Part shown: piece by piece, positions 1-64,000 of the stretch
Layout: each line of letters starts with the position of its first letter
Position numbering within the stretch: the stretch's first letter is position 1
NCBI RefSeq assembly: GCF_000583655.1
Contig: NZ_BAKI01000010.1
Coordinates: 1 to 64,000 of the forward strand
DNA from: Lentilactobacillus farraginis DSM 18382 = JCM 14108
Lineage (GTDB): Bacteria > Bacillota > Bacilli > Lactobacillales > Lactobacillaceae
Reading direction: 5' to 3'
Length of the DNA stretch: 64,000 bases
Program-made: the position numbers and the translations under genes
Notes under the pieces: model-generated
Database searches by the model: none
The model's input: only the letters and a program-made list of their open reading frames with translations
Told to the model about the DNA's origin: nothing

Positions 1-4
1 AACC

Positions 5-43
5 AAAAAGGGTTGATCCTGATAATGAGGATCGACCCTTTTT
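5..43 (-). terminator. Intrinsic terminator of ndh
   Basis: A 16-bp stem (5-20 with 28-43) with one G:T pair and a 7-base loop ends in a T-run when read on the minus strand. It lies just downstream of the ndh stop codon. The A/T flanks are symmetric, so it could also stop plus-strand transcription entering from the left. Confidence 0.85.
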
Positions 44-65
44 AATTTATACTGCGATAGATTAA

Positions 66-1708
66 TTATTTTTTATAAATTGATTGTGGGACCCCATAAC
101 GGGCTTTGCCCCAAGTTCTTTGCAACCACGGAACGAACCAGTAATCCAATCCAAAGGAACGACCAGCGCCATTCATTAAGGCAATGGCAACAAATAAGGT
201 CCACGTTGTTGTCCAAGTGAGCATCCCAAAGAAGAAGAGGCAAATGACAGCCAGATTGGCCAGCCAGGTAAATAAGCCAAAGAAGATCAAGCCACCAAGA
301 ATTACTTCAACAATCCCCAATCCGGGATGGTCGGTAACCAGAAAGCTGACATAATTATTTATGTTGGCCATCCCGTCAAGGAAGAGTGCCAAACCGAAGA
401 ACAGCCTTAACGGAACACTCCACAGAACGTTGCTTCTTTTGGACGTGTTGTAACCGAAGACGGTTCGGCCATTCTTAACCCGGAAGAATTCCTCTAAAAT
501 ATATTTAAACATGAAGTAACCGGAGTGAATCCGCATAAAGTACATAATATTGGTGAAGTGTTTCATGATGGTAGCAATCCAGCCACGAACCCGCTTGCCG
601 CCAAAGACTTGGGCAATCCCATAGTAAGCACCAAAAGAAACGGTGAAGCCCATATTCTTATCTTTAAACGGCATGTAATTTTGACTGCCTTCAATATCGG
701 CTGCCATGTTCGTTGAAACGACAATTGCTTCGTTTTCAGCTTCCTGCGCGGTTTGTGGAACGGCTCTTTCGGCACCTTCCTCAGTTGCGTTGGCGTCATC
801 ACCAGCAACATAGATACTCTTGTCTTCATAACCTTTAGCCTGCAGATATTGGTTAGTGACCAACCTGCCACCCCGACCGGTTTCAATACCAAAACTATCG
901 GCAATGTGATTGGTTTTAACACCGGCTGTCCAAATCAACGTGTTTGTTGCGATCGGATCCTGATCCTTAATTTCTACGGAATCAGGGTTAACTTTGGTGA
1001 TCATGGATTTTGTTCGAATCTCACGTTGTTTTTCTTGAAGTAGGCTTCGGCATGCGCAGCATTGGTTCGGTCAAGCATGTTAATAATAGTGGGTGCGGCT
1101 TCGACCAGCATGATTTTAATTTCACTTGGGTCGATTTTGTTTTCCCGAGCCAAGACTTTCTTGTAGTCAATTAATTCACCAACGGTTTCGGCACCGGTAA
1201 ATCCGGAACCACAAACGACCAATGTCAGCATGGCTTGACGCTTTTTCGGATCGCGTTCCAAAGCACCCTTTCGGATGATCAGATTGATATGATCCCGCAG
1301 TGTAATTGCATCTTCCATTGACCAGAGCGTAAAGCCATTCTCTTTAACACCGGGTGTCCCGAAGTCATTGGGCTCGCCACCCATACTGATCAGTAGGCTG
1401 TCAAACGGATAGGTGCCGTTTTCACCAATCACTTTTTTATTTTCTTTGTCAATCTCGCTGACATTATCAGTAATTAATTGCACGTTTTTTTGCTTATGAA
1501 AAATTCGCTGCAGGTCATACTGAATACTGTCGGGTTCTACCCGCTCGGTTGCCACTTCGTGTAATCGGGTCATATACGTAAAGTAAGAATGACGATCGAT
1601 TAACGTAATGTGCACCTCTGGATTTCCTTTGAATCGTTTAGCCAATTTTTTGGTGGCATACACCCCAGAAAAGCCAGCCCCAATAATAACGATATTTTTG
1701 GCCATCAT
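66..1708 (-). CDS. ndh: Type II NADH dehydrogenase with C-terminal DoxX-like membrane domain, frameshifted
   Basis: NDH-2 passes electrons from NADH to (mena)quinone at the membrane without pumping protons. The N-terminal half has the FAD-binding GxGxxG stretch IVIIGAGFSGVY and a second nucleotide-binding stretch VVCGSGFTGAE. The C-terminal half has the NDH-2 signature YVAGDDAN and a quinone-site-like AVPQTAQEAENEA. After it come about 110 residues with four hydrophobic segments resembling DoxX proteins, a fusion I associate with lactobacilli. The start at 1708 is chosen for an AAGGGGG ribosome site; an in-frame ATG at 1705 is also possible. The frame breaks near 1010-1018: one reading ends FEQNP-stop and the other continues SMITKVNPD. 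Adding one base (probably an A in a short A-run) restores about 548 residues. It is divergent from cydABCD, to which it would supply quinol. A sequencing indel is more likely than decay. Confidence 0.88.
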
Positions 1709-2062
1709 TAATTCCCCCTTAAAAAGTTTTGACGATAAGTTAAGCAATTAAAAATATATAAGCAAATGAATAATAGCATAACCTATTCTTATCACTCATA
1801 TTATAAAAGTACAGCGGCTGATTGTCTAATGAATGCCATTTCAAAACATCAAAAAAATGAGCGTTTGCTTTTCACAAGCGCTCATAAGTTGGTAATCTAA
1901 GCGTTTTCTAGACTAATTAGGTCATCAGCAATTTTGTTTCACAAGACATAAATAAATATTCATGCTTATTTGTTATTTTTATTTGAATAATCAATGCGCA
2001 ATAGATACAATAGACGTATATGGGGAGTACTCATAAACTATTAGTTGAGGGGGGATACAGCA
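1709..2062. promoter_or_regulatory. Divergent ndh/cydA control region
   Basis: This 354-bp region holds no gene. For cydA a sigma-A promoter is visible: TTGAAT at 1983-1988, a 17-base spacer and TACAAT at 2006-2011. On the ndh side a hairpin (1857-1885, 7-bp stem ATGAGCG/CGCTCAT) is followed on the minus strand by seven T residues, so it would form a terminator inside the ndh leader. Two TTTCACAA octamers (1870-1877 and 1937-1944) match half of a Rex operator (TTGTGAA...TTCACAA); a complete site is not seen. Redox control of both units is an inference. Confidence 0.55.
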
Positions 2063-3529
2063 ATGTTGAATGTTGGTTTGTCAGTACTAGGGTTGTCACG
2101 GTTTCAATTTGCGATGACCACGGTGTTTCACTTCTTCTTTGTGCCGTTTTCAATTGGGTTAGCATTTATTGTCGCGATTATGGAGACGGTTTACGTTGTT
2201 AAGAAGGATGAGACTTACAAGAATATGGCAAAATTTTGGGGAAAAATTTTCCTGTTTAGTTTTGCTGTAGGTGTTGTTACCGGTATCATTCAAGAATTCC
2301 AATTCGGGATGAATTGGTCGGAATATTCACGTTTCATGGGTGATATCTTTGGTGCACCATTGGCAATTGAAGCGTTGGCAGCATTCTTTATGGAGTCAAC
2401 GTTTATCGGCCTTTGGATGTTTACCTGGGATCGATTCAACAAAGTTGTTCATTGTTTATTTATTTGGTTGACCGCTTTTGGATCAACACTATCGGCTCTT
2501 TGGATTTTGGCCGCAAATAGTTTTATGCAGAATCCGGTTGGCTACGTGATTAATTCACAGACGCACCGGGTTAACATGACGAGTTTTTCGGCGGTTGTTA
2601 CCAATCGCCAGTTATGGAATGAATTTCCACACGTTATCTTTGGTGCTTTTCTAACAGCGGCTTTTGTAGTAGCGGGTTCTTCGGCTTGGCGATTACTTAA
2701 GAAGGATCATGAGCACTTCTATCGAAAGTCATTAAAGGTTGGCTTGATTGTGGGCCTATGTGCCTGCTTGGGTTCCGTTTGGTCTGGTGATACGCAGACC
2801 CGTTACCTGATTAATAGCCAGCCAATGAAGTTTGCCGCAATGGAAGGCCTTTATAAAAATTCCACAAATAAAGGTAACTGGGCGCCGATTGCCGGCTTTG
2901 ACACAAAGAATCATCAGACTAAGTGGTCGGTTGATATTCCATATGTCCTGAATATTTTAAGCTACCATAAACTGAGTGGCACGATTAAGGGTCAAAATCA
3001 GGTTAATAAAGAATTAAAGGCTAAATATGATGGGACAACCCAAGGTCGAAAGATCAAGGATTACTATGTACCAACCAGAACCCTATTTTGGAGCTTTAGA
3101 ATTATGGCGGTTTCTGCCGGCTTATTCGGATTGCTTGCAATTATCGGTTTGTGGCTGAATCGAGAAAAATCCAATGCGATTATGCGGCAGCGCTGGTTCC
3201 TGTACGTTATGGGAATTTGCCTGTGGCTGCCGTTTATCGTAAATACTGCCGGTTGGTTCGTAACGGAATTTGGTCGTTATCCATGGGTTGTTTATGGGCT
3301 CTTAACGATTGCCGATGCGGTTTCACCAACGTCGACGGTTGTCGGACTTTTATTCACCAATATCGTTTACTTCTTGATCTTTGCTTCATTGGGCGCCGTT
3401 ATGGTCATTTTGAGTCACCGGGTTCTCAAAGCCGGGCCTGATTCGGTATTGACTGATGGCTACTCAAGTAAGCCGGAAAAGTCTTCCGATGTAGATCCTT
3501 ACGAAATGGGGGCGGCTCATAATGACTAA
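2063..3529 (+). CDS. cydA: Cytochrome bd quinol oxidase subunit I
   Basis: CydA carries the hemes (b558, b595, d) that oxidise quinol and reduce O2 to water. The 488-residue protein shows the N-terminal heme-ligand His in TTVFHFFFVPF and the conserved Glu pair in FGAPLAIEALAAFFMEST. A later His-containing helix reads EFPHVIFGAF. The quinol-site stretch is QPMKFAAMEG, and GWFVTEFGRYPW is near the C terminus. The Q-loop is short, so this is the Firmicutes short-Q-loop class. The ATG is chosen over an upstream TTG because a GAGGGGGG site lies 6-7 bases ahead of it. The gene overlaps cydB by 8 bases. Activity in lactobacilli normally depends on exogenous heme and often menaquinone (family knowledge). 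Confidence 0.97.
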   Translation: MLNVGLSVLGLSRFQFAMTTVFHFFFVPFSIGLAFIVAIMETVYVVKKDETYKNMAKFWGKIFLFSFAVGVVTGIIQEFQFGMNWSEYSRFMGDIFGAPLAIEALAAFFMESTFIGLWMFTWDRFNKVVHCLFIWLTAFGSTLSALWILAANSFMQNPVGYVINSQTHRVNMTSFSAVVTNRQLWNEFPHVIFGAFLTAAFVVAGSSAWRLLKKDHEHFYRKSLKVGLIVGLCACLGSVWSGDTQTRYLINSQPMKFAAMEGLYKNSTNKGNWAPIAGFDTKNHQTKWSVDIPYVLNILSYHKLSGTIKGQNQVNKELKAKYDGTTQGRKIKDYYVPTRTLFWSFRIMAVSAGLFGLLAIIGLWLNREKSNAIMRQRWFLYVMGICLWLPFIVNTAGWFVTEFGRYPWVVYGLLTIADAVSPTSTVVGLLFTNIVYFLIFASLGAVMVILSHRVLKAGPDSVLTDGYSSKPEKSSDVDPYEMGAAHND

Positions 3530-4535
3530 TCTACAGTTACTTTGGTTTTTATTGATTGGTGTTTTGTTCAGCGGCTTCTTCTTCCTCGAAGGATTTGACT
3601 TTGGTATCGGCATGTCAATTCGGTTCTTCGCGAAAAATCGTGATGAGCGTGACGTGGTAATCCAAACGATTGGTCCTCATTGGGACGGTAATGAAGTTTG
3701 GCTGATTACTGCCGGTGGTGCCATGTTTGCGTCATTTCCAATGTGGTATGCGTCACTGTTTTCGGGTTATTACATTGTTCTGTTTTTGATTTTAGTTGCC
3801 CTTATCTTTAGAGGGGTTTCCTTTGAATTTCGGGCAAATATGCAGACTGAAAATTGGCGTAATTTTTGGGAATGGACGGCTTCGATCAGCAGTTTTTGTG
3901 CGGCATTTCTTTTCGGCATGATGTTCACCAGCATGATTCAAGGCGTGCCATTGGATGCGCAAGGCAACATTTACGGTAAATTCACTACTTATGTCAACTG
4001 GTTCTCATTGGTTGGCGGTGTTGCCGTCTCATTGCTTTGCTTCATTCATGGATTAAACTTCCTGCGTTTGAAGACCAGCGGTGGTTTACGGAAACGGGCC
4101 GAGAGTTGGAGTAAATTACTTTACCCGGTTTTACTGGCCGGTGAAGTTGTTTTCGTAATCTTACTGTATTTGACAACTGATTTCTTTGATAGGAAACCAG
4201 TAAGCACTTGGGGCATTTTAATCGCGTTGGTTATCTTTACGCTGATTGCATGGTGGGGCGCCAGTGCTTCCCACGACTGGGCATCATTTTTAGCCAGTGG
4301 CCTATCACTGATTAGCGTGGTTGTTTTGATCTTTAATGGTTTGTTCCCACGGGTCATGATTGGTCAGAACAACGTTAACTCGATTTTAATCAAGAACGCT
4401 TCGAGTACGCCGTATACGTTGCACTTAATGACAATTATTACATTCTCGATCCTACCGATTGTGCTGGTTTACTTTATCTGGAGTTACTGGATATTCTACA
4501 AGCGGTTGCGTTCGCCAAAACAAACAGCTTCATAA
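3522..4535 (+). CDS. cydB: Cytochrome bd quinol oxidase subunit II
   Basis: CydB is the structural membrane partner of CydA. It is 337 residues long with about eight or nine hydrophobic helices. It opens with the family-typical FFFLEGFDFGIGM, followed by GPHWDGNEVWLITAGGAMFA, the signature around the conserved acidic residues of the proton path. The start overlaps the cydA stop by 8 bases with a G-rich ribosome site inside cydA, so the two are translationally coupled. A strong terminator follows, so cydDC is probably transcribed partly from its own promoter or by readthrough. Confidence 0.97.
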   Translation: MTNLQLLWFLLIGVLFSGFFFLEGFDFGIGMSIRFFAKNRDERDVVIQTIGPHWDGNEVWLITAGGAMFASFPMWYASLFSGYYIVLFLILVALIFRGVSFEFRANMQTENWRNFWEWTASISSFCAAFLFGMMFTSMIQGVPLDAQGNIYGKFTTYVNWFSLVGGVAVSLLCFIHGLNFLRLKTSGGLRKRAESWSKLLYPVLLAGEVVFVILLYLTTDFFDRKPVSTWGILIALVIFTLIAWWGASASHDWASFLASGLSLISVVVLIFNGLFPRVMIGQNNVNSILIKNASSTPYTLHLMTIITFSILPIVLVYFIWSYWIFYKRLRSPKQTAS

Positions 4536-4570
4536 ATTTGCGTTTAAATTGTTTTTGAATTAGTTAAACT

Positions 4571-4616
4571 GCGGCTGAAGCAGGGGATTTATTCTTCCGC
4601 TTCAGTCGCTTTTTTT
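4571..4616 (+). terminator. Intrinsic terminator after cydB
   Basis: An 11-bp GC-rich stem (4571-4581 GCGGCTGAAGC with 4599-4609 GCTTCAGTCGC) is followed by seven T residues. It separates cydAB from cydDC. Confidence 0.9.
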
Positions 4617-4725
4617 GTGAGACCATTAATCAGAAAATATAGAAATCTAATTTGAGCGGTTCCATTGTGTGCAACTATTCACTATACTAGAGAATGTAAT
4701 TAATGAAATTGGGGGAGTGAATCAA

Positions 4726-6453
4726 TTGATCGATAAACGTTTGTTGGCGATGCCGGGAATGAGGCGCTATCTTGGAATCCTGGGGATTTTGGTATTTATC
4801 CAAGCCGTGTCAATCATTTTTCAGGCAAGGTCCTTATCAGTTGCCATTGTTAATCTTTGGAATCTGGAACCTTTAAAAACAATTTTTTGGCCGACCGTCA
4901 TTTTTGCGGCAGCTTTTTTAAGTCGACATCTTTTAACCGTTGCGGAAAATCGGGTCTTTTTTCCGTTTGTCGAAAAGACCAGTGGTCACTTGCGGGAACA
5001 GCTAATGGCTAAAATTTTCCATCTGGGGCCGGCTGAAATTGAAAAGCAGGGGACCGGTAATATTGTCACAATGGCGTTGGAAGGAATTGATAAAGTCCAA
5101 ACTTATTTAATGCTGGTAATTATTAAAATTCTGGATATGTCAATAACACCTTGGTTAATTCTGCTCTACGTCCTTTTTCTAAGATGGGAACAGGCTATTT
5201 TCCTTTTTATTATTTTTCCGGTTATCATTTTATTTATGATTATCTTAGGGTTGGCGGCACAAAGTAAAGCTGACCGGCAATATGAGGGCTATCAGCGACT
5301 TTCAAACCACTTTGTGGATACACTAAGGGGATTATCGACGTTAAAGCAGCTGGGCCTTTCCAAGCGTTATGCGGATAACGTCTTTAAAGTCAGTGAATCT
5401 TATCGGAAAGAAACGATGTCGACACTGAAAATTGCATTGACATCAACCTTTGCACTCGACTTCTTTACCACGCTGTCGATTGCGGTGGTTGCCGTTTTTC
5501 TTGGATTTGATTTGCTGGATGGTAAGGTAATGCTGTTGCCGGCGTTAACGATTTTGGTGCTGGCACCCGAGTATTTTTTACCGATTCGAAACTTTGCCAA
5601 TGATTATCACGCTACTTTAAACGGCAAAAATGCCTTGTCGGCTGTTTTGGAAATTTTGGGTGAACCGGAGATGAAGCAGACCAAAGTTTTAAAGGACTTT
5701 ACTTGGCAACCGGATACTACACTTGAATTGGATAAAGTGTCTTATACGTATCCCAAAGCTGAAAAGCCGGCTTTAAAAGATCTCTCGGTAACGATTAAAG
5801 GTATGAAGAAGATCGGGATTATCGGTGCTTCCGGTTCGGGAAAATCAACTTTGATTAATTTAATTGGCGGCTTTCTGGCACCGGATGAAAAGAATCGGAT
5901 CAAAATTAATGGCAACGAACTGCCGCATTTGAACCAGCAGGCTTGGCAAAAGAATTTTCTTTACATTCCACAAAACCCGTATTTGTTTCACGCAACGCTG
6001 GCCGAAAATATTGCCTTTTATGTTGACCATGCGACGCCCGAAGCTATTAATAATGCTGTTAAGCGGGCCGGTTTGGCAGCGTGGGTTAAGACGTTACCGG
6101 ATGGCTTGGACACAATGATTGGTGAGGGTGCCAGAACTGTCAGTGGTGGCCAGGCACAACGGATCGCCCTTGCTCGAGCGTTTTTGGATCCGGATCGTAG
6201 AGTTTTGTTATTCGATGAGCCGACCGCGCATTTGGATATTGAAACTGAGGCAGCCTTAAAGCAGGATATTTTACCGGTGTTTGACAATCATTTGGTATTT
6301 TTTGCGACGCATCGACTTCATTGGATTGGTGAAATGGATTACGTCCTGGTTATTGATCACGGCCGAATTGTTGAACAGGGGACACCTGCCGAACTAACGG
6401 CCAAAAATGGTGAGTATGTGAAGTTGCGTTCGGAAATGGGGGCAACAGAATAA
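4726..6453 (+). CDS. cydD: ABC exporter CydD, cytochrome bd assembly
   Basis: CydD is one half of the heterodimeric CydDC ABC exporter needed to assemble cytochrome bd. It was described as a cysteine/glutathione exporter in Escherichia coli and more recently as a heme transporter. The N-terminal half (about residues 1-310) holds six transmembrane helices. The ATPase domain has Walker A GASGSGKSTL, signature VSGGQAQRIALARA and Walker B RVLLFDEPTAHLD. I chose TTG 4726 (MIDKRLLAMPGMRR) because a GGGGGAG site lies about 8 bases upstream; an upstream GTG at 4669 has no such site. The result is 575 residues, normal for the family. The stop overlaps the cydC start by one base. Confidence 0.93.
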   Translation: MIDKRLLAMPGMRRYLGILGILVFIQAVSIIFQARSLSVAIVNLWNLEPLKTIFWPTVIFAAAFLSRHLLTVAENRVFFPFVEKTSGHLREQLMAKIFHLGPAEIEKQGTGNIVTMALEGIDKVQTYLMLVIIKILDMSITPWLILLYVLFLRWEQAIFLFIIFPVIILFMIILGLAAQSKADRQYEGYQRLSNHFVDTLRGLSTLKQLGLSKRYADNVFKVSESYRKETMSTLKIALTSTFALDFFTTLSIAVVAVFLGFDLLDGKVMLLPALTILVLAPEYFLPIRNFANDYHATLNGKNALSAVLEILGEPEMKQTKVLKDFTWQPDTTLELDKVSYTYPKAEKPALKDLSVTIKGMKKIGIIGASGSGKSTLINLIGGFLAPDEKNRIKINGNELPHLNQQAWQKNFLYIPQNPYLFHATLAENIAFYVDHATPEAINNAVKRAGLAAWVKTLPDGLDTMIGEGARTVSGGQAQRIALARAFLDPDRRVLLFDEPTAHLDIETEAALKQDILPVFDNHLVFFATHRLHWIGEMDYVLVIDHGRIVEQGTPAELTAKNGEYVKLRSEMGATE

Positions 6454-8207
6454 TGAAGCAGCTAAGAGAAACATTCGCACATGATACTTGGGTAATGCCT
6501 TATTTGCGAAAATATAAAGGCTTATTGATTTTGGTTCTCTTTTTGGGATTTATGACGTTCTTTTCCGGTGGCGCGTTAATGTTTAATTCCGGGTACTTAA
6601 TTAGCGAAGCTGCCAGGCGGCCTTCCAGCATTATTTACATTTATGTGCCGGTGGTCTTGGCACGGGCTTTTGGAATTGCCAGACCGGTCTTTCGATACAT
6701 TGAACGGCTGACCAGCCACAACTGGGTTTTACGGATTGTTTCCGATTTTCGAAAAAAGTTGTATCAGACAGTCGAACGAAAAGCGACGACCATTCAACGT
6801 TCTCACCAAACTGGTGATATTCTAAGCATTTTGGCAGATGATATTGATCATATTGAAAATTTATATCTTCGGACCGTTTTTCCAATGGTTATCGGCTGGC
6901 TGCTGTACCTTTTCGTTGTCATTGGAATTGGTTGTCTTAACTGGGTTGTCAGTTTGCTGCTTGTGCTTTTATTGGGCATTATCGTGATTATTATGCCACT
7001 GGCTTCGGTAGCCACAAATGGTGTTCGTGAATTTCGGCAGCACCAAATTCAGCATGAATTTTACACAAACCTGACGGATGAAGTTTTGGGCTTGGGGGAC
7101 TGGCTGATTTCCGGTCGATATCATGACTTTATGAAGCTGCAGGAAAAGCCGATCAAGGCAATTGCAGCATTGAGACGGAAAGATCATTTTTATCAATGGT
7201 GGCGCTCGTTTTTCGTTCAAGTCTTGGTATTGTTATCGGTCTTGGTATTACTTATTTGGAGCGGACAATCATTAACTGGTTCCAAGGCCGCGGCTGACTG
7301 GATAGCCGCGTTTGCACTGGCTATTTTTCCGGCAGTCTCACCGTTTTTAAATATGAGTCAGGGAATGAGCGAATGGCCGGTTTATCAGCGGTCTATCAAG
7401 CGGGTTAACCAGTTGGATCAAAACCAGCCCCGAGAGGTCCCGCAGGAGAAATTATCGGGGAATTTTGAAGCCTTGAAAATCGATCATTTAACTTTTAAAT
7501 ACCCGGATGGTGATCGAAAAGTTGTGAATGATATTTCGATGACGGTTCGTTCGGGTGAGAAGGTGGCTTTACTGGGGCCGAGTGGTACCGGTAAAAGCAC
7601 CCTCTTAAAGCTGATGGTGGGGGATCTGACACCAACGGCCGGAAAAGTGATGATTAACGGTATGCCGGTAAGTGCTTTGCAGAAAAACCGCGCCGAATTA
7701 TTCGGCATTCTTGATCAGCAGCCCTACCTTTTTGACACGACAGTTATGAACAATGTCCGGCTTGGAAACATAAATGCTTCAGACGATGATGTAAAAAAAG
7801 CGATCGAAGCAGTTGGGTTAAAGTCCCTAATCGAATCGTTACCGGAGCAATACGAGACGCACGTTCAGGAAGCCGGTAGACGATTCTCTGGTGGTGAGCG
7901 GCAACGGCTTTCACTGGCCAGAATTCTTTTACAAGACGCGCCGATTATTATTCTTGACGAGCCGACGGTTAGTTTGGACCCGATTACGGAACGGCGGTTA
8001 CTTGACCAGGTTTTCGCATTACTAAAAGATAAAACGATTATCTGGGTCACACATCATTTGGCGGGGATTAAGCACGTCGATCAAGTTCGATTCCTGGAAG
8101 CTGGCCGATTTGATATGCAGGGAACGCCCGAAACGCTCTATCAAACCGAAGCGCGTTTTAGACAATTATATGACTTGGATCGGGGAAAATCGGTTTCCAA
8201 TAATTAA
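6453..8207 (+). CDS. cydC: ABC exporter CydC, cytochrome bd assembly
   Basis: CydC is the partner half-transporter of CydD. The 584-residue protein has an N-terminal six-helix membrane domain and a C-terminal ATPase. The ATPase shows Walker A GPSGTGKSTLL, signature FSGGERQRLSLARIL, Walker B IIILDEPTVSLD and the H-loop THH. The start codon shares its A with the cydD stop (TAATG), so the two are co-translated. Gene order cydABCD is the usual one for lactobacilli and bacilli. A hairpin with a T-run follows. Confidence 0.94.
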   Translation: MKQLRETFAHDTWVMPYLRKYKGLLILVLFLGFMTFFSGGALMFNSGYLISEAARRPSSIIYIYVPVVLARAFGIARPVFRYIERLTSHNWVLRIVSDFRKKLYQTVERKATTIQRSHQTGDILSILADDIDHIENLYLRTVFPMVIGWLLYLFVVIGIGCLNWVVSLLLVLLLGIIVIIMPLASVATNGVREFRQHQIQHEFYTNLTDEVLGLGDWLISGRYHDFMKLQEKPIKAIAALRRKDHFYQWWRSFFVQVLVLLSVLVLLIWSGQSLTGSKAAADWIAAFALAIFPAVSPFLNMSQGMSEWPVYQRSIKRVNQLDQNQPREVPQEKLSGNFEALKIDHLTFKYPDGDRKVVNDISMTVRSGEKVALLGPSGTGKSTLLKLMVGDLTPTAGKVMINGMPVSALQKNRAELFGILDQQPYLFDTTVMNNVRLGNINASDDDVKKAIEAVGLKSLIESLPEQYETHVQEAGRRFSGGERQRLSLARILLQDAPIIILDEPTVSLDPITERRLLDQVFALLKDKTIIWVTHHLAGIKHVDQVRFLEAGRFDMQGTPETLYQTEARFRQLYDLDRGKSVSNN

Positions 8208-8237
8208 TTCATGAGAAAATTGTATTTTGGGATGGAC

Positions 8238-8285
8238 AAAACACTGGTTCTAAACGACTTTAAATAGCTGATGACCGGTGTTTTT
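8238..8285 (+). terminator. Probable terminator after cydC
   Basis: AAAACACTGGT (8238-8248) can pair with ACCGGTGTTTTT (8274-8285), with one G:T pair. The loop is long (25 bases) and the hairpin ends in a T-run. It is plausible but less compact than the other terminators here. Confidence 0.6.
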
Positions 8286-8640
8286 CATTTTTAACAGTTG
8301 TGAAACTTTTTTCAAAACAATTGTTGATTTAAGCTTGATCTTTATTTAAGGTGAGAAAACGATTCTACACGCTTGAAAACGGCCGTTGAAGATGATTTAA
8401 ATGATAAAGTTGAATTAAGAACAAACGGATTTTTAATTTATTTATCGTAGATTAGTGATATTTATCCCAAAATGATATATAATAATATTATATTTTGATA
8501 TTCGATAAATAAATCATTTATAAAAATGATTTAAATGGTGATCAAATTATAATGGCAACTATGTTATGATAATGGCGAATTGGCAAGGTTTGCCTGGCAG
8601 TTCAGAAATACAATCAACATCAGCGAAGGGATGATTTTTG
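8286..8640. promoter_or_regulatory. AT-rich intergenic region before the flavoprotein genes
   Basis: There is no gene in these 355 bases. TTGTGAAA at 8298-8305 is followed by a degenerate opposite arm (TTTTCAAAACAA, 8309-8320), an imperfect Rex-like arrangement. A perfect 9-bp inverted repeat, AAATCATTT-ATAA-AAATGATTT (8511-8532), sits about 110 bases before the first flavoprotein gene. The stretch from 8450 to 8580 is very AT-rich with several TATAAT-like hexamers, so a promoter is likely but I cannot fix it. Confidence 0.4.
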
Positions 8641-9252
8641 ATGAGAAAATACATTGGTTTGGTTGGGACAAACACCAAGCAGTCAACCAATCGACAATTG
8701 TTGCAGTTTATGAAACGGCATTTTAAAAAGCAGGCTGAAATTGAATTGATCGAAGTTTCGGGCCTGCCGATGTTTAACAAACCCCAGGACAAGCAGGTAC
8801 CGGCACGGGCAATTGAGATTGCTAAAAAAATTGATGCCAGCGATGGCGTTATTATTAGTACGCCTGAGTACGATCACGCTGTGCCGGCGGTATTAATGAA
8901 TGCTTTGGAATGGCTTTCGTACGGCATTCATCCCTTGTTGGATAAACCCGTCATGATTATCGGGGCCTCTTTTGGCTCATTGGGAACTTCCAGAGCGCAG
9001 GCGCATCTGCGGCAGATGTTGGATTCGCCTGAGATTAGTGCCCGGGTTATGCCGAGTTCCGAATACTTGGTTGGCCACGTTCTCGAAGCTTTTGACGATC
9101 AGGGAAACTTAACGGATAAAGATAAAGTGAAGCAATTAGACGCACTGTTTGCGGATTACCAACAGTTTGTTGAAATTTCAAAGGAACTTTGGCATACGCT
9201 GAAGGTAGACAAAGAAGAAGTAAAAAAGATTGATGCAGAAGATTTTAAGTAA
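8641..9252 (+). CDS. NADPH-dependent FMN reductase family protein
   Basis: This is a flavodoxin-fold oxidoreductase of 203 residues that would reduce FMN or an FMN-linked acceptor with NAD(P)H in the cytoplasm. Evidence is the N-terminal GLVGTNTKQSTNRQLLQFM (phosphate-binding loop position), IISTPEYDHAVPAVLMNALEW and KPVMIIGASFGSLGTSRAQ, all typical of this family. The ATG directly follows an in-frame TTG. The AGGG site is nearer to standard spacing for TTG, so 8638 is an alternative. It forms a pair with the next gene (15-base gap) and probably arose by duplication, since both share the same core motifs. Substrate is unknown. A role in redox balance or extracellular electron transfer is possible from its cyd neighbourhood but is only inference. 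Confidence 0.85.
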   Translation: MRKYIGLVGTNTKQSTNRQLLQFMKRHFKKQAEIELIEVSGLPMFNKPQDKQVPARAIEIAKKIDASDGVIISTPEYDHAVPAVLMNALEWLSYGIHPLLDKPVMIIGASFGSLGTSRAQAHLRQMLDSPEISARVMPSSEYLVGHVLEAFDDQGNLTDKDKVKQLDALFADYQQFVEISKELWHTLKVDKEEVKKIDAEDFK

Positions 9253-9267
9253 AGGGAGTGCGCATTT

Positions 9268-10553
9268 ATGAAATTAGTAGGAATTGCCGGGACGGTCGAA
9301 GATAAGTCTTATAATAAAATTTTATTGCAGTTTATTGCCAACCATTTCAGTCGATTAGTTGATATTGAAATTTTAGGTATTGAGGATATTCCCATGTTTG
9401 ATCAGGACAATGATCAAACCAATAGTGGGGCAATTCAATATTTAAATCGAAAAATTTCTGGTGCGGATGGGGTTATCATTGCAACGCCGGAGCATAATCA
9501 CACGATTACTGCTGCCTTAAAAAGCGTAATTGAATGGTTGTCATTTAAAGTTCATCCGTTTTCAAATAAGCCGGTTATGATTGTGGGCGCTTCTTATTAC
9601 GAACAGGGGTCATCAAGAGCGCAATTGAATTTACGGCAAATTTTGGAGGCTCCCGGGGTTAACGCAATCGTTTTTCCTGGTAACGAGTTTCTCTTGGCCA
9701 ACGTTAAGGAAGCCTTTGATGATAATGGCAATTTGAAGGACGACAAAACAACGGCGTTTCTTGAATCGACCCTTCAGAAATTCCTGAAATTTGTAAAAGT
9801 TATTAACACGATGGACCAAGCGAGTGGCGGTAATGACGACGCTGCTGACAGCGAAGATTTGAATGCAACCGGAAAAATTTCAACCACGATTGAAGATGTT
9901 GATATGGCAGCAGATGACTGGGTTGAAAAAGCAGCGGAAAAAGTTCACGCGGTTGATGGTAACACTTATGTTAAACTGGATCGTGGCTTGCTAACAGTTG
10001 ATCAATTGAATTATTTCCTTAACTCGATGCCAATTGAACTTACGTATGCTGATAGCAATAACCAGTTTATTTATTACAATAAGATGACGGATACTAAAAA
10101 AATGTTGGCGCCAAGACGTCCGGGACAAGTTGGTGACCCATTGTCGCTCGTTCATCCAAGCGGGCTATTAAGGGAGTTAAGCACGTCATTCACGCCTTAA
10201 GAACCGGTAAAACGGACATTGTCAAAATGCCGGTGCCCGGGAATGGTCCGGACAAGTATATTATGCATTATTATAAAGCCATGCATAATGAAAAAGGGGA
10301 GTATGTCGGCATTAATGAGTTTGTCGTGGATCTCATGCCGACTATCAAGTGGTATCTTAGCAAAACCGGCCAGAAACTGGTTTCTGACCCGAATGCCAAA
10401 GTAGATGCCAGTACCGGGGCTTCGGCCAATGACAGCGAATCTGACAGCTCAGCGGACGCTCAGACCGGTGCTTCATCAAATGACGAGCCCGAGGAACCGT
10501 CGACCGCCACTGAAGGCGGTAGTGACGCAACCACGGGGGCTTCTGAAAGCTAA
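9268..10553 (+). CDS. FMN reductase fused to PAS-like domain with acidic repeat tail, frameshifted
   Basis: Residues 1-175 are an NADPH-dependent FMN reductase domain ([59 protein letters not shown]). After an acidic linker comes a region from about residue 240 resembling the PAS domain of DUF438 proteins: [18 protein letters not shown], then HPSGLLREV and [19 protein letters not shown]. The last 45-50 residues are low-complexity and acidic, with TGAS recurring three times. The frame breaks near 10172-10178; adding one base (GGGAGTT to GGGAGGTT) restores [18 protein letters not shown] and a 428-residue protein. A PAS domain on a flavin reductase suggests sensing of, or electron transfer to, a bound cofactor, but the function is not known. 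A terminator follows. Confidence 0.78.
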
Positions 10554-10586
10554 TTAAACCGAGTTGGTCATTTCAAGACAGCTGAC

Positions 10587-10635
10587 AAAAAGCGTTTCAT
10601 CAAGTTCACTAGGAATCTTGATGAAACGCTTTTTT
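10587..10635. terminator. Bidirectional intrinsic terminator
   Basis: A long, nearly perfect stem (AAAAAGCGTTTCATCAAG at 10587-10604 with CTTGATGAAACGCTTTTT at 10617-10634) has T-runs on both strands. It serves the flavoprotein pair on plus and the polyprenyl synthase on minus. Confidence 0.92.
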
Positions 10636-10664
10636 AGTACTGTCCAAGGACATTCATCCTGCAG

Positions 10665-11642
10665 TTATTGTGTTCTTTGCAGCAACAGTTTAGTAAGACT
10701 GGCTAACGTCTTTTTTGCCCCTTTCTCCGGGAGCTGTTCAATCAAGCCCAACGCCTTTTGGGTTAATTCATTGGCAATCTCGTGAGCCTGCCGCAGACCG
10801 CCGGAGGCAATAACGATTTTTTGAATTTGCAAAATATCATTTTCGGTCAATGCCTGCTTTTTAGCTAATAAAGGCGATAGTTGCTTATCAGCTGTTTGAA
10901 GTGCCAAGATAAGCGGTAATGTATAGACACCGGATTGCAGGTCCTCGAGCACCGGCTTTTTAGTTTGGCTGGCATCGCCTTGATAATCCAGGATATCGTC
11001 GAGAATCTGATAAGCCTGGCCGATTGCCAGCCCAATTTGGCCACCCAATGTAACAATCTCCTCAGGCGCATGCGTTAGAATTGCCGACTGTTCGAAACTC
11101 AACTTGAATAGCTCGGCTGTCTTGCCTGTAATTTCATGAAAATAATCACTTTTGGACATGTCCTGCCGATAGTTGAACGTCATCTGATCCAATTCGCCAT
11201 TTAAAATTGTTTGCATAGCAGCAATGTGGCGTTGGAGATCAAGTGGATCATGGGTTGATTTTAAGACCTGGTCAAAATAACAGGTGAATAAGTAATCACC
11301 GGCGTAAATGGCATTTTTTTGCCCATATTGGGTGTGAATTGTTTGAACGCCTCTTCGTAATGGAGATTGATCAATCACGTCATCGTGGATCAGCGTGGCT
11401 ACATGCAGCAACTCAATTGCCGCAGCTCCGGCCCGAAGCCGATCGGCGGCAATTCGGTCGCCAAAGTCGGAATATATGTAAAAGAATCCCGGCCGTAAAA
11501 GTTTTCCGCCAGATTTCAGCAACGCCAGAATTTTTGCGTGTACGGGCTGATTTGATAGCGTAACCGCTTTTAGCAGGTACGGTTCGAGTTGAATTAATTT
11601 TAATTGAATACGTGGAAATTGACGCCAAATTCGATGAACCAT
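10665..11642 (-). CDS. Polyprenyl diphosphate synthase (long chain, menaquinone-type)
   Basis: This enzyme extends allylic diphosphates with isopentenyl diphosphate to make a C30-C40-class chain, most likely the menaquinone side chain. The 325-residue protein carries both Asp-rich motifs, LIHDDVIDQSPLRRG (first, DDxxD) and YQILDDILDYQGD (second). The substrate-binding GGKLLRPG lies near the N terminus. The ATG has GAGG about 9 bases upstream. It is alone on the minus strand next to ndh and cydABCD, which fits a quinone-dependent respiratory chain. In Bacillus the equivalent (HepT) works with a small HepS partner, which I do not see here. Chain length cannot be read reliably from sequence alone. 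Confidence 0.88.
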   Translation of the reverse strand: MVHRIWRQFPRIQLKLIQLEPYLLKAVTLSNQPVHAKILALLKSGGKLLRPGFFYIYSDFGDRIAADRLRAGAAAIELLHVATLIHDDVIDQSPLRRGVQTIHTQYGQKNAIYAGDYLFTCYFDQVLKSTHDPLDLQRHIAAMQTILNGELDQMTFNYRQDMSKSDYFHEITGKTAELFKLSFEQSAILTHAPEEIVTLGGQIGLAIGQAYQILDDILDYQGDASQTKKPVLEDLQSGVYTLPLILALQTADKQLSPLLAKKQALTENDILQIQKIVIASGGLRQAHEIANELTQKALGLIEQLPEKGAKKTLASLTKLLLQRTQ

Positions 11643-11846
11643 AGGTTATAACCTCAAGTCTTAAGAAAATTTTAACTACCTTTACTAAGATACAAATTAC
11701 ATCGGCACTTGTCAATTAAAGTTGTAACAATTTAGTCGATCGCAATCAGCGGCTCGTCAATCATAAAATTTGAATTGTTGCAAACAAGCGTGACAGGAGG
11801 TTGCCTTTCGGCGCACGGTTTTGCTTAGCAATAATCGTGATTACAC

Positions 11847-11880
11847 AAAAAAGGCTGAACAAAATTACTTTTGCTCAGTC
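11847..11880 (-). terminator. Intrinsic terminator of helD
   Basis: On the minus strand GACTGAGCAAAA pairs with TTTTGTTCAGCC around a 4-base loop and is followed by six T residues. It lies about 20 bases past the helD stop. Confidence 0.85.
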
Positions 11881-11900
11881 TCGTTTAATGATTTATCATG

Positions 11901-14219
11901 CTAGACATTTTTATTTTTTAGTGTTCGCTCAATTTTAATTTGACTGTTTTTAAGGGACTCATCAGAAATTAATGGTGTTACATCACCGATGCTGATCAGG
12001 GTTAGATGATGCATCGCCCTGGTAATAATCGTGTAGAGGGTTCCCAATAATCCCTTATCTGGATAATTGGTTTCCGATGTATCCCAAGCAATGACCGAAT
12101 CAAATTCCAATCCCTTTGCGAGGTAGATCGGCAATACCAGAATGCCTTTTGGCAAGGTTCGATCCGCGTCTTTCAGCAAAACTGCTCCGGTTTGACTATG
12201 AATCAACCGATAGACCAGTTTGGCTTCAGCCATATTCTTGGTTAGAATCGCGACGGTCGCGTATTTTTGCCGCTGCTCCGCGATGATTTTTAATACTTGA
12301 TCAGTTGCGTCGTCGGTATCCGGTGAAACAATTAGTTCGGGAATGTCGCCGTCACGGTTAAAAGCTTCGATATCGTCACCGTTTGGCAGGATTGATTTTG
12401 CAAAGGTCGTAATCGGGTAGGTTGAGCGATAGGACCGCATCAAGCTGATCAGTCGTGAGTGACGGACATGAAAAGCATCGTTTAATTTGTGTAATATCTG
12501 CTGCGGCTGTTCAACATCTTTAAAGAGGGCCTGCTCACTGTCTCCCAGTAATGTCCATTTAGTCTGGGGAAAGGCGTATTTGAGATACTTCAATTGCGCA
12601 ACCGAATAATCCTGCATTTCGTCAACAAACAGATATTTCATCGTATTATTTTGACCGCTTTGACAGATATAGTCGCGCAGATACAGGAGTGGTGCACAAT
12701 CATCCAGTTTAATCGAATGAAACTCGATATTTTGATTAAAATCGGCAATGGTGTGCTGCCATTCGCTTTGTTTAACATCAGCCGGCAGTGGCACCCGTTT
12801 GAGAAAAGCCGCGTACTGAACATAGGGATCTAAAAAATTGTTGTTAAAAATTGCATCGTAAACAACCTGTAGTCTGGCAGTTACAATTTTTTTGGCAATG
12901 AAGAAGCGTTCATCATCTTCGTTTTGAAAGTCCCGTAATCGTTTGGTTCCCAGTAAATCATGGTATTTTTCTTCGCTTAACTGGTCGATTTCTTCATTGA
13001 CCCAATCTGCTTTGGTTTCTGTTATAATCCGGCGCTTCAAGCGTTTAATCAAAGCATTCTTGGTTTTTAAGAAGCGGTCGGGAACCGACATCGCTGCCGG
13101 AAAAGAGGCGAAAATCTGGGCAATCTCGTGTTTGCTAAAGAAAACCGTTTCGTTGAAAATAATGTCACTGAACTTGATTTCGGAAGGTGTCAGTGATTGA
13201 CAGTAATTTTCAACTTTGTTCATGAAATCTGCCGATTCTTTAAACTCACGAACGGCTTTTTGCTGGGACGTCAAGCTGCCATCGGTTTCGTAACGTTCAA
13301 ATAAACTCTGAACGTTTAGCCCCTTTAACCGATTGTCAATAAATTCGTCAAAGGTTACCTGTCGCATATTGCGCTCGCCCAAGCTTGGCAGAACTTCCGA
13401 AATGTAGTGGCTGAATAGTTTGTTTGGAGAAAAAAGAATGATTTGATCCGCTTCCAAGGTATCCCGGCTATGGTAAAGCAGAAAGGCGATTCGCTGCAAA
13501 ATAGCCGAGGTTTTGCCGGAACCGGCAACGCCCTGGACAACCAGTAATTGACTCTTGGTATCGCGGATAATGTCGTTTTGTTCATGCTGAATAGTTGCCA
13601 CGATATTTTGCATGTATTCGTCGTTTTGGGCACCCAAAGCCGTCTGCAGCATTTCATCGCCAACTGTTTCGTTGGTGTCAAACATGTTGCGAATCCGGCC
13701 ATCGACGATCTGGAACTGGCGCTTCTTGGTCAACGTGGTCTGCTGTTCGCCCATTGGCGTTTCATAAGCAACTTTACCAAGGGTACCATTATAGTAAATA
13801 CTTGAAATGGGTGCCCGCCAGTCGTAGACCAGAAATTCACCATCTTCGTTTTCGAAAGAGGCGATGCCGATATATAACTTTTCGTCTTGAGTTTGGTCAT
13901 CATCACGAATATCGATTCGGCCAAAATAAGGTGATCTTTTCAAATCTTTCATTGTGGCAAGCTGGCGTTTTAGGATGCTTTCATTTTCAGTTAATCGAGA
14001 GACCAGTCCCCGCTGCTGCTGCAGTTCGGCACTGGTTTCAATTCGGTCATCCACTTCAAAATAGTTGACGGAGGTATTGTCAGAGTACGTTTGCTGAACC
14101 TTCTTGGTTTCGGTGTGGGCTCGGTTATACTCGTTTTCTGTACTGGTTATTTTGGTGCTGATCTTTGAAATAACCTCGTCAACCCGTTGTTGTTCTTTTT
14201 GTTGTTCGTTATTTTCCAA
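11901..14219 (-). CDS. helD: RNA polymerase recycling motor HelD (UvrD-like ATPase)
   Basis: HelD is a superfamily 1 ATPase that binds RNA polymerase, pries open its clamp and releases stalled or post-termination complexes. The 772-residue protein opens with a charged coiled-coil (NNEQQKEQQRVDEVISKI) that in HelD enters the polymerase secondary channel. Next come YFGRIDIRDD and YIGIASFENEDGEFLVYDWR, typical of the family. Walker A is VVQGVAGSGKTSAILQRIA, the Walker B/helicase II motif is YLFVDEMQDYS, and C-terminal helicase motifs follow. TTG 14219 is chosen because GGAGGA lies 7 bases upstream; the open frame reaches 14393 without another good site. The gene is monocistronic, with no partner nearby. 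Confidence 0.88.
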   Translation of the reverse strand: MENNEQQKEQQRVDEVISKISTKITSTENEYNRAHTETKKVQQTYSDNTSVNYFEVDDRIETSAELQQQRGLVSRLTENESILKRQLATMKDLKRSPYFGRIDIRDDDQTQDEKLYIGIASFENEDGEFLVYDWRAPISSIYYNGTLGKVAYETPMGEQQTTLTKKRQFQIVDGRIRNMFDTNETVGDEMLQTALGAQNDEYMQNIVATIQHEQNDIIRDTKSQLLVVQGVAGSGKTSAILQRIAFLLYHSRDTLEADQIILFSPNKLFSHYISEVLPSLGERNMRQVTFDEFIDNRLKGLNVQSLFERYETDGSLTSQQKAVREFKESADFMNKVENYCQSLTPSEIKFSDIIFNETVFFSKHEIAQIFASFPAAMSVPDRFLKTKNALIKRLKRRIITETKADWVNEEIDQLSEEKYHDLLGTKRLRDFQNEDDERFFIAKKIVTARLQVVYDAIFNNNFLDPYVQYAAFLKRVPLPADVKQSEWQHTIADFNQNIEFHSIKLDDCAPLLYLRDYICQSGQNNTMKYLFVDEMQDYSVAQLKYLKYAFPQTKWTLLGDSEQALFKDVEQPQQILHKLNDAFHVRHSRLISLMRSYRSTYPITTFAKSILPNGDDIEAFNRDGDIPELIVSPDTDDATDQVLKIIAEQRQKYATVAILTKNMAEAKLVYRLIHSQTGAVLLKDADRTLPKGILVLPIYLAKGLEFDSVIAWDTSETNYPDKGLLGTLYTIITRAMHHLTLISIGDVTPLISDESLKNSQIKIERTLKNKNV

Positions 14220-14514
14220 AAAAGGTTCCTCCAGTCTGTTACTGCACTGTGTAATGAATGCGAGCCGTCTGATGAAAATCATATTGAATGAAATCTCAAT
14301 ATGATTTTCAAATTTAAAGCGATCAAATTGAGTCGCCGGAAGATGTTTTCGACAGCTTTCTTTTAACGTCAAAAACGGGCGTAATTTTGACATTATCTTA
14401 TCTTAACGCTTGCACAATTTTAGTTTGATTTTGGCCGTCTGTCAATTGAATGCGTTAAAGAGACTGCTGAATTGTTTCATTCTTAAAATAAGGGGATAAA
14501 TGTGGCCGGGTCCT

Positions 14515-14543
14515 TTGACATTTCCTACATTTATCAGTAAAAT
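14515..14543 (+). promoter_or_regulatory. Sigma-A promoter of the trpS leader
   Basis: A perfect -35 TTGACA (14515-14520), a 17-base spacer and -10 TAAAAT (14538-14543) predict a start near 14550, just ahead of the T-box leader. Confidence 0.85.
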
Positions 14544-14549
14544 TAAAAT

Positions 14550-14744
14550 GTTATTAATAGATGAGTAGAATCGTCGCTGACAGAGAGGTTATGCCTGCTG
14601 AAAATAACCATGACGAAACGAATTGGTAAACTTTTAAAGGGTAGCACCCGTATCGCTTAGAGAGGTAACTACACTTACAACTAGTTACAATTTAGGTGGT
14701 ACCACGTTTAAGCGTCCTATTGTGCAATCAATAGGGCGTTTTTT
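14550..14744 (+). promoter_or_regulatory. T-box riboswitch (tRNA-Trp) before trpS
   Basis: A T-box leader senses uncharged tRNA and allows readthrough into an aminoacyl-tRNA synthetase gene. The conserved T-box AGGTGGTACCACG is at 14694-14706. It is followed by a terminator whose 10-bp stem (CGTCCTATTG 14713-14722 with CAATAGGGCG 14729-14738) ends in six T residues. The candidate specifier is TGG at 14624-14626, on the 3' side of the first stem region, matching Trp and the downstream gene. Specifier placement is from reading, not folding. Confidence 0.92.
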
Positions 14745-14792
14745 CGAAAAACGGGTGGGTTGAAACTCGAACATTGAAAGGACAGTTGTAAA

Positions 14793-15809
14793 ATGGCAAA
14801 GAAAGTTATCTTAACAGGAGATCGGCCAACCGGCAAACTTCATATCGGCCATTACGTTGGCTCACTGAAGAATCGGGTTGAATTACAGAATTCAGGTGAC
14901 TACGAAACTTTTATCATGATTGCGGACATGCAGGCGTTAACCGATAACGCCCGTGACCCGGAAAAAATTCGCCACAGTCTGATTCAAGTTGCGTTGGATT
15001 ATCTGGCAGTCGGCATTGATCCAAAGAAGTCGACGATTCTGGTTCAATCCCAAATTCCTGCTTTACCGGAATTGACGCAGCATTATTCAAACCTGGTCAC
15101 CGTTTCCCGATTAAACCGAAATCCAACAGTTAAAACCGAGATTAAGCAAAAACACTTTGGCCAAAGTGTTCCTGTTGGTTTTGAAATGTATCCAATCAGT
15201 CAAGCTGCCGATATTACCGCGTTCAAAGCAACAACGGTTCCGGTTGGTGACGATCAGGAGCCAATGCTTGAACAAACCCGTGAAATTGTGCGCTCTTTTA
15301 ATTCGATTTATAAACAAGATATTCTTGTTGAACCGGAAGGCTATTTTCCACCAAAGGGAATGGGGCGAATTCCCGGATTAGACGGTAATGCCAAGATGAG
15401 TAAGTCGTTGGGCAACGCTATTTATCTTTCGGATGATGAAGATACAATCACTAAAAAGGTGATGTCAATGTACACAGATCCCAACCACATCCACGTGGCG
15501 GATCCCGGACAAATCGAAGGCAACACCGTCTTTACTTATTTAGATATTTTTGACCCGGATAAGTCAAAGGTTGCCGAACTAAAGGCCCAATATCAACATG
15601 GTGGTCTGGGTGATGTTAAAATTAAGCGGTACTTAAATGAGGTGCTTCAAGCTGAGTTAAAGCCGATCCGTGAACGCCGGAATCAATATGAGAAAGACAT
15701 CGCCGGTGTTTATGACATTCTTAAAAAGGGCAGCGAGTATGCAAATACGGTTGCCAACCAAACCCTTAAAGAAGTTCGCGATGCAATTGGTATCAATTAC
15801 TTTGGCTAG
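14793..15809 (+). CDS. trpS: Tryptophanyl-tRNA synthetase
   Basis: TrpRS charges tRNA-Trp in the cytoplasm. The 338-residue class I enzyme has the HIGH motif at residues 17-20 ([12 protein letters not shown]) and the KMSKS loop in [33 protein letters not shown] gives a good ribosome site. The T-box leader just upstream makes expression respond to Trp starvation. A Ppx/GppA gene follows after 23 bases without a terminator between, so the two may be co-transcribed. Confidence 0.97.
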
Positions 15810-15832
15810 AACTGCCGGAAAGGATGGCAGGG

Positions 15833-16756
15833 ATGCAAAACCTTGTAATTTTGGATATTGGCTCCAATTCGGTTCGAATGGCCATTAACCAAATCTTAGA
15901 AGACGGTACTTATCGCGAAATAAAACGGGTCAAAAATGACAGTCGACTATCGGAAGGAATGGGCCGGGCAAAGGTTCTTCAGCCCCAGGCGATGGAACGA
16001 ACAATCCGGGCACTGGCCGAGTTTAAAGCTATTTATCAGCAATACCGGGCAGATTATGTTATCGGGATTGCGACTGCTGCTGTTAGACAGGCGAAAAACC
16101 AGACGGCTTTTCTGCAAAAAGTCAAAAGCCGGATCGGAATCACCATCCGGGTTCTTTCGGGCGTTCAGGAAGCGTACTATGATTATCTTGGGGTGATTAA
16201 CCGGTTAGGAATTAAAAATTGCCTGATTCTTGACATTGGTGGCGCCAGCTGTGAATTAATCAGAGTAGTTGGTGGTCGAAGTAAAAATCTGACCAGCATT
16301 CCCATCGGGGCCGTCAATATTTCAGAACGGTTTCATTTGACTAATACTGTTTCAGGAGCGGATCTGTTTAATGCCCAGTTTCATATTCAAAAAGTCTATT
16401 CCCGAATTAAATGGTTAAAACACTCCCAGCGTGAACCACTGGTTTTATTGGGCGGTGCTAATCGAACACTGGCCAGAATTAACAGGACGCGTCAGGGGAT
16501 GAAATGGGTCGATGCGATTCACGGCTATCATTTGAGTTATGAACAGGTTAATCGGACCTATCTCAATTTGCTGCGGGGTGATGTGAAGCGCCGCCGCCAA
16601 ATTCAGGGCTTGGAACGTGACCGCGCAGATATTATTGTCGGTGGTTTATTGCCTCTGATGGTCTTGATGGAAAAGGTCGATACGCGAAAAGTTCTGTTTT
16701 CTGAAAGTGGCGTTCGTGAAGGCATCATTACCGAATTTGTGGAAGCCAAAAAATAA
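15833..16756 (+). CDS. Ppx/GppA family phosphatase (exopolyphosphatase-like)
   Basis: Members of this actin-like ATPase superfamily hydrolyse polyphosphate and/or (p)ppGpp. The short 307-residue form has the phosphate-1 motif VILDIGSNSVRMAI at the N terminus and GIATAAVRQAKN. The phosphate-2 motif is LILDIGGASCELI, and GGANRTLARI follows. It lacks the extra C-terminal HD-like domain of E. coli Ppx. I prefer ATG 15833 because AAGGA lies 8 bases upstream; an in-frame ATG at 15824 overlaps that site. It probably shares the T-box-controlled transcript of trpS, and a terminator follows. Confidence 0.85.
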   Translation: MQNLVILDIGSNSVRMAINQILEDGTYREIKRVKNDSRLSEGMGRAKVLQPQAMERTIRALAEFKAIYQQYRADYVIGIATAAVRQAKNQTAFLQKVKSRIGITIRVLSGVQEAYYDYLGVINRLGIKNCLILDIGGASCELIRVVGGRSKNLTSIPIGAVNISERFHLTNTVSGADLFNAQFHIQKVYSRIKWLKHSQREPLVLLGGANRTLARINRTRQGMKWVDAIHGYHLSYEQVNRTYLNLLRGDVKRRRQIQGLERDRADIIVGGLLPLMVLMEKVDTRKVLFSESGVREGIITEFVEAKK

Positions 16757-16794
16757 AGTAAGTTTAAACAGACTGTAAGTTACGCAAACAAGAT

Positions 16795-16833
16795 AAAAGG
16801 CTGGCATCAGGACTTCTTCCTGCCCAGCTTTTT
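16795..16833 (+). terminator. Intrinsic terminator after the Ppx/GppA gene
   Basis: AAAAGGCTGG pairs with CCAGCTTTTT (one bulged G), with an inner CAGGA/TCCTG stem, and ends in a T-run. Confidence 0.85.
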
Positions 16834-16865
16834 GTTGCCTATATGGGCAAAATCGGAGGGATTAA

Positions 16866-18134
16866 ATGGATTCTCAGTGGGCGCATTTCTACCAAAAAAC
16901 CTATCAGCAGCGACGAGAAATGCTCGCTGAATTTGCGGGCCTGAGTCAGGCTGAAACAGCGGCCTTGAAAAGCGAAAACAAGCCGATCTTTAATCATTTG
17001 ATCGAAAATTATTTAACAGACTACGCACTGCCGGAAGGTATTGCCACTAATCTCAAGGTAAACGGCCGCCGGTACCTGGTACCAATGGTTACGGAAGAGC
17101 CATCGGTAATCGCGGCTGCCAGTAACGGCAGCAAGTTGTTGGCGGCTGGCGACGGCATTGCAGCTAAAATCGACCAGCGGCTTTTAACCGGTCAAATAAT
17201 CCTTAAAGACGTGGCTGATAAAAATGAACTAACCAGACTGATTACGGATTACCAATCTCAGTTGATTAAAATTGCCAATGATAGTCATCCCCAAATTTTA
17301 AAGCACGGCGGCGGTGCAAGGTCGCTTTCGCTTCGGCAGCTGGATGAGCAGTTTTTCTCGATTGATTTAACTGTTGATCCCGGTGAAGCAATGGGTGCCA
17401 ATTTAATGAATACAATGCTGGAAGCAGTCGCTGATTATTTGCGATCGCTGGCTTTTCAGGTAACAATGGCTATTCTTTCCAACATTGCTGATAAAAGTTT
17501 GGTGACGGTGACGGGAAAAGTTGCGTTTGACCAGTTGGGTGCATCAGCAGTGATTGGAAAGAAAACCGCCGAAAGAATTGTCGATGCCGCTACGGTGGCC
17601 CAGTTGGATCCAAAGCGGGCTGTTACTCATAATAAAGGCATTATGAATGGGGTTGACGCGGTTGTTATGGCTACCGGTAATGATTGGCGGGCTGTTGAAA
17701 GCGCGGCTCATGCTTTTGCCGCACGGAATGGCCGTTATAAAGGGTTAAGTACTTGGAAGCTTGAAGACCATTACCTGGTCGGCCAAATGACACTACCGTT
17801 GTCTTTGGGAATCGTTGGTGGTGCTACCAGCGTTTTACCGCTTGCGGCAGTGAATAAAAAGATGATGCAGGTCAATCACGTCCAGACATTAATGGCGGTG
17901 ACTGCGGCACTTGGACTGGCTCAGAATTTAGCAGCTCTAAAAGCGTTGGTTACTGACGGCATTCAAAAAGGGCATATGAACTTACAATTACGTTCTTTAG
18001 CAATGGCTAACGGTGCTGTGGAAGCTGAATTGCCGGCAGTGGTTGCCCGCTTGCGGCAAATGCCGCGGCCAAGTGCCCAAGCTGTTCGGCAGATTCTTAA
18101 AGAATTACGAAAGAAGGATAACAGTAATGGATAA
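16866..18134 (+). CDS. mvaA: Hydroxymethylglutaryl-CoA reductase, class II
   Basis: This enzyme makes mevalonate from HMG-CoA, the committed step of the mevalonate isoprenoid route used by lactobacilli. The 422-residue soluble class II enzyme shows the catalytic Glu in VTEEPSVIAAASNG. The Lys/Asp region reads THNKGIMNGVDAVVMATGND. The C-terminal half contains SLGIVGGATSVLPLA. Its 3' end overlaps the next gene by 8 bases, so the two are translationally coupled. Mevalonate made here would feed the polyprenyl synthase at 10.7 kb and undecaprenol for the cell wall. Confidence 0.96.
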   Translation: MDSQWAHFYQKTYQQRREMLAEFAGLSQAETAALKSENKPIFNHLIENYLTDYALPEGIATNLKVNGRRYLVPMVTEEPSVIAAASNGSKLLAAGDGIAAKIDQRLLTGQIILKDVADKNELTRLITDYQSQLIKIANDSHPQILKHGGGARSLSLRQLDEQFFSIDLTVDPGEAMGANLMNTMLEAVADYLRSLAFQVTMAILSNIADKSLVTVTGKVAFDQLGASAVIGKKTAERIVDAATVAQLDPKRAVTHNKGIMNGVDAVVMATGNDWRAVESAAHAFAARNGRYKGLSTWKLEDHYLVGQMTLPLSLGIVGGATSVLPLAAVNKKMMQVNHVQTLMAVTAALGLAQNLAALKALVTDGIQKGHMNLQLRSLAMANGAVEAELPAVVARLRQMPRPSAQAVRQILKELRKKDNSNG

Positions 18135-19098
18135 CGAAATTAATATCGAATTAAATGACCAGGTTCACAGTCTAATTGATGCAGTAAATCATTTTTTCCC
18201 AGGGACTGTCACCGTCACCTTTTTAGGAAAGCTACAAGCCGGATACGTTCGGCATGATCAATCCCAGGTCGTTCAAGACGGCAAGAATGTAATTGTTCAG
18301 ATTGCGGACCTCAGCGCGCCTAATTACACGGCTTCCCATGAATTACTGCACCTGCTGATGGTTTTGAGAGGTTTTCCCCAGGTCTTCTTCTCGTTAACAA
18401 CTGGTAATGCCGATTTGGATGATCAGCTTAAAATGATGGGAACCGAGTTATATGATATCGTCTCTCACTTTGTTGTTGTTTCTGAACAGCGCAAGCATGG
18501 ATTGATTGATGACGATATTGAGGAAATGTATTTAAAGGGGGTTTACGCGACTATTAAACCGGAACCGGATCCCTTGGATGATCAAATGACGCTTCGGTTA
18601 ATGACTTTATTGGATGCAATGGTCTTTTATGGCGATAAATTTGATCAGGTTGCCGATAAATTAAAAAAGGACTTTCCGGTTTCGCTTGCGGCAGCCGAAA
18701 AGCTCTATCAGGTGATTACCAAAAAGCCGACTGATTCACCGTTTGGTTTGCGGCGAAACGTTATCAAATTGTTCAAAGCCTTTGATGAACAATTGAAACA
18801 GTGGGAATTGCCGCCACTTCATAATACCGAATTTACAACGTTAACCAGTGTTCTTTCAAAACGACAGCTTAATTTACAAGTAAAGCAGTTATTTGAAGTT
18901 TTTCATTCCGAACTGATTGAAATCAACAGTAATACCCGGGCCTATGTCGGGTTTAATCGGGTGGACGATCAAAATTCGTTCGTATTGGCAAATCCAAAGG
19001 GCGAACAGGATAATCCCGAATTTTTTAAAGAAATTTATGGAAAAACCGTTAAAGAACTGTTCGACAGCCTGAAAATGCCCTATATTGAACGTGAGTAG
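18127..19098 (+). CDS. Uncharacterised protein with HELLH zincin-like motif
   Basis: I do not recognise a characterised function; similar lactobacillus proteins are, from memory, labelled IpaB/EvcA family. The 323-residue protein has no signal peptide or membrane helix. Residues 71-75 read H-E-L-L-H within NYTASHELLHLLMVLRGFP, preceded by a predicted hydrophobic strand. This is the canonical zinc metallopeptidase core. A possible third ligand is the Glu of MGTELYDIVSHF about 30 residues later. The C-terminal half is helical and charged and ends KELFDSLKMPYIERE. The ATG overlaps the mvaA stop by 8 bases. A sirtuin gene follows after 24 bases, so it sits in an mvaA-zincin-sir2-DUF72 run. Protease activity is an inference from the motif. 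Confidence 0.7.
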   Translation: MDNEINIELNDQVHSLIDAVNHFFPGTVTVTFLGKLQAGYVRHDQSQVVQDGKNVIVQIADLSAPNYTASHELLHLLMVLRGFPQVFFSLTTGNADLDDQLKMMGTELYDIVSHFVVVSEQRKHGLIDDDIEEMYLKGVYATIKPEPDPLDDQMTLRLMTLLDAMVFYGDKFDQVADKLKKDFPVSLAAAEKLYQVITKKPTDSPFGLRRNVIKLFKAFDEQLKQWELPPLHNTEFTTLTSVLSKRQLNLQVKQLFEVFHSELIEINSNTRAYVGFNRVDDQNSFVLANPKGEQDNPEFFKEIYGKTVKELFDSLKMPYIERE

Positions 19099-19122
19099 AA
19101 TTTTAATAAGGGAGTGGAATCA

Positions 19123-19839
19123 ATGATTGATCAAGAAATTCAAACATTGTTTGATAACGCGAAAAAGATTGTTTTCCTGACGGGAGCCGGTGTTTCAACC
19201 GCGTCCGGAATCCCGGATTACCGTTCAAAAAACGGGTTATATACAAACGATAAATCGGATAAACCGGCTGAATATTATTTAAGCGCTGAATGTCTGCGTG
19301 ACGAACCCAAGGTTTTTTATCAGTATGAAAAGTCCAACATGTATTATCCTGATGCCAAGCCCAATGTCATTCATGAACGACAGGCTGCTTTCACTCGGGA
19401 GCGGGATGCGGTTGTTGTCACGCAAAATATCGATAGCCTTTATCGAAAGGCAAATACCGAAAATCTTGTTGAATTTCACGGGAATTTGTACAACGTTTAT
19501 TGTCAAAAATGTCGAAAAAAAGTGGACTATCGTGAGTATCTGAAGAGTATGTATCATCGCAATTGTGGTGGGATCCTAAGACCTGACATCGTGCTTTACG
19601 GGGAAGGATTAAATCCAAGTGCGATTTCTCAAAGTATTCAAGCAGTTTCGAAAGCCGATTTGATCGTCATTGTCGGCACATCGATGCGCGTTTATCCATT
19701 TGCCGGTTTGATTGACTATCGAAGCGAAAATGCCCATGTTTTGGCAATTAATGAGGAACAGCTGAGCTTCACATTTCCGTTTACGATGATTAAAGAGAAC
19801 GCAGTTGACTTCTTTAACGATCTAAAAGTCAACGCTTAA
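19123..19839 (+). CDS. Sir2-family NAD-dependent protein deacylase
   Basis: Sirtuins remove acyl groups from lysines using NAD+. The 238-residue protein has the NAD motif FLTGAGVSTASGIPDYRS, TQNIDSLYRKA and the catalytic His in EFHGNLYNVYC. A GTSMRVYPF segment lies further on. The zinc site reads C-x2-C (YCQKC), then YHRNCGG, so the third ligand position is His (residue 145) instead of the usual Cys. ATG 19123 is preceded by AAGGGAGTGG; an in-frame GTG nine bases earlier overlaps that site. Co-location with HMG-CoA reductase may link it to acyl-CoA metabolism, but that is only a guess. Confidence 0.9.
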   Translation: MIDQEIQTLFDNAKKIVFLTGAGVSTASGIPDYRSKNGLYTNDKSDKPAEYYLSAECLRDEPKVFYQYEKSNMYYPDAKPNVIHERQAAFTRERDAVVVTQNIDSLYRKANTENLVEFHGNLYNVYCQKCRKKVDYREYLKSMYHRNCGGILRPDIVLYGEGLNPSAISQSIQAVSKADLIVIVGTSMRVYPFAGLIDYRSENAHVLAINEEQLSFTFPFTMIKENAVDFFNDLKVNA

Positions 19840-19871
19840 CCAGAAATCCGTTTGGAGGGTGAGGTGACAAA

Positions 19872-20720
19872 ATGATCACGATAGGCTTGACCACTTTTTC
19901 AGAGCATCCCGCGTTGATTGATCATGCCAAACGCAAAGTTCGGTTATCGGAATATAGTGCCCATTTTCCGGTTGTTGAATTGGATACGCCGTTTTATGCC
20001 ATTCCTAAAACGACAGTCATTCAGCATTGGCAGCAGCAGGTACCGGATAACTTTCAATTTATCTTGAAAGCAAATCGGGTCATGACAATGCACGATCAGG
20101 GGACGGATAATCCCGTGGGCGGCGAAGAGCGGTTGTCTGAATTTAAAGCTTACAAGCGGGCAGTGGCACCGCTTGTGGCAGCAGGGCAGCTGAAAACCAT
20201 TCTCTTTCAGTTTCCGCCATATTTTGCCAGGAAGGTCGAAACAATCGAGTATCTTCGGCGGATTCGGACACTGATGGCGGGATATCCGATTTCGGTAGAG
20301 TTTCGGAATCCATCATGGTACGGGGCAGGAATTTCAAATGATGTGGCCGATTATTTCAGGGAACTTGGTTTGGATCTGGTCATTGCTGACGAGCCGCACA
20401 CCACTAATATGGGGGTGCCTTTCGAGCCGGTGGTTACCAGCAAGCAGCTCTGCATGCTGCGGCTTCACGGCCGAAACATTAAGGGATGGACGGACACTAC
20501 CGGTGATTGGCGTCGTAAACGCACGCTGTATCGGTATTCGACAGAAGAACTAATCCAATTAAAGGCGGTTATCCTCAAGCTTCAAAAGCAGACCGATGAA
20601 GTTTGTGTGATTTTCAATAACAATGCCGGCCGGGATGCGGCTGACAACGCGTTAACACTAAAGCAGCTGCTTGGTATTTCCTTCACTGGGCTGTCACCGC
20701 TGCAAATGGACTTATTTTAA
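19872..20720 (+). CDS. DUF72 (YecE-like) TIM-barrel protein
   Basis: DUF72 proteins adopt a TIM-barrel fold; the biochemical role is unknown. The 282-residue protein opens with MITIGLTTFSEH and has VVELDTPFYAIPKTTVIQHW, FILKANRVMTMHDQ, SVEFRNPSWY and LRLHGRNIKGW. It ends with FNNNAGRDAADNALTLKQLL, all matching the family pattern. It has an AGGGTGAGGTG ribosome site and follows sir2 by about 30 bases, so it is probably the last gene of the mvaA transcript. Confidence 0.88.
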   Translation: MITIGLTTFSEHPALIDHAKRKVRLSEYSAHFPVVELDTPFYAIPKTTVIQHWQQQVPDNFQFILKANRVMTMHDQGTDNPVGGEERLSEFKAYKRAVAPLVAAGQLKTILFQFPPYFARKVETIEYLRRIRTLMAGYPISVEFRNPSWYGAGISNDVADYFRELGLDLVIADEPHTTNMGVPFEPVVTSKQLCMLRLHGRNIKGWTDTTGDWRRKRTLYRYSTEELIQLKAVILKLQKQTDEVCVIFNNNAGRDAADNALTLKQLLGISFTGLSPLQMDLF

Positions 20721-20795
20721 AAAATGGCTGGCAAACGGCTGCTTTTTTGGCACAAAGTTTTCCGGCAATTCTCGCATCCCACTACTTTTTTTTGC

Positions 20796-20801
20796 TATAC
20801 T
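20796..20801 (+). promoter_or_regulatory. Extended -10 promoter of metG
   Basis: TTGCTATACT gives TGnTATACT, an extended -10 element about 58 bases before metG. No convincing -35 is seen. Confidence 0.55.
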
Positions 20802-20834
20802 TGATGGTAATATTATCAAAGAATCATAGATTAA

Positions 20835-22885
<2,051 letters not shown>

Positions 22886-22894
22886 GTTATAAAT

Positions 22895-22942
22895 GGACCG
22901 ATTTTCTCATCTTTTCATTTGATAAGAAAACGGTCCGTTTTT
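22895..22942 (+). terminator. Intrinsic terminator after metG
   Basis: GGACCG plus TTTTCT pairs with AGAAAACGGTCC (one bulge) and is followed by five T residues. Confidence 0.87.
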
Positions 22943-22980
22943 GTGATTTACAAATGTAAGCAAAATGAGGAATTATATTT

Positions 22981-23769
22981 ATGATGAAAATCTTTGATTC
23001 ACATACCCACTTGAATGATGATCAGCTTTATCCTCAAGCCGAGGATTATGCCCGCCATGCCAAAACGTTGGGCGTTGTTAAACTGGCTAATGTTGGTTCA
23101 AACCAGGTTTTAAATGACCGTTCACTGGCGCTAAGTGCCAAGTATCCTGACATGTATTCGATTATTGGCTGGCATCCGGAAGACGCCATTCATTTTCATG
23201 ATGCGCAGCGGGACCTGCTGATTGAACAGTTGCAAAGCCCCAAAGTAGTGGCGGTTGGCGAGATTGGTTTGGACTATCATCAAACAATTTCACCACGTGC
23301 CGTTCAGAAGCGGGTTTTTAAAGAACAGATTGAGATTGCCAAGCAGTTACATTTGCCGATTTCCGTGCATAATCGGGATGCCTTTGAGGATACCTACAGC
23401 ATTTTAAAAGAATTGGCGGTTCATGAAATTGGCGGGGTGATGCATAGTTTTAATGGCGATTCGGAATGGCTCAAAAAATTTCTGGATCTGGGAATGTCGG
23501 TTTCTTATAGTGGGGTGGCGAGTTTTAAAAAGACCCGTGACGTTCATGAAGCGGTTAGGCAAACCCCGTTTGACCGAATGATGGTTGAAACCGATGCGCC
23601 ATATTTGGCGCCGGAACCGCTTCGAGGAAAGCAAAATGAGCCGGCTTATACATTGTATACGGTGGAAGCAATTGCCAGGTTTTGCGATGTGAACCCGGAT
23701 GTAATTGCGGCCCACACCTATCAAAATACGTTACGGTTATTTAGGATTGAGGATAATGAAAAAAATTAA
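22981..23769 (+). CDS. tatD: TatD family metal-dependent DNase
   Basis: TatD proteins are TIM-barrel metal-dependent nucleases (3'-5' exonuclease activity in E. coli). The 262-residue protein has the metal-binding FDSHTHLND, GEIGLDYH, the His in SVHNRDAFEDT, and the Asp in VETDAPYLAPEPLRGK. The start is MM, with GAGGA about 10 bases upstream. It overlaps rnmV by 14 bases, the conserved metG-tatD-rnmV-rsmA order. Confidence 0.95.
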   Translation: MMKIFDSHTHLNDDQLYPQAEDYARHAKTLGVVKLANVGSNQVLNDRSLALSAKYPDMYSIIGWHPEDAIHFHDAQRDLLIEQLQSPKVVAVGEIGLDYHQTISPRAVQKRVFKEQIEIAKQLHLPISVHNRDAFEDTYSILKELAVHEIGGVMHSFNGDSEWLKKFLDLGMSVSYSGVASFKKTRDVHEAVRQTPFDRMMVETDAPYLAPEPLRGKQNEPAYTLYTVEAIARFCDVNPDVIAAHTYQNTLRLFRIEDNEKN

Positions 23770-24322
23770 AGAAGTCATCGTCGTCGAAGGAAAGGACGAC
23801 ACTAAACAGATTTTAAGAGCAGTGGATGCCGATACAATTGAAACCAGGGGTTCTGCAATCCCGGAAGAAACCATGGCGCTGATTAAGAAGGTTGCCCGAA
23901 CGCGGGGAATTATTGTCTTTACGGACCCTGATTTTTCGGGTGAGAAAATCCGAAAAACAATCTCGGCAGAAGTTCCCAACGCCAAGCACGCTTTTATTAC
24001 CAGGGCACAGGGCGTTCCCAAACGCTCTGACGGCTCTTTGGGCGTTGAGCATGCCAGTGCCGAAGCGATTCGCGAAGCGCTCCGTCACGTTTACACGGAG
24101 GATACTGGCGCCGAGGAATTGATTAGTCGTGAAACGTTAATGAAAAATGGGCTGATGGGAAATCCGGATGCTAAGAGTCGCCGGGAAGCGTTAGGTGAAA
24201 TTCTGGGGATTGGTTATGTTAATGGTAAACAACTGCAGCATCGGCTGCGGATGTTTGGCATTACCAACCAACAATTTCGTGAAGCTGTCAAAAAAATAAA
24301 TGGGGGCAAAGCAAATGAATAA
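23756..24322 (+). CDS. rnmV: Ribonuclease M5 (5S rRNA maturase)
   Basis: RNase M5 removes precursor ends of 5S rRNA. The 188-residue protein has a Toprim domain with the catalytic Glu in VIVVEGKDD and the DxD in IVFTDPDFSGEKIR. It also has HAFITRAQGVPKRSDGSLGVEHA, which is family-specific. The ATG lies inside the 3' end of tatD. Its own stop overlaps rsmA by 8 bases, so three genes are translationally linked. Confidence 0.95.
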   Translation: MKKIKEVIVVEGKDDTKQILRAVDADTIETRGSAIPEETMALIKKVARTRGIIVFTDPDFSGEKIRKTISAEVPNAKHAFITRAQGVPKRSDGSLGVEHASAEAIREALRHVYTEDTGAEELISRETLMKNGLMGNPDAKSRREALGEILGIGYVNGKQLQHRLRMFGITNQQFREAVKKINGGKANE

Positions 24323-25205
24323 TTATCCGGAAATCGGTTCTCCTGCCAGGACCCAAGCAATTTTAAACCGCTATCGGCTCTCTGCAAAGAAGAGTTTGGG
24401 CCAGAACTTTCTGGTTGATTTAAATATTTTGAAGCATATCGTTACGACTGCGGCGCTGACTAAACAGGATAACGTGATTGAAATTGGCCCCGGTATCGGC
24501 AGTTTAACCGAACAGCTTGCCAAGGCCGCCAAGCAGGTATTGGCGTTTGAAATAGATGAAAATTTGCTGCCGGTCTTGGCTGAAACTTTGGCACCATATA
24601 AAAATATTGATATTATCTATCAGGATATTTTGAAAACCAATCTACCGGAAATCGTGCGGGAGCGTTTCGGCGAGGGCACACCGCTAAAGGTGGTCGCAAA
24701 TCTGCCTTACTACATTACAACGCCGATTGTGATGGATTTATTGGCTAATCCAGTGCAGTTTGACGCGATTGTGGTGATGATGCAAAAAGAAGTGGCGGAT
24801 CGTTTGAATGCCCAGCCGGGAACCAAACCTTACGGCTCACTGTCTGTGATTGTTCAACAGCAAAATGATGTGGCGCTTTCATTTATTGTGCCCAAAACGG
24901 CTTTTATTCCCCAACCTAAAGTAGACTCGGCGATTGTGAAACTCACACCGCGTCAAGATGATGCCGAGCAGCCATTTAACCACAAGCGGTTTATCGGTTT
25001 TGTCAGGGGATGCTTTATGCATCAGCGCAAAACGCTGTGGAATAATTTGCTGGGTGTCTTTGGTAAGCAGCCGGCAATTAAAGATCAGATAAAAACGGTG
25101 CTTGAACAGCTGGCGATTAATCCCGCAGACCGACCGGAACAGCTGGCGGTTTCTCAGTTCGTTTCACTAACGAATGCGTTTCATAAAATTAATTTATTAA
25201 AATAA
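24315..25205 (+). CDS. rsmA: 16S rRNA dimethyladenosine transferase RsmA (KsgA)
   Basis: RsmA dimethylates two adjacent adenines in 16S rRNA helix 45 during 30S assembly. The 296-residue Rossmann methyltransferase has KKSLGQNFLVD at the N terminus and the SAM motif VIEIGPGIGSLTEQL. The catalytic motif is VANLPYYITTPI, and FIPQPKVDSAIV lies near the C terminus. ATG 24315 follows a GGGGGC site and overlaps the rnmV stop; an earlier in-frame ATG at 24300 is less well placed. Loss of this gene gives kasugamycin resistance in other bacteria. Confidence 0.96.
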   Translation: MNNYPEIGSPARTQAILNRYRLSAKKSLGQNFLVDLNILKHIVTTAALTKQDNVIEIGPGIGSLTEQLAKAAKQVLAFEIDENLLPVLAETLAPYKNIDIIYQDILKTNLPEIVRERFGEGTPLKVVANLPYYITTPIVMDLLANPVQFDAIVVMMQKEVADRLNAQPGTKPYGSLSVIVQQQNDVALSFIVPKTAFIPQPKVDSAIVKLTPRQDDAEQPFNHKRFIGFVRGCFMHQRKTLWNNLLGVFGKQPAIKDQIKTVLEQLAINPADRPEQLAVSQFVSLTNAFHKINLLK

Positions 25206-25215
25206 TTATTTCTTG

Positions 25216-25244
25216 TTGCCAGATAAAGAATTTTGTGATATAAT
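25216..25244 (+). promoter_or_regulatory. Sigma-A promoter of veg
   Basis: TTGCCA (25216-25221), a 17-base spacer and TATAAT (25239-25244) with an extended TG form one of the strongest promoters in the window. Strong transcription of veg is also known in Bacillus. Confidence 0.88.
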
Positions 25245-25295
25245 TTGCAATTTCTTCGCTTTTATGCTAAAATGCGTTACTGTGAGGTGAGTTGC

Positions 25296-25544
25296 ATGCC
25301 AATAACTTTATCTGTGATTAAACACAGAATGGACGATCATATTGGTCAGCATGTGCTTGTAACTTCTCAAATTGGCCGTCGCAAGACAACCAAACGGCAT
25401 GGAATATTACGGGAAACATTCCCTGCTGTTTTCATTGTGGAACTGGATCCGGGAAAATCCAGTTTTGAAAGGGTGTCGTATAGTTATACAGATATTTTAA
25501 CTAAGAATATCGCAGTGAATTTTGATGATGAACAAGTTGATTGA
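25296..25544 (+). CDS. veg: Veg protein
   Basis: Veg is a small conserved Firmicutes protein reported to stimulate biofilm matrix gene expression in B. subtilis; its molecular role is unclear. The 82-residue protein has the conserved stretch GQHVLVTSQIGRRKTTKRHG and ends in an acidic FDDEQVD. ATG 25296 has GTGAGGTGA about 6 bases upstream; longer in-frame starts have no ribosome site. It sits between rsmA and ispE as in Bacillus, with its own promoter and terminator. Confidence 0.93.
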   Translation: MPITLSVIKHRMDDHIGQHVLVTSQIGRRKTTKRHGILRETFPAVFIVELDPGKSSFERVSYSYTDILTKNIAVNFDDEQVD

Positions 25545-25564
25545 TATGTTTACCTATGTCTAGG

Positions 25565-25603
25565 GGTCGAGCGCAAACGTAAATTTGCAGCTGGCCTTTT
25601 TTT
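25565..25603 (+). terminator. Intrinsic terminator after veg
   Basis: GGTCGAGCGCAAA faces TTTGCAGCTGGCC, with paired ends and paired GCAAA/TTTGC around an internal mismatch, then seven T residues. Confidence 0.75.
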
Positions 25604-25764
25604 CTGGCTTCTTCCGGTAACGGGAAATCGATATTGGTCGCTGACAAGGTCGTCATAATTTAGTATAATCTTGTTAACTATAAGATTTTGAGACTGCTGC
25701 TGAAGTTGCCATTCAATGCATAATCGACGGTTTAATAAATTGAATTCGAAAAGAGGGGTCGTCG

Positions 25765-26636
25765 TTGAAGATCATCGTTCGCGCGCCGGCAAAATTAAAT
25801 TTGAGCTTAGACGCACCATTTGTTCATTCGGATGGGGCAATTGAGTGGCGCATGGTCATGACCTCCATAGGCTTGAGCGATTACGTTCAAGTAGAAACGA
25901 CACCGGGTGATACGATTGAAATTTATTCTAATAGTGGTTTTCTTCCCAATGATAACCGGAATTTAGCCTATAAAGCCGCCCATATTTTTCTTAGGGAAAC
26001 TCAAATTAAAACCGGTCTTAAGATTCTGATTGAAAAAAATATTCCGGTCGCTGCCGGTTTAGGCGGTGGTTCATCCGATGCGGCGGCGGTTTTTAAAGCG
26101 TTAAACATTCTTTTTGATGTCGGTCTGTCCTTGAAAGAATTGGCAAAGATGGGCCTTCAGGTTGATTCGGACGTACCATACTGTATTTATGGCGATACGG
26201 CATTGGTCAGCGGGCGTGGCGACATTATTACGCCGTTGGCAAAGCTGCCTAAAATGTGGTTTGTTTTGGCAAAACCGCACGTAAGTGTTTCAACCCCCCG
26301 GATTGTGAAGAAACTGACTAAAATACCGGTTGTGCATCCAAATACGGATGCCTTATTACATGGTATTGCGACTAATGATTACCAGGCAATTGTTGCCAAT
26401 ATGGGAAATGCTCTGGAAACCATTACGATTGCCGAGCATCCCCAAATCCTGACGTTAAAAGAACGGCTGGTTAAGTACGGTTGTGACGGCTCACAGATGA
26501 GCGGCAGCGGGCCGACGGTTTTTGGGGTTTGTCGAACGAGCTCCCGTGCCAAGCGGTATATAATAGTCTTTCCGGGTTCTGTAATGAAGTTTATCTAACA
26601 CAGGTAACGACTGAAAAGATTAATCAAGGGCGTTAA
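25765..26636 (+). CDS. ispE: 4-diphosphocytidyl-2-C-methyl-D-erythritol kinase (IspE-type GHMP kinase), frameshifted
   Basis: IspE phosphorylates CDP-methylerythritol in the MEP isoprenoid route, yet this organism has mevalonate-pathway HMG-CoA reductase. Lactobacilli commonly keep ispE without the rest of the MEP pathway, so its real substrate may differ. It shows APAKLNLSLDAPF, the GHMP ATP loop IPVAAGLGGGSSDAAAV, DSDVPYCIYG and MSGSGPTVFGV. TTG 25765 is preceded by AGAGGGG. Near 26555-26558 (AAGCGGTATAT) the frame shifts. Adding one T gives RLYNSLSGFCNEVYLTQV and a stop at 26634-26636, for 290 residues. The position between veg and purR matches Bacillus. Confidence 0.9.
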
Positions 26637-26651
26637 TGATTAAAATTCAAC

Positions 26652-26697
26652 AATGAATTGCTTTATTAAATAAAATTTGTTAAAGCAATTCATTTTT
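26652..26697 (+). terminator. Intrinsic terminator after ispE
   Basis: AATGAATTGCTTTA (26652-26665) and TAAAGCAATTCATT (26681-26694) form a perfect 14-bp stem followed by T residues. Confidence 0.88.
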
Positions 26698-26743
26698 ATT
26701 TGCCATAGGATTGAGAATTGATGGCTTTTACTTTAAAGTAGAT

Positions 26744-26756
26744 AGTAATAATTACT
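26744..26756 (+). promoter_or_regulatory. Zur-type operator before znuCB
   Basis: AGTAATAATTACT is a perfect palindrome with a single central base. It matches the core TAATnATTA of Gram-positive Zur boxes, whose consensus is AAATCGTAATnATTACGATTT. It lies 25 bases before the znuC start codon, where binding would block transcription or translation start. The assignment to Zur is by consensus. Confidence 0.7.
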
Positions 26757-26780
26757 TTTTAAAAACGGAGGTAAAAACGT

Positions 26781-27464
26781 TTGAATAACGTGTTAATTTC
26801 AGTGGAGAACCTGTCATTGCGGTTTCCAAATCATCAAGTACTTTCAAACTTAAGTTTCACCGTTAAAAGAGGGGATTTCTTAGGCGTGATTGGTGAAAAC
26901 GGCGTGGGTAAGACCACCTTGGTTCGGCTTATTTTAAGGCAGCTGCGGCCTTCTGCCGGGAAAATCGTTTTGAAAAAGGGATTAAGGATTGGCTATGTAC
27001 CGCAATTTCGCAACATCGATGTTGAGTATCCGTTGTCAGTTAAAGACTTTGTTTCACTGAACTACACCGGCATTAAGTTACCATGGCTATCCAAAAAAGA
27101 GCGTGCGCGGGTTGATGAGGTGATGGGAAAAGTGGGCCTGACACAGATTGCCGATCGACCGCTTGGCTTGGCCTCTGGTGGTGAAAAGCAGAAAGCATAT
27201 CTGGCACAGGCTTTGTTAAAACACCCGGATTTATTAATCTTGGATGAGTCAACGGCCAGCCTGGATCCCAATACCAAACAGGAATTACTGGACGTTGTCA
27301 AAAGACTTAATCAGGAAATGGGCCTGACAATTTTATTTGTTTCCCACGATATGCAAATGGTCCAAAAGTATCCGGACTACTTTTTATGGCTTCAACGGGA
27401 TCATTACCGAATGGGGGCTGTTTCAGAGCTGCGGGAAGATTCGAAAGGGGAATTACATGTTTAG
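26781..27464 (+). CDS. znuC: Zinc (or manganese) ABC transporter ATP-binding protein
   Basis: This is the ATPase of a metal uptake ABC system. The 227-residue protein has Walker A GVIGENGVGKTTL, Q-loop YVPQF, signature LASGGEKQKAYLAQAL, and Walker B LLILDESTASLD (Ser replacing the usual Pro). The H-loop is in LFVSHDMQMV. TTG start with GGAGG about 9 bases upstream. It overlaps the permease gene by 8 bases. The Zur-type palindrome favours zinc. No substrate-binding lipoprotein gene is present in the window, so it must be elsewhere. Confidence 0.9.
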   Translation: MNNVLISVENLSLRFPNHQVLSNLSFTVKRGDFLGVIGENGVGKTTLVRLILRQLRPSAGKIVLKKGLRIGYVPQFRNIDVEYPLSVKDFVSLNYTGIKLPWLSKKERARVDEVMGKVGLTQIADRPLGLASGGEKQKAYLAQALLKHPDLLILDESTASLDPNTKQELLDVVKRLNQEMGLTILFVSHDMQMVQKYPDYFLWLQRDHYRMGAVSELREDSKGELHV

Positions 27465-28258
27465 TTTTGAATTTATGCAGAATGCTTATCTTGCCGGGAC
27501 ACTGATTGCCATTGTCAGCGGCATGATGGGCGTCTTTGTCACGGCACGAAACATGCCGTTTATGACTCACACATTGTCTGAAATCGGATTTGCGGGTGCG
27601 GCGTTTGGAATCTTTGTCGGCTGGACACCATTGAATGGGATGCTGACGTTTACGACGATTAGTTCGATTTTGGTCGGTGAACTAAGTGGTAAGGTGGAAT
27701 CCCGGCGAGAAGCGTCATCAGTGCAATTTCGGGGTTCTTTATTGGTCTTGGGATTCTCTTTTTATCGCTTTCCAATAAAAATTCCAGCTACGCGACCAAC
27801 ATTTTGTTCGGCAGTGTCATCGGCATTAGTCGACAGGACGTTTTTCAGATGGTTGGTTTGTCGACCCTGGTTTTGCTGGTTCTTTTTTTAATTTACCGAA
27901 ATTTAAAAGATGATTCTTTTGATCCGGTTGGGGCACAAACTAATCATGTCCATAGTGCGTTAATTTCAATTATTTTCTTGGTATTATTGGCTTTCAGTGT
28001 TAGTGTCGCAGCCAGATCGTTGGCTCACTTTTGATTTTTGTCTTGTTGACCCTGCCGGCAGCCAGTGCTAAATATTTCACCCATACGGTTTTAAAGATGA
28101 TGGCGCTGGGAGTTGGCTTTGCCCTGTTTGGTGTTTGGCTCGGCCTATACCTGGGGTATGTCACCAATTGGCCGGTAACGTTCTTCATTGCCACTATTGA
28201 AGCAGGAATCTATGCTGTTTCGTTGGGATATAATTATCTGCAAAGTCGAAGTGAGTAG
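27457..28258 (+). CDS. znuB: Zinc ABC transporter permease, frameshifted twice
   Basis: This is the integral membrane subunit of the zinc/manganese uptake family. The start reads MFSFEFMQNAYLAGTLIAIV, followed by GMMGVFVTARNMPFMTHTLS, typical of ZnuB. Two breaks interrupt it. The first is near 27712-27724 (after RREASS) and rejoins at AISGFFIGLGILFLSLSNK. The second is near 28010-28014, where adding one C restores VAAQIVGSLLIFVLLTLPA. Repaired, it is about 267 residues with eight or so hydrophobic helices, normal for the family. Two independent one-base losses in one gene could mean real decay. But the rest of the sequence is well conserved, and znuC upstream is intact. Confidence 0.87.
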
Positions 28259-28308
28259 TTTATTATCGAAATGCTAAGAAATTGATGATAATTTCACTAA
28301 ATTTCCCT

Positions 28309-28321
28309 AAACCCGAACATT
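28309..28321 (+). promoter_or_regulatory. PurBox-like site before purR
   Basis: AAACCCGAACATT matches the PurBox consensus AWWWCCGAACWWT except for one base. A -10-like TATGAT follows closely, so it lies within the promoter and suggests autoregulation by PurR, responsive to PRPP in other Firmicutes. Confidence 0.6.
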
Positions 28322-28366
28322 TATGATAAAATCAAGTAGATATTACATAAACCAGAGGTGGGAGAA

Positions 28367-29185
28367 TTGAAAGTACGAAGAAGTGACAGACTGATTGACA
28401 TGACTCGATATTTGTTGGAGCGCCCGCATACGCTAGTTCCTTTAACTTTTTTTGCTGAACGTTATGATTCAGCTAAATCATCAATCAGTGAAGATTTAAC
28501 AATTTTAAAACGAACATTTCAGGCACGGGGAACCGGCCTGTTGGAAACAATTCCCGGGGCAGCCGGCGGCACCCGGTTTTTACCTTACATTTTGAAAGAG
28601 GAAGCGCAACAGGTAGTTGGTCAATTAATTGACGAAATGTCTTCAGATACCCGTTATCTGCCTGGCGGTTATGTTTACATGTCCGATTTACTGGGAAATC
28701 CGGCCACTTTACGGCAAATTGGCCGAATCTTTGCGACCCAGTATTTAAATCAGGATGTTAATGCCGTTATGACAATTGCAACAAAGGGGGTCCCGATTGC
28801 CCAAAGCGTCGCCAACTTTTTGAATGTGCCCTTTGTGATTGTTCGTCATGATACCGAAATTACAGAAGGATCGACGGTTAACGTGAATTACGTTTCCGGT
28901 TCGTCGACGCGAATCGAAAAGATGTCGCTGTCAAAACGGAGCCTGAAACCGGATGCCAACGTTTTGATTGTTGATGATTATATGCGTGGCGGTGGGACTG
29001 TCGGCGGGATGATTTCCATGGTTGAGGAATTTGATGCCAACCTGATTGGTGTTGGCGTGGTGGCCGAAAGCACGGCGCCAAGCGGTAGGGCAGTAAAAGA
29101 CTATACATCGTTGATGCGTGTCGATGCGGAAAACAATGCCGTGGTTTCCCAAGCGGGCAACTATTTGGAAAAGATTTTTAATTAG
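28367..29185 (+). CDS. purR: Pur operon regulator PurR
   Basis: PurR controls purine genes. It represses in Bacillus and activates in Lactococcus, with PRPP as the effector. The 272-residue protein has an N-terminal winged helix (RRSDRLIDMTRYLLERPH, FFAERYDSAKSSISEDL). The C-terminal phosphoribosyltransferase-like domain has the PRPP loop VLIVDDYMRGGGTVGG. TTG 28367 fits the AGAGG site better than the GTG at 28358. It is followed by glmU without terminator; spoVG, which lies between them in Bacillus, is absent. Confidence 0.93.
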   Translation: MKVRRSDRLIDMTRYLLERPHTLVPLTFFAERYDSAKSSISEDLTILKRTFQARGTGLLETIPGAAGGTRFLPYILKEEAQQVVGQLIDEMSSDTRYLPGGYVYMSDLLGNPATLRQIGRIFATQYLNQDVNAVMTIATKGVPIAQSVANFLNVPFVIVRHDTEITEGSTVNVNYVSGSSTRIEKMSLSKRSLKPDANVLIVDDYMRGGGTVGGMISMVEEFDANLIGVGVVAESTAPSGRAVKDYTSLMRVDAENNAVVSQAGNYLEKIFN

Positions 29186-29211
29186 ACAAAGTTTACTGAG
29201 GAGAAATTAGA

Positions 29212-30588
29212 ATGGCAACAAAAAACACAATCATATTAGCAGCTGGTAAAGGGACCCGAATGAAGTCCAAACTTTATAAGGTCTTGCACCGACTTTGCGG
29301 CAAAACAATGGTGGATCATGTTTTGACTCAGGTTGAGAAGGCTAATATGACCAACATTGTCACCGTTGTGGGTTACGGTGCCGAAGCAGTTCGGGATAAT
29401 CTTGGTGGTCGCACGCAATACGTTGTTCAGGAAAAGCAGTTGGGAACCGGTCACGCAGTTTTGCAGGCAGAAGGCCTTTTGGGCAATTTGGATGGCGTCA
29501 CCATGGTTGTGAGTGGGGATACACCGCTGCTGACGGCCCAGACGTTTGAAAACCTGTTTACCTATCATGAAAATAAAAAGGCCAAAGCGACAATTTTAAC
29601 TTCTGAAGCGCCGGATCCAACCGGTTATGGCCGGATTGTTCGAAATGATTTGGGAATCGTTGAAAAAATTGTTGAGCAAAAGGATGCAACGACGGAAGAA
29701 CAGGCCATTCACGAGATCAATACCGGCGTTTATGTTTTTGATAACCAGGCGCTTTTTGAAGCCCTTCATAAGATTAATAATAATAACGCGCAGGGTGAAT
29801 ATTATTTAACCGACGTCATTGAGGTCCTAAAATCTCAGGGAGAAACGATTGCGGCTTACCGGATGGACGATTACGACGAGTCGATGGGGGTTAATGACCG
29901 GGTGGCCCTGGCCAGAGCTACCAAAATTATGCAGGCTCGAATTAATCGTCAGCATATGCAGGATGGCATTTCAATGATCGATCCGGAACGGACGTATATT
30001 GATGTGGATGTCAAGATTGGCGCAGACACAGTCATTGAACCAGGCGTCCAGTTGAAAGGGACCACTACGATCGGCAATGACTGCTACATTGGTGCAAATT
30101 CGGAAATTCGAAATTCTACGATTCATGATCATGTGACGGTTACTTCCTCACTGATTCAGGACTCGGAGATGCTGGATTATTCCGATATTGGGCCAAACAG
30201 CCACCTGCGTCCAGGTGCCCACATTGGTAAACACGTTCATTTGGGCAACTTCGTTGAAGTTAAGAAAGCGTCAATTGGTGAGGGAACCAAGGTTGGCCAC
30301 TTAACATATGTTGGTAATGCCAAACTGGGTAAAAATATTAATGTTGGCTGCGGCGTTATCTTTGTGAATTACGACGGTGCCAAAAAGCATGAAACAACCG
30401 TTGGCGACGATGCTTTCATTGGCAGCAATGCTAATCTAATTGCACCGCTTGAAATTGCCGATCATTCATTTATCGCTGCGGGCTCGACGATCAATCGGCC
30501 AATCAATAAATATGATATGGCAATTGCCCGTTCCCGACAGACGAATAAACCTGGATATTATAAAAAATTACCTTATCAAAAGGATTAG
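29212..30588 (+). CDS. glmU: Bifunctional UDP-N-acetylglucosamine pyrophosphorylase/glucosamine-1-phosphate acetyltransferase
   Basis: GlmU makes UDP-GlcNAc, the entry precursor for peptidoglycan. The N-terminal uridylyltransferase domain (to about residue 230) begins [13 protein letters not shown] and has GDTPLLTAQ and EINTGVYVF. The C-terminal acetyltransferase is a left-handed beta helix of hexapeptide repeats, with [20 protein letters not shown] and [20 protein letters not shown]. It has 458 residues, standard length, and a GAGGAG ribosome site. It lies 23 bases from prs-side spacing and 26 from purR, matching Bacillus order. Confidence 0.97.
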
Positions 30589-30650
30589 TACTGATGTTTC
30601 TGCTTAAAACATTGTATAATTAAATCAGAAAAAAATTTATGGAGGATCAT

Positions 30651-31631
30651 ATGGCTCGGCAATATTTTGATTCTAAACTGAAAATCTTTGCGTTGAATTC
30701 CAACCGGCCGTTGGCTGAAAAAATTGCTAAGACCGTTGGGGTACCACTGGGGAAAACATCGGTAGACCGCTTTAGTGATGGCGAAATTCGTATCAATATC
30801 GAAGAGAGTATTCGTGGCGATAATATCTTTATTATCCAATCTACATCTGCACCGGTTAATGATAATTTGATGGAATTATTAATTATGGTGGATGCCTTAA
30901 GACGCGCCAGTGCGGGAACCATTAACCTGGTGATTCCGTATTACGGTTACGCACGTCAAGATCGGAAGGCCCGTTCGCGTGAACCAATTACTGCGAAGTT
31001 AGTCGCAAATATGATTCAAAAAGATGGCGTGGATCGGGTAGTCACACTCGACCTGCATGCTGCTCAAATTCAGGGCTTCTTCGATATTCCGGTTGACCAC
31101 TTAATGGGCGCACCGCTGTTAGCCGACCATTTTATCAATGAGGGCTTTGGCAGTGACGATGTGGTTGTTTCACCTGACCATGGTGGTGTTTCAAGAGCTA
31201 GAGCATTGGCCGAATTCTTGAAGGCCCCAATCGCGATTATTGATAAGCGGCGGCCTAAAGCCAACGTTGCTGAAATTATGAATATTATCGGTGATGTAGC
31301 TGGTAAACGCTGTCTGATGATTGATGATATGATCGATACGGCAGGAACAATTACGTTGGGTGCCCAAGCTTTGATCGACGCAGGCGCCAAAGAAGTTTAT
31401 GCCTGCTGCACGCACCCGGTTTTGTCCGGGCCGGCAATTGAACGAATCAAAAAATCACCAATCAAGCAATTGGTTGTAACCGATACAATTCAGTTACCTG
31501 CAGAAAAGCAAATCGAAAAAATTCAGCAGGTTTCCGTTGGCCCGCTTATCGGTGATGCCATTAAGCGAATTAACGAAAATAAGCCGGTTAGCCCGTTGTT
31601 TAATAATCGATTCCGTGGTGATAATGATTAA
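30651..31631 (+). CDS. prs: Ribose-phosphate pyrophosphokinase
   Basis: Prs makes PRPP from ribose-5-phosphate and ATP, feeding purine, pyrimidine, His and Trp synthesis. The 326-residue protein has the catalytic flexible loop region [32 protein letters not shown], and the PRPP-binding [18 protein letters not shown] 30651 is chosen because the earlier in-frame ATG overlaps the GGAGG site. TATAAT at 30615-30620 may be a -10 of its own promoter. The stop shares a base with the next start codon. Confidence 0.96.
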
Positions 31632-32002
31632 TGCGTGATTTGATAAAACAGAGACCCGCCTTAACCGGGATTGTCCTGGTTGCGATTGTTAACTTGATAA
31701 TGATCGTTTTGGGGCTGCCGTTGATGGGAATTGGCAACTTGGATTTTTTAGTTGGGTTATTTTTGCTGGTGCTGGCCTCTATTTTTATTGTTGGCTCGGG
31801 TCATTTGTTTACCGGCTGGCGCTTTTCCTTTAAAAAGAAAAGTGATTTGGAAGCGGAAAATGCGCCCAAACATCCTGCAGCCAAAGACGTTGCTTCAATT
31901 AAGAACCAGCCGATTAAGGTGAATAAGTATGCCCGATTTTGTTTGAGAGTGGGCGGTTTTATGCTGGTGCTGGGAATTGTACTTACCAGTATCGCACCTT
32001 AG
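31631..32002 (+). CDS. Small membrane protein, DUF3899-like
   Basis: A 123-residue protein of unknown function. Three hydrophobic segments are visible: about residues 13-33 (LTGIVLVAIVNLIMIVLGL), 37-61 and 103-121. A Lys-rich cytoplasmic stretch (FSFKKKSDLEAENAPKHPA) separates the second and third. The layout resembles DUF3899. Its start overlaps the prs stop (TAATG), so it is translated from the prs message. Confidence 0.75.
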   Translation: MRDLIKQRPALTGIVLVAIVNLIMIVLGLPLMGIGNLDFLVGLFLLVLASIFIVGSGHLFTGWRFSFKKKSDLEAENAPKHPAAKDVASIKNQPIKVNKYARFCLRVGGFMLVLGIVLTSIAP

Positions 32003-32020
32003 TTAAAAGTACAATTTTAT

Positions 32021-32092
32021 AAAAAAGAGTCGAAACAGATTTTAGGGGTGATACTGAGATGCCCCCAAAAATCTGTCTTCGACTCTTTTTAA
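32021..32092. terminator. Long bidirectional terminator
   Basis: AAAAAAGAGTCGAAACAGATTTTAGGGG pairs over more than 20 bp with CCCCCAAAAATCTGTCTTCGACTCTTTTT with small mismatches, with T-runs on both strands. It separates the plus prs transcript from the minus HAD phosphatase gene. Confidence 0.9.
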
Positions 32093-32112
32093 ATGGCGTT
32101 ATTGATAACCGA

Positions 32113-32918
32113 TTATAGTGCCCATTTGTTAATTGCATAAGCAACGCCGTCTTCTGAATTTGGCTTGGTAATCACGGTCGCCGCGGCTTTTACTTCATCA
32201 ATTGCGTTGCCCATTGCGACTCCCGTACCGGCATATTCAATCATTGTTAAATCATTGCCCTGATCACCGATTGCCATAATATTTTCGGCAGTTAAGCCAA
32301 ATCTTTGGAAAGTGCTTGTAACGCATTTCCTTTGCTGGCTTTTTGATTCATAATCTCAATGAAAAACGGTTCGCTTTGGACCACGTACATTTTATCCCGT
32401 AAGCTTTGCGGTAGATTAGTATTGGCCTTGGTAATTAGTTTGGGAAAATCAACAAACATTGCCTTTGAAATTACCAGGTCGGGTTTGATTTCCTCCGGTG
32501 TGCGATATTTGATCGGTAAGCGAACCAGATAACTTTCACCAACACTGTATGGACTTAGGTCACGGTTAAAAGCGTAGATCGCGTCCATTGTTTCAAATTG
32601 ATAATGAACACCCAATTTTCTGGCTAACATTTCAGTTTCGAGAAATTCATCGTGGGTTAAAGTCTGATGCGTGATAACCTGGCCATCCAAGCTTTGGGAC
32701 ATTGCCCCGTTAAATGTAATGGCATATTCATCAGCACCGGTAATCTTTAACGCGTCCAAGTACGGTTTGACACCGCTTAGCGGCCGGCCGGTACAGAGAA
32801 CGACCTTAATGCCTTTTTGGCGGGCAGCGCCAACTGCTTCAATTGTGGCTGGTGCCAAGTGATTTTTTTCGTTTAATAGTGTACCGTCAATGTCAATAGC
32901 AATTAATTTGATAGTCAT
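32113..32918 (-). CDS. Cof-type HAD-superfamily hydrolase, frameshifted
   Basis: A cytoplasmic phosphatase, probably acting on sugar phosphates or flavin mononucleotide like others of the Cof/YidA group. Motif I is AIDIDGTLLNEKN, motif II VVLCTGRPLSG, and the cap domain follows. Motif IV, AIGDQGNDLTMIEYAG, lies only in the shifted frame. The break is at 32299-32301 (minus-strand T-run in GATTTGGC). Adding one T gives SKDFGLTAENIMAIGDQ and a stop at 32113, for about 268 residues. As read, the protein would end before motif IV and be inactive. The start has GAAGGAG 8 bases upstream. Confidence 0.88.
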
Positions 32919-32938
32919 AAACTGTGCTCCTTCAAACA

Positions 32939-34273
32939 TTAATTTGTTAATTTTCCGTTATGAATATGGCTTTTAAATTCCTCGTATTCCGGTTCAAACA
33001 GATCGACATTTTTTTCGGGTCGGAGAACTTCACGAGGAAAGAAGAACCGGTTGTCACCCGTCTGCCGATCGGAAATGGCGGTGACCAGTGGGCTGACAGA
33101 CGATAGATCAACCAAGCTGCCGTCTTCCTGCATTAATTCAATTTGTTTTTTACCCGGTCGATAAGCATCGTAGGGCAGATCAAAGCTGTTATCCGTTGCC
33201 GTATAATAATCCGGATTAAATCCCGACTGTTCAATAATTTTTCGTAGACGGGGCAATAAAGCCGCCGTTTCTTTATCGAACTTAACGGATTTCAGTGGCT
33301 TTCGATCAATGAATCGGGTGGCCAAGTTACTGAGAATATCGTCCGGGTAACGTTTCCAATGAATAAAGTAGGTATTCAAAACGCCATCATCCAGTTGCAG
33401 ATAATCGTCCAAATCGAAATCGCCGCGCAGAAACGGTAACAGTAGATAAGGCGTCGAAGGTTCGTTTTGAGAGTTGGCGCTAAATAAAACTCGGGCCCGT
33501 CTAAGTAACCGGTTTAAAACGACTTCCATTGCCCGGGAAACCGGATGAAAGTAAACTTGTTGATACATTTGAAAGCGGCTGACGATGTAATCTTCAACGG
33601 CATGCATCCCACTCATCTCAAAGCAAATCCCATCTCGATAAGGCCGCATAACCTCCAAGATTCGGGCCAAATCAAACGTCCCGTATTTGACCCCGGTATT
33701 ATAGGCATCGCGCAACAGGTAATCCATTCGATCGGCATCAAGTTGACTGGAAATCATTTCAACCACTTGCTTATTGGGGTAGGTTTTGTTGATAACGCTG
33801 GCGACCTGTTGCGGAAAATCTGGACTGACCCGTTGCAGTACGTGATTGATTTCAGTTGAATCAGATGTAATGATTTCCTGGGTGATTTGTTCGTGATTGG
33901 TACCGAAGATGTGTTCAAATGTATGGGAGTAGGCACCGTGCCCGATATCATGCAGTAAAGCGGCACAGAGAACAACCAGGTCTTGGGAGCAATCCCACAG
34001 GCCATCTCCCGGATGAGTAGACGGAAAGTTTTTCTCAAAGGATTCGGTAATTCGTCGGGCAATTTCGTAAACACCTAAAGAATGGGCAAATCTGGAGTGT
34101 TCAGCGCCGTGGAAAATCAGTGACGTGGTGCCCAGCTGATGAACGCGTCTCAACCGCTGAAATTCAGTTGTGTTGATAAGATCCAAAATAACCTGATATT
34201 TAACATAAACATAATTATGAACGGGGTCGCGAAAGACTTTTTCCCGTTTTAACTGTTGACGTGCGTAATCCAA
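32939..34273 (-). CDS. HD-domain phosphohydrolase (YwfO-like)
   Basis: A metal-dependent HD hydrolase of the dGTPase-like group; the Enterococcus homologue is a dNTP triphosphohydrolase. The 444-residue protein begins KVFRDPVHNYVYV and has the first metal His in HGAEHSRFAHSLGVYE. The HD signature is LCAALLHDIGHGAYSHTFEH, and SSQLDADRMDYLLRDAYNTG follows. TTG start with GGAGG 8 bases upstream. It sits between lipL and the HAD phosphatase on the minus strand; ywfO and lipL (ywfL) are also neighbours in Bacillus. Confidence 0.9.
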   Translation of the reverse strand: MDYARQQLKREKVFRDPVHNYVYVKYQVILDLINTTEFQRLRRVHQLGTTSLIFHGAEHSRFAHSLGVYEIARRITESFEKNFPSTHPGDGLWDCSQDLVVLCAALLHDIGHGAYSHTFEHIFGTNHEQITQEIITSDSTEINHVLQRVSPDFPQQVASVINKTYPNKQVVEMISSQLDADRMDYLLRDAYNTGVKYGTFDLARILEVMRPYRDGICFEMSGMHAVEDYIVSRFQMYQQVYFHPVSRAMEVVLNRLLRRARVLFSANSQNEPSTPYLLLPFLRGDFDLDDYLQLDDGVLNTYFIHWKRYPDDILSNLATRFIDRKPLKSVKFDKETAALLPRLRKIIEQSGFNPDYYTATDNSFDLPYDAYRPGKKQIELMQEDGSLVDLSSVSPLVTAISDRQTGDNRFFFPREVLRPEKNVDLFEPEYEEFKSHIHNGKLTN

Positions 34274-34294
34274 AAATAAACCTCCATGGAAAAA

Positions 34295-35121
34295 CTAGAT
34301 AATTGGTAATTGTTGATTTCTCAACTGAATTTTTCTTAATTGCTTTTTTTGTAAATCAAGATAGGTTTCGGAACGAAGAAGCTGATGGGATCCGTCAAGA
34401 TCCAGCGACATACCGCGGTGGCTGACAGCCGTTAAAAATGCGCGCTCAACCGTTGACAGGTCAAGAGCGGCAAAGCCCAGGTCGCTGACAGTTGTCATAA
34501 CCGATTTATCAACTTGTGGAAACGACCACTGATTTTGAGAGTAGGCCGCACCGGCGTGATAAAATTCCGAAACAATTTCACTTCGTTCGTCCTGATTACC
34601 CGTAACGCTTAAATAAAGCATCAGGCAACCGCTCCTTTGCTCCGCCGTTGGGCAATCCCGGCAATCTTTTGGCCATTGACACTGAGATCATATTTACCGG
34701 GACAATAAGAATTGATTACTTCATAAGTATCAAGGTTAAAGGTCGGAAAGGTTGACCGCATGAGGCCGGCAATAATTTCGTACGCAGCATCCACGGTAAG
34801 TTTTTGCTGGTGATCGGGGACAAACAGTGAAATGTTTAAAACGCCCGGATCACTGATGACAGCAAGCCCGCCGGAATTTCTCAGGAAATAATCGTAATTT
34901 TGCCGAACCAGATATTGTAACCCGGCGGTTAATTTTGGCAGATGACGATCATTGATACCCAAAATCAGGGTTGGCTGACTGGTTGTCCAAAAATGAATAA
35001 ACGGCCGTTGGAATTGGTCACAATCTGCCAGTAAAGCGTTCGTATCCGCAAACGCTATTAATTTATCAGCTGCGGTATAGGTTTTTCTTATAACGGTAAT
35101 CGGTATATCGGTAAACCCCAT
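34295..35121 (-). CDS. lipL: Octanoyl-[GcvH]:protein N-octanoyltransferase LipL, frameshifted
   Basis: LipL transfers octanoyl/lipoyl groups from GcvH to E2 subunits of 2-oxoacid dehydrogenases. The N-terminal part has RNSGGLAVISDPGVLNISLF. The catalytic Cys region is SYCPGKYDLSVNGQKIAGIA, matching LipL rather than LplA. The frame breaks at 34621-34626. Adding one base (GCC-GTG-ATG) joins KGAVA to VMLYLSVTG and gives about 275 residues, the family size. ATG 35121 has GGAGGGAG upstream. It is adjacent to the HD hydrolase, as in Bacillus. Confidence 0.87.
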
Positions 35122-35200
35122 TTTCTCCCTCCATTCTACAAAGGAACAACTCTTCTAATTATAACAGAAGACACGCTTTTTTTCGCTTTAGCCCAGAACT

Positions 35201-35209
35201 TGATATAAT
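35201..35209 (+). promoter_or_regulatory. Extended -10 promoter for the DUF1934-rpoE unit
   Basis: TGATATAAT is a perfect extended -10, about 85 bases before the DUF1934 start. No good -35 is visible. Confidence 0.65.
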
Positions 35210-35293
35210 AGAATCAAGCTAAAGAAATGCATCAACCAGCCGATGGCTATATAATGGTTTGGTTGGATCAAACAGAACTAAAGAAGGTGTATT

Positions 35294-35728
35294 ATGGATA
35301 ATTTGGCAACGGGCGTTCCAGTTCAAATTCACCTCGAGACAAATATTCTCCAAAACGGTGAAACTTCAAACTTTGTTTTTGACGCAACTGGCCAATTAGT
35401 TCGTGTCGGAACATCGATTTATATTCGCTATCAGGAAGAAACCGATAATGGTCGGGTTCCGGTAACCATTAAACTGATGGCCAATGGGGACGTCAAATTA
35501 ACCCGTTCAGCGGAAAATCGATTACAGCTGATCTTTTCTGCCGGTAAGCGGGTAGCAGCACGGTATCGGACACCGTATGGGCAGTTGGAAGTTCAGACAG
35601 TGACGTCTTCACTCGACATGGAAATTCTTAATCAACCTTTACGGGGCAACGTTGGAATTGACTATCTACTGTATGCCGGCAGTGATTTATTAGGAAAGTA
35701 CAATATTAGATTGCAATTTACAATTTAA
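35294..35728 (+). CDS. DUF1934 (YwiB-like) beta-barrel protein
   Basis: Function unknown. The 144-residue protein is predicted all-beta, with repeated strands such as VPVQIHLETNIL, TIKLMANGDVKLTR and GNVGIDYLLYAGSDLLGKYN, matching the lipocalin-like YwiB/DUF1934 family. It precedes rpoE by 44 bases with no terminator and probably shares its transcript. Confidence 0.8.
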   Translation: MDNLATGVPVQIHLETNILQNGETSNFVFDATGQLVRVGTSIYIRYQEETDNGRVPVTIKLMANGDVKLTRSAENRLQLIFSAGKRVAARYRTPYGQLEVQTVTSSLDMEILNQPLRGNVGIDYLLYAGSDLLGKYNIRLQFTI

Positions 35729-35772
35729 TCGGGTATAGTAGTTTTTAGACTGTTGAAAGGACGTGTACCAGT

Positions 35773-36378
35773 TTGGAATTAGAAGTCTTTAAAGGCCAAA
35801 ACAAAAGTGAACTATCAATGATTGAAGTTGCCCACGCAATTTTAGCAAAACGAGGCGATACCATGCCATTTGCTGATCTTGCGAATGCGGTACAAGCTTA
35901 TTTAGGTGATAGTAACAAAGAAATTCGAGATCGCTTGTCGCAATTCTACACTGATTTAAACGTTGACGGTAGCTTTATTTCACTTGGTGATAATCTTTGG
36001 GGCTTACGAACATGGTACCCATACGAGTCAATTGACGAAGCAACCGTTCACGCCGAAGAAGAGGATGAGGATCGGCCAAAGCGCAAAAAGCGTAAGAAGG
36101 TTAATGCTTTCTTGGCCGATGCGTCGGACGATGACGATGTCATTGATTACGATGATGATGATCCTGAAGATGATGACGATTTTGATGAAGATACGGACGA
36201 TGACGATGCAGACGATGCCGTCGTAACCGATGATCTTGGTAAATACAATAAGGATCTTCAAGATATTGAAGATGATAGTGATGATCCGGATGATTCGGAT
36301 CTGCCGGACGGGATTGAAGGCCAGTTGAATGAACTTGGCGATGATGACGACGATGATTTCGATTCAGAGAAAAAATAA
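35773..36378 (+). CDS. rpoE: RNA polymerase delta subunit
   Basis: Delta is a Firmicutes-specific RNA polymerase subunit that raises specificity and recycling of the enzyme. The N-terminal HARE-HTH fold ([20 protein letters not shown] to [12 protein letters not shown]) is followed by a short Lys/Arg patch (RPKRKKRKK) and a long Asp/Glu tail of about 95 residues. The tail is disordered and mimics nucleic acid. It has 201 residues and a TTG start. rpoE precedes pyrG as in Bacillus, and the pyrG leader follows directly. With HelD also present, two recycling factors for RNA polymerase are encoded in this window. Confidence 0.96.
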
Positions 36379-36398
36379 CTGGCGGTTGAGAATTATTC

Positions 36399-36520
36399 TT
36401 GACTAATAGCGTTAATGTATGTATCATGTTTTTTGGGCTCCTTGAGGTTTCAATGAATTTCGAGGACATCTGAACGATGATAAACAGTTCCCTATTCATA
36501 CCGGAATAGGGAATTTTTTC
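36399..36520 (+). promoter_or_regulatory. pyrG promoter and CTP-sensing attenuator
   Basis: Promoter TTGACT (36399-36404), 17-base spacer and TATCAT (36422-36427) place the start at 36435, the first base of GGGCTCC. A terminator follows: TTCCCTATTC (36488-36497) with GAATAGGGAA (36504-36513) and a T-run, ahead of pyrG. In B. subtilis the pyrG transcript begins GGGCU. When CTP is low the polymerase stutters, adding extra G residues that pair with the C/U-rich 5' arm of the terminator, so pyrG is read. All needed parts are seen here, including a CCC in the 5' arm. Confidence 0.88.
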
Positions 36521-36539
36521 TTTTTCATTCCCCGGCTAA

Positions 36540-38183
<1,644 letters not shown>

Positions 38184-38205
38184 TTTCCAGTAGCAATGCG
38201 GTTGA

Positions 38206-38250
38206 TAGTCGGCTGACAAGGGGATGTCCTGTTGTTTAGCCGGCTTTTTT
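38206..38250 (+). terminator. Intrinsic terminator after pyrG
   Basis: AGTCGGCTGACAA pairs with TTGTTTAGCCGGCT (one mismatch or wobble) and ends in six T residues. Confidence 0.85.
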
Positions 38251-38449
38251 GGTTGGCGTGCCATTTAAGTTTTAAATTTATATTTGAAACATGGTAAACT
38301 ATTCCTAACGACTATTTGAATGTTCGGCAATTGCTTGAAATGTTACAAATTGGATAATTCAATTGAAAGTGTTGTGTTTTATCCTCAGATTCTATAAGAT
38401 ATTTCATGACATGAAAAATGTCCGAATGGAAAAAGTGAGGAAAGTTTCG

Positions 38450-39702
38450 ATGAGCAAATTAATAGTAAATGGCGGGAATCGTCTGTCCGGAGAAGTATCA
38501 GTTGGTGGCGCGAAAAACAGTACGGTTGCGTTAATTCCGGCAGCAATTTTGGCAGATACGCCGGTTAGGTTTGATTCGGTTCCCGATATTTTAGATGTTC
38601 ACAATTTAATGTTAATTTTAAAATCTATGAATGTGACGTCGACCTTTAAAGGTGACGTATTAACAATTGATCCAACTAATATTGTCGAAGCGCCGTTACC
38701 AAGTAAGGCAATTAAGAGTTTACGAGCGTCGTATTATTTTATGGGGGCGTTACTTGGCAGATTTCAACGGGCCGTCGTCAGCTTTCCCGGTGGTGACAAT
38801 ATCGGTCCCCGACCGATTGATCAGCATATTAAAGCTTTTAAAGCGTTGGGAGCCGAGGTCAGCGAAACCGATGGCACGGTCACCATTAAGACGGGGCCTG
38901 AAGGCTTCATGGCGCCCAGATTTTCTTGGATATTGTTTCGGTTGGTGCGACCATTAACACGATCCTGGCATCGGTTAAAGCGCCTGGGACAACCATTATT
39001 GGTAACGCGGCCAAGGAACCTGAAATTATTGACATTGCTACCTTTTTGAATAACATGGGGGCAAATATTCGCGGTGCCGGAACAGATGTTATCAGAATTG
39101 AAGGTGTGCCAACCCTTCAAGCCCGAAATACCCATACCATTATTCCAGATCGAATTGAAGCAGGCACCTACCTATCTTTGGCTGCCGCGGTTGGCAACGG
39201 GGTGCTGGTTACCAACGTGATTCCTGAGCATTTGGAATCGTTTGTGGCCAAACTGGAAGAAATGGGCTGTGACTTGACGGTGTATGAAGACAGCATCTAC
39301 GTTGGCCCATCAAGTCAGTTAAAGCCCATTCAAATCAAGGTTATGCCGTATCCCGGTTTTGCAACCGATTTGCAGCAGCCGATTACACCACTGTTATTTA
39401 AAGCCCAAGGACAAAGCATTATTATTGATACGATTTATCCGCAACGGGTGAAACACATTTCACAACTCAATAAGCTGGGCGGTAATGTCAAATCAAAAGA
39501 TACCGAAGAAGGCATTATCGTTGTAGATAGTTCACCACACCTTAAAGGCGCTAAAGTTGACGCCGGTGAGATTCGAGCGGGAGCCGCCCTTTTAATTGCC
39601 GGGTTAATGGCAAAGGGGACGACGGAAATTTTCCACGCTGAAAATATTTTAAGGGGCTATGGCAGTCTGGTTGATAAGCTGAGCGGCTTGGCGCAGATGT
39701 AA
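38450..39702 (+). CDS. murA: UDP-N-acetylglucosamine 1-carboxyvinyltransferase (MurA), Asp in place of active-site Cys, frameshifted
   Basis: MurA transfers enolpyruvate from PEP to UDP-GlcNAc, the first committed step of peptidoglycan synthesis. It begins [20 protein letters not shown] and has [14 protein letters not shown], the Arg region [12 protein letters not shown], and the C-terminal [18 protein letters not shown]. The loop that normally reads GGCxIGxRP is here GGDNIGPRP. Residue 116 (codon GAC, 38795-38797) replaces the Cys alkylated by fosfomycin. Asp there is known to keep activity and give resistance. The frame breaks near 38905-38908; one added base restores [20 protein letters not shown], for about 417 residues. 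It lies downstream of pyrG with its own likely extended -10 (TGGTAAACT, ending 38300). Confidence 0.92.
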
Positions 39703-39741
39703 AATTAAAAATAGGTGACGAAGAAAGAGTTTAAAAGATTA

Positions 39742-39776
39742 TTGATTGGACTTGTTAATTGTGTTAAACTAACAAG
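39742..39776 (+). promoter_or_regulatory. rpmE2 promoter with overlapping inverted repeat
   Basis: TTGATT (39742-39747), 17-base spacer and TAAACT (39765-39770, with an extended TG) form a clear promoter. A perfect 7-bp inverted repeat, CTTGTTA (39751-39757) and TAACAAG (39770-39776), straddles the spacer and -10, a position suited to an operator. A leader hairpin CTGGGCC/GGCTCAG lies at about 39797-39818. Confidence 0.6.
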
Positions 39777-39837
39777 GTTGACTAATCGATAATCTCTGGG
39801 CCATCATATTGGCTCAGGGCAAAGGAGCGATATAATT

Positions 39838-40089
39838 ATGAAAAAAGGAATTCATCCAGATTATCATCAAGTAGTATTTCAAGATTCAAGTACCGGCTTT
39901 AAGTTTTTGTCAGGTTCAACCAAGACTTCTGACGAAACGATTGAGTGGGAAGATGGCAAGACGTATCCATTGATTCGTGTTGAAATTTCATCTGATTCTC
40001 ATCCATTCTACACAGGTAAGCAAAAGTTTACGCAAGCCGATGGTGCTGTGGATCGTTTCAACAAGAAATACGGTTTCAAAAACAACTAG
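39838..40089 (+). CDS. rpmE2: Ribosomal protein bL31 type B (zinc-independent)
   Basis: L31 bridges the ribosomal subunits. The 83-residue protein begins [16 protein letters not shown] and has [16 protein letters not shown] and DRFNKKYGF. It lacks the four-Cys zinc ribbon of type A, so it works without zinc. The ribosome site is AAAGGAG. It stands downstream of murA with its own promoter and terminator, keeping the Firmicutes rpoE-pyrG-murA-rpmE order. Confidence 0.96.
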
Positions 40090-40096
40090 ATTTATT

Positions 40097-40125
40097 AGCG
40101 AGACACATTGTGCCCCGCTTTTTTT
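40097..40125 (+). terminator. Terminator after rpmE2
   Basis: AGCGAGACAC faces GTGCCCCGCT with paired ends and paired CAC/GTG, then seven T residues. Confidence 0.7.
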
Positions 40126-40205
40126 GTGCCCTTTTCAGTAACCAACACAAAAACCTGCTAAAACAGCGGGATAACTTAATCTTGGGAATTATTTAATTGG
40201 GGGGA

Positions 40206-41423
40206 TTAACGACGGGCATTGCGCATTTCTTTTGTATTAAAGAAGACTAGCAGCAAGTTAATAACGACTAACCCGGCCGTCGAGATGAAAACGCCGGCAT
40301 AATCAAATTCTGATGAGACAAACGAGCCGATCAGTGGGCCGGCGACGTTACCCATTGCTTGAAACGACTGGTTCCAGCTGAAAACGCGACCGGTTACTTC
40401 AAAGGGGGTGTTTTTAGCCAGAATTGCCTGAACTGCCGGCAGCATTGATGCATTGGCAATGCCAATCAGGAAACGTAGGGCAATTAGCTGCCAAACATTG
40501 GTAACAAAGGCCATTGGTGTGTAAACGCCGATGGCTAAGAAAAAACCGATGATGATAATGCGGTCAGTTCCTACCCGATCCCCGAGTTTACCAAGCAGCG
40601 GTGCGGCAATTAAAGTGGCAATGCCGGGAATAGCTGCTACAACGCCACTATAGAAGGTCGTGGCAGCATTGCCATGCATAATCTGGCGGACGTATAGTGC
40701 TAAAATTGGTGCGATTGAGTTGTTGGCAGCCTGAATAATCATGGTAGTGATAAACATGCCGAAAACCAGCTTTGAATTTGTTAATCGTTTGATCACACCC
40801 CGGGTGCTTAACATTAATGCCTTGGCAACTGGTTTAAAATCCTCATGAACAAAGAAGAATGTTAAGAAAAAGACCGATAACAGTAGGCAGCCTGTAATGA
40901 AGAAAGTAACTCTGTAACTGAAAAAAGAGGCCAAAATACCGCCAAGCAACGGTCCCAGCAGCGTGCCGGAAACATTTCCCGTTACCAACGTTCCCAAGGC
41001 CTGACCGCTCTTGTTCTTTGGGACTTGAGTAGCAATTAAAGCGTTGGCATTACTAATATATCCTGAAAAAACACCTTGAAGCAGTCTCAAGCCAATTAAC
41101 TCCCAGACGTTTGTTACGATGCCCATTAAAAAGAAGACGACTGCCATCCCCGCTGAAGCTCGGACCAGCATTAATTTCCGGCCGGTTCGATCAGCCAATT
41201 TCCCCCAGATGGGTGAAGCTAATGCGGTTATCAGGTATGTCGCGGCAAATGCGAGCCCACTGTATAAGCTGAGCTGATCGTGAGAAAAATGCCCCAGGGT
41301 ATCTACATAAAGTGATAAGAATGGCATTACCTCGCTGAATCCGATTCCTGCCATGAAGGTACCAAACCAGAGAACGGTTAAATTTTGACGCCATGAATTG
41401 GGTCGACCACTTATTTTTAACAA
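40206..41423 (-). CDS. MFS multidrug-type exporter (DHA1 family)
   Basis: A 12-helix major facilitator, probably a drug/H+ antiporter like MdtG/PmrA-group proteins. The 405-residue protein has motif A in GKLADRTGRKLMLVRA between helices 2 and 3. It has a motif C-like GNVSGTLLGPLLGG in helix 5 and a second-half repeat GKLGDRVGTDRIIIIG. TTG 41423 is chosen because AAGGAGG lies 6 bases upstream; the open frame extends to 41450. It is monocistronic. Substrate cannot be told from sequence. Confidence 0.87.
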   Translation of the reverse strand: MLKISGRPNSWRQNLTVLWFGTFMAGIGFSEVMPFLSLYVDTLGHFSHDQLSLYSGLAFAATYLITALASPIWGKLADRTGRKLMLVRASAGMAVVFFLMGIVTNVWELIGLRLLQGVFSGYISNANALIATQVPKNKSGQALGTLVTGNVSGTLLGPLLGGILASFFSYRVTFFITGCLLLSVFFLTFFFVHEDFKPVAKALMLSTRGVIKRLTNSKLVFGMFITTMIIQAANNSIAPILALYVRQIMHGNAATTFYSGVVAAIPGIATLIAAPLLGKLGDRVGTDRIIIIGFFLAIGVYTPMAFVTNVWQLIALRFLIGIANASMLPAVQAILAKNTPFEVTGRVFSWNQSFQAMGNVAGPLIGSFVSSEFDYAGVFISTAGLVVINLLLVFFNTKEMRNARR

Positions 41424-41493
41424 AGGGATCCTCCTTACCAGAATATCCAATGACTAAAACGGTCTATTATCAAATTGCTAGGAAGTGCTGTCA

Positions 41494-42219
41494 ATGAAAA
41501 AACAATTTATAAAAAAAGGCGTAACGGGCTTTATCTTTGGCCTGCTCGCCATTATTGCACTGATTATGATCTTTAATAAGCCGATTAAGAATAAAGTTGT
41601 GGCAACTTATCAGCCTAAAGTTACCCGGCAAGCTGTTGTAGCCGCTTCAAAAAAGGAAACTGCCAACAAAAAACATCGACAGCGTTTTAAAACTGCCAGT
41701 TATAATTTTAAGAAGGTAAAACCACTTGACTTTGGGACAGTCGTCTCTTCACGAATCCATTCCCGCCAAATTGCGCCGGCGGGCCAGATTCTGGTCCCGC
41801 AATCAGGCATTCACCTGCCGATTGGCCTCGGTGTTTCGAATACCACCTTAGCGTTAGCCGCCGGAACGATGAGACCGGATCAGCAAATGGGGCGAGGCAA
41901 CTATCCTTTGGCTGGTCATCACATGACGGATCCCAAAATTTTATTTGGCCCGCTTTATTTTAAAACTCGGATTGGCCAGTCCGTTTATTTGACAGATATG
42001 AAAAGCGTTTACCAATATCAAGTCTATCAACGGGTCTTTATTGCAGCTGATCGGGTGGATGTTATTAATCAGACAAAGCAGCCAATTGTGACGCTGATAA
42101 CCTGTGATGCTACCGGCAAGGGACGGTTGATGATCAGGGGCCGGCTGGTTAAAACAACGCCTTTAAAGCGGACTGATTCAAAAATAAAACGAGCCTTTTT
42201 AAGGCCCGTTAACAGCTAG
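41494..42219 (+). CDS. srtA: Class A sortase
   Basis: Sortase A cleaves LPxTG surface proteins and links them to peptidoglycan. The 241-residue protein has an N-terminal membrane anchor (GVTGFIFGLLAIIALIMIF) with the catalytic domain outside. It has the catalytic His in YPLAGHHMTDPKILFGPL, the catalytic Cys in VTLITCDATGKGRLMIRG, and the Arg in the same stretch. ATG 41494 has AGGAAG upstream. Its last codons contain the hairpin that ends the convergent phosphatase gene; the two stop codons overlap. Confidence 0.93.
   Translation: MKKQFIKKGVTGFIFGLLAIIALIMIFNKPIKNKVVATYQPKVTRQAVVAASKKETANKKHRQRFKTASYNFKKVKPLDFGTVVSSRIHSRQIAPAGQILVPQSGIHLPIGLGVSNTTLALAAGTMRPDQQMGRGNYPLAGHHMTDPKILFGPLYFKTRIGQSVYLTDMKSVYQYQVYQRVFIAADRVDVINQTKQPIVTLITCDATGKGRLMIRGRLVKTTPLKRTDSKIKRAFLRPVNS
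42185..42210 (-). terminator. Terminator of the phosphatase gene, inside the sortase 3' end
   Basis: On the minus strand AACGGGCCTT and AAGGCTCGTT form a hairpin followed by TTATTTTT. It is encoded by the last ten or so sortase codons. Confidence 0.75.
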
Positions 42220-42682
42220 TGTTGATTTGCTTTAATGTAGTCCAACCATTTGGGCAGCGCAAGTGACAGCTGGCGATAAGTCCTACCGAATTTATGGTCA
42301 TACCATGGATCGGGAATATCTTGGCCGGCTTTTTCCGGGACGATATCAAAGCACAGGTGAATTTTATTTTCGGTTGATGAATCAGCCATTTGTTTTAAGT
42401 AGTAAATATTTTGACTATCCATACCGATAATTAAATCCGCCCATTGAAAATCCTGCCGGGTAATCGGTCGGGACCGTAACATCGAAATATCCAATCCGTG
42501 TTTGGCCATCTCGGCTGGGCACCAGGGTGCGGCTGGTTGCCTTCTTCCTCACTGCTGATTCCCGCAGAGTCAATGTGGATTTTGTCTTGAAGATGCTGTT
42601 TGGCAACCATTTCTTTAAAAATCCCTTCCGCCATTGGGGAGCGACAGATATTTCCCAAGCAAACAAATAAAACATTAGTCAT
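42216..42682 (-). CDS. Low-molecular-weight protein tyrosine phosphatase, frameshifted
   Basis: A cytoplasmic phosphatase with the P-loop VCLGNICRSPMAEG at the N terminus and the general-acid Asp in IPDPWYDHKFGRTY near the C terminus. The frame breaks near 42512-42520. Adding one base (CAG-GCC-GAG) joins HPGAQ to AEMAKHGLDISML and gives about 155 residues, the usual size. ATG 42682 has GAGG 9 bases upstream. It converges on the sortase gene. In other Gram-positives such enzymes can be tied to polysaccharide control, but no such genes are here. Confidence 0.9.
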
Positions 42683-42829
42683 AATTAACAACCTCAGATT
42701 ACTAGTATATTAACATTAATCATAACAACTATTAGTCTGAAGGGCAAACAAATCAATGCCGCTTACGCAAGACAGAAATCAAATTCCGGAGTACAATGAA
42801 ATTGAAAAGCTAAAATGGAGAAATGAACG

Positions 42830-43596
42830 ATGAAGGGAAATTTCATATTTATTAATACAAATCCAATTTCAAACATGATTTTGTCTTCGGGGATTACAGC
42901 AGCTGATTATGTTAACGGTCTTGATGAACTTCCGGACAATATTATTTTACTTAACGATGATGTCGATGCTGCCAACGGTTATAATTCCCATTCGAGATTT
43001 AACCTGATCAATGGGGCGGGAGAAATTCGTCGTTATCTTTTAAGAGCTTCTCTTAAACCCAAAAAGTTCATTGATTTCAACAATGAGGACAATGTTAACA
43101 GCTTGTCTCCGTTTGAAATTGCCGAACTGTTGTATCTGGGTCATATGGGGACGCCGATGGGAAGGCCGTTTTCTTCCAAACTACTGAATCACTATATTTA
43201 TCTTGACTTGGAAAACGACACGACCCGCTCTTATTACCGTCGCTTTTCGGATTTTAATCATGTTTTGGAAATTGCGGTTAAGCGTCATTTGAGAGAAGTT
43301 CATAACACACTGCGGGTTTTCTTGCGGCCGTTGGCAATTAAAGACGTGGATAATTCGATTTTGATTAAGCTGATTACCCAGGCAAATGATGGTTTGTTTA
43401 TTACTTTTGGGGATTTACGCGAGAAAAACCGGGTTTACCATATTCCCCTCAGAGTTTTAAAGAACCCGGATCAGGTTTCAATCATTTTGAAAACCAGGCT
43501 ATCACCAACAATACCGATTATATCGGTGATTTAACCTATGATCTTCAGCGTTCACAATGGCAACTGCAATGGCAGGATCAGGCAGCGGATGTTTAG
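42830..43596 (+). CDS. Uncharacterised lactobacillus protein, frameshifted
   Basis: I do not recognise this protein. It begins GNFIFINTNPISNMILSSG and contains IILLNDDVDAANGYNSHSR, SPFEIAELLYLGHMGTPMGR and HYIYLDLENDTTRSYYRRFS. It has no signal peptide or membrane helix and is rich in Asn and Asp. The frame breaks near 43484-43488, a T-run. One added T gives IIFENQAITNNTDYIGDLTY and a stop at 43594, for 255 residues. GGAG lies about 9 bases before the ATG, and a weak AAGACA-17-TACAAT promoter may precede it. It is upstream of murF by 56 bases, so it may be part of that transcript. Confidence 0.7.
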
Positions 43597-43652
43597 TCTG
43601 CTGTTTTTTGTTATAATGGATTTAATTATATTCTTACATTGGAGCGCTAAAA

Positions 43653-45035
43653 ATGAAAATGACGATTGGCGAAATTGTCAAAGCAATTAATGCCAGCCTT
43701 GAAGATCAAAGTGATGAAGTTTTACAAACTGAAGTGAACGGCGTATGTTTTGATACGCGAAAGCTGACACCCGGTCAGCTTTTTATTCCACTGCAGGGTG
43801 ATCATGACGGCCATGATTTTATTGAGAATGCTGTTAAGGGGGGCGCAAGGGCAACGCTATGGGGCCGTGACCATATAGACCGGCTGCCGGTTTCTATTCC
43901 TGCACTGGTTGTTGATGATCCACTGCAGGCCTTTCAAAAATTAAGCCGGTATTATCTAACCAAGATTAATCCCCGGGTGATTGCAATAACGGGGAGCAAT
44001 GGCAAGACGACAACCAAAGATATGATTGCATCGGTTTTAGATGATGAATTCAACGTTACCAAGACTCATGATAATTTTAATAATGAGATCGGCGTTCCCT
44101 ATACGATTTTACAGATGGAGTCCAATACTGACTTTTTGGTAGTCGAGATGGGAATGGACCGCCCGGGACAGTTGGATTTTCTTTCCAAGTTAGTTTCACC
44201 GGATGTCGCTGTTATTACGATGATTGGCGAAGCGCATATTGAGTTTTTTGGCACCCGTGATAAAATTGCCGATGCCAAAATGGAAATTACCCATGGTCTA
44301 AAAGCGGATGGCTATTTCATCTATGATGGGGATGAGCCACTGCTGCGGGAGCGGGCCGAATCACTCGATTTCGCCAAAATGACGTTTGGCAGAAATCAGA
44401 CCAATGATGTGTACGCGGTCAGCACAAGTGACGGTCAGTTCAGGACGTCGTTTGAGGTTAATTTATGGCCGGATAAAAAAATAACGATTCCAATGATGGG
44501 TGATTATAATGTCAATAATGCCTTGGCGGCAATCGCAGTTGGTAAGCTGTTTCGAATTCCCGAAATTGAAATAACGCAAAAATTGGCCCATTTTGATTTA
44601 ACTAAAAATCGGACCGAATGGTTAACCGGCACAAAGGGTGAAAAAATTCTCAGTGACGTTTATAATTCAAATCCAACGGCTGCCAGGGAAGTGTTAACGG
44701 CCTTTAGTCAAACGCCTGTCGTAGGGCGAAGAATTGTTGTTTTGGGTGATATGCTGGAATTGGGTAATCAATCGCCGCAAATGCATGCATCGCTGGCTGC
44801 GGATATTGATTCAAATGCAATTGCGGCTGTTTACCTGATCGGTAAGGATATGCAGGCGTTGTACGAGAAGTTGAAACCGTTTTTTGCACCGGAAAATCTC
44901 CATTATTATCAGGCCGATCAACTACAGCAGCTGAGTGAGGATTTGAAGCGGGACCTTCAGCCGAATGACGAGGTGATGTTAAAGGCAAGCCATGGGATAC
45001 ATCTTGAGAAGATTGTCGCGAAATTAACAGCTTAA
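43653..45035 (+). CDS. murF: UDP-N-acetylmuramoyl-tripeptide:D-alanyl-D-alanine ligase
   Basis: MurF adds D-Ala-D-Ala to the UDP-MurNAc-tripeptide, completing the cytoplasmic peptidoglycan precursor. The 460-residue Mur ligase has VCFDTRKLTPGQLFIPL at the N terminus, the ATP loop VIAITGSNGKTTTKDMIAS, and THDNFNNEIGVP. The C-terminal domain begins with ILSDVYNSNPTAARE. It heads the conserved murF-cshA-acpS-alr-mazEF order; alr downstream supplies the D-Ala used by this step. Confidence 0.96.
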   Translation: MKMTIGEIVKAINASLEDQSDEVLQTEVNGVCFDTRKLTPGQLFIPLQGDHDGHDFIENAVKGGARATLWGRDHIDRLPVSIPALVVDDPLQAFQKLSRYYLTKINPRVIAITGSNGKTTTKDMIASVLDDEFNVTKTHDNFNNEIGVPYTILQMESNTDFLVVEMGMDRPGQLDFLSKLVSPDVAVITMIGEAHIEFFGTRDKIADAKMEITHGLKADGYFIYDGDEPLLRERAESLDFAKMTFGRNQTNDVYAVSTSDGQFRTSFEVNLWPDKKITIPMMGDYNVNNALAAIAVGKLFRIPEIEITQKLAHFDLTKNRTEWLTGTKGEKILSDVYNSNPTAAREVLTAFSQTPVVGRRIVVLGDMLELGNQSPQMHASLAADIDSNAIAAVYLIGKDMQALYEKLKPFFAPENLHYYQADQLQQLSEDLKRDLQPNDEVMLKASHGIHLEKIVAKLTA

Positions 45036-45154
45036 TGAAAAAGTTGATTAGGCTTGCGTAATTTATGTAAACGATGTAAACTTAATAAGTTACTTTTTGA
45101 AAAGTAGATGTATTTTAAAAAAGAAGTTACGTTAATTTATAGAAATCTAGTCAA

Positions 45155-45215
45155 GTAATTAACGCGGTACGAAAAACGGACTTTTTTCAGTTAATTACGG
45201 AACTGTTATTGTTCC
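45155..45215 (+). promoter_or_regulatory. Structured 5' leader of cshA
   Basis: Within the 199-base gap before cshA, GTAATTAAC (45155-45163) and GTTAATTAC (45190-45198) form a perfect 9-bp inverted repeat. The adjacent GGAAC/GTTCC hairpin (45199-45215) ends just before the AGGAGG site. Such leaders often control cold-shock helicase genes; function here is inferred. Confidence 0.45.
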
Positions 45216-45234
45216 AATTTAGGAGGAAACATAT

Positions 45235-46737
45235 TTGAAGTTTAGTGAATTAGGACTATCGGACAGCTTACTTTCAGCGATCTCAAAGAGCGGCTTTGAA
45301 GAAGCAACGCCCATTCAGGCTGAAACAATCCCAATGGTTCTTAATGGAGAAGACGTTATTGGCCAGGCACAAACCGGAACGGGAAAAACTGCAGCGTTTG
45401 CACTGCCGATTTTGCAGCATTTGGATTTTGACAATCCAAACGTTCAGGCATTGATTATTTCACCAACTCGTGAACTGGCTATCCAAACCCAAGAAGAAGT
45501 TTATCGACTTGGAAAAGATGAAAAAGCCAAGGTTCAGGTTGTGTATGGTGGCGCTGATATTCGGCGTCAAATCAACGCTTTAAAGAACCATCCCCAGATT
45601 ATTGTTGGAACTCCGGGAAGAATTCTGGACCATATCAGTCGTCATACATTGAAGCTGGATCACGTTAAAACACTGGTGCTTGATGAAGCTGACGAAATGC
45701 TAAACATGGGCTTTTTGGATGATATCGAGTCAATTATCAAACAAGTGCCGTCTGATCGACAGACTTTGCTTTTTTCAGCAACGATGCCCCCGCAAATTAA
45801 GCGGGTCGGTGTTCAGTTCATGAAAGATCCAAAACAGGTTAAGATCAAGGCTAAGGAACTTACAACGGACTTGATTGACCAGTATTACGTTCGGGTAAAG
45901 GAATACGAAAAGTTTGATACGATGACGCGGTTCTTTGATGTTCAGGACCCGGAAGTAACGATTGTATTCTGCCGGACCAAGCGGCGGGTTGATGAAGTCT
46001 CCAAAGGTCTTGAAGCCCGGGGTTACAACGCTGCCGGCTTGCATGGTGATTTGACCCAGGCTCGACGGACTCAGATCATGAATGAATTTAAGCGCGGAAA
46101 AGTTGATATCTTAGTGGCAACCGATGTTGCTGCTCGAGGAATCGATATTTCTGGTGTTACTCATGTGTACAATTATGATATTCCTCAGGATCCCGATAGT
46201 TATGTCCATCGGGTTGGCCGGACAGGCCGGGCCGGTAAGCATGGTGTTTCCATCACGTTTACAACGCCAAATGAAATGGATTATCTTCATGAAATTGAAA
46301 AATTAACTAAGGTGCGGATGCTGCCACTGAAGCCGCCTACAGAACAGGAAGCCTTTGTTGGGCAATTAAACAGTGCTGAATCTGATATTGGTGAATTGAT
46401 CAAACGCACCAATACCGAAAAGTATGAAAAAATGGCTGACAAACTTCTGGACGAGTACGAAGCAACTGATTTGGTTGCAGCCCTGCTTAATGATGTTACC
46501 AGAGATTATGTTAAGGTTAAAATCACACCGGAACGACCATTGTCAAGACGACATCATGGTAGTGGTCGTCGAAATAATAATCATCGCGGCGGAGGTCATT
46601 GGAATAACCATCGGAATGATAATCGCGGTTCTTCAAGAAACCGAAATCGTCGTGGTAATGGCGGCAGTCGGGATCGCAATCGGAAAGATGATCATCATTC
46701 AAGCAGTAAACGCCGTTTTACGATTAAAAATAAATAG
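45235..46737 (+). CDS. cshA: DEAD-box RNA helicase CshA
   Basis: CshA unwinds RNA in ribosome assembly and mRNA decay, especially in the cold. The 500-residue protein has the Q motif FEEATPIQAETIP, motif I AQTGTGKT, Ia PTRELAIQ, II LDEADEML, III SAT, V VATDVAARGIDI and VI HRVGRTGRAGK. The last 65 residues are a disordered Arg/Gly/Asn/His tail (RRHHGSGRRNNNHRGGG and on) that should bind RNA. TTG start with AGGAGGAAAC upstream. Confidence 0.96.
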   Translation: MKFSELGLSDSLLSAISKSGFEEATPIQAETIPMVLNGEDVIGQAQTGTGKTAAFALPILQHLDFDNPNVQALIISPTRELAIQTQEEVYRLGKDEKAKVQVVYGGADIRRQINALKNHPQIIVGTPGRILDHISRHTLKLDHVKTLVLDEADEMLNMGFLDDIESIIKQVPSDRQTLLFSATMPPQIKRVGVQFMKDPKQVKIKAKELTTDLIDQYYVRVKEYEKFDTMTRFFDVQDPEVTIVFCRTKRRVDEVSKGLEARGYNAAGLHGDLTQARRTQIMNEFKRGKVDILVATDVAARGIDISGVTHVYNYDIPQDPDSYVHRVGRTGRAGKHGVSITFTTPNEMDYLHEIEKLTKVRMLPLKPPTEQEAFVGQLNSAESDIGELIKRTNTEKYEKMADKLLDEYEATDLVAALLNDVTRDYVKVKITPERPLSRRHHGSGRRNNNHRGGGHWNNHRNDNRGSSRNRNRRGNGGSRDRNRKDDHHSSSKRRFTIKNK

Positions 46738-46863
46738 GTCGCTTGGGTCATTAAGCGATGATGGCAAAGGTCGGAGCAATTTGTTCCGGCTTTTGTTACT
46801 TACATAGAAAAATATGGTATTATTAATTGTGACTTTGCTAACTAGTTTGTGAGGAAATTATTT

Positions 46864-47217
46864 ATGATTGCCGGATTAGGAATTGATATTACAGACATTT
46901 ATCGGATTAAGGCAGCTGTTACCCATAACGCTCACTTTGTTGCTCGAATATTAACGGCAGCAGAAATAGAGCAGATTGCCGGATTTTCTGAAAAACGAAA
47001 GATTGAATATATTGCCGGTCGATTTTCTGCCAAGGAATCGTATTCAAAAGCGTTCGGGTCTGGACTGGGCTCAGCTGTCCGTTTTCATGACTTAACGATT
47101 ATTGACGATGCAAAGGGTAAGCCGGTGGTATTAGCCCATCCATTTGATGGAAAAGCGTTTGTTTCAATCTCGCATACTGATGAGATTGTCATGACTGAAG
47201 TTATTCTAGAAAGATAA
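46864..47217 (+). CDS. acpS: Holo-[acyl-carrier-protein] synthase
   Basis: AcpS attaches 4'-phosphopantetheine to acyl carrier protein. The 117-residue protein has GLGIDITDIYRI at the N terminus (metal Asp), the Glu in AGRFSAKESYSKAFGSGLG, and FVSISHTDEI. ATG 46864 has GAGGA 8 bases upstream. It is 11 bases from alr. Confidence 0.95.
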   Translation: MIAGLGIDITDIYRIKAAVTHNAHFVARILTAAEIEQIAGFSEKRKIEYIAGRFSAKESYSKAFGSGLGSAVRFHDLTIIDDAKGKPVVLAHPFDGKAFVSISHTDEIVMTEVILER

Positions 47218-47228
47218 GAGGGTTAAAG

Positions 47229-48353
47229 ATGACTGTTGGAAATTTGCGAAACGCAAGATTAATCATCAATCAGGAAGCAATTTTTAATAATGTCAGGAAT
47301 GCCGTTGAAAAGACGCAGGCCGGAACGGACCTTTTTGTGGTTGTCAAAGCAGACGGCTATGGTCACGGTGCAATTCAAGTTGCCAGGATGGCTGAGAAAG
47401 CCGGTGCCAAGGGATTTTGTGTTGCTTTACTGGAAGAGGGGCTGGCACTTCGCCATGCCGGCTTTACCGAACCAATTCTGGTTTTGGGAATTACAGAACC
47501 TGCAGCTGCCGCAATTGCGCGGGATCAGCGTATCTCACTAACAGTTACCTCAGACGAGTGGCTAACAACTGTTGCAGCAATTTTGGCGCAACAACCCAGT
47601 CAGGCCAAGCTGGCAATTCATTTAGCAATGGATACCGGAATGGGGAGAATCGGCTTTCAAAAACCGGCCGAATTAAAGCAGGCGATTAGTACCCTAACCC
47701 GCTTTGACAAGGTGTTTGAATTTGAAGGATTGTTTACGCATTTTTCAACAGCAGATAGTAAAGATGACACTTACTTTAACTATCAGTATGAAAACTTTCA
47801 AAAAATGATGGCGGTGGTTAAGCAGCGGCCAAAGTACGTCCACGTTGCAAATACCGCAACGAGTATGTGGCATCAGGTCTGTGGTGCCAATATGGTCCGT
47901 TATGGTATTGCGACTTATGGTTTGAATCCTTCCGGCCGAGAAATTACCGAGACGCCTTATCCCTTGTTTCCGGCTATGCGGTTTGAGGCCGGCTTGATTC
48001 ATGTTAAGAAGATTCAAAAGGGCCGTTCAATTGGGTATGGCGCTACTTACCAAGCAAAAGATGATGAATGGATTGGCACAGTACCGGTTGGTTATGCGGA
48101 TGGTTTTCCAAGAAAAATGCAGGGCTTTTCAGTATTGGTGGACGGTCATTTCTGCCCAGTTGTTGGCCGGGTCTGCATGGATCAGTTTATGATTAGGCTG
48201 CCGAAGCGTTACCCGGTTGATACAATTGTGACGATCATTGGTCAATCCGGTTCAAATCAAATTACGGTTGATGATATTGCCGATCAACTGGAAACAATTA
48301 ATTACGAGGTTATTTGTGGCTTTAGTGAACGACTTCAGAGAAAATATGTCTGA
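47229..48353 (+). CDS. alr: Alanine racemase
   Basis: Alr makes D-alanine for peptidoglycan and teichoic acid. The 374-residue PLP enzyme has the cofactor Lys in VVVKADGYGHGAIQVA and the substrate-binding MDTGMGRIGF. The catalytic Tyr is in SIGYGATYQA, and GRVCMDQFMI follows. It shares a transcript with acpS and feeds the murF step through D-Ala-D-Ala ligase encoded elsewhere. Confidence 0.97.
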   Translation: MTVGNLRNARLIINQEAIFNNVRNAVEKTQAGTDLFVVVKADGYGHGAIQVARMAEKAGAKGFCVALLEEGLALRHAGFTEPILVLGITEPAAAAIARDQRISLTVTSDEWLTTVAAILAQQPSQAKLAIHLAMDTGMGRIGFQKPAELKQAISTLTRFDKVFEFEGLFTHFSTADSKDDTYFNYQYENFQKMMAVVKQRPKYVHVANTATSMWHQVCGANMVRYGIATYGLNPSGREITETPYPLFPAMRFEAGLIHVKKIQKGRSIGYGATYQAKDDEWIGTVPVGYADGFPRKMQGFSVLVDGHFCPVVGRVCMDQFMIRLPKRYPVDTIVTIIGQSGSNQITVDDIADQLETINYEVICGFSERLQRKYV

Positions 48354-48425
48354 TGCTACTGCTTTATTGAAACTTTCATGTTATATTAGAAGGTAAAGTA
48401 ATCTTGGAAAATAGGGGACATTACG

Positions 48426-48711
48426 ATGAAAAAAGCAACTAATCACAAGCAATTTTCAGTTATGATCAACGATCGGGTTGCAGACAGGTTGGATCAGTTC
48501 TGTACGACTGTTGGTGTTTCGGAAAGTGCGGCAGTTGAAATTGCGATCAACTATTTTTTTTGATGATCCTAAATTAATTAGTGGTTTGATGAAGGGTTAT
48601 TGTGAAATGGCGAATTTAAATCGAGAGATTAGTCACGATTTTTCGTGTTGTGAAGAGGATGCGGATATTCATCTGGCACAGTATCGGCGAAGATTACGAA
48701 ATTTTTATTAG
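48426..48711 (+). CDS. mazE: MazE/NdoAI-type ribbon-helix-helix antitoxin, frameshifted
   Basis: The antitoxin binds and neutralises the RNase downstream and represses the pair. It begins MKKATNHKQFSVMINDRVAD, a ribbon-helix-helix N terminus. An eight-T run at about 48553-48561 then puts TGA in frame. With seven T residues the protein continues NYFFDDPKLISGLMKGYCEM to a 94-residue end, the family size. This is the only break in the window needing a base removed, and the homopolymer makes an error likely. If real, the toxin would lack a full antitoxin, which is hard to sustain. Confidence 0.82.
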
Positions 48712-48747
48712 TGAAAATTAAACGATGCGATGATGGGAGGTGTGAGG

Positions 48748-49107
48748 GTGACTGACGTTATTTTTAAACGTGGAGACATTTTCTACGCTGATCTATCACC
48801 CGTTGTCGGTTCTGAACAGGGTGGCATGAGGCCGGTGTTAATTATTCAAAACGACATCGGTAATCATTATAGTCCAACAGTTATTGTCGCTGCCATAACC
48901 GCAAGAATTTCAAAACCCAAGATGCCCACCCATGTTGGCATCTCGGCCAGCAATGGGATCGAACGGGACTCGGTTATCTTATTGGAGCAGATTAGAACAA
49001 TTGACAAGCAGCGATTAAAGGATAAAGTTACCCATTTGAACAATTCAACAATGGCTAAAGTTGATAAAGCGGTTCGAATTAGTTTGGGATTAGGCAAAAA
49101 CGCGTGA
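48748..49107 (+). CDS. mazF: MazF/NdoA endoribonuclease toxin
   Basis: This is a sequence-specific mRNA interferase; the Bacillus homologue EndoA/NdoA cleaves UACAU. The 119-residue protein has [20 protein letters not shown], the catalytic Arg in [13 protein letters not shown], and the Thr/Ser in [20 protein letters not shown] and [14 protein letters not shown] 48748 has GGGAGG 7 bases upstream; earlier in-frame ATGs overlap that site. Position after alr is conserved in Firmicutes. Confidence 0.94.
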
Positions 49108-49285
49108 GAGACCAGAATACATATAGTGATGTTCAATTTTTTATCGAATGTAACTAGGGGAAAATGCGGAAACGTGAAGCGGGTATCGGGTGTGATGCCG
49201 GTAAAACCGATGATTCAATCACTTTTGGTTTAGTATTAATAATAACCTTAACAAGTTTATTTGAAACGGGCAAAAAATAAGTATT
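49108..49285. other. Intergenic stretch without recognised gene
   Basis: No open frame with a ribosome site is seen. A short hairpin (AAACC...GGTTT, about 49204-49231) is the only structure. It ends at a shared terminator. It may simply be the mazF 3' untranslated region. Confidence 0.4.
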
Positions 49286-49323
49286 AAAAAAGTCGGCGCG
49301 TATTTGGACGCACCGGCTTTTTT
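49286..49323. terminator. Bidirectional terminator
   Basis: AAAAAAGTCGGCGCG pairs with CGCACCGGCTTTTTT (one mismatch), with T-runs on both strands, between mazF and the convergent CBS gene. Confidence 0.88.
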
Positions 49324-49342
49324 ACGTAGTAAATTATCAAAC

Positions 49343-49987
49343 TTACTTGTTTTCTTCTTTGAGATTTTCAACTTCCGGAACTCGAAATTCTTTTCGTTCC
49401 AAGGCGGCAATAATTCGGTTTAAACGGTCCTCATCAACGTCTGCAGGTAAGGTAAACATGATTCGGTGAACTAATTCGCCTTCCTGGGCATCCAATGAGA
49501 TAACACTTGCGATGTTGGTATATTTAGTGATAATTTTAGCAATTTCTTCGAGGTCACCACGTTCGCCACTGGAAACAACGGTTAGGACGTAGCTGCCGAT
49601 ATTGACGTTCCATGATTGTGACAGCATGTCCAGCAGCCGGGTATGGGTTAAAATACCATAGAATCGATTTTGGGCGTCAAGGACCGCAATATACGGCAGA
49701 TCCTTAATCGAGAAGAACACTTGAAAGAACGCTGAGTTAACATTAACGAATTTGGTCGCGTTTTTTAGAAGTGTTGTAACGGGTAAGGACATATCGCCAC
49801 CTCGTGATTTATGACGATAGATGTGCATTTTATAAATGTTGCCCCGGAAAATTGTCCCGGTTTCATCAAGAATCGGGACACATCGATAGCCGGAATCCTC
49901 AAGGATTTGAAGCGCTTCTTCAAGCGTCGCGTCTTCTTTAACTGTCACCAGACGTTCCTTGGGCTTAACAAGTGTTTTTAATAGCAT
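49343..49987 (-). CDS. cbpA: CBS-pair/ACT protein, CbpA-like (c-di-AMP-binding family)
   Basis: Two CBS motifs span about residues 10-140 (TVKEDATLEEALQILEDSGY, RCVPILDE, then LPYIAVLDAQNRFYGILTHT). A C-terminal ACT-like domain follows (YVLTVVSSGERGDLEEIAKI). In Listeria the CBS-ACT protein CbpA binds cyclic di-AMP, so this 214-residue protein is a likely second-messenger receptor; binding is inferred. ATG 49987 has GGAGG 8 bases upstream; the open frame runs further to 50074 without a site. Monocistronic. Confidence 0.78.
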   Translation of the reverse strand: MLLKTLVKPKERLVTVKEDATLEEALQILEDSGYRCVPILDETGTIFRGNIYKMHIYRHKSRGGDMSLPVTTLLKNATKFVNVNSAFFQVFFSIKDLPYIAVLDAQNRFYGILTHTRLLDMLSQSWNVNIGSYVLTVVSSGERGDLEEIAKIITKYTNIASVISLDAQEGELVHRIMFTLPADVDEDRLNRIIAALERKEFRVPEVENLKEENK

Positions 49988-50191
49988 TTCTAATTCCTCC
50001 AACTTTAAGCTGTATATGTTCATAATACCATAGCGGCATTCAGAACAGTACAAATAAAAATGATAATTTCTCATGAATTGTTAATCAAAATAATATTTTG
50101 TTAATGATTATCGAAGACGTGTTGAAATTGGTTGCTGGTTTTCAACGTTTTAATAATTATTTGGTTGAACGTTTCATGTGCTGTGCCCAAT

Positions 50192-50226
50192 AAAAAATCC
50201 GGGCAAAATTCTTTGTCCGGACTTTT
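50192..50226 (-). terminator. Terminator of ldh
   Basis: On the minus strand TCCGGACAAA pairs with TTTGCCCGGA and is followed by six T residues. Confidence 0.88.
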
Positions 50227-50261
50227 CAGTCAAAATAATTTTGATCTGTTTAGATGATTCA

Positions 50262-51549
<1,288 letters not shown>

Positions 51550-52110
51550 ATGAAAATGATTGTTGGCTTGGGAAATATTGGCCCTCAATATGATGGCACC
51601 CGTCACAATACGGGGTTTATGGTTGTTGAAAGTTTTGCCCAAAAGCATGGTTTGGCGATTAGAACCCGAAAAATGAATGCCAAAATCGGGACAGCCTTTG
51701 TAAATAACGAAAAAGTGTTGGTTGTTGAACCGACAACGTTCATGAATGATTCAGGGATTGCGGTTAAACCGTTAATGGATTATTTTGATATATCAGCCGA
51801 AAACGTGATTGTCGTTCACGACGACATGGATCTGCCAATTGGGAAAATCCGGATTAAAGACAAGGGATCTGCGGGCGGTCATAATGGCATTAAAAGTTTA
51901 ATCAGCAATTTAGGAACGGAACACTTTTCCAGGATTCGAGTAGGCATTGCGCATCCGGATAAAAATAATACCGTCGTCAACTATGTTTTGGGGCGGTTTT
52001 CGAAGGACCAGTTACCAGAATTTAAAATTGCTGCTGACAACGCGGTAAATGCGCTTGAAGATTGGTTGGCCGGGGTTACGATTCCTGAATTGGAGAATCG
52101 TTACAATTAG
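51550..52110 (+). CDS. pth: Peptidyl-tRNA hydrolase
   Basis: Pth frees tRNA from dropped-off peptidyl-tRNA. The 186-residue protein has MIVGLGNIGPQYDGTRHNTG with the catalytic His, VEPTTFMNDSG, VVHDDMDLPIGKIR with the catalytic Asp, and GSAGGHNGIKSLI. mfd follows within 17 bases, the start of a long co-directional run conserved with Bacillus. Confidence 0.97.
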   Translation: MKMIVGLGNIGPQYDGTRHNTGFMVVESFAQKHGLAIRTRKMNAKIGTAFVNNEKVLVVEPTTFMNDSGIAVKPLMDYFDISAENVIVVHDDMDLPIGKIRIKDKGSAGGHNGIKSLISNLGTEHFSRIRVGIAHPDKNNTVVNYVLGRFSKDQLPEFKIAADNAVNALEDWLAGVTIPELENRYN

Positions 52111-52126
52111 TGAGAGGACGATAAAA

Positions 52127-55100
52127 TTGCAATTGGATCAACTACTTTCCGAAATACCTCAATTTAAGCAAATTGAATCACATCTTAAAACCAACAGTCG
52201 GCAATTGATCACTGGTATTGGCGGCTCGGCGCGGACATTATTGATTAATAATCTGCTTAAAAAAACTAATCGGCCGGTAATTATGGTAGTCGACACCCTT
52301 TTTCATGCTGATCAACTGGTCAGTGATTTTAGTAATCTGTTGCCTGATGACCAGATCTTTGAATTTCCGGTTGAGGAAATGGGAGCTGCCGAGTTGGCGA
52401 CAAGCTCGCCGGAGTATAAGGCTCAACGGGTGTTGGCAATGAATAAGCTGCTTAGTGGCGAGCCGGCAGTTGTGGTTACCTCAGTCTCCGGATTAAAACG
52501 ATTACTGCCTTCACCCGATCAGTTTGCCGAGGCTAAATTAACGATCGACATGGATTCGGAATATGATTTGGAAAAACTAAAACTGAAGCTGCATCAAATG
52601 GGGTACACATTTCAAAAGATGGTTGCGGCTCCCGGCGATTTTTCAATTCGGGGTTCGATTCTGGATATTTTCCCCTTAAATAGTCAGGATCCGGTTCGAA
52701 TTGATTTCTTTGATACGGAAGTTGATTCGATGAGGGTCTTTGATGTTTCAAATCAACGAAGCACCGGGACTATTAAATCCGTTCAGGTTTTACCGGCCAC
52801 CGATTTATTGATTAATGATGAACAGCGGCAAAGTGCTGTTGAAAACCTTAAGAAACAGCTGGCCGCTGAAAAAGCCGATTTGGATGACCAGACTGCCAAA
52901 AAACTGACGAATACAATTGAGCCCCAGCTGATGGATCTTAAAAATGGTTTGAATGATCCAAGGTGGTTACTGTTCGCCAACCTGTTTTACGATCGGGCTT
53001 ATTCATTGCTTGATTATTTATCTTCAGCTGGGCTGGTGGTTTTTGACGATTATTCGCGGATTACCGAATCGCAGCGTCAACTTGAAAGCGACGACAGTGT
53101 TTGGTTGACGGATAAGATTAAAAATCATGAGTTATTGAAGGCCACCGACTACACTAATGATTTTAAAACCATTTTCAAAAAGAACCAGCGGGCAACTTTG
53201 ATCCTATCACTTTTTCAAAAGGGACTCGGGCGAATGCGCCTGGACAGTGTGATTAATATTACCGTTCGGCCAATGCAGCAATTCTTCTCGCAAATGCCGA
53301 TGCTGCGAACGGAAATTGGCCGTTGGCAAAAACAAAACCAGACGGTCGTGATTTTGGTTCAGGACCAAAACCGCATGCAGAAAGTTGCTCAAACTTTGGC
53401 GGATTTCGAAATTGCGGCTGTTCAAACCGACCCGTCAACGATTTTAACCCGGCAGGTTCAATTGGTTCATGGCAACCTTGAAAACGGGTTTGAATTGCCG
53501 GCTGCCGATTTGGTGGTGATTACCGAAAAAGAAATGTTTGGCACAATTGTTAAAAAACGGCCTCGCCAGACAACGTTTAACAACGCTGAACGGATTAAAA
53601 GTTATACGGATTTAAAACCCGGGGATTATGTGGTTCATGTTAACCACGGAATTGGCCGCTACGAGGGTATGAAGACGATGACGGTTGATGGTAAACATCA
53701 GGATTATCTGACCATTGCCTATCAGGACTCTGCCAAACTGTTTATTCCGGTTACCCAGTTAAATATGATCCAAAAGTATGTTTCCTCCGAAGATAAGAAA
53801 CCCAGAATTAATAAATTGGGTGGAAGCGATTGGCAGAAAACCAAACGAAAAGTTGCTGCTAAAATTGAGGATATCGCCGATGATTTGATCGCGCTTTACG
53901 CTAAGCGGGATGCTGAAAAAGGGTATGCCTATCCGCCCGATGATTCTCTTCAAAACGAGTTTGAAGCCCGTTTTCCGTATACCGAAACCCCTGATCAGCT
54001 GCGAAGTGCGGACGAAATCAAACATGATATGGAAACGGCTAAACCGATGGACCGCTTGTTGGTTGGTGACGTTGGTTATGGGAAAACGGAAGTTGCGCTT
54101 CGGGCCGCGTTTAAAGCGGTGGAAGTTGGCAAACAGGTTGCGTTTTTGGTTCCGACAACCATTTTGGCGCAGCAGCATTATGAAACAATGCTGGAGCGTT
54201 TTAACGATTATCCAATTGAAGTTCGCGTACTTTCCAGATTCCAAACAGCCGCGCAAATCCGCGAAACGTTGGCTGGATTGAAGAACGGGACGGTTGATAT
54301 CGTTGTCGGCACCCATCGGTTACTGTCAAAAGACGTTAAATTTAATAATTTGGGACTATTAATTATTGATGAAGAACAGCGATTTGGCGTTAAACACAAG
54401 GAACGAATTAAAGAGATGCGGACCGATGTTGACGTTTTAACGTTGACGGCCACGCCGATTCCCAGAACACTGAACATGTCAATGATGGGAGTTCGGGATT
54501 TATCGGTAATCGAAACACCGCCTGCCAACCGGTATCCAATTCAGACTTATGTGCTTGAACAAAATGCCGGGACAATTCGGGAAGCAATTGAACGGGAAAT
54601 GGCTCGTGGCGGGCAGGTCTTTTATCTGCATAATCGGGTTGCCGATATTGAAAAGACGGTTGAACAATTAAGTGCTTTGGTGCCGGATGCCCGAATTGCT
54701 TATATTCACGGTCAGATGACAGAAAACCAAATGGAAGATATTCTATATGACTTTGTTAACGGTGAATACGATGTATTGGTGACAACAACAATTATTGAAA
54801 CCGGCGTCGATATTCCAAACGTTAACACGTTGTTTGTGGAAAATGCCGACCATATGGGTCTCTCACAGCTTTATCAGCTGAGAGGGCGGATTGGCCGCAG
54901 CAGCCGGGTAGCTTATGCTTATTTCATGTATCAGCCAAATAAGGTGCTGACTGAAGTAGGTGAGAAACGCTTGGAAGCGATTCGTGATTTTACGGAACTG
55001 GGTTCCGGTTTTAAAATCGCGATGCGGGACCTTTCGATTCGGGGCGCCGGTAATCTTTTGGGTAAACAACAGTCCGGCTTTGTTGATTCGGTGGGTTATG

Positions 55101-55660
55101 ATTTATATACCCAAATGCTGGCCGATGCTGTCTCAAAGAAGCGTGGCAAAAACGTGGCCTTTAAAACGGATACCACGATTGAACTTGATCTTGAAGCCTA
55201 TCTGCCGAGTGATTATATTCAGGATAATCAACAAAAAATTGAGATTTACAAGCGGATTCGTCAAGTAGGAAATAAGGACCAACTTGATGAGGTAACTGAC
55301 GATTTGCTTGACCGGTTTGGAGATTATAACCAACCGGTTGCCAACCTGTTAAAGATTACCGAGATGAAGATGTACTCGGACTTGGCAATGGTTGAAAAAA
55401 TTCATCAGGATGGACCGAGAGTTACGTTAACCTTTGCCAAGCAGGCCAGTGATACCTTCGGCAGTAAAGATTTACTGGCAGCCATCGCTCAAACAAAGTT
55501 TAGGGCCACAATCAACAATGCCGACAAAAAATATCAGGTGATTTTAACCGTTCAGCCCAATATGAAGGACTGGTTGGACCAAATCATTGCGTTTAACCGT
55601 GCTTTAGCGCTTACCAGGAAAAAACACGAAAGTCGTAAGGTAACTTCAAATGACAAGTAA
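52127..55660 (+). CDS. mfd: Transcription-repair coupling factor
   Basis: Mfd removes RNA polymerase stalled at DNA lesions and recruits UvrA. The 1177-residue protein has a UvrB-homology N-terminal part, the polymerase-interaction domain with GDYVVHVNHGIGRYEGM, and a RecG-like motor. The motor carries Walker A VGDVGYGKTEVALRA, DEEQRFGVKHKE, TATPIPRTLNMS and QLRGRIGRSSR. The C-terminal TRCF domain follows. TTG 52127 has GAGAGGA 8 bases upstream; the longer open frame overlaps pth. Its end overlaps the flippase start by 11 bases. Confidence 0.97.
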   Translation: MQLDQLLSEIPQFKQIESHLKTNSRQLITGIGGSARTLLINNLLKKTNRPVIMVVDTLFHADQLVSDFSNLLPDDQIFEFPVEEMGAAELATSSPEYKAQRVLAMNKLLSGEPAVVVTSVSGLKRLLPSPDQFAEAKLTIDMDSEYDLEKLKLKLHQMGYTFQKMVAAPGDFSIRGSILDIFPLNSQDPVRIDFFDTEVDSMRVFDVSNQRSTGTIKSVQVLPATDLLINDEQRQSAVENLKKQLAAEKADLDDQTAKKLTNTIEPQLMDLKNGLNDPRWLLFANLFYDRAYSLLDYLSSAGLVVFDDYSRITESQRQLESDDSVWLTDKIKNHELLKATDYTNDFKTIFKKNQRATLILSLFQKGLGRMRLDSVINITVRPMQQFFSQMPMLRTEIGRWQKQNQTVVILVQDQNRMQKVAQTLADFEIAAVQTDPSTILTRQVQLVHGNLENGFELPAADLVVITEKEMFGTIVKKRPRQTTFNNAERIKSYTDLKPGDYVVHVNHGIGRYEGMKTMTVDGKHQDYLTIAYQDSAKLFIPVTQLNMIQKYVSSEDKKPRINKLGGSDWQKTKRKVAAKIEDIADDLIALYAKRDAEKGYAYPPDDSLQNEFEARFPYTETPDQLRSADEIKHDMETAKPMDRLLVGDVGYGKTEVALRAAFKAVEVGKQVAFLVPTTILAQQHYETMLERFNDYPIEVRVLSRFQTAAQIRETLAGLKNGTVDIVVGTHRLLSKDVKFNNLGLLIIDEEQRFGVKHKERIKEMRTDVDVLTLTATPIPRTLNMSMMGVRDLSVIETPPANRYPIQTYVLEQNAGTIREAIEREMARGGQVFYLHNRVADIEKTVEQLSALVPDARIAYIHGQMTENQMEDILYDFVNGEYDVLVTTTIIETGVDIPNVNTLFVENADHMGLSQLYQLRGRIGRSSRVAYAYFMYQPNKVLTEVGEKRLEAIRDFTELGSGFKIAMRDLSIRGAGNLLGKQQSGFVDSVGYDLYTQMLADAVSKKRGKNVAFKTDTTIELDLEAYLPSDYIQDNQQKIEIYKRIRQVGNKDQLDEVTDDLLDRFGDYNQPVANLLKITEMKMYSDLAMVEKIHQDGPRVTLTFAKQASDTFGSKDLLAAIAQTKFRATINNADKKYQVILTVQPNMKDWLDQIIAFNRALALTRKKHESRKVTSNDK

Positions 55661-57214
55661 TTCTCGTCGAAAGCAGATTCTGGCGGGGACGTTTCTACTA
55701 ACGGCCGCGGCATTTATCGCCAAGTTTTTAAGCGCCGTTTATCGGGTGCCGTTTCAAAACATGGTGGGTAACGTTGGCTTTTATGTGTATCAGCAGATTT
55801 ATCCGATTTATGGTATCGGGATGACGGTTGCGTTAAACGGTCTGCCCCTATTTATTTCCAAGCTGGTTGTTGATATTAAGGACCCCCGGGATCAAATGGC
55901 CGTAATTTATCGAATTCAATTATTAGTAACGATTCTGTCGGTGACCTTCTTTTTGGGATTACAGTTTGGGGCAACCTGGATTGCAGCCGCGATGAGCGAT
56001 GTGCGCTTGGCACCGGTAATTAAAGCAGTTAGCTGGATGTTTTTATTGGGACCTTTTTTGGCAACTTGGCGCGGCTATTTTCAAGGCAGGATGAATATGC
56101 GGCCAACCGCTTATTCGCAGGTCATTGAACAGGTTGTTCGGGTAACTTTCATTCTGGTTTCGGCTGCTTGGGCAGTCCATCACTTTGCGAATCCTTATCA
56201 AATCGGAACGTTGGCCATGTTTTCCGCGCCGATTGCCGGGGTGTGTGCCTTACTGGTTCTTTATGTCAGTCTTTGCCGGACACGTTTGCCCAAGTCCAGT
56301 CATCGGCAGGTATACACGCGGCTGCTTTCGAGAATTTTGTTTGAAGGTGGGACCCTTTGCCTGGTTTCTGCGGTAATGCTGCTGCTGCAATTAGTGGATT
56401 CGTTTTCAGTAGTTTCAGGATTGCGGGACTTTGGACTATCATTTTCGACAGCCCAAAACATAAAGGGCATTTATGACCGTTCCCAGACATTGGTTCAATT
56501 GGGGATGGTGGTGACAATTGCCTCGACAACCGCTGTCCTGCCAAACTTGTCGTTGGCCCATGCCAGATCTCACGAAACAACTTTTGATCATTTGGCACGG
56601 ACACTATGCGGGTCAACCTGGCATTATCATTGGCAATGAGTGCCGGCTTGTTTGTTTTAATGCCCCAAATTAATCAACTGCTTTTTTCAACGGCCGGTTT
56701 AAACCTGACGATTGCCGTTTATTGTTTCAGTATCGTCCTAACAACCGTGATTTTAACGGATAATATGGTTCTTCAGGCACGCGGGCAATACGGACCAACA
56801 ATGGCCGCTATTCTTTGCGGCTTCGGTGTTAAGATTATTGTCAACAAATGGCTGGTTGCTTCTTTGGGCATTATTGGTGCCAGTGTTGCGACACTTATGA
56901 GTCTTGCAGTGATGGTACTGTTAATGAGGACGGCCGCCAGCCGGTCTTTGGCCGGTTTGACAGACGGGCGGCAATTAATAAAATTGGTTGTTGTCCTAGT
57001 GGTGATGATGACAGGTGTCGGATTGGCTGCCACAATCATCGGGGACTGGCTGATTGTTGAAAATGGCCGCTTGCAGGCACTGCTGATCGTGATGATCGGC
57101 GTGCCACTTGGTGCCGGAATCTTTCTCTATGGGTGTAAACGATTGCGGGTATTTACACTTCGGGAATGGTTTGCGGTACCATTGATTAGTAAATTACTCA
57201 GAGTAATGAAATAA
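55650..57214 (+). CDS. MVF-family polysaccharide/lipid flippase (YabM/SpoVB-like), frameshifted
   Basis: A polytopic membrane protein of the MOP/MurJ superfamily, presumably moving a lipid-linked glycan precursor. It starts MTSNSRRKQILAGTFLLTAA and has YRVPFQNMVGNVGFYVYQQI, GYFQGRMNMRPTAYSQVIEQ and NIKGIYDRSQTLVQLGMVV, typical of the SpoVB/YabM group. The frame breaks near 56600-56605. One added base (ACA-NCT-ATG) joins LART to MRVNLALSLAM and gives 521 residues with about 14 helices. Position after mfd matches yabM of Bacillus. Whether it is the cell's main lipid II flippase is unknown. Confidence 0.87.
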
Positions 57215-57238
57215 TTAAAGAAAGTAACGGGTGAAAAA

Positions 57239-57510
57239 ATGAGAATCGATAAATTTTTAAAAGTTTCCAGAATTATCAAACGGCGTTCAGTTGCCAAGGA
57301 AATTGCCGACAAGGTCGAATTACGATTAATGGTCGCGTTGCCAAATCCTCTTCAGACGTTAGTACCAATGATAAAGTTGTTATTAAATTCGGCAATAAGA
57401 CGCTGACAGTCTTGGTAAAAGCGCTTTTGGATACTACCAAAAAAGATGACGCCCAGAAAATGTATGAAATTGTTTCTGAAGATTATGAACACGATTACAG
57501 AAACGAATAA
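57239..57510 (+). CDS. rqcP: S4-domain ribosome quality control factor RqcP (YabO), frameshifted
   Basis: RqcP stabilises tRNA on stalled 50S subunits while RqcH adds alanine tails. It begins [20 protein letters not shown], the S4 RNA-binding fold. The frame breaks near 57311-57314. Adding one G (AAGGGTCGA) gives [18 protein letters not shown] and a 90-residue protein ending YRNE. As read, the protein stops early and would lack half the S4 domain. The gap between the flippase and divIC matches yabO. Confidence 0.87.
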
Positions 57511-57605
57511 ATAAAATTATTAAGAACCCTTGAATTGTATGGACAAACGCGCTTTTATTGTTATAATTTATCATTAGAAAGTGTTTTAATTCAGGGGGAT
57601 TGAAC

Positions 57606-58013
57606 ATGGCCCAACAACAGCAGAAAATCAGAAAATTAGAAAACAACTATACCCGACGGCGTGAGCTTGAGTTTCAGACAACGAAAGCTTCCATTTCAGT
57701 GCGTCGCCGTCGAAAGAAACGGGCTTTGATTATTATTTCTGTCTTTATGATTTTTGCGTTGATTTTTACAGCTCAGATTATCCGGGCAAAGGTCAATTAT
57801 GCTGCTGTTAATGTTCAAATTTCAAAGCAAAAACAAAAGGTGAAAAAAGAGCGGGCTGAGCATAAGCGGCTAACCGCTCAGGTTTCTCAGCTAAATGATA
57901 AAGACTACGTTGAACAATTAATTCGCGATCGTTACTACTACACCAAACCTGGTGAGACGGTCTATAGTTTTCCCAACAAGGCGCCTAAAGACGTTAATAA
58001 TGGGAATGAGTAA
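57606..58013 (+). CDS. divIC: Septum formation initiator DivIC
   Basis: DivIC joins FtsL and DivIB in the division complex. The 135-residue protein has a basic cytoplasmic N terminus (SVRRRRKKR), one membrane helix (ALIIISVFMIFALIFTAQII), and an external coiled coil (VNVQISKQKQKVKKERAEHK). A conserved end follows with YVEQLIRDRYYYTKPGE. ATG 57606 has AGGGGGA 6 bases upstream. Confidence 0.94.
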   Translation: MAQQQQKIRKLENNYTRRRELEFQTTKASISVRRRRKKRALIIISVFMIFALIFTAQIIRAKVNYAAVNVQISKQKQKVKKERAEHKRLTAQVSQLNDKDYVEQLIRDRYYYTKPGETVYSFPNKAPKDVNNGNE

Positions 58014-58202
58014 TTTTAAGATACTTTAGTCGATTCGGGGCAACTGGGCAGATCCATATAAGACTGACTTGGTGGCCTTTTTTTTACGTTAAAATTCTCG
58101 CTTCAAAAGCAAAGTTGTGGTTTACTTGTATCGATGGGGGACAAACAGAATGAAGGCAATCTTCATTAATTTTTAATTTGTTTCCCGATACAAATTTTTA
58201 TA

Positions 58203-58211
58203 TGCTATACT
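58203..58211 (+). promoter_or_regulatory. Extended -10 promoter of the yabR gene
   Basis: TGCTATACT is an extended -10, about 39 bases before the start codon. The AGGAGG site lies about 13 bases before the ATG, slightly long. Confidence 0.6.
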
Positions 58212-58249
58212 AGTTGTACTTAGAACTAATAGGAGGAACAATTTTTTTA

Positions 58250-58755
58250 ATGGCAATTGAAGTTGGGGAAAAAGTTAATGGTAAAGTTTCCGGAATTACA
58301 AATTTTGGTGCATTTATTGATTTAGGTGATCATCGAACGGGATTAGTTCATATCAGCGAAGTTTCTGACGGATTTGTTAAAGATATCCATGATGTTTTAA
58401 AGGTTGGCGATGAAGTAACCGTCAAGGTTTTGAAAGTTGAAGGAAATAATAAGATCAGTCTGTCAATTCGAAAAGCCAAAGATTCAGCCGGCCATGGGGA
58501 AAGTCACGAATCAAGTCATGAAAATTATGGCCATCATAATAATCATGAACGGGAAAATAATCATGACTATCACGAAAATCGCGGTCATCATGCCAGAAAT
58601 AATCATGCCAACAATCGGGGGAGCCATTCCGGCAATCATCCCGAGAGTTTGATGATTTAATGTCAGGCTTTCTTAAACAAAGTGAAGATCGACTGGCAAC
58701 CCTGCGGAAAAATACCGAAGGGAAACGCGGCGGTCGCGGCGGTCGTCGAAGTTAA
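58250..58755 (+). CDS. yabR: S1-domain RNA-binding protein YabR-like, frameshifted
   Basis: The S1 domain (about residues 5-75; GEKVNGKVSGITNFGAFIDL, GLVHISEVSDGFV, VKVLKVEGNNKISLSIR) resembles that of polynucleotide phosphorylase. A His/Asn-rich linker of about 55 residues follows. Near 58648-58650 one T is missing. Adding it gives PESFDDLMSGFLKQSEDRL and a basic GGRGGRRS end, for 168 residues. The linker is longer than in Bacillus YabR (about 130 residues). It lies between divIC and tilS as in Bacillus. Role is probably ribosome or mRNA binding. Confidence 0.87.
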
Positions 58756-58789
58756 GCAAATAAGTGATTTATAATAATTTAAAAACTGG

Positions 58790-58824
58790 AACGGAACCAA
58801 AAATGGTTTTGGTCTGGTTTTTTT
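58790..58824 (+). terminator. Terminator after yabR
   Basis: AACGGAACCAAAA faces TTTTGGTCTGGTT, with eight inner pairs and two internal mismatches, then a T-run. Confidence 0.7.
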
Positions 58825-58877
58825 GTGGTATGTCTTAATTACTATTTTTAGCCATTGGAAAGGAATCGTTTATTTTA

Positions 58878-60284
58878 GTGGATCTGCAGCAGAGATTTAA
58901 TCAAATAATTAATCGCCATGATTGGTGGCAGACTGGACAACCGGTCGTCGTCGCAGTTTCTACCGGTGTCGACTCGATGACACTGCTTGAGTTATTGCAG
59001 CACCTGCCTAAAAAACGACCTCAAATTATTGTTGCATACGTTGATCATCAACTCCGTGATCAGAGCCGATTGGAAACGGCTTTTATTCAACGGTATTGCC
59101 GTGATCATCATTTGCAGCTGGCACAAACTGTTTGGAAGCGTACCAGCCATCCCAGCCATGGCATTGAGGCGGCTGCCCGAGAGTTTCGATATCGATTTTT
59201 CCGGTCGGTTTTGAAGGCTAACCGGGCAACCGTGTTGTTAACGGCTCATCATAGTGATGATTTGGCTGAAACAATGTTGATGAAGCTGGTTCGGGGCGGT
59301 CAGATTGAATCATTGATTGGTATTCAACAGCAGCGCCAAACAGCCTTTGGCAGGCTGATTCGGCCGATGCTGGCTTTCAGTAAGCGTGATATTCGACGGT
59401 TTGCCGCTTCTAAACAGCTTCATTGGTTTGAAGACCAAACCAATCAGGATTTGACGATTGAGCGAAATCGGTTCCGATACCGTTATCTGGCGGATCTTAA
59501 GCGCGAAAACGCGAGGATTCTGACACACTTTGGTGATTATTCCAAGCAACTGGAGATGCTGACGGCAGCCAATCGGGAATTAATCACGCCAATTGCCGAA
59601 CAGCTGGTAGTGTCGTTTACAGCTAATCGGGAAATCGTTTTAAACGGAACCCGGTTGACCACTTATTCGAAACCGCTTCAAATGGCGGTCCTGAAATATC
59701 TGATTGAAGTAAAATTAGCAATTTGCAACGTAGCGCTGCCCCAATTTAAACAACTCCTGCGATTGCTGGCAAACCCGGCAAAACCGCAGGGACAACTGCA
59801 ACTGTCAAACAATTGGCAGTTTATTAAAAGCTATCAACGACTTTCAATTGTAAAAAAAGTCGACAAACCTGTTACAAAACCTAAAATCAGTCGTCAATTT
59901 ATGGTAATATTAGACCGATGGTATTTGTTGGATGACGGATTAAAGTTTGGCGTTTTCACAACGCGGCCTTCCGAAGCTGAGAAGGTGACAGTTTTTCATT
60001 TAACCGATAGCCAACTGCCACTGTCGATTCGGCGGTGGCAGCCCGGCGACCGGCTCAGATTGAAAAATGGCGGCCACCAAAAAATCAGTCGGGTTATGAT
60101 TGATTTAAAAGTGCCGAAGGGCCAGCGTTTAAATGCCAATCTTCTGGTGACGTCTCGAGACAAAATCCTCGCGGTAATCGGCCTGAAAAGTGCGGCTTTA
60201 CCTGGTGACAGCGGACAAAGGCTGTACTTGGCAGAATCCGGATCGCAATTAACTTCAGAAAGAAAAGGAACTAACAATGAATAA
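58878..60284 (+). CDS. tilS: tRNA(Ile)-lysidine synthase
   Basis: TilS converts C34 of the CAU-anticodon tRNA-Ile to lysidine so that it reads AUA. The 468-residue protein has the PP-loop VVVAVSTGVDSMTLLELL (Thr replaces the first Gly of the usual SGG), YVDHQLRDQS and LLTAHHSDDLAETMLMKL. A C-terminal TilS domain follows with RRWQPGDRLRLKNGGHQK. GTG start; the ribosome site (AAAGGAA) is rather distant. Its stop overlaps hpt by 8 bases. Confidence 0.95.
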   Translation: MDLQQRFNQIINRHDWWQTGQPVVVAVSTGVDSMTLLELLQHLPKKRPQIIVAYVDHQLRDQSRLETAFIQRYCRDHHLQLAQTVWKRTSHPSHGIEAAAREFRYRFFRSVLKANRATVLLTAHHSDDLAETMLMKLVRGGQIESLIGIQQQRQTAFGRLIRPMLAFSKRDIRRFAASKQLHWFEDQTNQDLTIERNRFRYRYLADLKRENARILTHFGDYSKQLEMLTAANRELITPIAEQLVVSFTANREIVLNGTRLTTYSKPLQMAVLKYLIEVKLAICNVALPQFKQLLRLLANPAKPQGQLQLSNNWQFIKSYQRLSIVKKVDKPVTKPKISRQFMVILDRWYLLDDGLKFGVFTTRPSEAEKVTVFHLTDSQLPLSIRRWQPGDRLRLKNGGHQKISRVMIDLKVPKGQRLNANLLVTSRDKILAVIGLKSAALPGDSGQRLYLAESGSQLTSERKGTNNE

Positions 60285-60819
60285 CGACATCTTAAAAATT
60301 CTTTATAGTACCGAGCAGATTAACCAGGCCTGTCAAAGGCTTGGCAAGCAGATTCAGAAAGTCTATGCCGATAAGGTGCCGGTTGTTATTGGGGTATTAA
60401 AAGGGGCTACTTTTTTCATGTCGGATATCGTTCGCCAAGCCGATACTTACATGGAAATTGATTTTATTGATGTATCAAGTTATCATGGAACGACGCAATC
60501 TTCAGGAACGGTTGACCTGATCACTGATATTTCAACAGATGTTTCGGGGCGGGATGTTTTAATTGTCGAAGACATTGTCGATACGGGACGGACATTGAAG
60601 TTTTTGATGGATAACTTAACCAAGCGGGGTGCGCGTTCGATTAAGGTATGTACATTGCTTGATAAACCTGCTGGCAGGCAAGTGAGAGCCGACTCTGATT
60701 TTGTCGGCTTCAAAGTTCCTAATGAATTTGTCGTCGGATATGGGCTTGATTACGATGAAAAGTATCGGAATCTGCCTTACATTGGTGTCTTAAAACCAGA
60801 GATTTATACAAACAATTAA
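60277..60819 (+). CDS. hpt: Hypoxanthine phosphoribosyltransferase
   Basis: Salvages hypoxanthine (and guanine) with PRPP, linking to prs and purR in this window. The 180-residue protein has VVIGVLKGATFFMSDI, the flexible-loop stretch IDVSSYHGTTQSSG, the PRPP loop VLIVEDIVDTGRTL, and GFKVPNEFVVGYGLDY. tilS-hpt-ftsH order is conserved in Firmicutes. Confidence 0.97.
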   Translation: MNNDILKILYSTEQINQACQRLGKQIQKVYADKVPVVIGVLKGATFFMSDIVRQADTYMEIDFIDVSSYHGTTQSSGTVDLITDISTDVSGRDVLIVEDIVDTGRTLKFLMDNLTKRGARSIKVCTLLDKPAGRQVRADSDFVGFKVPNEFVVGYGLDYDEKYRNLPYIGVLKPEIYTNN

Positions 60820-60889
60820 TGGTCAAAAATAGTCAATTGTGGTAGTATTTTGACTATCAACATGAATAATTTTTTTGAGGAGGACGTTG

Positions 60890-63037
60890 ATGAACTCAAA
60901 TAAAAATGGGCTTTTTAAAAATAGTCTATTTTACATTGTCATATTCTTACTGATAATGGGTGTCATCTACTTTTTCAATGGAAGTAGTTCAAACACACAA
61001 TCTCAGGAAGTCCAATCGAGCCAATTTGTGAAGGACTTGAAGAGTGACAAAGTAAAAAGCTTTTCAATTCAGCCTTCAGGCGGTGTTTACAAAGTAACCG
61101 GTGAATACAGGCAGGGCCAAAGGGCTAAGGTGAACAGCAACTTCTTGGTTGGCGGCAATCAAAGCCAGTCTAAGAATGTTACTAAGTTCACAACAACCGT
61201 TCTTGAGAATAACTCCTCAATTGCTGAAATCACCAAGGCCGCGCAGTCGAATAATATTAAGATGAATGCAAAGCCTGAAGAGTCAAGCGGTTTTTGGGTA
61301 AACTTACTGGTTTACGTACTACCGCTGTTACTATTTGTATGGTTCTTTTATATGATGATGGGCCGAGCTGGCGGTCAAGGCGGCGGAAATGGCAGAGTGA
61401 TGAACTTTGGCAAATCCAAGGCTAAGCCAGCCGACAGTAAGCAAAATAAGGTACGTTTCTCAGATGTTGCCGGTGAAGAAGAGGAAAAGCAGGAACTTGT
61501 TGAAGTGGTTGAGTTTCTGAAAGATCCACGTAAATTCACCACCTTGGGGGCCACCATTCCGCATGGTGTTTTATTGGAGGGCCCTCCTGGTACCGGTAAG
61601 ACTTTGCTTGCAAAGGCGGTCGCTGGTGAAGCGGGCGTTCCATTCTATTCAATTTCCGGATCGGATTTTGTTGAAATGTTTGTTGGTGTTGGTGCCAGTC
61701 GTGTTCGGGACTTGTTTGATCAAGCCAAGAAAGCAGCACCGGCCATCATCTTTATCGATGAAATTGATGCCGTTGGTCGTCGACGTGGTGCCGGTATGGG
61801 CGGTGGCCACGATGAACGTGAACAGACGTTGAATCAATTATTGGTTGAAATGGATGGTTTTAGCGGCAATGAAGGTGTGATCGTAATTGCCGCTACCAAC
61901 CGGGCAGATGTATTGGATCCAGCTTTAACCCGTCCTGGACGTTTTGACCGAAAGATTTTGGTTGGCCGGCCTGATATTAATGGTCGTGAAGCTATTTTGA
62001 AGGTTCACTCCAAGAATAAGCCGTTTGCCAATGATGTCGACTTGCACGAAATCGCCAAACAAACCCCTGGTTTTGTGGGTGCTGACTTGGCCAACCTGTT
62101 GAACGAAGCAGCATTACTGGCTGCCCGGCGCAACAAGACCGAAATTGACGCCAGTGATATTGATGAAGCCGAAGACCGGGTAATTGCCGGTCCTGCCAAG
62201 CGAAATCGGGTCATTTCCAAAGAAGAACGCGAAACCGTGGCTTACCACGAAGCCGGTCATACCGTTGTTGGGTTGGTACTTAACGATGCTCGGGTAGTCC
62301 ACAAAGTAACAATCGTGCCCCGTGGTCGTGCCGGTGGTTATGCAATTATGCTGCCGCGTGAAGATCAACAGTTGATGTCTAAACGGGACGCAATGGAACA
62401 AATTGCTGGTTTAATGGGTGGCCGAGCTGCCGAAGAGATTGTTTTCCATTCACAATCATCCGGTGCTTCGAACGACTTTGAGCAGGCAACCAACATTGCT
62501 CGGGCGATGGTTACCCAATACGGCATGAGTGAACGGCTTGGTAATGTGCAGTTGGAAAATCCAGCTCAGGATACTTATGGACCGCGTTATTCACAGGAAA
62601 CTGCCGCTGCAGTCGATGAAGAAGTTCGTCGATTAACCAATGAAGCGCATGAAACAGCTAAGAAGATCATCGAGGAACATCGTGACAAGCATAAGCTGAT
62701 TGCACAAGCATTGCTTAAGTACGAAACACTTGATGAAAAACAGATTCTTTCTTTGTGGAAGAATGGGAAGATGCCTGAAAGTTCAAAGACAAACGAATTT
62801 CCAAGTGAACGGGCCGCAACTTTTGAAGAAGCTAAACGGGAACTGGAACGTAAGGAAGCTGAACGTCAGGCCCAACTGGAGAAACAGCACGAAGGCCAAG
62901 ACACTGATGATCAATCCAAGGATAAGCATTCAGCGGATTCATCTGAAAATGTCAAAAAGCCGGACGATGATTCCACCAGTGAAAAGAAAACCGATGATCA
63001 ACCTAACCAAAATGATCATCATGATGACAGTAATTAG
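60890..63037 (+). CDS. ftsH: ATP-dependent zinc metalloprotease FtsH
   Basis: A membrane-bound hexameric AAA+ protease. The 715-residue protein has two N-terminal membrane helices ([19 protein letters not shown] and [20 protein letters not shown]) flanking an external domain. Walker A is [17 protein letters not shown], the pore loop region [11 protein letters not shown], Walker [12 protein letters not shown] and the second region of homology RPGRFDRKI. The zinc site is [12 protein letters not shown]. The last 75 residues are a charged, disordered Glu/Lys/Asp/Gln tail. ATG 60890 follows GAGGAGG by 6 bases. Confidence 0.97.
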
Positions 63038-63053
63038 ATTATTTAACGGAAAT

Positions 63054-63088
63054 GAGTTTAGGGTGATGAAACCTCTAAACTCGTTTTT
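63054..63088 (+). terminator. Terminator after ftsH
   Basis: GAGTTTAGGG pairs with CCTCTAAACTC (one bulge) and ends in five T residues. Confidence 0.85.
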
Positions 63089-63111
63089 GTTATGAACGGG
63101 GAGATTAATTA

Positions 63112-64000
63112 ATGAAAGATTATCTAGTAAAAGCAACAACAACGGACGGTATGTTTCGAGCGTATGCCGTTGACGCCAAAGAAACTATTTCAACGGCTCA
63201 AAAAGACCATGACACTTGGAGTGCTTCATCGGCGGCTTTGGGGCGGACCCTAATTGGCTCACTAATGTTGGCTGCCTCTGTGGATAAGAGCGGTGAAGCA
63301 ATTACCGTTAAAATCAATGGGCAGGGACCAGTTGGTGGGATTGTTGTCGACAGTGACTCAAAGGGACATGTTAAAGGCTATATTCAAAATCCACATGTTC
63401 ATCTCCCGTTAAATAAAAAGCATAAAATTGACGTCAGCAAAGCGGTTGGTGTTAATGGTTTTCTTGAGGTTACTCGAGTATCAGCCAATGAGGATCCTTA
63501 TACCAGTAGTGTGCCGCTTGCATCAGGCGAAATTGGGGATGATTTTACCTTCTATTTGGCGCAATCCGAACAGATTCCTTCGGCGGTTGGCGTTTCAGTA
63601 TTCGTAAATGATGATAATTCAATTGGTGCTGCCGGTGGCTACTTGATTCAAACGCTACCAGGTGCTAGTGATGACGCGATTACGAAAGTGATTAATCGGA
63701 TTAAAGAAATGCCAATGATTTCTGAATTGCTGTTGGATCACCAAACGCCGGAAGAGATGCTTGAGTTGATCTTTGGAAAGAACAATTTACATTTTTTGGA
63801 TAAAATGCCGGTTGAATTTTATTGCAATTGTTCCAAGCAAAAATTCGCCCAGGACCTTGCCGGCATCTCGGTTGACCAGCTTGAAACGATGTTGAAAGAA
63901 GATCGGGGTGTCAGTGTTACCTGCAACTTCTGCCAGTCAAAATACCGGTATAATGAAGAAGAACTAAGGGCAATCATCGCTGCTGCCAAGCAGAAAAAGG
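63112..64000 (+). CDS. hslO: Redox-regulated chaperone Hsp33, 3' end beyond window
   Basis: Hsp33 is a holdase switched on when its zinc-binding Cys residues oxidise. The open frame gives 296 residues without stop at the window edge, about full family length. It has KDYLVKATTTDGMFRAYAVD, LGRTLIGSLMLAA, GQGPVGGIVVDSDSKGHVKG, and IPSAVGVSVFVNDDNSIGAAGG. The redox switch is intact as C-N-C (FYCNCSKQKF) and C-x2-C (TCNFCQSKY). Only the last few residues can be missing. ftsH-hslO order matches Bacillus. Confidence 0.95.
   Translation, partial: MKDYLVKATTTDGMFRAYAVDAKETISTAQKDHDTWSASSAALGRTLIGSLMLAASVDKSGEAITVKINGQGPVGGIVVDSDSKGHVKGYIQNPHVHLPLNKKHKIDVSKAVGVNGFLEVTRVSANEDPYTSSVPLASGEIGDDFTFYLAQSEQIPSAVGVSVFVNDDNSIGAAGGYLIQTLPGASDDAITKVINRIKEMPMISELLLDHQTPEEMLELIFGKNNLHFLDKMPVEFYCNCSKQKFAQDLAGISVDQLETMLKEDRGVSVTCNFCQSKYRYNEEELRAIIAAAKQKK

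Follow-up and report, generated by a model that had tools for sequence, protein, structure and literature searches.

The analysed window, a 64,000-nucleotide stretch of Lentilactobacillus farraginis DSM 18382 (contig NZ_BAKI01000010.1), carries a run of four genes on its + strand. The run opens with mvaA, encoding HMG-CoA reductase (16866–18134; PF00368, E 3.2e-100; TIGR00532), and continues with an uncharacterised gene, hereafter X (18127–19098, stop included), a sirtuin gene for an NAD-dependent protein deacylase (19123–19839; PF02146, E 2.8e-45; NF001752) and a gene for a DUF72 protein (19872–20720; PF01904, E 4.8e-55). The ATG of X at 18127 precedes the mvaA stop codon (18132–18134), giving an 8 bp overlap, and a ribosome-binding-like AGAAGGA (18112–18118) lies ahead of it within the mvaA 3' end; the X stop is separated from the sirtuin ATG by 24 bp. 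Translation of the ORF gives a 323-aa protein with the motif H71-E-L-L-H75 and without an evident membrane segment (the Kyte-Doolittle mean over 19 residues peaks at 1.41), whose nearest named relatives, in L. hilgardii and L. raoultii, share 93% protein identity. A preliminary description of this DNA had reported the same reading frame and motif, a soluble product, the coupling to mvaA and the sirtuin and DUF72 genes close behind, all of which we confirmed.

Two terminator-like hairpins with U-runs, both on the + strand, may mark the borders of this unit: an upstream one in the gap between ppx and mvaA (16796–16832; −17.1 kcal/mol, z −2.58), missed by our pattern scan, and a downstream one after the DUF72 gene (20718–20749; −9.1 kcal/mol, z −2.27), found by it. 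The scan returned 7 sites in total, no more than in shuffled sequences (mean 8.1), and none of these terminator-like sites fell on the + strand in the spaces separating mvaA, X, the sirtuin gene and the DUF72 gene. Because hairpins flank the run and none lies in its inner gaps, a single mvaA-X-sir2-DUF72 transcript is plausible. Promoter-like matches also occur within X (e.g., 18985–19014), the region holding 16 of them against 11.4 in shuffles, and Rfam gave no match between 14000 and 23000. Elsewhere in the window, the metG ORF stops at 661 aa with an odd tail (22780–22844), while those of close relatives reach 676 aa or longer; a frameshift or an error in sequencing close to the 3' end of metG is possible.

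Gene order was compared across 51 X loci, the window not counted, comprising eight close relatives (L002–L009) and otherwise one to three loci per genus; adjacency meant the same strand and a distance within 600 bp. A sirtuin gene was found downstream of X in 42 of the 51 loci, mvaA upstream in 34 and both in 30. With the eight close relatives set aside, the sirtuin was adjacent in 34/43 loci and mvaA in 26/43, and under a strict next-ORF count the figures were 40/51 and 32/51, respectively. Nine loci had no adjacent sirtuin gene: seven of these genomes gave no SIR2 match, two of the seven being 87% complete, and the other two carry SIR2 elsewhere (G022 and G034). The association of X is tighter with the sirtuin than with mvaA, since most loci without adjacent mvaA keep the sirtuin (12/17) and mvaA is then located elsewhere in the genome (16 of the 17; none in G034). 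Several loci without upstream mvaA instead have divergent ORFs of ~170–190 aa on that side of X (L073, L084, L088, L089, L091, L096, L098–L100, L104 and L105). Judged by eye, these are presumably of the YbhB/PEBP or RibD/DHFR type, and some of the loci carry, after sir2, a small ORF that we take to be chorismate-mutase-like.

X is dispensable for its two neighbours, and the association is not obligatory. SIR2 was present in 20 of 22 X-lacking genomes, which speaks against a joint loss of X and the sirtuin, and HMG-CoA reductase was present in 5/5 X-lacking genomes tested; conversely, 7 of the 39 X-bearing genomes tested gave no SIR2 match. The isoprenoid/deacylase setting proposed in the preliminary description is thus real as a gene order (sirtuin 42/51, mvaA 34/51), but the neighbours persist without X. 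The gene is missing before sir2 in G131, and in L231 (G059:C52) mvaA and sir2 overlap directly with X absent, while the other sampled members of genus g22 mostly have it. Four genomes of genus g29 without X (L222–L225) encode a protein of ~500 aa between mvaA and sir2 (L222, 1535–4835). In the two tested, this insert was a PEP carboxylase (PEPcase_2) and not a diverged X; the one g29 locus tested beyond sir2 has a cation-efflux gene there. Some loci of the NELLK clade also carry an ORF after sir2, namely L083 (4294–5226) and L086, L092 and L095 (305–315 aa), and that of L083 resembles, by eye, a cation-efflux protein.

With the window protein as a single-sequence query, X was matched in 269 of 301 sampled Lactobacillaceae genomes, covering 35/40 genera. 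A profile of 52 members matched 37/295 genomes in an order-level sample, 35 of them in Lactobacillaceae; the other two matches reached 18 bits over ~70 positions inside frames of ~619 aa. At class level, two of 299 genomes matched, namely the window's own genome and one of the weak order-level matches. These three samples make X a near-core gene in Lactobacillaceae; strong relatives were seen in them only within this family. The single-sequence search had left 32 family genomes without a match; applied to 22 of these, the profile gave one match (E 0.003, 30 positions), which we regard as chance. A tblastn search of plasmids with X gave no match, and none of 82 pattern matches in viral contigs was confirmed.

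Consistent with the earlier label "uncharacterised", X received no Pfam, NCBIfam or PHROG assignment. The window protein matched no Pfam family at E up to 1, which includes SprT-like (PF10263), DUF2201_N (PF13203) and the M78 family PF06114, and gave one NCBIfam and one PHROG match, each at E of about 0.2. Among the best 25 of the 36 Pfam families matched by the 52 members, the lowest E was 0.0077, one member matched a phage metallopeptidase family (E 0.015), and PF06114 was absent. Against PHROGs, the best E was 0.0021, and one member matched a "metallo-protease" family at E 0.0073. NCBIfam FlgF, matched by 9 of the 52 members (best E 0.00095), scored far under its cut-off and was dismissed as chance. 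Sequence comparison with the PDB gave a best E of only 0.4, or 0.17 with the profile. We conclude that X is not in PF06114 by the Pfam test but may work like members of that family. Its annotation name is presumably "IpaB/EvcA family protein", and the L. plantarum member would be lp_0448, a guess of ours from the sirtuin being lp_0449. Among the open-licence PMC papers listed, none dealt with X. In L. rhamnosus and L. casei, mvaA is described beside mvaS and a thiolase gene, X being unmentioned in that portion of the article (PMC3928093), and the section of an L. sakei expression table that we consulted lists nothing on it (PMC3146418). Lactobacillaceae, an entire family with uses in food, share a near-core gene to which no function is assigned.

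The HELLH codons (71–75; 18337–18351) fall in a predicted helix spanning residues 65–80 and would supply two zinc-binding histidines and a catalytic glutamate. The motif alone is only mildly meaningful, as HExxH arose in 306 of 20,000 shuffles of X (1.5%); its conservation across members lifts it above chance. The alignment of 52 members, which reach down to ~20% identity, retains H71 in 46 rows, E72 in 51 and H75 in 45. A larger set comprised 111 rows, in which L001 repeats the window and L149 is a broken fragment (G186:C9, where X is interrupted by a stop and its first 50 positions lie on a separate match). Here HExxH was intact in 91 rows and not intact in 20, L149 among them, so the conservation of the motif among homologues, raised as a check in the preliminary description, was largely borne out.

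The same description had suggested a downstream Glu as a further ligand, corresponding to E107 within residues 104–115 (MGTELYDIVSHF). Position 107 is E in only 57 of the 91 intact rows (E or D in 62), whereas H114 is kept in 89 of them, the other two having Asn; E107 is therefore not a conserved ligand and was rejected. H114 (18466–18468) is near-invariant and, by row conservation, the best conserved candidate for the third ligand, although it might also be a transition-state His. The alternative candidate is D98 (18418–18420), present in 81/91 intact rows and replaced by N, S, A or T in the other ten. In M78 peptidases the third zinc ligand is the Glu of an ExxA[ND] motif, some 20–27 residues downstream of HExxH. 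This motif was present in the M78 sequences we compared, and the profile alignment places D98 at its Glu. The metal site of X is only putative, because H114 and E72 outlast the histidines where these are lost and two intact rows have N114.

An AlphaFold2 model of the full length built with nine sequences had a pLDDT of 65.6. Its N-terminal order was a helix, three strands (residues 28–59), the HELLH helix, a strand and a long helix (95–123) on which, in this low-confidence model, both D98 and H114 are located. A Foldseek search of the PDB gave nothing at an E of 0.001 or lower. VIA-align listed 50 rows, among which 27 were zincin peptidases by title (M1, M4, M61, BepA, 6mdw, PprI/IrrE, CapP, abylysin and others) and four were PrpR chains, PrpR ranking first at Z 5.8; the remaining 19 were neither, and many of these were glycosidases aligned to residues 5–84. 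All Z values were below 6, and those for M78 structures were weak on this low-confidence model (PprI 8sln, 3.2; CapP 7t5t, 3.2; IrrE 3dti, 3.0). As judged from the model, the zincin signal lies in the number of zincin rows, each of which is weak. In a viral library, the top match (E 7.4e-6) was uncharacterised, followed by SprT-like (E 0.014) and IrrE N-terminal-like (E 0.1) entries. The C-terminal part folded alone reached a pLDDT of 58.6 and gave only 4 of 200 chains at Z 2 or more; the best of these, an SH2 domain at Z 2.8, was set aside as uninformative.

Profile comparison of residues 1–225 gave a probability of 82% with PF06114 relatives (78% at full length), 39% with DUF2201_N, over 16 columns only, and 11% with SprT. 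Decoys, consisting of three reversed profiles and eight neighbouring families, reached at most 1.3% (1.4% at full length), and the comparison of X with M78 scored 30% when both profiles were reversed. On the same scale, M78 and DUF2201_N matched at 81%, SprT and DUF2201_N at 94%, and M78 and SprT at 18%. The M78 profile was made from 21/22 loci with sequences cut out around [HE]ExxH; 29/30 loci were kept for SprT and 11/12 for DUF2201_N. The M78 match rests mainly on the HELxH segment. The zincin-like fold anticipated in the preliminary description is thus favoured by the predicted N-terminal fold and the many zincin rows, but the model is weak and Z stays below 6. Overall, X is likely to have a zincin fold.

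The zinc site was lost more than once. On a quick tree of 109 rows, with the two His columns removed and L001 and L149 left out, the intact/lost label of HExxH requires five changes, at least three of them being forced by starred branches. One clade of 14 rows has N-E-x-x-K/Q in place of HExxH, and single degenerate rows read REMH, REKH, AETR, HQNN and DEHH at positions 71, 72, 75 and 114. The degenerate genes are not decaying and are under similar purifying selection, because their median dN/dS was 0.048 (5 pairs, three among three related rows) versus 0.046 in intact genes (19 pairs; NG86, pairs 80–98.5% identical) and because residues 63–125 are the best conserved part of the protein (72% in the degenerate clade, 63% in intact comparators). 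They also keep the gene neighbourhood, as well as Q282, Y304, Q247 and D163 in 20/20 rows. Outside the motif, the alignments single out S244, R246, Q247, Q282, Y304 and R322 as near-invariant in the C-terminal part (residues 226–323; 18802–19095), a part modelled with low confidence. Since the zinc site was lost repeatedly without decay, X probably also has a non-protease job. The earlier reading of a cytoplasmic zincin holds as far as the HELLH motif and the zincin-like predicted fold are concerned, but proteolysis alone is not the whole story, given the repeated loss. Such behaviour is unexpected of a purely digestive peptidase and is what one would expect of a scaffold or regulator in which protease activity is optional. 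X is an unclassified zincin-like family, and what is new in it is the repeated, selection-maintained loss of the zinc site; the natural lineages with and without this site offer a test of which part of the zincin matters and which does not.

The distribution of X and its largely intact motif (269/301 genomes; 91/111 rows) would also fit a metallopeptidase with an ordinary housekeeping role in turning over peptides or proteins, whose position between mvaA and the sirtuin gene only reflects a conserved housekeeping run. The genes trpS, ppx, metG, tatD and ksgA are also nearby in many X loci, and linkage therefore does not have to imply a common pathway. This explanation sits poorly with repeated loss of the zinc histidines under similar purifying selection, with the residues outside the motif common to both groups and with the sirtuin still standing next to X in 12 of the 17 loci where mvaA does not, and we regard it as rather unlikely. 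The overlap of the X start with the mvaA stop and the kept gene order (34/51 and 42/51 loci) could instead point to direct action of X on HMG-CoA reductase or the sirtuin, as a protease for processing or quality control or, in degenerate lineages, as an adaptor or chaperone. Yet both partners occur without X, once as a direct mvaA-sir2 pair, 17/51 X loci have no adjacent mvaA, and 7/39 X-bearing genomes tested have no SIR2 match, which makes direct action on the neighbours quite improbable.

Finally, the protein might bind no metal at all, HELLH being there for structural reasons or by chance, and the family might never have been a peptidase. The 1.5% of shuffles that yield HExxH and the weak fold scores agree with this, and 18 of the 20 rows with an incomplete His pair retain E72 and H114, which may mean that the site has a role apart from zinc binding. 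Against this, the deepest members retain H71 and H75, both His are replaced in 17 degenerate rows out of 20 (in two only one is replaced, and one row is the fragment), and the profile match to M78 stands well above the decoys. We therefore consider this reading highly unlikely.

The explanation we prefer, to which we give about an even chance, is that X is a regulatory (pseudo)peptidase resembling IrrE and PrpR. It would be a metallopeptidase in the species of the window and would have a second function that is also conserved. X would be a cytosolic Lactobacillaceae protein whose N-terminal zincin domain (about residues 1–125), nearest to the ImmA/IrrE/PrpR group of M78, is followed by helices and the conserved C-terminal part. 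With the zinc site intact in the window's species, the protein there is most likely zinc-binding and able to cleave: it would bind zinc through H71, H75 and either H114 or D98 and cleave a specific cellular protein, acting as a regulator and not as a digestive peptidase, while its C-terminal part would sense a ligand or hold a partner. Several lineages would have given up the zinc site and kept the rest, much as PrpR lacks the HEXXH of IrrE. Zinc binding, proteolysis, ligand sensing and the target are all things we infer, and the odds that the window protein has protease activity seem to us evenly balanced. We saw neither a DNA-binding domain nor a target.

X may be made together with HMG-CoA reductase and the sirtuin, and its signal or target would probably lie in acyl-CoA or protein-acylation metabolism. 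Passages of the respective reports state that an L. acidophilus sirtuin prefers propionylated substrates (PMC8603916) and that the L. plantarum CobB homologue lp_0449 is induced by oleuropein (PMC6759512); these, together with the PrpR model, suggest to us that X is a zincin or pseudo-zincin with a regulatory role in acyl metabolism. A specific tie of X to HMG-CoA or acylation nevertheless seems doubtful to us. Further still, and decidedly improbable, X could be an acyl-CoA or acylation sensor on an IrrE/PrpR-type scaffold, linking the HMG-CoA (mevalonate) branch to sirtuin-controlled acylation through one operon. If so, it would be a ligand-triggered protease in most lactobacilli and a protease-dead sensor in several lineages, and acetyl-CoA use in the mevalonate branch would be coupled to protein acylation. 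The conserved place of X beside HMG-CoA reductase and a deacylase is a concrete place to look.

Among known systems, DUF2201_N (PF13203) and SprT-like proteins (PF10263) resemble X in the HExxH segment, with the SprT-like match in the viral library and 6mdw in the PDB list as further points in common; the DUF2201_N alignment is confined to its 16 columns, and neither family was matched in Pfam. Like X, where this is predicted, M78/ImmA-IrrE proteins place HExxH in a helix after a set of strands; HEL-H is common to both, and an acidic residue downstream of it in X aligns at the position of the third-ligand Glu. They differ in having E-x-x-A-N/D where X has D98-x-x-L, and X has no Pfam match, possesses a long conserved C-terminal part and has no adjacent gene in the window for a repressor-like partner. 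PrpR/RamB of Mycobacterium tuberculosis provided the top structural rows (Z 5.7–5.8, model residues 10–177). The N-terminal helix-turn-helix domain of PrpR/RamB was not recognised in X (0 Pfam families), the zincin-like part of the X model begins near the N-terminus, identity is 5–6%, and the window protein, unlike PrpR, keeps HExxH. In the passages on its structure (PMC6765138), PrpR is described as an IrrE-like scaffold in which the HEXXH residues are absent and a CoA-binding cavity has a counterpart in IrrE, and this natural lack of HEXXH parallels the degenerate members of X.
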